34,741 nucleotides of DNA from Nitrosopumilaceae archaeon. GTDB lineage: Archaea > Thermoproteota > Nitrososphaeria > Nitrososphaerales > Nitrosopumilaceae. Below the pieces are notes generated by a model that saw nothing but the letters and a program-made list of their open reading frames with translations, did no database searches and was not told the origin of the DNA. Shown piece by piece: positions 1 through 34,741 of this stretch. The position numbers were made by a program, and so were the translations under genes. The DNA is taken from NCBI GenBank assembly GCA_005798405.1, contig SYJQ01000029.1, positions 1-34,741 on the forward strand, written 5' to 3'. How positions within the stretch are numbered: the first letter of the stretch is position 1; each line of letters starts with the position of its first letter.

Positions 1-141
1 ACCAGAACCAACACCAGAACCAACACCAGAACCAACACCAGAACCAACACCAGAACCAACACCAGAACCAACACCAGAACCAACACCAGAACCAACACCA
101 GAACCAACACCAGAACCAACACCAGAACCAACACCAGAACC
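1..141 (+). repeat. 12-bp tandem repeat encoding Pro-Glu-Pro-Thr linker
   Basis: The unit accagaaccaac is repeated without change about 11.7 times from the window edge to base 141, then decays. It is in frame with the CDS and encodes (PEPT)n, a stiff extended spacer typical of cell-surface proteins. The array continues upstream out of the window, so its true copy number is unknown. Perfect repeats of this kind are prone to copy-number change. Confidence 0.97.
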
Positions 142-607
142 TGAACCAACTACAGAATTAGGATTGGCATCATTTGTTGATAAATCAAAAGATCCACAAT
201 CATATGTTGATAGATACAACAAAGAACCAACTTACAAAAAATGGTTTGATACAAACTTCCCACAATACTCTTCAATTTATGAGGCAGTTGGATTAGATGA
301 GCCAAAAGGATTGGCATCATTTGTTGATAAATCAAAAGATCCACAATCATATGTTGATAGATACAACAAAGAACCAACTTACAAAAAATGGTTTGATACA
401 AACTTCCCACAATACTCTTCAATTTATGAGGCAGTTGGATTAACTGAACCAAAAACTGATACCCCAAAAATTGATACACCAAAAACTGATACTCCAAAAG
501 TTGAGAAACCCCAATTTGGAATTTGTGGAAAAGGAACAAAGTTAATTGATGGAGTATGTACTCTTGTTGAGATACCAAAGGCTAAACCTTGGTGGAAATT
601 TTGGTAG
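2..607 (+). CDS. C-terminal part of a repeat-rich secreted protein (5' end outside window)
   Basis: The frame is open from base 2 with no start, so the gene begins upstream of the window and about 201 C-terminal residues are seen. The visible part is a Pro-Glu-Pro-Thr linker (about residues 1-47), two tandem identical domains of about 45 residues containing DPQSYVDRY and EPTYKKWFD, a short Thr-Asp-Pro-Lys linker, and a C-terminal segment with two cysteines (FGICGKGTK and GVCTLVE) ending in WWKFW. The two Cys could form a disulfide. Domains of the YVDRY...YKKWFD kind occur in thaumarchaeal exported proteins from memory, so an extracellular role is inferred; the signal peptide is not in view. 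The enzymatic or binding domain, if any, lies upstream. Function unknown. Confidence 0.85.
   Translation, partial: PEPTPEPTPEPTPEPTPEPTPEPTPEPTPEPTPEPTPEPTPEPTPEPEPTTELGLASFVDKSKDPQSYVDRYNKEPTYKKWFDTNFPQYSSIYEAVGLDEPKGLASFVDKSKDPQSYVDRYNKEPTYKKWFDTNFPQYSSIYEAVGLTEPKTDTPKIDTPKTDTPKVEKPQFGICGKGTKLIDGVCTLVEIPKAKPWWKFW
161..442 (+). repeat. Tandem duplication, 147-bp period, 135-bp identical core
   Basis: Bases 161-295 and 308-442 are identical by eye over 135 bp, at an offset of 147 bp (49 codons). They encode two copies of the same domain in frame. Complete identity, including third codon positions, points to a recent duplication or ongoing gene conversion. Confidence 0.95.
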
Positions 608-748
608 CATTTTATTTTGAAATATCAGAATCAAAAAATTATTGAATTTTAGTTTTTTTAAAAATTAGAGTAGAAAAGACTTTTCGTTAAAATGAATTTG
701 AAGTAATCCCTAAATAGATTCATCCATAGTAAATTTGTAGATTAACAC

Positions 749-2947
749 ATGGATAATAAAATTTTAGCAGGAATCATTGCAGCAATAATAATAGTTGGGG
801 CTGCGGCATTTTCATTTACATTAAATCCAGAATCACCAGAAAAATCACAACCATTCGAAGCTGAAGAGAATGTATTTGAAGAAAAACTACCAAGCACGCT
901 TGAAGAAAAAGATGGACTGATCAAATTTTCCTCTTATGATGAAATTAAAGAATTTCTAAAAGATAACCAAAATCAACAGTATGATTTTTACCCGATACGT
1001 AGGGATGATGGCTCATTTCGTGAGGGTGCTTCAATACCTACAATGACAATTCCAGAAGGACCTCTACTATCTGCTCCTGATATGGCAGTTTCTGAAGAAT
1101 CTCAAAATGCAGGATCTGATACTTACCCAGACTTTTCTGGTACCAATGTCCAAGTAAAGAATGTGGACGAACCTGATTACATCAAAACTGATGGCAAATA
1201 TCTATACATTGTAAATCAAAACTGGCTCACAATTGTCGATGCATATCCTGCAGAAAATGCCAAAGTTGTTCTAAAAATTGCCCTAGATATTGAGCAGCAA
1301 AATCTTGAAAACATATTTCTAAATGGTGACAAATTAGTGATTTTCTATTATGGCTCTAGTCAAACTTATGGCATAGCCCAATATGATTTTGCACCGTATC
1401 CAATTTACACTCCACAAACATTTTCAACTATACTTGATGTATCTGATAGAGAAAATCCAAAGACTGTGACAAAATATGAAGTTGGCGGAAGCTATGTAAA
1501 TTCTAGAATGATTGATGACATTGTTTATCTTGTAACCAATTCTGGAGTTGATTACACCAATCCTATATTGCCACGAATAATGGAAGGCTCTTCTCTTATT
1601 TTGCCTGATGTGTATCGTTTTCCAAATCCAGAACCATCTTACACATTTAACACTGTAACTGCATTTGATGTATATGGAAAACTACAAACTTCTGAGACAT
1701 TTTTGATGGGATACTCTAACACAATTTATGTTTCTGAAGACAATCTGTACATCACATATCAAAAAAATCTTCCATACAACTATTATGATACGATGAGTAA
1801 AGATAGATTCTTTGACGTTGTTGTTCCATTGTTGCCTAAAGATGCTCAAGATAAAATTCGAATAATTCAAAATGATGTAGCCCTTGATGCATATGCAAAA
1901 TGGATTCAAGTTTCAAACCTACTACAAGATACATACAACACACTACCAAAAGATGAAAAAGAAAAGCTGTTTACCCAAATCCAAACTGCACTAGAAGAAT
2001 ATGATGCAAGAATACAATCTGATGTATCTCGAACTGTAATTCACAAGATTGGCTTAGATAATGGCAATCTCAAATATGTTGCAAATTCCGAAGTTCCAGG
2101 ATATGTCTTAAACCAATTTTCAATGGATGAAAGTGGAAATCGATTTAGAATCGCAACTACGTCAGAGTCTTTTTCAAGAACTGGTTCTATGTCATCAAGT
2201 AATGTCTATGTATTAGATGAGAATCTAAGTCAGGTTGGTAGTCTAACCGAAATAGCTCCTGATGAGAGAATCTACTCTGCAAGATTTATGGGCGATAAAC
2301 TATTTCTTGTTACATTCAAACAGGTTGATCCATTTTTTGTAATTGATCTTTCTGCAGATCCTCCTAAGATTTTAGGAGCATTAAAGATTCCAGGATTTTC
2401 AAATTATTTGCAACCATATGATGAAGATCACATAATTGGAATTGGCAGAGATACAAAAGTAAACGAATGGGGAGGTGTTCAAACTAATGGTGTAAAGATA
2501 TCTATGTTTGACGTATCTGATTTTAAAAATCCAAAGGAAACTGACACTGTTGTAATCGGTGACAGTTCTGTTGATTCTGAAGCACTGTACAGCCATAAAT
2601 CACTGCTTTTAGACAAGCAAAAAGATGTAATGTCAATTCCTATCAAGGGTGAAATCAAGGCAGTATTTGGTGACACAAAGACTGGTTCAGAGTATGTTCA
2701 ATGGAATGGATTCTTTGTTTATGGATTTGACAATGATGGATTTGTAAAAAAAGGTTTGATATCTCATTACTCTGGTAGTAATTATAACTCCATTTACATG
2801 CCTGCAAGATCTATGTACATTGGGGATACATTGTATACTATAATGGATGGAAGTATCAAAATGAATGATCTTTCAAATATCTCAAATGAAATTAATGCCA
2901 TAACTATTGCAAGTACTGGTGGATTGATTCCATATCTAGATAAATGA
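749..2947 (+). CDS. Membrane-anchored beta-propeller protein (Beta_propel family)
   Basis: 732 residues. The N-terminus (MDNK, then about 17 hydrophobic residues rich in Ile and Ala) is an uncleaved signal anchor or signal peptide, placing the rest outside the membrane. An acidic linker follows (residues 25-60). From about residue 130 the motif NVQVKNVDEPDYIKTDGKYL begins the C-terminal beta-propeller domain family (Pfam Beta_propel, COG4880, distantly WD40-like), known in archaeal and bacterial secreted proteins. Repeated blade-like strands such as KLVIFYYG, NVYVLDENL, KLFLVTF and DTLYTIMDG run to the C-terminus. A more helical insertion at about residues 345-425 breaks the propeller pattern. 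Start at ATG 749, with an A/T-rich upstream region and no obvious Shine-Dalgarno. Substrate or partner unknown; likely a surface interaction or assembly protein. Confidence 0.9.
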   Translation: MDNKILAGIIAAIIIVGAAAFSFTLNPESPEKSQPFEAEENVFEEKLPSTLEEKDGLIKFSSYDEIKEFLKDNQNQQYDFYPIRRDDGSFREGASIPTMTIPEGPLLSAPDMAVSEESQNAGSDTYPDFSGTNVQVKNVDEPDYIKTDGKYLYIVNQNWLTIVDAYPAENAKVVLKIALDIEQQNLENIFLNGDKLVIFYYGSSQTYGIAQYDFAPYPIYTPQTFSTILDVSDRENPKTVTKYEVGGSYVNSRMIDDIVYLVTNSGVDYTNPILPRIMEGSSLILPDVYRFPNPEPSYTFNTVTAFDVYGKLQTSETFLMGYSNTIYVSEDNLYITYQKNLPYNYYDTMSKDRFFDVVVPLLPKDAQDKIRIIQNDVALDAYAKWIQVSNLLQDTYNTLPKDEKEKLFTQIQTALEEYDARIQSDVSRTVIHKIGLDNGNLKYVANSEVPGYVLNQFSMDESGNRFRIATTSESFSRTGSMSSSNVYVLDENLSQVGSLTEIAPDERIYSARFMGDKLFLVTFKQVDPFFVIDLSADPPKILGALKIPGFSNYLQPYDEDHIIGIGRDTKVNEWGGVQTNGVKISMFDVSDFKNPKETDTVVIGDSSVDSEALYSHKSLLLDKQKDVMSIPIKGEIKAVFGDTKTGSEYVQWNGFFVYGFDNDGFVKKGLISHYSGSNYNSIYMPARSMYIGDTLYTIMDGSIKMNDLSNISNEINAITIASTGGLIPYLDK

Positions 2948-2991
2948 TAATTCTGCCACTTTGGTGATTATTTTTTAATGTAATCTTGCAG

Positions 2992-3231
2992 TTATTTTTT
3001 TGTCATTTTACGACCTAGTGCAGCAATGATTCCACCAATTATTATTAGAACAATGCCAAACATAGATAACCACTCATAATATTTTATGTACTCTTCTTCA
3101 AATCTTGGGTCATTTTGAAATTGCTCTTGAGGAATATCTGTCAAGTAGAGTGCCCATAAAGAAAATCCAAATAATAATACTCCTAAACTAAAAAATACGA
3201 TCATTACATACTTTGGAGCACCAGTAATCAT
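2992..3231 (-). CDS. Small two-TM membrane protein
   Basis: 79 residues starting at ATG 3231. Two hydrophobic helices are clear: residues 8-29 and about 56-73 (IVLIIIGGIIAALG). They are separated by an acidic, Tyr/Glu-rich loop (residues 33-53), and the C-terminus is basic (GRKMTKK). The topology suggests an inner-membrane hairpin with the loop outside. It is convergent with the propeller gene, with only about 44 bases between the stops. No family recognised; function unknown. Confidence 0.75.
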   Translation of the reverse strand: MITGAPKYVMIVFFSLGVLLFGFSLWALYLTDIPQEQFQNDPRFEEEYIKYYEWLSMFGIVLIIIGGIIAALGRKMTKK

Positions 3232-3293
3232 AAGTGTAGTAAATAAAACAGACTATTTAGAGCAATGACCTGATATCCAGTTTTGAAATTAGA

Positions 3294-3491
3294 TTATTTT
3301 TTCCATATTGTATTTGTCTCTTTAAAACTAGGTAAAAATATTCTATATTGTGGCAATTTGTATTTCATAAAAAAATTTGCTTTTGATCTGGGATAATTAT
3401 TGTATACATACTCTCTGATTTCAGTTACACTCATTTTTGCCAATTTGTAAAATTCTTCATTTTGCCATTCAGAATATTCCAGTTTGCTCAT
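3294..3491 (-). CDS. Hypothetical small basic protein
   Basis: 65 residues from ATG 3491 (MSKLEYSEWQ). The frame stays open upstream to a TTG at 3533, which would add 14 residues, but the ATG gives a more natural start. The sequence is rich in Lys, Tyr, Phe and Asn with no membrane segment or Cys motif. The reverse-strand run of small genes (2992-3905) and the lack of a competing frame support it. Function unknown, and it could be a chance ORF in AT-rich DNA. Confidence 0.5.
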   Translation of the reverse strand: MSKLEYSEWQNEEFYKLAKMSVTEIREYVYNNYPRSKANFFMKYKLPQYRIFLPSFKETNTIWKK

Positions 3492-3596
3492 AGAATTAAA
3501 ATTAGAGACTATGTTTTTCCAAAGATGAATCAAAAATTATTCCAACATTGGTTAGTTTTCTCAAACTAGTGTTTACGGTTTTAAGAAAATTAATTG

Positions 3597-3905
3597 TTAA
3601 TTTTCATAGATTTGTCTTTTGATGTCTGTTACATGGTCATTGAAAATTTCAATTCCTGCATCAAATAACTCCATTGTGCTTTCAACTGTGTTTGGTTGAC
3701 TTTCATCAATTCTTTTGTTCGTTAAATATTGGCCAGAATCATGAATGTACTTTTCAAAGACCATGCCAAAAATACATTCGTGCATGTTTTTAATTTCCCA
3801 TCTTTCCTTTGTTGAATTTATTAGATTGAAATACTTGGGAATTTGGCTTGTTGCTATTTTCAGCAAGTTTTCTAATTCTGTTTTATCTTCTGCTTTGAGT
3901 CCCAT
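3597..3905 (-). CDS. Hypothetical helical protein
   Basis: 102 residues starting at ATG 3905. It is predicted mostly alpha-helical with amphipathic stretches (MGLKAEDKTELENLLKIA at the N-terminus, FDAGIEIFNDHVTDIKRQI near the C-terminus) and has one Cys (MHECIF). There is no signal peptide or TM segment, so it is likely cytosolic. It is divergent from cdvA, with 187 bases between the two starts. I do not recognise the family. Length and composition look like a genuine small lineage-specific protein. Confidence 0.7.
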   Translation of the reverse strand: MGLKAEDKTELENLLKIATSQIPKYFNLINSTKERWEIKNMHECIFGMVFEKYIHDSGQYLTNKRIDESQPNTVESTMELFDAGIEIFNDHVTDIKRQIYEN

Positions 3906-4062
3906 GTTTTACAGTTAATCTGATTTTCTCTCTGAAATTAAGAGTTTTGATTAGGCAAAGACATCTTTTTTGAGGCTGATTGTTTTTATTTTCTAAAATA
4001 TGTCTCAACTTGATTGCTGTCAAAATAATCTCACCAAAACTAGTAACCTTTCTCACACTTTG

Positions 4063-4075
4063 TCGGTTATACAAA
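4063..4075 (+). promoter_or_regulatory. Putative TATA box of cdvA
   Basis: The stretch cggttatacaaat, with TTATACAA at 4066-4073, sits about 24 bases before the cdvA ATG at 4093. That is the normal archaeal TATA-to-start spacing if transcription begins at or just before the ATG. There is no Shine-Dalgarno, so a leaderless mRNA is inferred. Confidence 0.55.
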
Positions 4076-4092
4076 TCTCTAAACCTTAAGCC

Positions 4093-4929
4093 ATGACACA
4101 TGACGATATCGATATCATCGGTAAAAACGTCAAAGACATGTACGGAACATTCATGGGAAAAGTCATTGGAACAATAACTGACATTGATGGAAGCATCCAA
4201 TCAGTAGGTGTTGACTGCGGTTCTCAAGGATTACAGCAAATCCAATACGAGCAACTTGTAGTTCAAGGCAATGTTGTTATATTCATTCCAAGATGGAGAC
4301 TAGACTCTCAAAGACTTCTACGCGAAAAACAACTAACCCTCCGTCGTCTAAAAGCCTTGATTGATATTGTTTCAGAAAATGATGACATGAAAGCAGACGC
4401 AGAAATAATTCATGAAAAATACAAATCAAAACTCACATCATTAGATGAAGCAGAACAACAAATCAAAGCCAAACTTGAAGCAAGATTGACAGAGTTAGAT
4501 GAACAGTTGAAGTCCGCAAAGATGTTGCTATTTGATGCAAAAGTACAATACAAGAGCAATGAAATCTCTGATAATACATTTGAGACAGTGAAGGCCTGCT
4601 CCGCAGAACTAATTGAGCATGTTACTCACGAAACTGCAGAAATCTCAAACGTAAAGAGAAGAATCGCAGATCTTGATGCAGAAGTAGTAAACGTAACCAC
4701 CCCTCCACAAAAACATCTACAAGAATCAGCCGTTACATATCTGGGTAATTCTGAATCACAACAAATTCAGAGCATACTTCCAGAGGCACCAACAGAACCA
4801 GTCACTTACTCTTCAGCAGTACCCTTTACTGCCGAATCTCTACCAACAATTCCAGAACCACCAAAACAGGTGAAAACAGCAACATCTCATAACGAAGACG
4901 ACTGGCTTGCCAGAATGGAAGCACAATAA
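4093..4929 (+). CDS. cdvA: Cell division protein CdvA
   Basis: 278 residues with the layout of CdvA, the membrane-associated scaffold of the archaeal ESCRT-type division machinery. A PRC-barrel-like N-terminal domain covers about residues 8-70 (GKNVKDMYGTFMGKVIGTI). A long coiled coil follows (about 72-200, heptads such as DEAEQQIKAKLEARLTELDE), then a Pro-rich linker (about 205-262). The C-terminus ends in DDWLARMEAQ, matching the position and style of the E3B peptide that binds the winged-helix domain of CdvB. In thaumarchaea cdvA, cdvB and cdvC lie at separate loci, and neither partner is seen here. ATG 4093 is preceded by a TATA-like box at leaderless distance. The T-rich end at 4930 suggests single-gene transcription. 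Confidence 0.9.
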   Translation: MTHDDIDIIGKNVKDMYGTFMGKVIGTITDIDGSIQSVGVDCGSQGLQQIQYEQLVVQGNVVIFIPRWRLDSQRLLREKQLTLRRLKALIDIVSENDDMKADAEIIHEKYKSKLTSLDEAEQQIKAKLEARLTELDEQLKSAKMLLFDAKVQYKSNEISDNTFETVKACSAELIEHVTHETAEISNVKRRIADLDAEVVNVTTPPQKHLQESAVTYLGNSESQQIQSILPEAPTEPVTYSSAVPFTAESLPTIPEPPKQVKTATSHNEDDWLARMEAQ

Positions 4930-4954
4930 TTTTTTTTAAATTCTTTTTTCTTTA
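4928..4954 (+). terminator. T-rich terminator after cdvA
   Basis: Immediately after the cdvA stop comes a run of eight T, then aaa, then further T-tracts up to about 4954. There is no hairpin. Archaeal RNA polymerase terminates on such T-tracts in the non-template strand. The acs promoter must lie within or just after this stretch. Confidence 0.55.
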
Positions 4955-4987
4955 ACATTTACAAACCTGGCCCTCTACACAGTTTTG

Positions 4988-6901
4988 ATGTCCGAGATTA
5001 ACATAGGTCTTGGTAATACTGATACTGAGACTAGAAGAGATGCAGAATCTGATTTTGTAACATTTTGGGGGAAACAAGCAAAAAATCTCTTTTGGTTTTC
5101 AACTTGGGAGAAAATTCTGGATTGGAATCCACCTTTTGCAAAATGGTTTGTAGGTGGCACGATTAATGCTTCATACAATACACTGGATATTCATCAGCAA
5201 GACAAGGCTGACAAGCCTGCTATTTTATGGGAGGGTGAGAACGGTGAATCTAGAATTCTTACTTACAAAGAGATGTGGATCAAGGTGCAAAAATTTACAA
5301 ATATTCTCAAATCACTTGGTGTTAAGAAAGGAGACAGAATAACTATCTATCTTCCAATGATTCCAGAACTGCCGATATCGATGCTTGCATGTGCCAGAAT
5401 TGGTGCAATTCATACTGTGATATTTTCTGGATTTAGTGCTACATCAATTAGAGACAGAATAGATGATTCAAAATCAAAAATTGTGATAACTGCTGATGGT
5501 GGATATAGACGCGGTAATGTAATTAAGCTCAAAGAAGTAATAGACGAAGCAATAAAAGATCTTGATTTTGTTCAAAATGTAATTGTAGTAGAGAGAGCAA
5601 AAAACAAAATCAATCTATCTTCAAAAGATATGTTCTGGAATGAATTGATGAATGATGTTTCTGATACTTGTGTTGCAGAAAAATTAGATAGCTCTCATCC
5701 TCTTTACATTTTGTATACTTCTGGAACAACGGGAAAGCCAAAAGGAGTATTACATGGAACAGGTGGTTATCTGACACATTTGTATTCCACATTCAAATGG
5801 GCATTTGACATTAGGGATTCGGATGTATTTTTTTGTACTGCTGATATTGGATGGGTTACAGGACATAGCTATGTAGTTTATGATCCCTTACTACATGGTG
5901 CAACTCAAGTAATGTACGAGGGTGCACCAGATTTTCCTGATGCATCACGAATGTGGGAAATTATTCAAAAATATCATGTTACTATTTTTTACACTACTCC
6001 AACTACATTGCGAATGTTTATGAAATTTGGTGATTCATTACCAAATTCATTTGATCTTTCAACTCTTAGATTGCTAGGAAGTGTAGGTGAGCCAATCAAT
6101 CCTGAAGTATGGAAATGGTATTTCAAAGTAATTGGAAAAGAAAAATGCCCGATCATTGATACCTGGTGGCAAACCGAAACTGGTGGTATGATGATATCTG
6201 CTTTGCCTGGCTTGGAGACAATTCCATTAAAACCTGGCTCTGGTACAAGGCCAATTCCTGGATTAGATGTCTCTGTGGTAGACGAATCTGGAAATGATGT
6301 CCCTGAAAACACAAAGGGATTTCTTGTAATCAAAAATCCTTGGCCTGGAATGCTTTTGACTCTTTGGGGTGATGATAAAAAATATCGCGATGTATATTGG
6401 TCAAAATACAAAAACTGTTACTATCCTGGCGATTATGCTCTAAAAGATGCTGACGGATATTTTTGGTTACTTGGAAGAGCCGATGATGTACTCAAAGTAT
6501 CTGGTCATAGAATAGGAACTGCAGAACTTGAAAGCTGTATTGTGTCTCATTCTGATGTTGCAGAATCGGCAGTATGTGGAGTTTCAGACGAGATCAAAGG
6601 TGAGGCAATAATTGCATTTGTAGTTCTAAAACAAAATGTTATCAAGGATCATATTATTTTAGAAAAAGAATTGTTAATAAAAATAAGAAATGACATAGGT
6701 GCAATTGCTACTCCAAAACAAATCTATTTTGTAACAAAATTACCAAAAACTCGTAGTGGTAAAATCATGCGAAGATTGCTAAAGGCAATGTCTAGTAATG
6801 AGACTATTGGAGATGTTAGTACTCTAGAAGATGGAACAGCCGTATCTGAAATTCAATCTGTGTTTGATGAAATACAAAAATCGATACAAAAATCCAACTG
6901 A
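4988..6901 (+). CDS. acs: Acetyl-CoA synthetase (AMP-forming)
   Basis: 637 residues from ATG 4988 (MSEINIG); a TTG one codon earlier is less likely. It converts acetate (or a similar short acid), ATP and CoA to acyl-CoA, AMP and PPi. Visible family motifs are the ATP-binding YTSGTTGKPKG (about residues 243-253), DTWWQTETGG (the Trp here closes the acyl pocket in acetate-specific enzymes), the hinge GRADDVLKVSGHR, and PKTRSGKIMRR near the C-terminus. The catalytic Lys, a known acetylation site in the family, is at about 592. Length is normal for Acs. In ammonia oxidisers using the 3-hydroxypropionate/4-hydroxybutyrate cycle it could salvage acetate, or act on propionate or 3-hydroxypropionate; the Trp favours acetate. 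The gene lies just after the cdvA T-tract and is convergent with the PAS gene 17 bases away. Confidence 0.92.
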   Translation: MSEINIGLGNTDTETRRDAESDFVTFWGKQAKNLFWFSTWEKILDWNPPFAKWFVGGTINASYNTLDIHQQDKADKPAILWEGENGESRILTYKEMWIKVQKFTNILKSLGVKKGDRITIYLPMIPELPISMLACARIGAIHTVIFSGFSATSIRDRIDDSKSKIVITADGGYRRGNVIKLKEVIDEAIKDLDFVQNVIVVERAKNKINLSSKDMFWNELMNDVSDTCVAEKLDSSHPLYILYTSGTTGKPKGVLHGTGGYLTHLYSTFKWAFDIRDSDVFFCTADIGWVTGHSYVVYDPLLHGATQVMYEGAPDFPDASRMWEIIQKYHVTIFYTTPTTLRMFMKFGDSLPNSFDLSTLRLLGSVGEPINPEVWKWYFKVIGKEKCPIIDTWWQTETGGMMISALPGLETIPLKPGSGTRPIPGLDVSVVDESGNDVPENTKGFLVIKNPWPGMLLTLWGDDKKYRDVYWSKYKNCYYPGDYALKDADGYFWLLGRADDVLKVSGHRIGTAELESCIVSHSDVAESAVCGVSDEIKGEAIIAFVVLKQNVIKDHIILEKELLIKIRNDIGAIATPKQIYFVTKLPKTRSGKIMRRLLKAMSSNETIGDVSTLEDGTAVSEIQSVFDEIQKSIQKSN

Positions 6902-6918
6902 TTTTTTTGATTTCTTTT

Positions 6919-7455
6919 TTATTTGATATTTTTTAATCCTTTCAGGTCATCTATGATCAACATATCAAACATTTTTTTTAATCCATCATATTCTGATTTG
7001 GAATTCTCATCTAGTTTTTCATATTCATTGTTTTTTATTTCATCTAGTTTGTTTTTTGCTTCTATGAAAAATCTTTTAATCTCTTTAATTTTTTCATCGC
7101 TTATCTCTGTAAGATCAAAAATTACTGTATTGCTTCCAAGAAGATTCTTCTTTTTGTCGTAAAGACTAGTCGCATGTAATAATCCTTGAAATGTGTTCCC
7201 ATCTTGTTTTTTGAATGTGATTTTTCTATCTGTGACATTTCCTGTCTCAAACCACGCTTTAAGTGACTCATTCATGGCTTCAAATTCCTCTTTTGGTACG
7301 TGTTCAAATATTGATTTGCCTAAAATCTCCGATTTTGCATATCCTAGCTTGTTAGCATATGTGGAATTGCAATCAAGAATTATCCCAATGGAGTTTATAC
7401 GTCTCCACATAATTGGAGCATCTTTAAGGATTTTTCTTGCTTCTGTCTGGAGCAT
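6919..7455 (-). CDS. Single PAS-domain protein
   Basis: 178 residues from ATG 7455. Residues about 12-120 form a PAS fold, with typical markers: an early strand IGIILDCNSTYANKLGY, the turn ILGKSIFEHVP, and a PAC-like end (LLGSNTVIFDLTE). The C-terminal third (about 122-178) is a charged helix or coiled coil. There is no kinase, HTH or other output domain, so it probably signals by protein contact or is a sensor partner for a separate protein. Ligand unknown. It sits between acs and fen, separated from fen by about 37 bases on the same strand, so co-transcription with fen is possible. Confidence 0.85.
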   Translation of the reverse strand: MLQTEARKILKDAPIMWRRINSIGIILDCNSTYANKLGYAKSEILGKSIFEHVPKEEFEAMNESLKAWFETGNVTDRKITFKKQDGNTFQGLLHATSLYDKKKNLLGSNTVIFDLTEISDEKIKEIKRFFIEAKNKLDEIKNNEYEKLDENSKSEYDGLKKMFDMLIIDDLKGLKNIK

Positions 7456-7492
7456 TTTTTAATTCATATTCTGCTTACTATTAAATTGAAAT

Positions 7493-8518
7493 CTAACTGA
7501 ACCACTGATCTAAATTATGACTCTTTTTTTCCAGTGCTTTTTTAAGTCGATTCATTGATGATTGTATTCTTTCTTCTGAAAAACTTCTTTCCTTTACTAG
7601 ATAATTTGTCATTCCCTCATAATCTACATTCCCAAATACTATTTCATCTACATCTGCCACAACTGGTTCAAGAAATATTTTTCGTATTTGTTCATAATCA
7701 ATTTCGTTTAACTGTTCTTGAATTTGTGGTATGTCTTCTAATCGTAAATGCTGTTTGATCATTTTTAATGCTGTTTTTGGTCCAATTCTATCAAACCCAT
7801 TTGGATTAAAGTCAGTGCCAATCAAGATTCCCACATCTACTAACTGTTCTCTGGTAATCTCTAAAGCATCTAGAGTTTTTTGTGTCTCAATTATTTCTGG
7901 TTCAATTTCAACATACGTGTTCCTGTTGGGAATTTTTCTTCTTCCGCTGTTTGTAAAATTTCTTACCAGTCTTTTTGCTCCACACAATATTGAATCAAAA
8001 TCCTGACTCGCAGATGCATATGCCTGCCCCGTGTTTGTTAGATGAGCTGCTGTTGCTTCCCCTTCAGAGGGTGCATCAATGTATGGAATTCCAAAATAAG
8101 TTAAAATCTGCTTTGATTCTTTTACCATCCCATCTTTCATGCTAGTTGTTTGCTGCGCGAATTTCCTTGCATCTTCCATGTTTCCCTCTGCAATTGCTTT
8201 TTCATATTTTACAGTGGCATCCTTTTTGATCTGTTTTCTTCTTTCAATCTCTGCAGTTTTCAATGATGGGGGTTTTCCATCAAATACGTAAACCGGTTTA
8301 ATCCCTAACGATAGGAAATTGATATTTCTATAGAGTAATCCACTAAGATGACTAGTAATTCTACCTTCTGAATCTGATAGCTGTAATCCGTCCGGACCTC
8401 TTATGCTTGCAAGGAACTGGTAAATTGCATTGTAAGCGTCAACTGCTATAACTTTTGATGAAAATGATTCTAATGTTGTTTTCTCTCTAACTACCAATTC
8501 TTTTAGGTTTAACCCCAT
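7493..8518 (-). CDS. fen: Flap endonuclease 1 (FEN1/XPG family)
   Basis: 341 residues, normal for archaeal FEN1, starting MGLNLKELV. It removes 5' flaps in Okazaki-fragment maturation and base-excision repair. The N-terminal nuclease motif has [14 protein letters not shown] with Asp27, and YVFDGKPP carries the next metal-binding Asp. The internal motif has EGEATAAHL and [10 protein letters not shown], and the helix-hairpin part is seen as [17 protein letters not shown]. The C-terminal tail SHNLDQWFS is the position of the PCNA-binding PIP box, but the usual first Gln is Ser here. A PAS gene follows on the same strand. Confidence 0.95.
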
Positions 8519-8565
8519 ATCATGTTATTGATTTTTTATGCTATTTTGTGTTTATCGTTTCAAAC

Positions 8566-8799
8566 ATGGCTAGTACAAATACTGGGTTTTCTATTATTTT
8601 GTATATTATGAGAAATTGGTTGTTTTGGGCAGGTGTAAGTTTTATTATTGGTGGAATAGTCAGTCTTGCTCTGAATCTTGGTGCAACTGCAGCACTCAGT
8701 TCTTCTGAAGATCTTACTGGCTATGCTATAGGATGGATGATCGTAGGTGCTGTTTTGATTGCAATCGGATATATAAAAAAAGAAAAACCTCCTGAATAA
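8566..8799 (+). CDS. Small two-TM membrane protein
   Basis: 77 residues from ATG 8566; an in-frame GTG at 8548 would add six. Two TM helices are visible: about residues 15-37 (NWLFWAGVSFIIGGIVSLAL) and about 53-68 (AIGWMIVGAVLIAIGY). The basic tail KKEKPPE suggests a cytosolic C-terminus. Its stop overlaps the next start in TAATG, so the two genes are translationally coupled. It is divergent from fen, with about 47 bases between the starts. No family recognised. Confidence 0.75.
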   Translation: MASTNTGFSIILYIMRNWLFWAGVSFIIGGIVSLALNLGATAALSSSEDLTGYAIGWMIVGAVLIAIGYIKKEKPPE

Positions 8800-9059
8800 T
8801 GAATCTGAATTTACCTGTAAATTTAAAAGATAAAATTTATCAAATAAAGACAAATTCAAAAAATGATTTTTTAAAAATAGTTTCGTATTTTCCGTTATCT
8901 GATGATGAAAAACAACTGATTGTTAATTTAATAGATGATTCAAAATCCTTTGATGGATTTACATCTATTTTTTCTGATTATATCTCTGAGGAAGAATGGG
9001 CTAAATCTAAAATGCAAATAATCAAGCGCTTTCAAGATGAATTATTTGATATCGATTAA
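8799..9059 (+). CDS. Hypothetical small acidic protein coupled to upstream membrane gene
   Basis: 86 residues. The ATG at 8799 shares one base with the TAA of the preceding gene, a classic coupled pair. It has no TM or Cys motif. Helical segments include DEKQLIVNLIDDSKSF and EEWAKSKMQIIKRFQDEL, and the C-terminus is acidic. It is likely cytosolic and may work with the membrane protein encoded just before it. Function unknown. Confidence 0.7.
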   Translation: MNLNLPVNLKDKIYQIKTNSKNDFLKIVSYFPLSDDEKQLIVNLIDDSKSFDGFTSIFSDYISEEEWAKSKMQIIKRFQDELFDID

Positions 9060-9130
9060 CTTTGTACAAAATAATTTGTTTTCTACCTGATCTGATTTGC
9101 TTTATTATGTGGATGTATCTAAGATTTCTT

Positions 9131-9212
9131 GCCAGGTTAGCCAAGTGGTACGGCGGCCGTCTCGAAAACGGCTACGCGCAAGCGTGCAGGGGCTCGAATC
9201 CCTTACCTGGCG
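9131..9212 (+). tRNA. tRNA-Ser (anticodon CGA)
   Basis: Acceptor GCCAGGT (9131-9137) pairs with ACCTGGC (9205-9211), followed by discriminator G, the serine identity base, at 9212. The anticodon stem gccgt/acggc encloses ctCGAaa, giving anticodon CGA. A long variable arm (acgc/gcgt) marks a class II tRNA, and the T loop is ctcgaat. The anticodon stem is continuous, so there is no intron at the canonical position. CCA is not encoded. A TATA-like tttattatg lies about 25-30 bases upstream. A 65-codon open frame spanning this gene is an accident. Confidence 0.97.
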
Positions 9213-9255
9213 TAAACCGTTTCCTCGTATATCTTTACTTTACGATTTCTAATTC

Positions 9256-9330
9256 ATGAGTGAAATTGAATATGAAATACATCCTTACCAAACAAGAATA
9301 CAAAATATTTTCAAACAAGAGACTAATTGA
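9256..9330 (+). CDS. Candidate micro-protein (24 aa), low confidence
   Basis: A 24-residue ORF from ATG 9256 (MSEIEYEIHPYQ...) to TGA 9328-9330. It follows the tRNA, and its only support is a TATA-like cgtatatc about 26 bases before the ATG, the spacing expected for a leaderless gene. It is hydrophilic with no motif. It may be chance. Otherwise I see nothing in the stretch between the tRNA and the Dps gene except the Dps promoter. Confidence 0.25.
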   Translation: MSEIEYEIHPYQTRIQNIFKQETN

Positions 9331-9460
9331 TTGATATTTCCTAGTTCAAATATGATCATAAACATAATGCTGATTTGATGATTGGTTTTTGGAAAACATC
9401 TTTTTTTACTGTCTGATAAACATAGTAAACCTTGTATATTGTGATTTGAAAATATAACAT

Positions 9461-9937
9461 GTGGATAAAATAAACATTGGATTTGATCCAAATTCATGTC
9501 AAAAAATCAATACGATACTCAGTAACATCATTGCGGATCAATACGTACTATACACAAAAACAAGAAACTACCATTGGAATGTCACAGGTGAAGATTTTAT
9601 ACAATATCACAAATTATTTGAAGATCAATACTCTGCAATAGACGATGATATTGATGAAGTCGCAGAAAGAATACGTGCTTTGGGTGGAAAGACTCCTGCA
9701 ACATTAGGCGAATTTCTCAAATCAACAACACTCAAAGAGAATCCAGGAGAATTTCCATTAGCAAAAACAATGATTGCCAATCTTTTGACAGATCATGAAA
9801 CAATTATTCGTAATCTACGAAAAGATATTGAAATATGTGATGACCTTGATGATGTCGGAACAGAAGACTTTCTGACCCAATTGATGGAAAAACATGAAAA
9901 AACCGCTTGGATGTTAAGGGCAACACTGGATAACTAA
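9461..9937 (+). CDS. dps: Dps-like ferritin (DNA-protecting / iron-storage protein)
   Basis: 158 residues from GTG 9461; no in-frame ATG fits, and a TATA-like ttgtatatt lies about 25-30 bases upstream. The four-helix Dps/ferritin fold shows the family signature around YHWNVTG and YHKLFEDQYSAIDDDIDEVAERI (split here). Aligned by spacing to E. coli Dps, the ferroxidase ligands are His38, His50, Glu54 (Asp in E. coli), Asp65 and Glu69, all present. It probably oxidises Fe(II) with peroxide and stores iron as a 12-mer. The N-terminus lacks the Lys-rich DNA-binding tail of some Dps. Upstream is an aacatagt...accttgtat element also found in the intergenic region near 12.9 kb. Confidence 0.9.
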   Translation: MDKINIGFDPNSCQKINTILSNIIADQYVLYTKTRNYHWNVTGEDFIQYHKLFEDQYSAIDDDIDEVAERIRALGGKTPATLGEFLKSTTLKENPGEFPLAKTMIANLLTDHETIIRNLRKDIEICDDLDDVGTEDFLTQLMEKHEKTAWMLRATLDN

Positions 9938-10053
9938 ATTCAAATCATGCCTTAATTAGGAACGAAATTTAAGAACGCCCATTTTTTTACCTCAACTCTT
10001 ACCTAATGTAATAAATTTTTTATTTTCGTTACAATGGTCTCAAATTTATTTTT

Positions 10054-10587
10054 CTAACCTTTTGATTCTTTTTCGCGTAATACGTTATAGTCTAACATTA
10101 TCTTTGGAAGTTTATCGTCTGGATTTGGTATGATTCCATATTTTTGACAATACAAAAAATAATTTGGCCAATTTTTCCTAGCCGTTTGATTAAAGTCCTC
10201 TCCTACCATCTTATCATACCAATTAATTATTGTTAGACCATAAGCAAAAAATCTGTTTAGATACTTGGCAATTCCTACGGGAATTTTTTTGTTTATGTCT
10301 AGAAAAGCAATTTGATCTATGGTGTTTAAATAATCATTTGCATATCTTTGGCAATCTTCAGTAGTCTTGAGAATTGAATTTTTGTCTAATCTGTTTGTAA
10401 GATCTTCGTGAAATCCGCGCAATAATTGAGAATATGTTGCCTTTGTATTTTCCCTGACACTTTTCCAGGTAATCAATAACGTAATTACAAAAATTGTTGC
10501 AGTAACAGAACTTATAATTATTGCCAGTATCGGTGTTTCAATTTTCTGAAATAATTGTAAAAATACACCGGCAATATTTAGAAACAT
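10054..10587 (-). CDS. Membrane-anchored hypothetical protein
   Basis: 177 residues from ATG 10587. One strong TM helix lies at about residues 18-43 (ILAIIISSVTATIFVITLLI), followed by a basic stop (WKSVRENTK). The remaining 130 residues are soluble and helical, with DCQRYANDYLNTIDQIAFLD and a Tyr/Trp-rich segment. Such N-terminally anchored helical proteins, with a TM followed by a long amphipathic helix, are seen in bacteria and archaea as unknowns. Convergent with dps. Function unknown. Confidence 0.75.
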   Translation of the reverse strand: MFLNIAGVFLQLFQKIETPILAIIISSVTATIFVITLLITWKSVRENTKATYSQLLRGFHEDLTNRLDKNSILKTTEDCQRYANDYLNTIDQIAFLDINKKIPVGIAKYLNRFFAYGLTIINWYDKMVGEDFNQTARKNWPNYFLYCQKYGIIPNPDDKLPKIMLDYNVLREKESKG

Positions 10588-10752
10588 GGGGGATATTTGA
10601 TTCTAAAACACCGTTCTTTTTTACTGTTTATGGATTTGAGATCCTTTTGAAAAATCTCCTACTGAAATGATGACTACTGTGGTGCTTTTTGCCCAAATAC
10701 TATTGAAAAGTTGAAATTATCAGTGCTTTTTGTATCTATTACGTTACGAAAC

Positions 10753-12351
10753 ATGACATCAAAATTATGGTTGTTTTTTATAATATTGGCACTTTCTGTT
10801 ACTTTTCCACTGTCTTTTGCTCAACATCATAGTGGCCAGCAAGCTCCACCAATTAGTTTCGGAACCGGAGAAGTAACTCTGAGTACATCCTTGATTCCTG
10901 CAGATTTTATGCCTGGGAAATATTCTGATGCAAATTTGAAAATTAGATTTTTTGATCCTTCTACTAACATAAATGTAGAAAATGTCAGCTATCGTGTCCA
11001 AATATTTTATGGTTCACAATTAGTTGCAAACCAAATGTTTTTTGATAAAGATGGTGAACTAGATATCAAAATACAACCTAGAAAGGAGTGTCAACAAGAA
11101 GAGTTGTGGAAATGTACAAAATATTATGGAGATGTTGATCCAATAGTGCCTAATGCTTTAGCTTCCACTACTACTAGCATTCCTGTGATTTCCGGACCTG
11201 TATTTGTTAACAGTGGACAATATACTGTGAAAACTGACATTATAGGTGCCAAAAATCCAAAAACACAAACTGCACAGGATATTCACTTTGAAACTGCAGT
11301 AATCATCCCTAATGAACAACAGTTTAAGATAACTTCATCCGGTACTGAATATTTAATACAAACAATAAATTTCCAAGAACCAATTAGTAAATTACATTAT
11401 GATGAATCTTCTCAATCCATATCATTTCAAATTCCATTTAATTGGGAGCATGTAGAACATACCAATTTTGTAAAAAATTATTTTAAAATCCCGAAAAATT
11501 TTCCACCTTTTAAAAACGTGGATAGCTTTTTCGGTAAAATCAATGATGTTTTGATTCTTCCAAAAGATTTGCATTATGACAAATATTCTGACAAAAATAC
11601 TAACATCCTTCATTTTATGATTAATAACGATGAACTAAAACAACTCAAAAATTCTGGTTCCAAAATAGACGTTGTAATCACGCCTGAATCACAATCCTCT
11701 GTAATATCTGAAGATCTTTTGTTTGATAATGGGATGAAGGCTATTGCTTCTTATGATTCTAGATATTCTAAAAGTAAAGACTTTGTTTTTTCTATTGTAT
11801 TTTTTGATTCAACAGGAAACATATCCGATGATATTAGATACGGATATGGTCTAACTGACCCATCTGGAAAAGAAGTTGTGAACACTGGAGGAAATCCATC
11901 TCACTTGGGAATTCCACTGCCAAACGGAATTGACACCAGAATAATCAATGCGCCTTTGGAAGGCAAGTATTCTATGCAAATAGTGCTATTAGGAATAGGA
12001 CATGATGACTTTGAAAGACCATTTTTTGAAACATTTGAATTTGATATGATATATTCTGAAATCTCAAAACCTGTACTTCCTAAATCCGTCATTCCAAATT
12101 GGATTAAAAGTAATGCTGGATGGTGGGCAGATGGCAAAATAGATGATGATTCATTTGTGCAAGGAATTCAATTTCTGATTAAAGAAAAAATCATGAATAT
12201 CCCACCCACTACTAGTTCTGGAACTGGCTCAAATGAAATTCCATCGTGGATTAAGAATAATGCAAAATGGTGGGCAGATGGCAAAATAGATGATGATTCA
12301 TTTGTGCAAGGAATTCAATTTCTAGTCAAAGAAGGTATAATCAATCCTTGA
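10753..12351 (+). CDS. Secreted protein with two C-terminal WIK/WW repeats
   Basis: 532 residues from ATG 10753 (MTSKLWLFF). An in-frame TTG at 10711 would put 14 residues before the signal peptide and is rejected. The signal peptide covers residues 1-24, with cleavage likely after LSFA. The middle 400 residues are beta-rich, immunoglobulin-like in composition, with two Cys close together (KECQQEELWKC). The C-terminus carries two copies of the thaumarchaeal repeat beginning IPNWIKSNAGWW or IPSWIKNNAKWW and continuing DGKIDDDSFVQGIQFL. I remember this repeat at the ends of many Nitrosopumilus exported proteins; its role is unknown, probably surface attachment or protein contact. No catalytic motif seen. 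Confidence 0.85.
   Translation: MTSKLWLFFIILALSVTFPLSFAQHHSGQQAPPISFGTGEVTLSTSLIPADFMPGKYSDANLKIRFFDPSTNINVENVSYRVQIFYGSQLVANQMFFDKDGELDIKIQPRKECQQEELWKCTKYYGDVDPIVPNALASTTTSIPVISGPVFVNSGQYTVKTDIIGAKNPKTQTAQDIHFETAVIIPNEQQFKITSSGTEYLIQTINFQEPISKLHYDESSQSISFQIPFNWEHVEHTNFVKNYFKIPKNFPPFKNVDSFFGKINDVLILPKDLHYDKYSDKNTNILHFMINNDELKQLKNSGSKIDVVITPESQSSVISEDLLFDNGMKAIASYDSRYSKSKDFVFSIVFFDSTGNISDDIRYGYGLTDPSGKEVVNTGGNPSHLGIPLPNGIDTRIINAPLEGKYSMQIVLLGIGHDDFERPFFETFEFDMIYSEISKPVLPKSVIPNWIKSNAGWWADGKIDDDSFVQGIQFLIKEKIMNIPPTTSSGTGSNEIPSWIKNNAKWWADGKIDDDSFVQGIQFLVKEGIINP
12121..12323 (+). repeat. Direct repeat in WIK/WW domain, 147-bp period
   Basis: Bases 12121-12176 and 12268-12323 are identical over 56 bp, at an offset of 147 bp, and lie inside the two C-terminal domain copies. 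The flanking parts of the domain have diverged, so this identity is confined to the core (GKIDDDSFVQGIQF). Local gene conversion or strong nucleotide constraint could explain it. Confidence 0.93.
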
Positions 12352-12420
12352 AATTGAATAGCGTGTTTGAATAAACTCAAAAACTATTCTCTACTCAAGT
12401 CTGCTCTGTATGTTGATTTT

Positions 12421-12780
12421 TTATGCTGCCTTTGTTTTATCATCTACTAGTTTGAATTTTGATAGTACTTTGTACATGATAAATACAATTAGAGCAATTA
12501 TCACAAAATCTATGATGTTTGCTATGAAGTCACCATACTTGAATTCTGAAACTGCACCTGTTGCACTATTGACAACATTGCTTTGAAGTGTTTTAAGATC
12601 CCCCGACGGAAGAGCCAAACCTACAATTGGATTGATAATGTCAGTTACAAGTGCGCTGACTAGTTTTGATGCTGCTGCACCTATTACAAATGCAATTGCT
12701 AATCCAATAATGCCAAAGGTCTTAAGGAAACCCATGAATTCTTGAACAAAGCTTTGTTTTACAGGTGGTGCATCGCTCAT
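12421..12780 (-). CDS. mscL: Large-conductance mechanosensitive channel MscL
   Basis: 119 residues from ATG 12780 (MSDAPPVK); an in-frame TTG nine bases upstream is less likely. It is a pentameric stretch-activated pore that vents solutes on hypo-osmotic shock. TM1 is about residues 19-43 (GIIGLAIAFVIGAAASKLVS, with the small-residue packing of the pore helix). A periplasmic loop with Asn and Ser follows, then TM2 at about 84-104 (FVIIALIVFIMYKVL). The basic C-terminal helix ends KTKAA. The pattern matches MscL, including the conserved DIINP after TM1. Flanked by T-rich DNA and expected to be monocistronic. Confidence 0.92.
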   Translation of the reverse strand: MSDAPPVKQSFVQEFMGFLKTFGIIGLAIAFVIGAAASKLVSALVTDIINPIVGLALPSGDLKTLQSNVVNSATGAVSEFKYGDFIANIIDFVIIALIVFIMYKVLSKFKLVDDKTKAA

Positions 12781-12789
12781 AAACTTCAA

Positions 12790-13167
12790 AAATTATTTTT
12801 CGAATAAAAAAAATATGATTAAAAATTTTAACTAGTTACCATAAAATCATTTTCACTTTTTTCCTAGAGCGATCTATTTTAGGTAACATAGTTTACCTTG
12901 TATTATTTTACAATATAGTTTTTTGTGTGTCTATAACATAAAATGAATTCAATGTTTCCTAAGCTTTTGTTTCTTCTTTCTTTGATTTTGTCTTGCTGCA
13001 AATAGAGCAATTTTGTATCATTGATTTGATTTTTTGCTTTAATCCCATGGTTTAATTTTTTTTATTCTGCATATAATTTACGACTGTTTCTCTAATTTGA
13101 CCAAAAATACATCTTTTAAAGCGACAGTTATCTAAACTTTGAAATATCATGCAATAATTGATGAGTT
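12790..13167. other. Intergenic region (378 bp) with a palindrome
   Basis: No credible gene is visible between mscL (reverse) and the Lrp-like gene (forward). It is very AT-rich. It holds the palindrome aggtaa-catagt-ttacct at 12881-12898 (perfect 6-bp arms, 6-base spacer), followed directly by tgtat. A 20-codon open frame at 12943 (MNSMFPKLLF...) resembles a lipoprotein signal but stops straight after two Cys; I do not call it. A TATA-like tgaaatatc before 13168 probably serves the next gene. Confidence 0.7.
12881..12898. promoter_or_regulatory. Palindromic operator-like site
   Basis: An 18-bp inverted repeat, aggtaacatagtttacct. The right half plus downstream bases (aacatagt..accttgtat) recur in the dps upstream region at about 9419-9438, with two central bases changed. 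The symmetry suggests a dimeric repressor site. Which gene it controls is unclear, since mscL starts 100 bases away and the forward gene 270 bases away. Confidence 0.45.
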
Positions 13168-13401
13168 ATGACAATTGCTTATGTTTTAATTAATTGTGAA
13201 TTAGGTGCAGAAGAGACTATTATGGAAAAATTAAAAGAAATAGAACAGGTCAAAGAAGTATTTGGAACTATAGGAACTCATGATATGATGGTTAAATTGG
13301 ATGCTGAAAATTTTGAAAAAGTTAGAGAAATTGTATCGAGAGGTATTCAAAAAATAGAAAAAATAAGGACCATCTCAACACTTGTAAGAAAAGATAACTG
13401 A
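13168..13401 (+). CDS. Stand-alone Lrp/AsnC ligand-binding (RAM) domain protein
   Basis: 77 residues from ATG 13168. The beta-alpha-beta-beta-alpha-beta pattern matches the C-terminal effector domain of Lrp/AsnC regulators: AYVLINCELGAEE, a helix ending EQVKEVFGTIGTHDMMVKL, and ending IRTISTLVRKDN. There is no DNA-binding HTH. Such solo domains form octamers or mixed assemblies with full Lrp proteins, or bind amino acids. A full-length Lrp gene is in this window (32476-32919), but partnership is only a guess. Followed 22 bases later by a small gene on the same strand. Confidence 0.87.
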   Translation: MTIAYVLINCELGAEETIMEKLKEIEQVKEVFGTIGTHDMMVKLDAENFEKVREIVSRGIQKIEKIRTISTLVRKDN

Positions 13402-13423
13402 AATTATGAAATAAGTGAATAAA

Positions 13424-13600
13424 ATGACAAATGAAAAAAATGAGATTGAAAAATTAATTGACAGTATGATCTCAAGCGGTGATGAATTAGTTCAAAAACT
13501 CAAGACTGTTTTGCCTGATCCTTTGTCAGAATCCATGGTATTGTTTCATGAATCTAATGTTTCAAATCTCAAAAAAATCAAAGAATTTCTAAATAAATAG
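13424..13600 (+). CDS. Hypothetical small helical protein
   Basis: 58 residues from ATG 13424; a GTG at 13415 would add three. It is hydrophilic and predicted as two or three helices (NEIEKLIDSMISSGDELVQK and VSNLKKIKEFLNK). There is no TM, Cys or recognised motif. It starts 22 bases after the stop of the Lrp-domain gene and could be co-transcribed with it. Function unknown. Confidence 0.6.
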   Translation: MTNEKNEIEKLIDSMISSGDELVQKLKTVLPDPLSESMVLFHESNVSNLKKIKEFLNK

Positions 13601-13660
13601 CCACGTATTCACTAAGAATTTGTACTATATGCTTTTTAATGATTAATTGAATAATTCGAC

Positions 13661-14035
13661 ATGACTAGATCGCGTACAATTTCCATTCTTGTTAACCGAA
13701 AAACTGGTGACACATTTGATGCCATTTTAAACTGTCCTTCAAAAATGATGCCTGATGCAAAGTTGACATCTGATGGTTGGTGGTCTTTTTCAACACCTAG
13801 GGGAAATGCTCGATTAAAATTCAAAGAAAATAAATCTCTTGGAATTTTAGATCATGTGTTTATTGATCAAGAGTCAAAATGGGATGTTCCAATGCGCGTA
13901 GTTTCCAGCGGTGATGACTCTGAAGTAATTATTACTTTGGTAAAACCGAATAAAATAACTGATCAACAATTCGATGAACGGATGATCGAAATAGAGCAAG
14001 TATTTGTAAATATGAAAAAAATTATTGAACTTTGA
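13661..14035 (+). CDS. SRPBCC-fold (START-like) protein
   Basis: 124 residues from ATG 13661. The alternation of strands suggests the SRPBCC/START-like lipid- or hydrophobe-binding fold. It starts RTISILVNRKTGDTFDAIL, has the characteristic GWWSFSTPRGNARLKF strand pair, and ends in the long helix FDERMIEIEQVFVNMKKIIE. There is no catalytic motif. A second SRPBCC-like protein is encoded at 14618-15079. Ligand unknown. Confidence 0.7.
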   Translation: MTRSRTISILVNRKTGDTFDAILNCPSKMMPDAKLTSDGWWSFSTPRGNARLKFKENKSLGILDHVFIDQESKWDVPMRVVSSGDDSEVIITLVKPNKITDQQFDERMIEIEQVFVNMKKIIEL

Positions 14036-14118
14036 TACTGAAATTACATCTTTTTCAATTACTTAGGCATAACTCAAAAACAAAATGTGTCTTAAGGTTA
14101 GATACAATTTTTGCAAGT

Positions 14119-14211
14119 ATGATTAACATGCCTTACGAAGAAGTATATTTTCAGCGATTAAAAGAGGATAACTCAGAAGAATCCGAAGATAAATCCCTTA
14201 AAAACGACTAA
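14119..14211 (+). CDS. Candidate micro-protein (30 aa)
   Basis: A 30-residue ORF from ATG 14119 (MINMPYEEVYFQRLKEDN...); a second ATG at 14128 would give 27 residues. It is acidic, with a Ser/Glu/Asp-rich C-terminal half and no TM. Support is indirect: a cttaaggt motif at 14091-14098 lies 20 bases before the start, matching the spacing of the twin promoters at the right end of the window (cttaagtt, 21 bases). May be real or a chance reading frame. Confidence 0.45.
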   Translation: MINMPYEEVYFQRLKEDNSEESEDKSLKND

Positions 14212-14233
14212 ATTGTTTTTATTGTTTCTCTCT

Positions 14234-14563
14234 CTAGTCATTTTCTAAGTTTTTATCCCCGCCAGGACCTACCATGTCGTTTGATTTGACATCGTTATCC
14301 CACTTGCCTTTTATTCCTTTGATCAGAGATATGATGCCAACTACAATCAATCCTACAACAATTGTAAAAAATATCATTTGTTCAAATGTTTTAGATGAAC
14401 AATCGATTTCAACTGGTTCTTTGTTATCGTAATATTCATAACATTTACCAAATTCACTGGCTTCGATGTTTGCAATTTGATAGTCATGTCCAAACACACC
14501 TAAAATTAAAAACCCTGAAAAAATAAGAATAATACTGATAATGATATAGCGCATATCGCTCAT
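14234..14563 (-). CDS. Two-TM membrane protein with extracytoplasmic Cys pair
   Basis: 109 residues from ATG 14563. TM1 is about residues 6-24 (IIISIILIFSGFLILGVFG) and TM2 about 65-82 (MIFFTIVVGLIVVGIISLI). The loop between them carries two Cys (GKCYEYYDN and IDCSSK) that could form a disulfide outside the cell. The C-terminal tail is cytosolic and Gly/Asp/Asn-rich (GPGGDKNLEND). It lies on the minus strand, about 22 bases from the micro-protein's stop. No family recognised. Confidence 0.75.
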   Translation of the reverse strand: MSDMRYIIISIILIFSGFLILGVFGHDYQIANIEASEFGKCYEYYDNKEPVEIDCSSKTFEQMIFFTIVVGLIVVGIISLIKGIKGKWDNDVKSNDMVGPGGDKNLEND

Positions 14564-14617
14564 GAATATTGTTTTTAGATTACGCTATTTACATTTTGAT
14601 TTATTTTGCCTCTAGTG

Positions 14618-15079
14618 CTATTTTTCTAATGTTTTTTTCAAATTTTTCAAAGATAATTCATAAAATGTACCCATGAATGTTACAAATTCTGTAAATTGCT
14701 TTTTTGACATCTTTTTACTGTTGAAATAAGATTGCCATGTTAATTGGGTTGATTTTTTGTTTTTTACTTTGATTGAAATTGTTGCGACATATGCTCTTAG
14801 AGGTAATCCATCTGTTGCAATATATGTGAAATATTCTCCTTCTTTCCATGCCACAACATGTTCTTCAATTGTATTGCCATCCTCAAATGTAATTTTGCGT
14901 ATTGCTCCAACGTTTCTTCTTTTTTTAGAAAGATATGTTGTTTTTTTGACATCTGTTACCCACGATGAAAGTCCTGCAATGTTGCTTATTTTTCTCCAAA
15001 CTTTATCTTTTGAGGCTTCAATTGTAATTGTTCTCTTTACTGAATTCGTATGAAATGATTTTTTAATATTTTTTAGCAT
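14618..15079 (-). CDS. SRPBCC (polyketide-cyclase-like) protein
   Basis: 153 residues from ATG 15079. The first strand and helix (RTITIEASKDKVWRKISNIA) are typical of the Polyketide_cyc2/SRPBCC family, with KVW in the helix and LSSWVTDVKKT after it. A beta-sheet follows (VGAIRKITFEDG, TIEEHVVAWKEG), then the C-terminal helix SLKNLKKTLEK. It is a hydrophobic-cavity protein, and ligand and enzyme activity are unknown. The N-terminus is basic. Its start is 75 bases from that of the coiled-coil gene on the other strand, so the promoters are divergent. Confidence 0.85.
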   Translation of the reverse strand: MLKNIKKSFHTNSVKRTITIEASKDKVWRKISNIAGLSSWVTDVKKTTYLSKKRRNVGAIRKITFEDGNTIEEHVVAWKEGEYFTYIATDGLPLRAYVATISIKVKNKKSTQLTWQSYFNSKKMSKKQFTEFVTFMGTFYELSLKNLKKTLEK

Positions 15080-15154
15080 GTGACATGTATTTCTCTGTGA
15101 GTTTTAAATTTTCTTTCTTTAACACATTTAATCCCCCGAGTTCAATCTAAAGAA

Positions 15155-16429
15155 ATGGTATTTGGATGGGGTAAAAAGAAAGAAGAAATAAAATCTGAAG
15201 AAACTCCTTCATCTAAACAGATTCGAATAACTGATGTATCTGAAATTCTACGACAAATACTTGAATTGCGAACATCTCAGACTCTTTCTGAGATAATATC
15301 ACTCAGAGATAATACAGAACCACTCATTAAAGAACTCATTATGATTGGAAATACTCTTGAAAAAGATGATCTTCAAGTTGATGAAATAGATAAACATCTT
15401 AGAATAATCGTGGTTCGCGGTAAACAACAAGTAATAGACATGATAAAAAAAGATGCGTTACATTTACCACCAATCTCGTCTTTTGATGATGCTGAAAATC
15501 TCAGTGCAGTTTTAAATCAAATGTTGAAAAAAATTGGAGATGTTCTTGGACGGCAAACAAGAGTGATACACATTTTTGCAAAAAAATATGCAGAAAAATT
15601 AAAAGAAATTTTGATTCAAATGAATTCAAATCATGTTAAAATTCAGCAACTGTTAAAAAATTATGATAATACAAAATCTGCATCTGTTGAAATTTCAGAA
15701 TCACTGAATAAAATACATGACTTAGAACAAGATCTTGTTAAGAAAGAACAACGAATCACTGAAATTCACGGCATTATCGAATTACTTGATAAAAAAATTA
15801 TTTCCTGCAATGATTCCATTAAAAAAATAAAAACTTCTGATGAATATAGACGATTTTTAGATTTAAAACAAATATTGGATGAATTTACCGTGAAAAAAAA
15901 TCAAATAAAAAATGAAATCGACTCACAATTTACAAAAATTTCTAGACCTCTGAGCAGATATGAGTACGTTTCATCGTTGGATAAAGAACAAAAAAATCTA
16001 CTGAATAAATTGATCGAAGATCCTTTTGAGGTGCTGCTTCCAAAAAATAAGGACTCTGTAATTCTTATTTTGGAAAATGTACGAAAAGGAATCACTTCAG
16101 GTTCGATCTCTGTTAAAGATACTGAAAAATCTTTTTTTCAAATAACTGAAACAGAGGAGGCATTGGACGGATTTATCAAAGAGGTAAACGACTTTGTAGA
16201 TAAAAGACAAAACATTCAAGATCAAATGGCTGCACTTGAACCTGTTGAATTAACTATCTTTGTAAGAGATCTGAATTCTGCGCTTTCTGATAAACATGAT
16301 TACGAATTAAAAATAAAAACACTCCAATCTGAAATCAATGAGGATAGTTCCACCATTCCCACACTGATCTCCGACATTGAAGTCAAACTAAAAAAATTCT
16401 CCAATACTACTTATGTCGTTACTCACTGA
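15155..16429 (+). CDS. Long coiled-coil protein
   Basis: 424 residues from ATG 15155, with a TATA-like acatttaatc about 25-30 bases upstream. After a basic start (MVFGWGKKKEE) comes a helical head (about residues 20-150). Two coiled-coil arms follow, about 165-275 and 345-410 (for example IHDLEQDLVKKEQRITEIHG), joined by a compact region with a Pro (FEVLLPKNKD). The arm-hinge-arm layout is reminiscent of SMC-like proteins, but no Walker motif is present. I remember related archaeal proteins without known function. It heads a plus-strand cluster with a JAMM peptidase and a membrane zinc-ribbon protein. A cytoskeletal, scaffold or membrane-linked role is possible but unproven. Confidence 0.8.
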   Translation: MVFGWGKKKEEIKSEETPSSKQIRITDVSEILRQILELRTSQTLSEIISLRDNTEPLIKELIMIGNTLEKDDLQVDEIDKHLRIIVVRGKQQVIDMIKKDALHLPPISSFDDAENLSAVLNQMLKKIGDVLGRQTRVIHIFAKKYAEKLKEILIQMNSNHVKIQQLLKNYDNTKSASVEISESLNKIHDLEQDLVKKEQRITEIHGIIELLDKKIISCNDSIKKIKTSDEYRRFLDLKQILDEFTVKKNQIKNEIDSQFTKISRPLSRYEYVSSLDKEQKNLLNKLIEDPFEVLLPKNKDSVILILENVRKGITSGSISVKDTEKSFFQITETEEALDGFIKEVNDFVDKRQNIQDQMAALEPVELTIFVRDLNSALSDKHDYELKIKTLQSEINEDSSTIPTLISDIEVKLKKFSNTTYVVTH

Positions 16430-16468
16430 TCTTAAATTTAATTAGATCTTAACTAAAACACATTTGGC

Positions 16469-16867
16469 ATGTTATTCAAAAAGAAGAAATTAGATAGACA
16501 GATTTCTCTGCAAAAAAAAGTTTTGGACAGTATTTTGTCTTATTGCCAAATGAAACATCCCAATGAGTGTATTCTTATTTTAAAAGGTAAATCAAAACAA
16601 GGGCAAGTCTTAATTGAAGGACTAGTAATTCCACCGTTTAATTATTCTGGGCCAACATTTGCAGGATTCCCTCAATCTTTTTTGCCATTTGATATGAGCT
16701 ATGTTGGAATTGTTCACTCCCATCCAAGTGGAACTGCTGACCCATCTGTTACTGATCTTCATAATTTCTTTGGGTTGGTATCTTTAATTGTAAAATCCCC
16801 CTATGGCGATGATGATATTTTTGCATGGGATAGTAACGGTGACTCTATAGAACTAGTAATTGTCTAA
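16469..16867 (+). CDS. JAMM (JAB1/MPN) metallopeptidase
   Basis: 132 residues from ATG 16469. It carries the complete JAMM zinc-protease signature: Glu33, then His83 and His85 of HSHPSG, Ser93 and Asp96 (H-x-H-x7-S-x2-D). In archaea such enzymes remove ubiquitin-like modifiers (SAMPs) or act in sulfur transfer; Rpn11 is the eukaryotic cousin. No ubiquitin-like or E1 gene is in the window. The basic N-terminus (MLFKKKKLDRQ) resembles the basic start of the coiled-coil protein 40 bases upstream, hinting at membrane or nucleic-acid association. The nearest functional clue is that shared cluster. Confidence 0.92.
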   Translation: MLFKKKKLDRQISLQKKVLDSILSYCQMKHPNECILILKGKSKQGQVLIEGLVIPPFNYSGPTFAGFPQSFLPFDMSYVGIVHSHPSGTADPSVTDLHNFFGLVSLIVKSPYGDDDIFAWDSNGDSIELVIV

Positions 16868-16915
16868 TGGAAAATATCTAAATTCCTTAGAAAAAAAATG
16901 AAAAATACTGACAAA

Positions 16916-16926
16916 ACTTTATAAGT
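16916..16926 (+). promoter_or_regulatory. TATA box before the membrane zinc-ribbon gene
   Basis: The sequence actttataagt, with TTTATAAG, is a near-ideal archaeal TATA box. It lies about 25-30 bases before the TTG start at 16950, so the mRNA should be leaderless or nearly so, and the gene has its own promoter separate from the JAMM gene. This spacing helps decide the TTG start. Confidence 0.65.
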
Positions 16927-16949
16927 ATTTTGAGTATACTTTCATTGAA

Positions 16950-17261
16950 TTGTTTAATTATAAGACATATTTGATATTCTTGTTTGCGTCACTAGGAATT
17001 AGTATTGGATTGCAAATGATTCTACCATTCCCATATGGTCTTGGTGCTGCTTTGGCTATTTTTATAGCATTTCCAATGTTGTTAAGAAAACGATACATGG
17101 GTCGTATGAAGGGATACGGTGATTCTGGAACCGGTGGTGGATTCTTTGGAATGAATTCTGGCGGTTCTGGTGTACGTTATGTGTGCCTAGTTTGCAGTAA
17201 CAAACACAAAGGCGGTACTTGTCCAAGATGTGGTTCTAAAATGCAACGTGCTGATTTCTAA
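16950..17261 (+). CDS. Membrane zinc-ribbon protein
   Basis: 103 residues from TTG 16950, chosen because a strong TATA box sits at the right distance and the N-terminus (MFNYKTYLIF) makes a clean start. Two close TM helices lie at about residues 6-24 and 29-46 (LGAALAIFIAFPMLL). A basic patch RKRYMGRMKG and a Gly-rich linker follow, then a C-terminal zinc ribbon with CLVC and CPRC. From memory this protein is strongly conserved in thaumarchaea, especially the end MQRADF. The cytosolic zinc ribbon probably binds a partner or nucleic acid at the membrane. Function unknown. Confidence 0.85.
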   Translation: MFNYKTYLIFLFASLGISIGLQMILPFPYGLGAALAIFIAFPMLLRKRYMGRMKGYGDSGTGGGFFGMNSGGSGVRYVCLVCSNKHKGGTCPRCGSKMQRADF

Positions 17262-17270
17262 AATATTAAA

Positions 17271-17585
17271 ATGTCTTTAGATCAAATTAGGAAAAAAGTA
17301 ATGTTTCATAACTCCATTGATGTTTGGATTGCAGCATGTATTGAAAAAAATATCGATTGGTCAGATACTGAAAAATACAAAAAATTTATTTCTTATTTAT
17401 TGAAAAATAATTTAAATCTGAAAGCATTTTCTTTATGTGCTCATGAAGCAGGTGCAACAGAACAAGAGAAAACAAAATTCGCTGATACTTTATCTGAGTC
17501 TAAAGATCCAAATGCTGCAACATACACAATAAAACTAAACGATGCAACATTGGATGTAATTCGAAAATTCAATTTACAAGATTGA
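17271..17585 (+). CDS. Hypothetical helical protein
   Basis: 104 residues from ATG 17271, nine bases after the zinc-ribbon stop, so probably the same transcript. It is mostly helical (MSLDQIRKKVMFHNSIDVW, then WSDTEKYKKFISYLLKNN) with no TM. It has two Cys, at positions 23 and about 56. Its TGA touches the stop of the oppositely oriented permease gene with no base between. Family not recognised; conserved-looking. Confidence 0.75.
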   Translation: MSLDQIRKKVMFHNSIDVWIAACIEKNIDWSDTEKYKKFISYLLKNNLNLKAFSLCAHEAGATEQEKTKFADTLSESKDPNAATYTIKLNDATLDVIRKFNLQD

Positions 17586-18953
17586 CTATCTTTTGAGTTT
17601 TGGATTTACGATTGAATCCAATGCATTTCCTATGAAAACAAAAGCTAATCCTGTAATAGCTATCATTATCCCCGGAGGCATTATCCACCACCACAGTCCT
17701 CTTGCAGATGCACCGTATGTATTGGCATCATGTAAAATTTGACCCCATGTTGGAAACGATGGATCACCTAATCCTAGAAAACTTAGTCCTGCCTCTGTAG
17801 TGATGGCAGCTGGCACCGATATGGCAATACTTGCAAACGCATAAGGTAGTAATTGTGGCAAAATATGCCTAAATACGATCTTTGAGTCTTTTTGACCCAT
17901 CATTTTTGCAGCTTCCACATAACCTCTGATTTTGATTTGCAATGACATGCTTCTTGCAACTTTTGCAATTCCAACCCATCCAAATAACATCAGAAATCCA
18001 ACCATGACAAAAATACTATTGCTAATTGTAACTGATAGAATGATCAAAAATGGGAGCGCAGGAAGCGCATAAATGACATCATTAAACCGCATCATTGCTT
18101 CGTCTGTTTTTTTACCTCTATACCCAGCATACACACCATACAACAAACCCATTAACACTGAAGCTATTGCCACAACAAGTCCTATGAAAAGTGCCAATGG
18201 GGTTCCCCAAAGCAGTCCTACAGCTAAATCTCTTCTTAACTCATCTGTTCCCATTACTCCAAATGCTTTTCCTCCTATGATGAGTCTGGATTCTGGAATT
18301 TGATTTTCTGAATTACTGTTGTACATTTTGATTAAAAAAACATAATTCCCTTTTAACGGCTCATGTTTCTCTGTTTTAGAAAAAATAATGTCTTCTGAGG
18401 ATAAATTACTTGAAGAAAATAAAAACTTGTTTGATTGAAGATTCAGGTTTTTTTTAATTATGTCATCTGTGGAAAATATCCTTTCGCTATGAATTGAATT
18501 TGAATTTGAGTATGGCATTGATGATGATAATAGTCTTAATTGTATCCCGTCTGGACGTATTACATCAATCTGTAATAATGGCGTGCCTGAATATTTTGCT
18601 GAAAATTCATAAATAAAATCATTTGGAAAGTCATCATAGTCAAAATTTACTCCAAATTGGTGAGATGTAACTGATATGTCTCTTGATATTTCGTAGTTGA
18701 TATTTGGCGTATCTAAAATTCTGTGTTCTGGAATTTTTTCACTCAAAAATAAATTAATCCACACTGGTATGGCTACCTTGGGATATGCAATCCATTTTAC
18801 TGGATCATTCCATTCTTTAAAAGTATCAACAGGAGTTACAACAACTACAGTAATTGATGTGAAAATCAAAATTACTAAAATAGAGATACCTGCAATTCCT
18901 ATTTTGCTTTTAAAAAATTCTTCCTTTATTTCTTGAGGTGTGATGTTACTCAT
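17586..18953 (-). CDS. dppC: ABC transporter permease, DppC/OppC type
   Basis: 455 residues, well above the usual 280-310, because about 200 extra residues lie between TM1 (about 19-39) and the permease core. That insert (about 40-240) is hydrophilic, Ser/Asn-rich and presumably extracellular. The core from about 240 has the binding-protein-dependent permease features: a TM bundle, the EAA loop seen as EAAKMMGQKDSKIVFRHILP, and EAGLSFLGLG, typical of DppC-type dipeptide/nickel/oligopeptide permeases. It overlaps the dppB stop in TAATG, so it is coupled. No ATPase or solute-binding gene is next to it here. Substrate unknown: peptides, or a metal chelate, are options. Confidence 0.9.
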   Translation of the reverse strand: MSNITPQEIKEEFFKSKIGIAGISILVILIFTSITVVVVTPVDTFKEWNDPVKWIAYPKVAIPVWINLFLSEKIPEHRILDTPNINYEISRDISVTSHQFGVNFDYDDFPNDFIYEFSAKYSGTPLLQIDVIRPDGIQLRLLSSSMPYSNSNSIHSERIFSTDDIIKKNLNLQSNKFLFSSSNLSSEDIIFSKTEKHEPLKGNYVFLIKMYNSNSENQIPESRLIIGGKAFGVMGTDELRRDLAVGLLWGTPLALFIGLVVAIASVLMGLLYGVYAGYRGKKTDEAMMRFNDVIYALPALPFLIILSVTISNSIFVMVGFLMLFGWVGIAKVARSMSLQIKIRGYVEAAKMMGQKDSKIVFRHILPQLLPYAFASIAISVPAAITTEAGLSFLGLGDPSFPTWGQILHDANTYGASARGLWWWIMPPGIMIAITGLAFVFIGNALDSIVNPKLKR

Positions 18954-20005
18954 TATTCCGTTCTCACTCTCGGATCAAAATACCCATACAACAAATCAGC
19001 AACAAATATGCTAATCAGAAAAAACACTGTCAAAATGTATGTGGCACCAATTATTACAGGAAGATCCATGACTGTGATTGCCTCAAAATACAGTCTACCC
19101 ATGCCTGGCCAGTCAAATACGGCCTCTGTAATTATTGCTCCTCCAAGCGAACCTGAAAGACTCAATGCTAGAATGGTAACTATTGGCGGTGCAGCGTTCT
19201 TTAGAGCGTGAGTATAAACTATTTTTTTCTGATTTACCCCCATTGTTTTTTTTGCGATAATGAAATCCTCTTGCATTATTCCAACTATGAAATTTCTCAC
19301 CAAATATGCCCATGATCCAAATCCTATCATTACAATTGTGATCAAAGGTAGTGTCATGTGATATAGCAAAGATATGATATAATTTGGATCAGATGATGGA
19401 ATTAGTGGTGTTGCTCTTGCAGGAAAAATTTGATACACAAATGAAAATACAAATATCATCAACATCCCTATCCACCAAACAGGAAAACTAGAACTAATGA
19501 TTGCAAAACTGGATGTTATCCTATCAATAACTGACCCTGCTTTACTTCCAGACAGTGCTCCTAGAAAAATACCTATTACGGATATTATGATTGTTGCAGT
19601 TGTAAATAACAATACTGTTCTGGGTAATTTTTCTAAAATGATCTCTTTAACATCTGATGAACCTGAATCACTAGTAAGAAATGTTGCATGACCAAAGTCT
19701 AAAAATAATATTTTATACATTGTAAACCCAATTCTTTGTGGAGAATACCACGGCTCGTATAATCCCAAAGTTTTGATTCTCTGATCAATCTGTGATTGAA
19801 CAAATGATTCAAATTCATTTACCGATGAAAAACTTTCTGCAATTGCAGGATTTTCTGTAATTTCAGACCTTACTTGAAACACAACTCCTTGTTTCAATAT
19901 GTTGTCCATGTTTGATCCTACTAGTGCGATTGTGATGAGTAATGTTATCATCAAAACTCCAAACATTGTAATTAAACGTGTAGCGACATATCTCTTCAAA
20001 GTCAT
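18953..20005 (-). CDS. dppB: ABC transporter permease, DppB/OppB type
   Basis: 350 residues from ATG 20005. It starts MTLKRYVATRLITMFGVLMI, the usual first TM of DppB. A periplasmic region follows (about 35-125, including YSPQRIG), then five further TM helices. The EAA-like loop is IIAKKTMGVNQKKIVYTHAL, followed by GGAIITEAVFDWPGMG, a strong DppB signature. It pairs with dppC through an overlapping stop/start. The partner ATPases (DppD/F) and solute-binding protein are not in the window and may be encoded elsewhere, as is common in thaumarchaea. It forms the transmembrane path of an importer for small peptides or related compounds. Confidence 0.92.
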   Translation of the reverse strand: MTLKRYVATRLITMFGVLMITLLITIALVGSNMDNILKQGVVFQVRSEITENPAIAESFSSVNEFESFVQSQIDQRIKTLGLYEPWYSPQRIGFTMYKILFLDFGHATFLTSDSGSSDVKEIILEKLPRTVLLFTTATIIISVIGIFLGALSGSKAGSVIDRITSSFAIISSSFPVWWIGMLMIFVFSFVYQIFPARATPLIPSSDPNYIISLLYHMTLPLITIVMIGFGSWAYLVRNFIVGIMQEDFIIAKKTMGVNQKKIVYTHALKNAAPPIVTILALSLSGSLGGAIITEAVFDWPGMGRLYFEAITVMDLPVIIGATYILTVFFLISIFVADLLYGYFDPRVRTE

Positions 20006-20195
20006 TAAACAGAAATGGTAAACTAAGTTTATAATAATTGCAGTTCGAATCTGAGTTTAGTATGATCTTGATGCCCTGGTAAATCTGATATTGTATTTGT
20101 GCCTAAATTGTACCTTTTATCCTAATGTTGCTTTTTAATTGAAAATTAATGTGCCTATATATTTTGAAAATTCTAATTTACTATGACTTCTCATA

Positions 20196-20504
20196 ATGTA
20201 TATGGCAAAAAATCATTCATTTGACCCTGATAAACTTGTATTGACAAAAAATGAAATTCTTGAATTTTGTGACAAAGTCCTAGAAAAATGGAACAAACAC
20301 CCTAGCAAAAATGCCAATAATATTCTAGCAATGACTGCAGTTAAGGCAAGTATCGTTTGGACTGATGAAGATTCTCTCAAAGCAATATGGAGTGAAATCA
20401 TTCGTTGGGTTTTTGAACTCCTTTATGAAAATGCCCTCTCCCAAGGTAAAACCAATGCTGATGATTGGTCTAATGTCATGAAAAAATTAAAGAATAAAAA
20501 ATAA
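20196..20504 (+). CDS. Hypothetical helical protein next to SWIM gene
   Basis: 102 residues from ATG 20196 (MYMAKNHSFD); a second ATG at 20202 is equally possible. The sequence is helical and charged (LTKNEILEFCDKVLEKW, then WSEIIRWVFELLYENAL), with one Cys and a basic C-terminus (MKKLKNKK). No TM. The SWIM zinc-finger gene follows 18 bases later on the same strand, so the two are probably co-transcribed. Function unknown, and the pairing suggests a nucleic-acid-related role. Confidence 0.75.
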   Translation: MYMAKNHSFDPDKLVLTKNEILEFCDKVLEKWNKHPSKNANNILAMTAVKASIVWTDEDSLKAIWSEIIRWVFELLYENALSQGKTNADDWSNVMKKLKNKK

Positions 20505-20522
20505 CCATATGAAGATTATATC

Positions 20523-20759
20523 ATGAGTGCAAGCACAATACGAAAGGCCAAAAAACTAGTCGAAAATGGTGGCGTTGTTAAAATCGATGATGATCTATAT
20601 CAAATAAAATCTTCATCTGATCCTGAAAAATCTTATTTTGTAACATCTGACACATGTGAATGTCCTGGATTCAAAAATTTCTACAAGTTTCATCATGGAA
20701 AGGGATTAAAAGCTAATTGTTCACATTTAGAAGCAATAAGAATTTTTAAAGACGCTTGA
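20523..20759 (+). CDS. SWIM-type zinc-finger protein
   Basis: 78 residues from ATG 20523. It is a compact stand-alone SWIM domain: CxC at residues 45-47, then CxH at 66-68, separated by 18 residues (CECPGFKN...NCSHLEA). SWIM domains bind DNA or proteins and are found in SNF2-related and recombination proteins (for example the Shu/SWS1 group and bacterial SNF2 fusions). The N-terminal half (KLVENGGVVKIDDDLYQI) is the usual beta-hairpin before the zinc site. A SNF2 ATPase gene is 2.1 kb downstream. Confidence 0.9.
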   Translation: MSASTIRKAKKLVENGGVVKIDDDLYQIKSSSDPEKSYFVTSDTCECPGFKNFYKFHHGKGLKANCSHLEAIRIFKDA

Positions 20760-20891
20760 ATTTTATTTGTTTAATTTTTTATGGTGATTTAATTTGTTTG
20801 ATTATAATTGACATTGCTTCTCCCTATCTGAAATCTACTGATGGCGATTAGTATGAAAATTATTAATTATCTAAAAATAGAAAAATTTCTG

Positions 20892-21059
20892 TTATATGCA
20901 ACAAATAGATTTTTTGAATGTTTCTGAATCCCTCTCAAAGTTACATTCCTTGCATACTTGCCAGCTTCTTTTTTTCAGAATTGTAAAAGATGTTTCATAA
21001 CTTACAGAATACATCTTTCCACCACAGGCTGGACATGGTAGGGGTATGTCGATTTTCAT
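20892..21059 (-). CDS. Small zinc-ribbon protein (55 aa)
   Basis: 55 residues from ATG 21059 to a TAA at 20892-20894, below the size most gene finders report confidently. It carries CPACGG (residues 9-14) and CKEC (about 36-39), giving a four-Cys zinc ribbon, plus a terminal CC pair. Upstream is a TATA-like ttataatta about 27 bases before the ATG, consistent with a leaderless mRNA. The zinc ribbon in a short basic protein suggests nucleic-acid or protein binding. It occupies the centre of the otherwise empty 20760-21249 interval, and I see nothing else there but the PEFG gene promoter. Confidence 0.75.
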   Translation of the reverse strand: MKIDIPLPCPACGGKMYSVSYETSFTILKKRSWQVCKECNFERDSETFKKSICCI

Positions 21060-21219
21060 TGATGGTATTGATGTTTTTTTAATTATAAGGCACGCGTATG
21101 ATTGATAAATCGTTCATACTAATTTTCATATTGTTTTTTAGAATAATTGCATCTCCATCGATTTTTTTTTAATTAATTCTGTTTTATTTTAGATAAAAAA
21201 GTATGTTTTCTTAAAAATC

Positions 21220-21230
21220 TATAAATATTA
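21220..21230 (+). promoter_or_regulatory. TATA box before PEFG-CTERM gene
   Basis: The stretch tataaatatta is a strong TATA box starting 30 bases before ATG 21250. It is consistent with transcription starting at or very near the ATG. Confidence 0.65.
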
Positions 21231-21249
21231 TGATCTTTGCCGTTATAAC

Positions 21250-21807
21250 ATGAATCGCTTCGTTTTATCTGCTCTATTTCTATCTTTTATTGCTTCATTG
21301 TCTTTATTTGGCGTATCTTATGCCACATCAGAATTCACCTGTAACAATTGTGTTCAAATTCCCTCTTATGAAATTGATCATTACAAAGAAATGTTTCCCT
21401 TAACTGTGTGGACTGATTCTACCCTTTATGATCATCAATCAATTATTCATGTAACAGGATACCTGAAACCACAAAATAATATCGCACCAATACTAGCTGT
21501 TGTAACTAATCCTATTGGAAATGTAGTGACCATTCAACAAATATCACCTGATATTGATGGAAATTTTTCTTTTGAACTAAACACTGAAAGCCCACTCTGG
21601 AAACAAGATGGTGAATATGTTTTAAAAGTTCAAAGCGGTGCCGAGACTAGACAATTCAAAACCTCTTTTACTCTAACAAGTGATCCGCTTATTCAAAGTC
21701 ACGTTGTACCTGAATTTGGCTCCGTAACTATATTGATTCTAATTGGCTCCATTATGTCTATTTTAGTAATTGGTAGGTCATTTTCCAATAGATTTGTCAA
21801 GTTCTAA
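21250..21807 (+). CDS. PEFG-CTERM anchored surface protein
   Basis: 185 residues from ATG 21250. Residues 1-25 are a signal peptide (LFLSFIASLSLFGVSYA). The C-terminus has the PEFG-CTERM sorting signal: VPEFGSVTI, a TM helix (about 155-171) and a basic tail (IGRSFSNRFVKF). This is the thaumarchaeal version of PEP-CTERM/PGF-CTERM sorting, in which an archaeosortase-like enzyme cleaves or anchors the protein at the PEFG site. The mature part is a single beta-sandwich-like region with two Cys near the start (FTCNNCVQIP) and strands such as SIIHVTGYL. Role unknown: perhaps a surface-layer or adhesion component. Confidence 0.9.
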   Translation: MNRFVLSALFLSFIASLSLFGVSYATSEFTCNNCVQIPSYEIDHYKEMFPLTVWTDSTLYDHQSIIHVTGYLKPQNNIAPILAVVTNPIGNVVTIQQISPDIDGNFSFELNTESPLWKQDGEYVLKVQSGAETRQFKTSFTLTSDPLIQSHVVPEFGSVTILILIGSIMSILVIGRSFSNRFVKF

Positions 21808-21854
21808 AACTCTATCACGTTCTTAAACCTCTACACCAAAGCAATTATGAATAC

Positions 21855-22514
21855 ATGGATTTAGCAAAATTCCGCAATGATGTTTATGATGTAACTGACA
21901 AACTATCTAAAAATTTGAAAGAAACTGATTTACCAAAACTCCACTTTGTACGTCAACAATTAATAGAAATGTATCAAAAAAATCTTGTAAAAATTAATCA
22001 TTCTGTTTTAGAGCTCATTTGTGCATCTAATCTGATCATACGTGGGCATTCAGTCGAAGTGGAAAAACAAATCTCTGATATTTTGGTGTGTGATATTTTT
22101 GCAAAAAAAGGAGGTGGGACTACAATTATTGAAATTGAAACTGGTTTTACTCCACCTGATCATGCCATGGATACTATTGATTATTTTACTGCAAGAATTA
22201 TGAGTAAAATTGCAAGATACAGTCAGTACTGTTCAAAATTTTCTTTGGCAACTCCGGTCATAGGACTCATCCCTATACCCAAGATCTTTCTTATTCCCCC
22301 AAATGCAAGAAATGAATCAGACGTAAAAAAAGTTAAGGAACTCTGTGACAGATATTACAAAAATCCTCCAATATCCTACACTGACATATTAAATGCCCAT
22401 TTACACTCAATTTATCTAATAAATATTGATAAGGGATTTGCCAAAGAAATTGATCCTCAAGGATATGTGGAACTTACGGATAAACTGCTTCAAAGAAGTG
22501 AAGTTGAATACTGA
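21855..22514 (+). CDS. Possible PD-(D/E)xK nuclease-fold protein
   Basis: 219 residues from ATG 21855, with a ttaaacc TATA-like motif about 25-30 bases upstream. The central block (about residues 53-97) holds a helix with Glu53 (LELICASNLIIRGH), an Asp in ISDILVCDIF and a strand IIEIETG. This order (E - D - E-x-x) is that of the restriction-endonuclease-like fold, although the usual catalytic Lys in E-x-K is Glu/Thr here, so activity is uncertain. A C-terminal half follows with Pro-rich LIPIPKIFLIPP and a helical tail. No TM. It lies between a PEFG gene and a SNF2 gene, and the fold is inferred only from motif order. Confidence 0.5.
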   Translation: MDLAKFRNDVYDVTDKLSKNLKETDLPKLHFVRQQLIEMYQKNLVKINHSVLELICASNLIIRGHSVEVEKQISDILVCDIFAKKGGGTTIIEIETGFTPPDHAMDTIDYFTARIMSKIARYSQYCSKFSLATPVIGLIPIPKIFLIPPNARNESDVKKVKELCDRYYKNPPISYTDILNAHLHSIYLINIDKGFAKEIDPQGYVELTDKLLQRSEVEY

Positions 22515-22568
22515 CACACATAAGTAAAAATAGAAAAAATACAAATTCATCTTCATTTTACTGCTAGT

Positions 22569-22703
22569 ATGATTTGTGCTGCTTGTGAATCTAGAAAACA
22601 CTATGAATGCATTGATTGTGTGAAAAACCATGAAACCCATCTATGTCAATGTGACTGTCATGATGAAAACACAAAGCCCCATCCAGTTGATAAACCTCAT
22701 TAA
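22569..22703 (+). CDS. Cys/His-rich micro-protein (44 aa)
   Basis: 44 residues from ATG 22569 to TAA 22701-22703, a gene too short for most gene finders. It has seven Cys (3, 6, 14, 17, 26, 28, 30) and six His in 44 residues: CAAC, CIDC, then CQCDC, with HDENTKPHP near the end. This is far above chance and fits one or two zinc or iron sites. No TM. It lies between the nuclease-like gene and the SNF2 gene, starting 55 bases after the former's stop. Function unknown: a metal-binding or regulatory peptide is the simplest reading. Confidence 0.7.
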   Translation: MICAACESRKHYECIDCVKNHETHLCQCDCHDENTKPHPVDKPH

Positions 22704-22851
22704 TCTTAACGCCTACGGTCGGCTTGAAATTTTTGTGCCTAAATCTATGAATTCATTCATATTTTAACTATTGTAGATTTTTGAAGATCAACTGTCTGAT
22801 CGTAAGAAACATCAAGATTCATAAGGCAAAAAAACATTCTATCGACAAATT

Positions 22852-24576
22852 ATGGCGACATCCATGGAAAATTTTGGAACATTGGAGTATGTTTTGGACA
22901 AATACTCAAAAATTTGGAGTTGGAAGATTACGGGTCAACGTGCAGTCAGTATGATCTCACGGCTTGTGCCTGAAGCATGGTATGGTGAAAACATCAATGA
23001 GGTGATAATTCCTGACAGTATTGAAAGCGTAAAACAGATCAAACTAATTATGGATAGATATCCGCTGGAAATTCTATCTAAATCTGCATGGCAGAGAAAA
23101 ATCGTGAAAACATATACTCCAAAACCAACACTTCCTCCAATTAAATACAATCTTCATCGTGCAAAAGCTGGGGAACAATTCCGAGGAAAACTACTGAACT
23201 TTCAAAAAGAGGGATTGGATTTCTTGTTAAAATCCTCTGGCAATGCATTACTTGCAGATGAAATGGGTCTAGGAAAAACTGTTCAAACTTTATCTTATGT
23301 TGCCACTGAGAAACAAACTTTTCCGGTATTGGTTGTAGCACCATTAGTGACGCTAAATAATTGGGAAAGAGAAATTTCCAAATTTATGAAGAAAAAAAGC
23401 AGGAATGGAAGAATAATTGAATCTGAATCATCCACATCAACTATTATACGAACTGGAAAATCCAAAGAACTTCCTGCGACTGATTTTTACATAATTAATT
23501 ACGAATTACTTTACAAACGTCTCTCTGATTTATCAAAACTTAATATCCGAACTATAGTATGTGATGAAGTTCATAATCTAAGATCAAAGACGACTCAGAA
23601 ATACAAAGCTGTTAAAAAATTAGCTGCATTACCTTCTCTTTCTTACAGAATTGGACTTTCAGGTACTCCAATTTTTAACAGAGGTTCTGAAATTTGGCCA
23701 ATAGTCGATATCTTGAGACCTGGACTGCTTGGCAGCTTTAAGGAATTTTGTGAATATTTTTGTTATGTTAATGAAAAAGGCAAAGCAATCGTACTTGAAA
23801 ATAAAAGGGCATCTCTTCGAAATGAACTACAAAAACATGTGATGCTAAGACGTAAAAAATCAGATGTTTTAAAGGAATTAAAAGATAAAGTTCGTTACAA
23901 AGAGGTCATTGATGCCGATACTGATTATTACTTTAATGAACTAGGAAAAATATGGACTAAACTGGAAGAAGAACAAAAAGATGCTGAAACTGCTTTTGAC
24001 AAGTCTGCTTCATACCAAAGAGCGATTCAAAGTGAGAGACAGATTGCAGGGGTTGCAAAATTGCCACACGTAATTAATTTTGTTAAAAATATTATGGAAA
24101 TAGAAGAAAGCGTTGTAGTCTTTTGCCATCATAAAGTTATTCATAAATTATTACATGAGAGTCTTGAAGAATTTTCCCCTGTTTCTATTATCGGTGGTCA
24201 AACTGATAAAACACGTCAAGATCAAATAGACAAATTTCAAAAAGGCGAATCAAAATTAATGATAGCAGGTTTAAGAGCTGGAAATGTGGGAATTAATTTG
24301 ACTAGAGCTAAATATGTAATTTTTGCAGAACTGGATTGGAGTCCTGCGATTCATAGACAGGCTGAAGATAGATTGCATAGAATTGGTCAAAAGAACACTG
24401 TTTTTGCATACTATCTAATTGGAAACGGCACTTTAGATGATCACGTTGCAAACATTTTGGTCGATAAAAGCTATGAAATTGATTCTATCATGGATGAAAC
24501 TGTAGATACCTATGAAAATAAAGACAAGGCAGAATTAATTCTAGCCCAAATTCATGATAAAATAAGATCAAAATAA
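22852..24576 (+). CDS. SNF2-family ATPase (SMARCAL1/ZRANB3-like)
   Basis: 574 residues from ATG 22852. It is a superfamily-2 DNA translocase with FQKEGLDFLL (Q-like motif), DEMGLGKT (Walker A, 136-143), DEVH (Walker B, 238-241), LSGTP (motif III, 269-273) and DRLHRIGQK (motif VI, about 506-514). The order and spacing are those of the SMARCAL1/ZRANB3 annealing-helicase branch, which remodels stalled forks. Residues 1-110 are an extra N-terminal domain without a recognised motif. Members anneal or strand-switch DNA using ATP. The SWIM zinc-finger gene and the nuclease-like gene lie within 2.3 kb upstream on the same strand, and bacterial homologs are often linked or fused to SWIM. The TAA abuts the reverse-strand regulator gene with no base between the stops. 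Confidence 0.93.
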   Translation: MATSMENFGTLEYVLDKYSKIWSWKITGQRAVSMISRLVPEAWYGENINEVIIPDSIESVKQIKLIMDRYPLEILSKSAWQRKIVKTYTPKPTLPPIKYNLHRAKAGEQFRGKLLNFQKEGLDFLLKSSGNALLADEMGLGKTVQTLSYVATEKQTFPVLVVAPLVTLNNWEREISKFMKKKSRNGRIIESESSTSTIIRTGKSKELPATDFYIINYELLYKRLSDLSKLNIRTIVCDEVHNLRSKTTQKYKAVKKLAALPSLSYRIGLSGTPIFNRGSEIWPIVDILRPGLLGSFKEFCEYFCYVNEKGKAIVLENKRASLRNELQKHVMLRRKKSDVLKELKDKVRYKEVIDADTDYYFNELGKIWTKLEEEQKDAETAFDKSASYQRAIQSERQIAGVAKLPHVINFVKNIMEIEESVVVFCHHKVIHKLLHESLEEFSPVSIIGGQTDKTRQDQIDKFQKGESKLMIAGLRAGNVGINLTRAKYVIFAELDWSPAIHRQAEDRLHRIGQKNTVFAYYLIGNGTLDDHVANILVDKSYEIDSIMDETVDTYENKDKAELILAQIHDKIRSK

Positions 24577-25185
24577 CTAAATTTTTAATTTCTCTTTGAT
24601 TTGATTTAGTTTTAAAATCAATTCTTTTTTGTTAATTTCTGGTTCAGAAATTTCTTTGATTATATGACCAATTATTTCCAAAATTTCTGTTTTCGGTTTG
24701 CCACTTTCTTCTAAAAGATCATCTTGAAATCCTGCCTCTTCTATTTTTTTGATTTTTTCTATCCCTTCTGGAAGAATTTCATACATTTTGATAATTTTTG
24801 ACTCTTGTCTTAATGGCGACATTAGAACCAACTGATTTTTTCTCAATTTTTCGATTTCATCAATTAATTCCGTATCTGATTTTTTTAAAAAATCTGAAAT
24901 TTGTTCAATACTGTATGACTTGATTTCTAGCAATCGTAAAATTTTAACCCATGTTGGAACTTGTTCACTCCATAACGTATGTTTTGCTAAATCTGTTATG
25001 GAAAATGAGCCATCTTTATTCAAATCAATTAGTTTTCTATCTTTTAATGATGCAAGTGAATCTAGTACTCTGCCTACCCCCAATCTCTTTAGTTCTGAAT
25101 TTTCAATGTCTTTTTCATTAAAATTCCCATCTCTTTTGATCCCTAAATGTAAAATTTCCAAATCAATCACTCCTAATTTTATCAA
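24577..25185 (-). CDS. Winged-helix-like regulator, divergent from SOD
   Basis: 202 residues if begun at TTG 25185. An alternative start is TTG 25161, which has an ideal Shine-Dalgarno (AGGAG, 25170-25174, 8-base spacer) and gives 194 residues. There is no ATG before residue 120. The N-terminal region (LEILHLGIKRDGN, SELKRLGVGRVLDSLASLKD) has winged-helix spacing, then a second helical block (WVKILRLLEIKSYSIEQISD) that may be another wHTH. The Lys/Glu-rich C-terminus is probably a coiled-coil dimer arm. Its divergence from sod, 73 bases apart, suggests it may regulate it. Effector unknown. Confidence 0.7.
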   Translation of the reverse strand: MIKLGVIDLEILHLGIKRDGNFNEKDIENSELKRLGVGRVLDSLASLKDRKLIDLNKDGSFSITDLAKHTLWSEQVPTWVKILRLLEIKSYSIEQISDFLKKSDTELIDEIEKLRKNQLVLMSPLRQESKIIKMYEILPEGIEKIKKIEEAGFQDDLLEESGKPKTEILEIIGHIIKEISEPEINKKELILKLNQIKEKLKI

Positions 25186-25258
25186 TAATGTGGTTTTGTG
25201 TCAACGGTTATCATCTTTTCCACCTGAAAAATATATGTGGACTTTGTTTGTTTGAAAT
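25186..25258. promoter_or_regulatory. Short divergent promoter region shared by regulator and sod
   Basis: The 73-bp spacer has one clear TATA-like element, aaaatatatg (25227-25236), about 28 bases before the sod ATG. On the other strand it reads catatatttt and could also serve the regulator, leaving a leader of about 20 bases that includes AGGAG. The central atatat is symmetric, so both directions could be served by the same box. No other obvious TATA box for either gene. Confidence 0.55.
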
Positions 25259-25882
25259 ATGGTCAAATATGAATTACCTCGATTACCATATGCATATGAT
25301 GATCTAGAGCCCTTTATTGATAAACAAACAATGGAGATTCATCACAAGAAACATCATCAAGCGTATGTTGATGGACTAAACAAAGCATTAACAAAAATTT
25401 CTAGTGAATTTCATCCACAATATATCACATCTGTCCTGTCTGATCTAAGTACGGTTCCTGAATCTGCACGCAATGAGGTTAATTTTTTTGGTGGCGGCTT
25501 TGAAAATCATAAATTATTTTGGGAAACAATGACTCCAAAAAACGATGGAAGCCCAGGAGATAAGTTAGGCGATTCAATCGATGTATATTTTGATAACTTT
25601 GAAAATTTTAAAAAAGAATTCTCAAACAAAGCAATGTCTATTGAGGGAAGTGGTTGGTGCTGGCTTGTATTTAACCAAACTTTTAACAAAATAGAATTGG
25701 TCTCTACTTTGAATCAAGACAGTCCATGGTCAATTAGAAAAATACCTCTTTTGGGATTGGATGTATGGGAACATGCTTACTATCTAAAGTATCAAAATAA
25801 AAGATCTGATTATATTTCAGCATGGTGGAATGTAGTGAATTGGGATTATGTTGAAAATAGATTCTCTGAATTGTCTGACTGA
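25259..25882 (+). CDS. sod: Superoxide dismutase (Fe/Mn family)
   Basis: 207 residues from ATG 25259. It converts superoxide to oxygen and hydrogen peroxide. Metal ligands are all visible: His28 (MEIHHKKHHQAYV), His84 (FENHKLFWETM), Asp168 and His172 (LGLDVWEHAYYLKY). Start VKYELPRLPYAYDDLEP is the family's usual opening. Whether iron or manganese is used cannot be read from motif alone. The TATA element at about -28 points to a leaderless mRNA. It is divergent from a winged-helix-like regulator gene. Together with Dps in this window it supports a defence against oxygen radicals in an aerobic ammonia oxidiser. Confidence 0.97.
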   Translation: MVKYELPRLPYAYDDLEPFIDKQTMEIHHKKHHQAYVDGLNKALTKISSEFHPQYITSVLSDLSTVPESARNEVNFFGGGFENHKLFWETMTPKNDGSPGDKLGDSIDVYFDNFENFKKEFSNKAMSIEGSGWCWLVFNQTFNKIELVSTLNQDSPWSIRKIPLLGLDVWEHAYYLKYQNKRSDYISAWWNVVNWDYVENRFSELSD

Positions 25883-25987
25883 TACTTTTTAAATTCATTT
25901 ACATTTGTTTATTATTTTTTAAAAAATATGATGAATATTAAGACTCTTTACAGGTTGACTTATCTTTCTTGATTACTATGTTAACTT

Positions 25988-26365
25988 ATGAGCATATCTG
26001 GTTTGTATCTAGTAAAAAAATCAGGACTAGAAGATGAGAAGATAAATCAAGCACTAAACATGTTACTTATCGACAGAAAAAATGAGTTTCGTGAATTATC
26101 TGAAGTGCTTTTAAGATCTACAAAATCTATGGAAACAATACCGAATTCTGAGCACTTTGTACTAAATTTCTGTTTGGATGTAAATGACGCATTCAAGACT
26201 TGGTCTGGACAAATGGAACTGTCTACAAGTTCCCCCCAAAAAGCATTGACTATTTTACGACAGCTCTCCCGAAATAAAACCACTATGAACCAATTGGCAC
26301 ATCTTCTGAATTTATCGTATACTCTTGCAGATGAATTTAAAGAAATCTATAGGCGACTAAACTAA
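25988..26365 (+). CDS. Hypothetical helical protein
   Basis: 125 residues from ATG 25988. It is helical with no TM: a first helix (residues 17-35), a segment with two central helices (FRELSEVLLRSTKSMETI) and a C-terminal region (NQLAHLLNLSYTLADEFKEIYRRL) that resembles a helix-turn-helix but is not decisive. It has one Cys (NFCLDV). It begins about 106 bases after the sod stop, so it may have its own promoter. No family recognised. Confidence 0.7.
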   Translation: MSISGLYLVKKSGLEDEKINQALNMLLIDRKNEFRELSEVLLRSTKSMETIPNSEHFVLNFCLDVNDAFKTWSGQMELSTSSPQKALTILRQLSRNKTTMNQLAHLLNLSYTLADEFKEIYRRLN

Positions 26366-26690
26366 TTTTTTTATATATGTTATAATGTCTCATTCAGCCC
26401 TAATGTTTTCTATACTGTTCTATTAAATCTGAATCTCTGTTCCTAATGGAATTTACCGTTAATCTTAAGTTTGCAATAAAATACCATTTCTTTAATGAAA
26501 GATGACTTGGCGACATGTGAGAATTTCAATGAACATGTTTATGCTGTCTTTCATTTGATATTTCTCTCGACATCAGTTTCTATTTTGTGTTCTATGTGAG
26601 TGATTTTCTCGAATTCGTGCTTGATATGATTTTATGGATTTTATACGTTTGATATTCTAATTACTAACAAAAGAAACTTTTAGAATACTT
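26366..26690. other. Intergenic region (325 bp) with one candidate micro-ORF
   Basis: Between the helical hypothetical and the Lys/Ala-rich secreted protein. The only candidate is a 34-codon frame at 26495-26599 (listed separately). I see no repeat, hairpin or RNA-like structure. It is AT-rich. Confidence 0.6.
26495..26599 (+). CDS. Candidate micro-protein (34 aa), low confidence
   Basis: ATG 26495 to TGA 26597-26599 gives 34 residues (MKDDLATCENFNEHVY...), ending in a hydrophobic stretch VFHLIFLSTSVSIL that could be a short TM helix. A cttaagtt motif (26464-26471) lies 23 bases before the ATG, close to the 21-base arrangement of the twin promoters at 34.5 and 34.7 kb. Otherwise unsupported, and may be chance. 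Confidence 0.3.
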   Translation: MKDDLATCENFNEHVYAVFHLIFLSTSVSILCSM

Positions 26691-26756
26691 GTGCATTCCT
26701 ATTTTCGAAATTCGTTAAACCTATTAATTATGCCTGATTACAAGTTTGTGAATATC

Positions 26757-27269
26757 ATGAATACAAAGTTACTTGCAAGCGTCACCGTTTTTGTATTGTT
26801 ATCAGGTGTAATCAGCACCTCTATGATACAATCTGTGTATGCTGTAAATTACGTGCCAATTGATAAAGCGATGGCTAATAAGAAAGCAGATGACTTGAAA
26901 GCAGCTATTAAAGAAACAGCTGACAAGCAAGCAGCTCAAAAGAGACTAGCTGAAAAGCAAGAAGCTGAAAAGCAAGCAGCTGACAAGCAAGCAGCTCAGA
27001 AGAGACTAGCTGACAAGCAAGCAGCTCAAGCAAAGAAAGTAGCTGATATGTTGGACACTAAAGCCAAGAAAATGGCTGAATCAATAGCGGCTGACAAGAA
27101 GGCAATGGCAGAAAAGAAGGCAATTGCTGACAAGAAAATTGCTGATCAAAAAGCCGCTGAAGCTAAAAGACTAGCTGATCTGAAAGCAGCTGAAGAAAAG
27201 AGACTAGCTGATCAAAAAGCAGCCGAAGCTAAAAGACTAGCTGAGCTTAATGCAACAGGAAGCAAATAG
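26757..27269 (+). CDS. Secreted Lys/Ala-rich coiled-coil protein
   Basis: 170 residues from ATG 26757 (MNTKLLASV); in-frame upstream starts at 26691 and 26730 give poor N-terminal extensions before the signal peptide. The signal peptide is residues 1-29 (VFVLLSGVISTSMIQSVYA, cut after VYA). The mature part is nearly pure alpha-helical heptad-like repeats of Ala, Lys, Asp, Glu and Gln (for example ADKQAAQKRLAEKQEAEK), resembling TolA-style stalks. No Cys and no Pro in the coil. It may be a flexible spacer or periplasm-spanning rod anchored to another envelope protein. No membrane anchor seen at the C-terminus. Function unknown. Confidence 0.85.
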   Translation: MNTKLLASVTVFVLLSGVISTSMIQSVYAVNYVPIDKAMANKKADDLKAAIKETADKQAAQKRLAEKQEAEKQAADKQAAQKRLADKQAAQAKKVADMLDTKAKKMAESIAADKKAMAEKKAIADKKIADQKAAEAKRLADLKAAEEKRLADQKAAEAKRLAELNATGSK

Positions 27270-27491
27270 CGTCGTACGTTCTGAATTCTTTTTACTTTTT
27301 TATTATTTTTGATTGGAATCAATTATGTTTTTTCTCAATTTCTGATCTGATTTTATGATCTTTACTTGTTTCAAGCATTCATTTTAACAAATGGATTATT
27401 TTTAGAGGTTACAAAATCATTTATGTATCGTCTAAATGATTTATAGAAAACTTTTTTTCTAGTACCAAGACAATCATGAATATTGGACTTT

Positions 27492-27734
27492 ATGCTTGAA
27501 GAGGAATTGATGGATTTGATGACATTTTGTTTGCAAAATCCTGAATCTCAAGAAGTAATTGACAAGAAGAAAAGGATTGCTGAGATTGGGCAAGAACTTT
27601 TTTTAGATGGAGGAATTGATGCTCTTGAAAATTTCTTCTTTTCTTTAAAAAATAGAATTATTCAAGAAATAGAAAAAGATCCATCCTCATTGCGTCCGCT
27701 ATGGAATGGACTAACTACTGAATGGCATTACTAG
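27492..27734 (+). CDS. Hypothetical small acidic protein
   Basis: 80 residues from ATG 27492 (MLEEELMDLMTF); a TTG at 27483 would add three. It is helical and acidic with one Cys, without TM. The C-terminal end SLRPLWNGLTTEWHY is aromatic and Trp-rich. A TATA-like tgatttatagaaa lies at about 27437-27449. An out-of-frame ATG at 27476 gives only seven codons. Next to it, on the other strand, is a zinc-ribbon micro-gene. No family recognised. Confidence 0.65.
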   Translation: MLEEELMDLMTFCLQNPESQEVIDKKKRIAEIGQELFLDGGIDALENFFFSLKNRIIQEIEKDPSSLRPLWNGLTTEWHY

Positions 27735-27753
27735 TAAATCTATGTGAGATTTT

Positions 27754-27897
27754 CTAGCCTCTACCAATTCTAAAAATAGCTGTACTGCATTTTGGGCAGG
27801 TGCCTTTTAGAGCTGGTTTGCCATTTTTCATGGTGTATGGTTTTGCGCCTTCGATGTCTCTTTTATCTCGGCACTTAACACAATATCCTATTGTCAT
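27754..27897 (-). CDS. DUF5679-like zinc-ribbon protein (47 aa)
   Basis: 47 residues from ATG 27897 to TAG 27754-27756, missed by length cut-offs. It has CVKC (residues 6-9) and CPKC (34-37), together with KNGKPALKGTCPKCSTAIFR. This matches, from memory, the DUF5679 family of tiny archaeal and bacterial zinc-ribbon proteins (CVKC...MKNGRPA..GTCP.CGTKMFR). The role is unknown, probably protein or nucleic-acid binding. The stop is 20 bases from the stop of the gene on the plus strand. Confidence 0.85.
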   Translation of the reverse strand: MTIGYCVKCRDKRDIEGAKPYTMKNGKPALKGTCPKCSTAIFRIGRG

Positions 27898-28068
27898 AAT
27901 AGTACTAGGCACGCGGTTCTATTAGCGAGATCTTGTTAAACTTTTTTTACTATGAGGCAAACCTCTGATCTTAATTTCCTGCCTAAAAATCATGTTTTAC
28001 ATCTGATCATCATCGTAATTTTATATTATATGAAATAAACATGGTCTGTTTTATGGAAATAGTCTCTG

Positions 28069-28515
28069 TTAACTAGTTAGTTTGAACATTATGTTTTTTG
28101 CTAACGCATCTGCTTGCCATGATTTGGTACTTGCATTTACTGTCACATCCCACACAAAAATCTCTACTGTATATTCATCTGATATTTTTGGTGTCCACGA
28201 TACTGCTGGATTGAAAGTTTGCCCTGGATCAAGTATGCCCTTTATCCATTGAAATGATACTACTACATCGTTTTGATTTTTAACTTGAACTAGATAGTAG
28301 AAATTTTGTGATTTCTCTTGGTTATTTTTTATATCTGCTGAAATCTGAACTTGCTGATTTACATTAACTTGATTTGATATTTTTGAACCAAACGCATTTT
28401 CAAGCCGTGGATTTGTAATGTCTATTCTATCTAATTGAGTCAATGCAAATGCTGGGTTGATTAAAACTGTGAAAACTAGTAAAATCATAAAAATGCTTGA
28501 AACTTGCATTATCAT
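28069..28515 (-). CDS. Secreted beta-sandwich protein
   Basis: 148 residues from ATG 28515; a second ATG two codons later fits equally. The signal peptide covers residues 1-25 (SSIFMILLVFTVLINPAFA). The mature part is beta-rich and Ig-like, with strands such as QVQISADIKN, NFYYLVQVKNQ and YTVEIFVWDV, and the motif DPGQTFNPAVSW near the middle, which recalls CARDB or Big-like extracellular repeats. No Cys. Similar small exported Ig-like proteins are common in thaumarchaea from memory. Role unknown. Confidence 0.8.
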   Translation of the reverse strand: MIMQVSSIFMILLVFTVLINPAFALTQLDRIDITNPRLENAFGSKISNQVNVNQQVQISADIKNNQEKSQNFYYLVQVKNQNDVVVSFQWIKGILDPGQTFNPAVSWTPKISDEYTVEIFVWDVTVNASTKSWQADALAKNIMFKLTS

Positions 28516-28636
28516 AATTTTCTGGCAATTTTTTTGTTAATAAAGCGTTTCTACACTGTATCTTGATTCCTTTGGTTTAATTTCTGTAACATCTTTTCTG
28601 ATATTTTGATTTATCTGAGATATGACTGGTACATGA

Positions 28637-29959
28637 TTAAATTTTGATTCTATAATAGTCCCATCTTTCTGGATCGAATTTTGTCACAAATTCTGCATTC
28701 TCTTTGTCTATTCTAGCATTTATTACGTCTCTTAATGCAAAACTAGTCAGATATTTGTATTTTTTAGCGTGAGATTGCATGATAAACATGTGACGCATTT
28801 CACTACCTCCTTTTAGTCCCCAATGCCCCATTTTTAATGCCAAAGGTTCTAGAAATATTGTATTGTTTAATCCATAATTTTCATCTCTAATTTCTGGTCT
28901 TAATCTATAATTTTCTAATGGCCCTCCTTTGGCAAATCCCACTATTTCTCCATGACAGTCATTTAGTCTAAGAGTGTTAAGAATTATGTTTTGATCTTTT
29001 ACTGATTCTTCAAAATTATCTTTTGCAAACTGAAGTGGCTTTGGTAATTCTAAAAATATATCGTAAATTGATTTAATGAATTCAGGATCTTTACGTGTTT
29101 CTACTTTTTCAATGGTTGGAACTAATTTCAAATTATCATATGTGTAATTTGCTTGTATGGTAATCTCTTGTTGTCTTATGTTCATAAATGATAATACTGT
29201 GTCGTAAAAATTCTTCCTCATCTGTTTTGGTAATGATTTTAAAATAAATTGACACATTTCTGTTTCTTTGTTTAGCAATTCTTCGAAATATGCTACAGAA
29301 CTTCTTACGATAAGTGATGGTCTCCATGCTAACGCATGTGCATTCATTTTTGCCATCTCCATTGCTTTTGAAAAATCACCTAATGCATAACCGCTAATTC
29401 TGTCTATTACTGAAAGATACCATCCTAAATTCATAAAATGCTCTTGTTTTGCTGGATCGTTTTTAGTAAGTTCTGAATTTCTAAAACATTCTTTGATTTG
29501 GCGCTCTGCATTTTCTTTTAGTGCACCACTCCATGGATATGTAGTTCTAAGAATCAATACTTTGATTATTTCAAGATCTAAGTTTGCAACATCTAAAAGT
29601 TTTCTTAATTTTTTATCCATTGAAATAAATTTTAAAACACTATCTTCGTGAGGTTTGTCTACACTTTTTTGTGGATCAAAATCATGAAATAATGCTGCTG
29701 TATACAAATATTTTAAATCATTTTTTGAAAATTTTTTTGAAGTATTATTTAGATTTGCTGACAATAGTGAGACATATGTAACTTCTAACTCATGGTTGAT
29801 ATTGTGATATCCGTAATAATCACTTCCGAGTCCTTGCGTTTCAAATAATTCTACAGTATAGTCTAGCATCTCTGCATAGCAGTCTTCGTCCATGCCACTT
29901 TCTACGATTAGATTCATTATCTCATTTCGTAAAGTATGTGGGTTCGCAAATTCCTGCAA
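28637..29959 (-). CDS. HD-domain protein, phosphodiesterase-like, with extra C-terminal domain
   Basis: 440 residues from TTG 29959 (MQEFANPH); the next in-frame start is ATG at 29917. The HD domain spans about residues 45-200: YHNINHELEV with His52 and His56, then ALFHDFDP with His92-Asp93, and SVIDRISG with the last Asp. The YHNxxH and HDxD pattern looks like the metal-binding site of class I cyclic-nucleotide phosphodiesterases. The last 130 residues (about 310-440) form a separate domain (GEIVGFAKGGPLENYRL, FALRDVINARID) that could be a GNAT-like acyltransferase, though this is weak. Archaeal substrate unknown. Confidence 0.8.
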   Translation of the reverse strand: MQEFANPHTLRNEIMNLIVESGMDEDCYAEMLDYTVELFETQGLGSDYYGYHNINHELEVTYVSLLSANLNNTSKKFSKNDLKYLYTAALFHDFDPQKSVDKPHEDSVLKFISMDKKLRKLLDVANLDLEIIKVLILRTTYPWSGALKENAERQIKECFRNSELTKNDPAKQEHFMNLGWYLSVIDRISGYALGDFSKAMEMAKMNAHALAWRPSLIVRSSVAYFEELLNKETEMCQFILKSLPKQMRKNFYDTVLSFMNIRQQEITIQANYTYDNLKLVPTIEKVETRKDPEFIKSIYDIFLELPKPLQFAKDNFEESVKDQNIILNTLRLNDCHGEIVGFAKGGPLENYRLRPEIRDENYGLNNTIFLEPLALKMGHWGLKGGSEMRHMFIMQSHAKKYKYLTSFALRDVINARIDKENAEFVTKFDPERWDYYRIKI

Positions 29960-30148
29960 TAAATATTGTTTATGCTTGTTATTTTTAAAGATGCTCTCTA
30001 TTTGTTGAAAATCTTATCTAAAAAATTTTATAATGTTTGAAAATTTGTGCTGTTTTAACTGAAAATGTCATCTAAAAATGTCTTATCTGAATTTCGATAA
30101 TATTAGAATAATCCTAATCCCTATATCCACACTCAATTTAGAAATAAC

Positions 30149-30349
30149 ATGTCTGGAAAATCAGATTATTTATCATTAGGTGCTAGAATTGCAAAATTAA
30201 ATATCTCTATGACTGAATTAACTGCGTATTTTAGGGTAAAATGTAGTAATTGTGGTCATCAGAGAATTGTGCACGATGAATTTGGAAAATGTGAAGGTGT
30301 TATGAACAAGCCATGTAGTTCAGGATGTGATGTTTTTGACCCTGAATAA
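30149..30349 (+). CDS. Small zinc-finger protein
   Basis: 66 residues from ATG 30149, with a TATA-like cctatatcc about 25-30 bases upstream. The C-terminal half has five Cys (32, 35, 48, 56, 60) and two His (37, 42): CSNCGHQRIVH and a later CSSGC. This is a zinc-binding site of unusual spacing. The N-terminal half (LSLGARIAKLNISMTELTAY) is a helix. No TM. It is followed about 60 bases later by a DnaJ-zinc-finger-like protein on the same strand. Function unknown. Confidence 0.8.
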   Translation: MSGKSDYLSLGARIAKLNISMTELTAYFRVKCSNCGHQRIVHDEFGKCEGVMNKPCSSGCDVFDPE

Positions 30350-30408
30350 ACATTCTAAACTCTTAAAATATATTGATTTACAAACAAAAAACTGTATCTC
30401 AAATAGGC

Positions 30409-30672
30409 ATGACTGAAGACATATGTGATTTTTGTAAAGGCATCGGTTCTATATCCTCAAACATTTGTGTATATTGTAATGGGACAGGAGAATGGAATCA
30501 AGCTGCACAAGCATACGTGAAAAATCACATTTGTCAATGCATCGTACTTGACAGAAAATTTTGTCCTGTATGTAACAAAGCATGCCACCACAGCACTACA
30601 TTAAATCCAAAACAAAAGATTGATCCTGGTTATGGAGGTATGTCTACGCCAGAAATTACAGTCATAGCATAG
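30409..30672 (+). CDS. DnaJ-type zinc-finger protein
   Basis: 87 residues from ATG 30409; an in-frame TTG/ATA region up to 30373 is unlikely as a start. It has CDFCKGIG (6-13) and CVYCNGTG (20-27), the CxxCxGxG pairs of the DnaJ Cys-rich domain, then CQC (42-44), CPVC (52-55) and CHH. There is no J domain, so it is a stand-alone zinc-finger protein. A separate membrane J-domain protein is encoded 1.2 kb downstream on the other strand. It may act in redox or protein folding with partners, or bind nucleic acid. It ends with a Pro/Gly-rich tail. Confidence 0.85.
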   Translation: MTEDICDFCKGIGSISSNICVYCNGTGEWNQAAQAYVKNHICQCIVLDRKFCPVCNKACHHSTTLNPKQKIDPGYGGMSTPEITVIA

Positions 30673-30859
30673 ATCATTAAGAGCGAACACTTGAACATTT
30701 TGCAAAATTATCTTTTGATAAAACTTTTACTCCTAATTCATTTGTAATTGTACTTGTTTCATAATTATTATGCCATCTTGAATAATTTTATTTTTTAAAA
30801 CATTCTCTCTGAGCTTAGCTTAGTGATCCTTAACTGTCACAATACTTTTATTTTTTTTA

Positions 30860-31366
30860 ATGACAAATAAAACCCCTCTATTTTTGTTTCTAGCAATTGC
30901 AACAATTCTACTTGCAAGTCCTCTTGCATCTGGAACTGCTTTTGCTGATGATGACAATCATAAAAAAGACAAAGACAAAAAAGACAAAAAAGACAAAGAT
31001 GATAAAAACGATAGCCATCTATTCAAATCCATATGGATTGCAATAATAGGACTACAAGCACAAATTGATGCTCTTAAATCTAATGCTGGTTCACAAGGTC
31101 CAATTGGTTTTAACGGCACTAACGGTTTACCAGGTCCAGCAGGTCCAGCAGGTCCAGCAGGTCCAGCAGGTCCAGCAGGTCCAGCAGGTCCAGCAGGTCC
31201 AACAACATGGCATATTTCATTTGATGGAGTTCCTATCACAGTACCCTTGTCTCAAACAGGCAGTGACCAGGCATCATGTGCATCTGGAAATGTGCAGGTA
31301 GGTAGTCTCACTGTAGACGGTAAATTGACAGGAATAGTCTGCCAACACATCACAGTTATTCCATAA
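30860..31366 (+). CDS. Secreted collagen-like protein
   Basis: 168 residues from ATG 30860. The signal peptide is about residues 1-29 (LFLFLAIATILLASPLASG, cut near AFA). An extremely charged Asp/Lys segment follows (KKDKDKKDKKDKDDK), then a hydrophobic helix (SIWIAIIGLQAQID), then a collagen-like stretch of seven Gly-Pro-Ala triplets flanked by GPIG and GLPGPA. A C-terminal beta region has two Cys (ASCASG, GIVCQH) that may bond. Collagen-like repeats in microbes form triple helices and act in surface or matrix structures. The GPA-only repeat is unusually uniform. Confidence 0.93.
   Translation: MTNKTPLFLFLAIATILLASPLASGTAFADDDNHKKDKDKKDKKDKDDKNDSHLFKSIWIAIIGLQAQIDALKSNAGSQGPIGFNGTNGLPGPAGPAGPAGPAGPAGPAGPAGPTTWHISFDGVPITVPLSQTGSDQASCASGNVQVGSLTVDGKLTGIVCQHITVIP
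31133..31195 (+). repeat. 9-bp tandem repeat encoding Gly-Pro-Ala
   Basis: The unit ggtccagca is repeated seven times without change, followed by one degenerate copy ggtccaaca. Each encodes Gly-Pro-Ala in the collagen-like protein. The lack of synonymous variation suggests recent expansion by slippage. Confidence 0.97.
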
Positions 31367-31372
31367 AATCTA

Positions 31373-31392
31373 ACTCTTTTTTCTTTTTTTTC
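31373..31392 (+). terminator. T-rich terminator of collagen-like gene
   Basis: Shortly after the stop (TAA ending 31366) the plus strand has ctcttttttcttttttttct, a long T-tract without hairpin, as expected for an archaeal terminator. Confidence 0.6.
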
Positions 31393-31502
31393 TAAACTCT
31401 TTAGTTTTTGTTTGTTCAATTCATGCATAACAAATCACTGAAAAGTTGAATCTTGTATAATTTTACGAAAGACTCAATAGAATTGTTGTTTTTCTGGATT
31501 TA

Positions 31503-31907
31503 TTGTCTGTTGACTTGGGTTTGCTTGAATCTCTCATAAAGATCAATGAGTATCAATCATTAGAATATGTATTACATCTAGATGATCGAAAATACCCTTT
31601 ATCTGATGTCTCTATTGTAAATTCACCCATCCCTGTTAATTCCCCCACTACCCGAGGCGGTGTCTATTTTTCAGACACATTTGCATATAAAATAAGAGGA
31701 ACAATCCATGATCTGTCTGTTGTACCGTTATTGTCAAAAACTATGTTGGGCCCAAATACTGAATTTGGTGAAATTAAAATAACAACCCAAATTCCAAACA
31801 ATGATAAAAAAATGAATCTATCCATATTTGCAAATTTAACAAACAGCGTACAAAGTTCTTCTAAAATTGAATTAAATATGATTTTGGTCAAACTGGTATC
31901 TGACTAA
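31503..31907 (+). CDS. Hypothetical protein, tail-to-tail overlap with J-domain gene
   Basis: 134 residues from a non-ATG start, TTG 31503; no in-frame ATG is available before residue 80. It is beta-rich and hydrophilic (LEYVLHLDDRKYPLSDV; KMNLSIFANLTNSVQ) with no Cys, signal peptide or TM. The TAA at 31905-31907 overlaps the reverse-strand TAG by two bases (ctaa), so the genes are interlocked. No family recognised. The TTG start is uncertain. Confidence 0.65.
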   Translation: MSVDLGLLESLIKINEYQSLEYVLHLDDRKYPLSDVSIVNSPIPVNSPTTRGGVYFSDTFAYKIRGTIHDLSVVPLLSKTMLGPNTEFGEIKITTQIPNNDKKMNLSIFANLTNSVQSSSKIELNMILVKLVSD

Positions 31908-32470
31908 TCTTTGTTAAGATACATGTCATATTTTTTACGTAACTCCTTATTTGATAATACTTCATACGCTTTATTGATTTGAACCATCACTTCTGATTTT
32001 TCACCTTTGTTTTTATCTGGATGTATTTTTTTTGCCAATTGCCTGTATTGTTTTTTTATTTCTTCATGCGTGGCATTTTGTCTGATTTCTAATATTTTGT
32101 AATAATCTGGTAATGTTGTATTTTGAGATGTGATTATGAACTCTTCTTCTTCTTTTGAATTCTTTCTAGACCCCAATTCTTCATAATCGTCTAACCAATC
32201 TGAATGATATTTTTCGTATGTTTTGTCGTTTTTTGAATCCAACTCTGTAGAGTCATACTGTGTTTTTCTCCTTAGAATTATGTCTCTTGCAAGATACACA
32301 AAAAGACCTATTACTGCAGCAGCAAAACTTGTAAATAAAATTATTTTTTGCTCATCTGTTACAATTAACTCCATCTGTATTTTTTTTTCCACATTACTTG
32401 ATTGCCCTGATCCACTTTGAATCAAGCTTATGAAAATAATGCCTAATATGATAATTGTATGCTTTTTCAT
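31904..32470 (-). CDS. Membrane-anchored J-domain protein
   Basis: 188 residues from ATG 32470. Residues 1-22 are a signal or anchor (IIILGIIFISLIQ), a TM helix lies at about 42-61 (IILFTSFAAAVIGLFVYLA), then a charged linker (about 70-118). A C-terminal J domain follows (about 121-185): DYYKILEIRQNATHEEIK with HPD at 150-152. The J domain presumably activates a DnaK/Hsp70 at the membrane. The Lrp gene ends five bases upstream, so they form one operon with Lrp first. A zinc-finger protein like the DnaJ Cys-rich domain is encoded nearby on the other strand. Confidence 0.92.
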   Translation of the reverse strand: MKKHTIIILGIIFISLIQSGSGQSSNVEKKIQMELIVTDEQKIILFTSFAAAVIGLFVYLARDIILRRKTQYDSTELDSKNDKTYEKYHSDWLDDYEELGSRKNSKEEEEFIITSQNTTLPDYYKILEIRQNATHEEIKKQYRQLAKKIHPDKNKGEKSEVMVQINKAYEVLSNKELRKKYDMYLNKD

Positions 32471-32475
32471 TTTGT

Positions 32476-32919
32476 CTATGTCAATCTAAAATCTTCTTTA
32501 GCTGTATTTAGCACCACATGTGTTATTGTATTTTCTATGTTCTGAATTGATGCCAATCCCTTTACAAATTCACTTAATTCATTACGTGATTTGAACTTTG
32601 CAATGACTAGCGTATCTGTATTTCCTGTAATGTCATAGACGCCACACACATTTTCTATTTTTGATAATTCTGCCTCAATGTTTATTATTTTGTCTTTTTT
32701 TGCAATGATTTCAATTATGGCAGTTAGATTATATCCTAATTTTTCATGGTCTATCAGCGCGGTGTATCCTTTGATAATTTTCTCCTTTTCTAATTTTTTT
32801 ATCCTTGATAGAACCGTAACTGTTGATAATCCAAGCTTTAGTGCTAGTTGTCTTGCAGATGATCTTGCATCCACCATTAAATTTTTAAGAATTTTTTCAT
32901 CTGTCTTGTCTAAATTCAT
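32476..32919 (-). CDS. Lrp/AsnC-family transcriptional regulator
   Basis: 147 residues from ATG 32919. The winged HTH covers residues 1-55 (SSARQLALKLGLSTVTVLSRIKK, split here). The effector domain follows (YTALIDHEKLGYNLTAIIEII, and GVYDITGNTDTLVIAKF). Such regulators bind amino acids or other small molecules and act as octamers. A palindrome, tttagt-atga-actaaa, lies four bases before the start codon and may be an autoregulatory operator. It is followed by the J-domain gene in the same operon. Confidence 0.95.
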   Translation of the reverse strand: MNLDKTDEKILKNLMVDARSSARQLALKLGLSTVTVLSRIKKLEKEKIIKGYTALIDHEKLGYNLTAIIEIIAKKDKIINIEAELSKIENVCGVYDITGNTDTLVIAKFKSRNELSEFVKGLASIQNIENTITHVVLNTAKEDFRLT

Positions 32920-32922
32920 CTA

Positions 32923-32938
32923 TTTAGTATGAACTAAA
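32923..32938. promoter_or_regulatory. Palindromic operator before the Lrp-family gene
   Basis: tttagt-atga-actaaa is an exact inverted repeat with 6-bp arms and a 4-base spacer. It ends four bases before the ATG of the Lrp gene (start at 32919), over the expected transcription start if the gene is leaderless. Lrp proteins commonly bind such sites next to their own gene. Inference only. Confidence 0.55.
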
Positions 32939-33056
32939 AATGCATTTAAATTTTCGGTGATTTATTAAATATGTGTTTGATTTTATTTGATTTTGACATA
33001 TTTTGTACTTCATTATAGTTCAAACTTAAAGCAAACCAATTCCTTAACCATCTATT

Positions 33057-33281
33057 GTGGAGATCAAAGATCTGGTTTTAAAAGGCCGAAATTTTCTAGA
33101 ATCTGGAAATTTTGAAGTTGCACTAGGTTACTTTGAGCAAGCATTACTGTTGAATCAAAATGATCCCGAACTGTGGAATTTCAAGGCTGTAGCACTGCGT
33201 AGTTTGGGTAGGTATGAGGAGGCTTTGGAATGCTTCAATAAATCATTAGAAATTGACCCAAGAGACAAACACGCATCATAA
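33057..33281 (+). CDS. Small TPR protein
   Basis: 74 residues from GTG 33057. Two tetratricopeptide repeats are visible: GRNFLESGNFEVALGYFEQA with DPELW, and ALRSLGRYEEALECFNKSLE with DPRDK. TPRs mediate protein-protein contact. It is divergent from the Lrp gene and upstream of tfb. The GTG start is the only one that keeps the first repeat intact. Partner unknown. Confidence 0.85.
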   Translation: MEIKDLVLKGRNFLESGNFEVALGYFEQALLLNQNDPELWNFKAVALRSLGRYEEALECFNKSLEIDPRDKHAS

Positions 33282-33402
33282 TTCGTGCTTTGATTGCTTC
33301 ACATGGACACTAAATTATTGACTTTGTTTGTGAGCAAACCTCATTAAATAATTCAAAAATTTCATACTAGTTATTATAATGTGACTCTTAATTGATAGTA
33401 TC

Positions 33403-34320
33403 ATGGTATTACAATCCCTTAATGCTGATAATTGTCCTCGTTGTGCAAAAAATTCTCTCTTAACAGATGATGTTACTGGAGAAAGATTTTGTGGTAAATG
33501 CGGATATGTAATTTCTGAGAAATCTCAAGAGTCTGGCCCTGAATGGAGATCTTTTACACAGGATGAACACGGCAACAAAGCAAGAGCAGGTGCACCAACA
33601 TCCCTGACCATGCATGACATGGGATTATCCACAATTATTAATCCTATGAATAAGGATGCATCTGGAAAACCACTCACAGCATCAATGAAAAGTACCATTG
33701 AACGATTAAGAACATGGGATAGTAGAAGTCAAGTTCATGAATCTGTTGATAGAAATCTTAGACAAGCATTAAGTGAATTAAATAGATTAAAAGATAAACT
33801 TGCATTATCTGATGCCGTAATTGAAAAAGCAGCTTATATTTACAGAAAAGCCATTGAGAAAAAATTAGTACGTGGAAGATCTATTTCTGCAATGATTGCA
33901 TCTGCACTTTATGCTGCATGCAGGGATACAGAAACACCAAGAACACTAAATGATGTGGGTGAAGCTGCTAATTTGAAGAAAAAAGATATTGCACGATGTT
34001 ATAGATTACTGCATCGAGAATTAGATCTAAAGATGCCTGTAGTTGATCCAATTCAATGTGTTGCACGTATTGCAAGTAGAATCGGCATTACAGAAAAAAC
34101 AAAACGTTACGCTGCCAAGGTTCTAAAAATATCTCAGGAACATGAGGAATCTGCAGGAAAAGATCCAATGGGATTGGCTGCAGCCGCATTGTATTTGGCA
34201 TGTGTCAAAAACGGTGAGGATATCACTCAACGTGATATTGCAGAAGCTGCAAGTGTGACTGAAGTAACAATAAGAAATAGATACAAAGGTCTAAAATTAG
34301 ATCAAAACATGGATCTATAA
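33403..34320 (+). CDS. tfb: Transcription initiation factor TFB
   Basis: 305 residues from ATG 33403, with a TATA-like ttattataatg about 25-30 bases upstream. It is the archaeal TFIIB homolog that binds TBP-DNA and recruits RNA polymerase. The zinc ribbon has Cys11, 14, 30 and 33. A B-finger/reader region follows (EWRSFTQDEHGNKARAGAPT). Two cyclin-like repeats are at about 110-200 and 210-300, with SISAMIASALYAACRDTETP in the first and DPMGLAAAALYLACVKNGED in the second. Full length and intact. Thaumarchaea usually carry several tfb copies, so this may be one paralog. Confidence 0.97.
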   Translation: MVLQSLNADNCPRCAKNSLLTDDVTGERFCGKCGYVISEKSQESGPEWRSFTQDEHGNKARAGAPTSLTMHDMGLSTIINPMNKDASGKPLTASMKSTIERLRTWDSRSQVHESVDRNLRQALSELNRLKDKLALSDAVIEKAAYIYRKAIEKKLVRGRSISAMIASALYAACRDTETPRTLNDVGEAANLKKKDIARCYRLLHRELDLKMPVVDPIQCVARIASRIGITEKTKRYAAKVLKISQEHEESAGKDPMGLAAAALYLACVKNGEDITQRDIAEAASVTEVTIRNRYKGLKLDQNMDL

Positions 34321-34418
34321 AATAATTTTATTCTTTAACTGTTAGCTAATTGTGAATCTATAGTTACAATATGTTGACTATGTTTTCGTATTATCAATGA
34401 AAACAGTTTAGAATCAAC

Positions 34419-34526
34419 TTACCTACCTGTAACATAAGTGATATACAATATTGATGAAACAATAACTGAAATTCCTATAATTATTACTAGTTCTTTTTTT
34501 GAAAAAACACTTGCTCTAAAACTCAC
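34419..34526 (-). CDS. Single-TM micro-protein (35 aa)
   Basis: 35 residues from GTG 34526 to TAA 34419-34421. Residues 10-30 form one clean TM helix (KKELVIIIGISVIVSSIL), followed by YITYVTGR. The GTG start is supported by a promoter-like element (taaatccttaagtt, 34548-34561) 21 bases upstream, identical to the one ahead of the next small gene. A TM peptide of this size could modulate a membrane protein. No homology claimed. Confidence 0.6.
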   Translation of the reverse strand: MSFRASVFSKKELVIIIGISVIVSSILYITYVTGR

Positions 34527-34561
34527 GAATTTTCTGTAAGAATTATGAACTTAAGGATTTA
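34527..34561 (-). promoter_or_regulatory. Promoter of the single-TM micro-gene
   Basis: On the minus strand: taaatccttaagtt (34561-34548), a 21-base spacer ending agaaaattc, then GTG. The same 14-mer, 21-base spacer and final nine bases are found before the next small gene at 34707-34741. Confidence 0.6.
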
Positions 34562-34577
34562 GGAAAGAGTTTAGAAT

Positions 34578-34706
34578 TTAATCTTCTTCAGGTTCATCAT
34601 CTACACTTTCAAAAGTCATTTTCTTTTTTTGATATGACTCGCATTTTTCCATTATGCCAAATTCATTCTTGAACTTGCCTTTTCCATCACATCTAAAACA
34701 AGTCAT
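34578..34706 (-). CDS. Small CxxCxGxG protein (42 aa)
   Basis: 42 residues from ATG 34706 to TAA 34578-34580. The N-terminus is MTCFRCDGKGKFKN, with a CxxCxGxG motif like one DnaJ zinc knuckle, then a third Cys (KCESYQ), and the tail is acidic (DDEPEED). One knuckle alone cannot complete a four-Cys site unless it dimerises or uses a His or partner. It has a twin of the micro-gene promoter 21 bases upstream. Function unknown. Confidence 0.65.
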   Translation of the reverse strand: MTCFRCDGKGKFKNEFGIMEKCESYQKKKMTFESVDDEPEED

Positions 34707-34741
34707 GAATTTTCTAATTTTTCTAAAAACTTAAGGATTTA
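34707..34741 (-). promoter_or_regulatory. Promoter of the CxxCxGxG micro-gene
   Basis: On the minus strand: taaatccttaagtt (34741-34728), a 21-base spacer ending agaaaattc, then ATG 34706. It reaches the window edge, so any further upstream elements are unseen. The likely TATA-like core is cttaagtt at about -25 to -30, giving a leaderless transcript. Confidence 0.6.

Follow-up and report, generated by a model that had tools for sequence, protein, structure and literature searches.

The window analysed here, a stretch of 34,741 nt, is the complete contig C16 of the genome carrying it (G000). Near its right end a TFB (TFIIB-family) gene on the plus strand (33403..34320) is followed by two small genes on the minus strand, namely a 35-aa single-TM peptide with a GTG start (34419..34526) and a 42-aa CxxCxGxG zinc-ribbon-like small protein starting with ATG (34578..34706), both predicted to be leaderless. 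A previous sequence-only reading of this DNA had listed these frames of 35 and 42 codons and had seen in front of each the same 14-mer, the same distance and a start codon, which an exact search bears out: the minus strand has two copies of TAAATCCTTAAGTT, at 34548-34561 and 34728-34741, in each case followed by 21 nt and then by a start, GTG at 34526 or ATG at 34706. Searching the whole of G000 for the 14-mer plus 18-24 nt plus a start codon returned only these two places. Core site 1, TAAATCCTTAAGTT (34728..34741, minus strand), is BRE/TATA-like and the predicted promoter of the 42-aa gene, from which it is separated by a 21-nt spacer (34707..34727, minus strand); core site 2, CTAAATCCTTAAGTT (34548..34562, minus strand), is the predicted promoter of the TM peptide as well as the putative border between both units, and is likewise followed by a spacer of 21 nt (34527..34547, minus strand). 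The last nine spacer bases, AGAAAATTC, are indeed identical behind both sites, as had been noticed, but they are not private to the pair, being part of the genus consensus ATAcAAAATTTAGAAAA. A 3' tail element, TTCTAAACTC (34567..34576, minus strand), follows the stop of the 42-aa gene ahead of site 2 and recurs after the stop of the TM peptide as TTCTAAACTG (34404..34413, minus strand); across the genus, TCTAAACT is found at most 30 nt upstream of 15 of 78 sites and in none of the control stretches.

Conservation among relatives indicates that both small genes are real and that the GTG is the right start, in agreement with the sequence-only reading. The TM peptide is 74-94% identical in five relatives, four of which share the 14-mer, the 21 nt and the GTG, while the fifth, from a sister genus, has ATG at the position of the GTG; altogether, the start codon is GTG in five genomes, and ATG or TTG at the corresponding position in the others. 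Among the 18 genus members, five have the peptide, with differing neighbours, and it also occurs in further genomes of two other genera; its dN/dS is below 1 in all pairs, albeit over 35 codons only. The 42-aa protein occurs in 27 genomes of two other Nitrosopumilaceae genera, and both cysteine pairs are kept in the printed homologues; in the 17 other genus members no intact copy was found, G002 having a weak match with a stop. In the window protein itself, the last Cys of the second pair, present in the printed homologues from other genera, is replaced by Tyr (KCESYQ), so that the metal site of this protein may be damaged. Pfam and NCBIfam scans of both proteins gave nothing above cut-off, and only a sub-threshold anti-TRAP match (E 0.036).

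The contig ends within site 1, the first base of which (C) falls beyond the window on the neighbouring contig C31. The first 23 bases of C31 are the final 23 of C16, and the core runs on leftwards in C31 as TTCCTAAATCCTTAAGTT. The join of both contigs is supported by the gene order TFB - TPR - radical SAM, which is kept in 16 genomes of the genus. Since a similar site stands at the very start of contig C22 (G000:C22:1-32), the assembly probably broke at the repeated element. In draft genomes, contig ends often coincide with a site or are close to one, not only in G000:C22:1-32 but also at G003:C6:44-77, G005:C83:11-48, G005:C163:6 and G013:C102:23-58 and in G012:C41 and G012:C37, as would be expected if sites are repeated or if arrays vary within the sampled population.

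With the TFB gene as its conserved flank, the gap between the TFB and TPR genes measures 58-70 bp in eight genomes as opposed to 524 bp, containing two units, in G000. By this comparison, the window pair is a two-unit insert between the TFB and the TPR gene. The same gap is otherwise filled in G010 (~1.2 kb, three sites) and in G008 (658 bp, one site), and the TFB-side terminal segment of the insert (34363..34403) is common to the differently filled array of G010. Next to this segment, AATCTATA (34355..34362) has a second copy at the opposite end of the insert, on C31 beside the TPR gene. This repeat is a possible target duplication, and is given that grade because it is present in G000 but decayed in G010 and adjoins the edge of the TPR promoter. 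The TFB-TPR gap is a hot spot of insertion whose fillings, of several unrelated kinds (G010, G008, G015, G001, G007, G002, G009), do not all contain a site, an example being a UspA-like gene in G002 and G009.

The element is by no means confined to this locus. The exact core CTAAATCCTTAAGT has 86 copies in 18 genomes of the genus, which is probably Nitrosarchaeum, compared to 1 for the reversed control, and 7 copies in 182 other genomes of the family. A longer site pattern matched 12 stretches among 84,980 species genomes: seven in Nitrosarchaeum records, one in Nitrosotenuis and four in two MAGs (two each) labelled Nitrosopumilus and Nitrososphaeraceae, which are probably members of the Nitrosarchaeum genus set as well. 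At E up to 0.1, a profile search gave 4 to 51 matches per genus genome, and 78 non-redundant sites yield the consensus TTYCTAAATCCTTAAGTTnATAcAAAATTTAGAAAA. Around its TATA box we noticed a partial inverted repeat, TTYCTAAAT/ATTTAGAAA (site positions -3..+31, genus-wide), of which at least 7 of 9 pairs are present at the consensus offset in 18 of the 78 sites, and in 0-1 at other offsets. The extended site had no match among viral contigs; viral carriage was considered and rejected, as three contigs fit a looser pattern only, with sites that are not followed by a frame at the expected spacing.

Start codons are most frequent exactly 21 nt downstream of the core, where 27 of the 78 sites have one, compared to ~4 of 78 at distant offsets, and this peak, together with the genus-wide count, excludes chance. 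A frame of at least 20 aa begins at 19-24 nt in 55 sites, whereas the other 23 have no such leaderless frame. The earlier view of the 14-mer as a promoter at fixed distance thus gains from the genus-wide start peak. Archaeal leaderless genes have a TATA-like box ~25 nt before the start and a BRE upstream of it, and the core, ending 21 nt before the start, has this geometry. Furthermore, ordinary promoters of the genus, as extracted by EM on 147 ORFs, resemble AAATYYTTAATT and mostly lie 18-22 nt before starts, which suggests that the core is a BRE/TATA of the ordinary genus type. By sequence and position, the 14-mer fits the archaeal BRE/TATA core promoter of leaderless genes.

Could it then be nothing else than an ordinary consensus promoter, on which independent genes converged, or which they kept vertically, as the strongest BRE/TATA? 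In other genera, the same genes do have related promoters (AAA[AT]CCTTAA[GT]TT) at a similar distance, once even with the exact core. However, the number of exact copies per genome drops more than 100-fold outside the genus, the sites cluster within it, and one-mismatch forms are barely above the control level. Allowing up to one mismatch gives 168 sites, about half of them exact, compared to 66 with the control, which is one single reversed pattern. The exact form of the core is over-represented. A plain consensus promoter is insufficient, given the genus restriction, the arrays and the unit-level indels described below, and we regard this explanation as very improbable.

The sites are arranged in arrays. 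In four low-contig genomes, neighbouring sites less than 2.5 kb apart were counted 17 times, always on the same strand, where ~1.2 such neighbours would be expected by chance. One-gene units thus follow each other in one orientation with the repeated site between them, an integron-type layout, and the gap from a stop to the next site is commonly 8-23 nt (15 nt in the window). The sites mostly precede unrelated small, mainly accessory, genes, which fall into 47 families, 30 of them single; a Pfam scan of ten site-linked genes gave Fic, cupin, Mrr-type nuclease, subtilase and SHOCT domains among unknowns. In another genus, the reverse strand of G159 (L226 1498-2888) has a run of small same-strand genes with looser promoters, comprising the same two families (CxxC and TM peptide) plus a zinc-finger-like peptide and a nuclease-like protein. 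The exact site is dispensable for arrays, since other genera keep similar small-gene runs with looser promoters.

Comparison between species, in which many genomes are draft assemblies, places gains and losses at the site. We aligned site-centred stretches of different genomes. Of the alignments extending at least 90 nt downstream (n=51), most begin within 7 nt of the left edge of the core; about half of those extending at least 90 nt upstream (n=28) end between 12 nt before this edge and 25 nt after it. For instance, two conserved genes are separated by one site in G017, G013, G004 and G011, whereas G016 has two sites there, around an extra 126-aa gene, both flanks of this unit being homologous to the four others; the left site carries mismatches (CTAAATCATTAAATT), and the 126-aa family also follows sites in G005, G008, G009, G010 and G014. 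The G016 case and the breakpoints alike amount to unit-level gain and loss at the site between relatives. Furthermore, G000 and G003 have the TM unit next to different neighbours, and over 184 nt, site included, it is 95% identical between them, compared to 87.5% for the TFB genes. Since the core is the same in every copy, a crossover inside it leaves the same trace as one just beside it, and selection alone would push surviving junctions to the core, because a core promoter must stay beside its gene.

These observations bear on the main rival of a cassette-like exchange, a regulon of one TFB or activator. The exact sequence would then be bound by a TFB paralogue or an activator that is specific to the genus and drives accessory small genes; copies of the sequence would be identical as the protein tolerates no change, and the genes would turn over by ordinary gain and loss. 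The site indeed coincides with BRE/TATA geometry and start distance, it stands mostly in front of accessory genes, the inverted repeat flanks the TATA box, and each genome has several TFB paralogues. A regulon alone, however, leaves unexplained that genomes differ by single units with a site at either end, that units are packed head to tail on one strand and that one unit is 95% identical between unrelated flanks, and it needs fourteen fixed positions, which is unusual for TBP/TFB binding. We consider it rather unlikely. The rival readings overlap with the explanation we prefer, so that their likelihoods need not add up to certainty.

The explanation that we hold to be probable is that these are cassette-like units which each carry a promoter of their own and come and go through recombination at the common promoter core. 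The repeated 14-mer would be at once the BRE/TATA core of a leaderless promoter and the border of small gene units in the genus, a unit consisting of core site, ~21-nt spacer, one small accessory gene and a short tail, packed head to tail with others on one strand. Recombination between core copies, in cis or with incoming DNA, would remove or add a whole unit, and after such an exchange every remaining gene would keep a complete promoter. From these sequence comparisons we infer both transcription from the sites and recombination inside the core. The co-regulation or promoter duplication proposed by the sequence-only reading is incomplete: genus-wide, the element precedes dozens of mostly unrelated genes, and the duplication of a promoter between two genes misses the same-strand arrays and the gain and loss of units with junctions at the element.

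As the agent of exchange, we favour RecA/homology-driven recombination rather than a dedicated recombinase. A tyrosine recombinase was considered but is not put forward as the agent: the Phage_integrase family is found near arrays in some genomes, but not in G004 and G016, which are well covered and both bear sites. At most array loci no Phage_integrase lies within a few kb, and among genomes its count has no visible relation to the number of sites. A dedicated archaeal cassette exchange acting in trans across Nitrosarchaeum, with the core promoter as recombination site, seems unlikely on the whole; each inserted gene would then be transcribed at once, as the recombination site is itself a core promoter, and the system possibly would reach other Nitrosopumilaceae, with looser sites. 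In a strictly integron-like version, a dedicated site-specific recombinase in trans would use the element as its recombination site. The sharp site with its partial inverted repeat, the junctions at the site, the unit-level gain and loss and the different fillings of the TFB-TPR locus in G000, G010 and G008 speak for it; the integrase results just given, as well as the lack of any Rfam match at gathering threshold in seven array loci, speak against it, and we judge it distinctly improbable.

The likeness to integron cassette arrays and CALINs is nevertheless considerable, as both comprise small unrelated genes, one per unit and in one orientation, with a repeated site between the units and unit-level gain and loss, and CALINs also have no integrase nearby. 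In contrast to integrons, in which attC lies 3' of a usually promoterless gene, here a BRE/TATA core lies 5' of each gene, and no linked integron integrase (a tyrosine recombinase) was found. As to folded R/L boxes of the attC type, a general Rfam scan gave no match, and the sequence offers only the partial inverted repeat. Thus, the resemblance is one of layout and behaviour, and membership fails on the linked integrase. CALINs, including archaeal ones, have been reported in a paper whose text does not contain 'Nitroso' (PMC9668308).

Compared to ordinary archaeal BRE/TATA leaderless promoters, which it resembles in sequence type and start distance, the element differs in being a near-invariant 14-mer that is genus-restricted, clustered and placed at homology breakpoints. 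The dif modules of Acinetobacter plasmids, gene modules flanked by Xer sites, are similarly discrete small modules bounded by short sites with inverted arms. However, dif sites are of the Xer-type 11-6-11 and alternate in orientation, whereas here the arms are 17 bp apart (9-17-9) instead of ~6 and all sites are in direct orientation, and so differ from the Xer type. Related archaea also gain accessory genes by integrated mobile elements, and thaumarchaeal ones have been sorted into five classes (proviruses, casposons, ICEs, cryptic integrated and IS-like elements), none of which consists of promoter-bounded single-gene units, the word 'promoter' being absent from the text (PMC6563490). Our literature search, which covered open-access papers, found no prior description of such promoter-bordered units.

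For annotation, our analysis would pin down the start codons of many missed micro-genes, and CTAAATCCTTAAGT followed by ~21 nt and a start may serve as a searchable tag for them. In a wider sense, a near-identical site that marks the borders of small interchangeable units throughout Nitrosarchaeum is a clue to the gain and loss of small genes, and would offer an account of how ammonia-oxidising archaea assemble their accessory small genes, namely as promoter-carrying units that are exchanged at the promoter.
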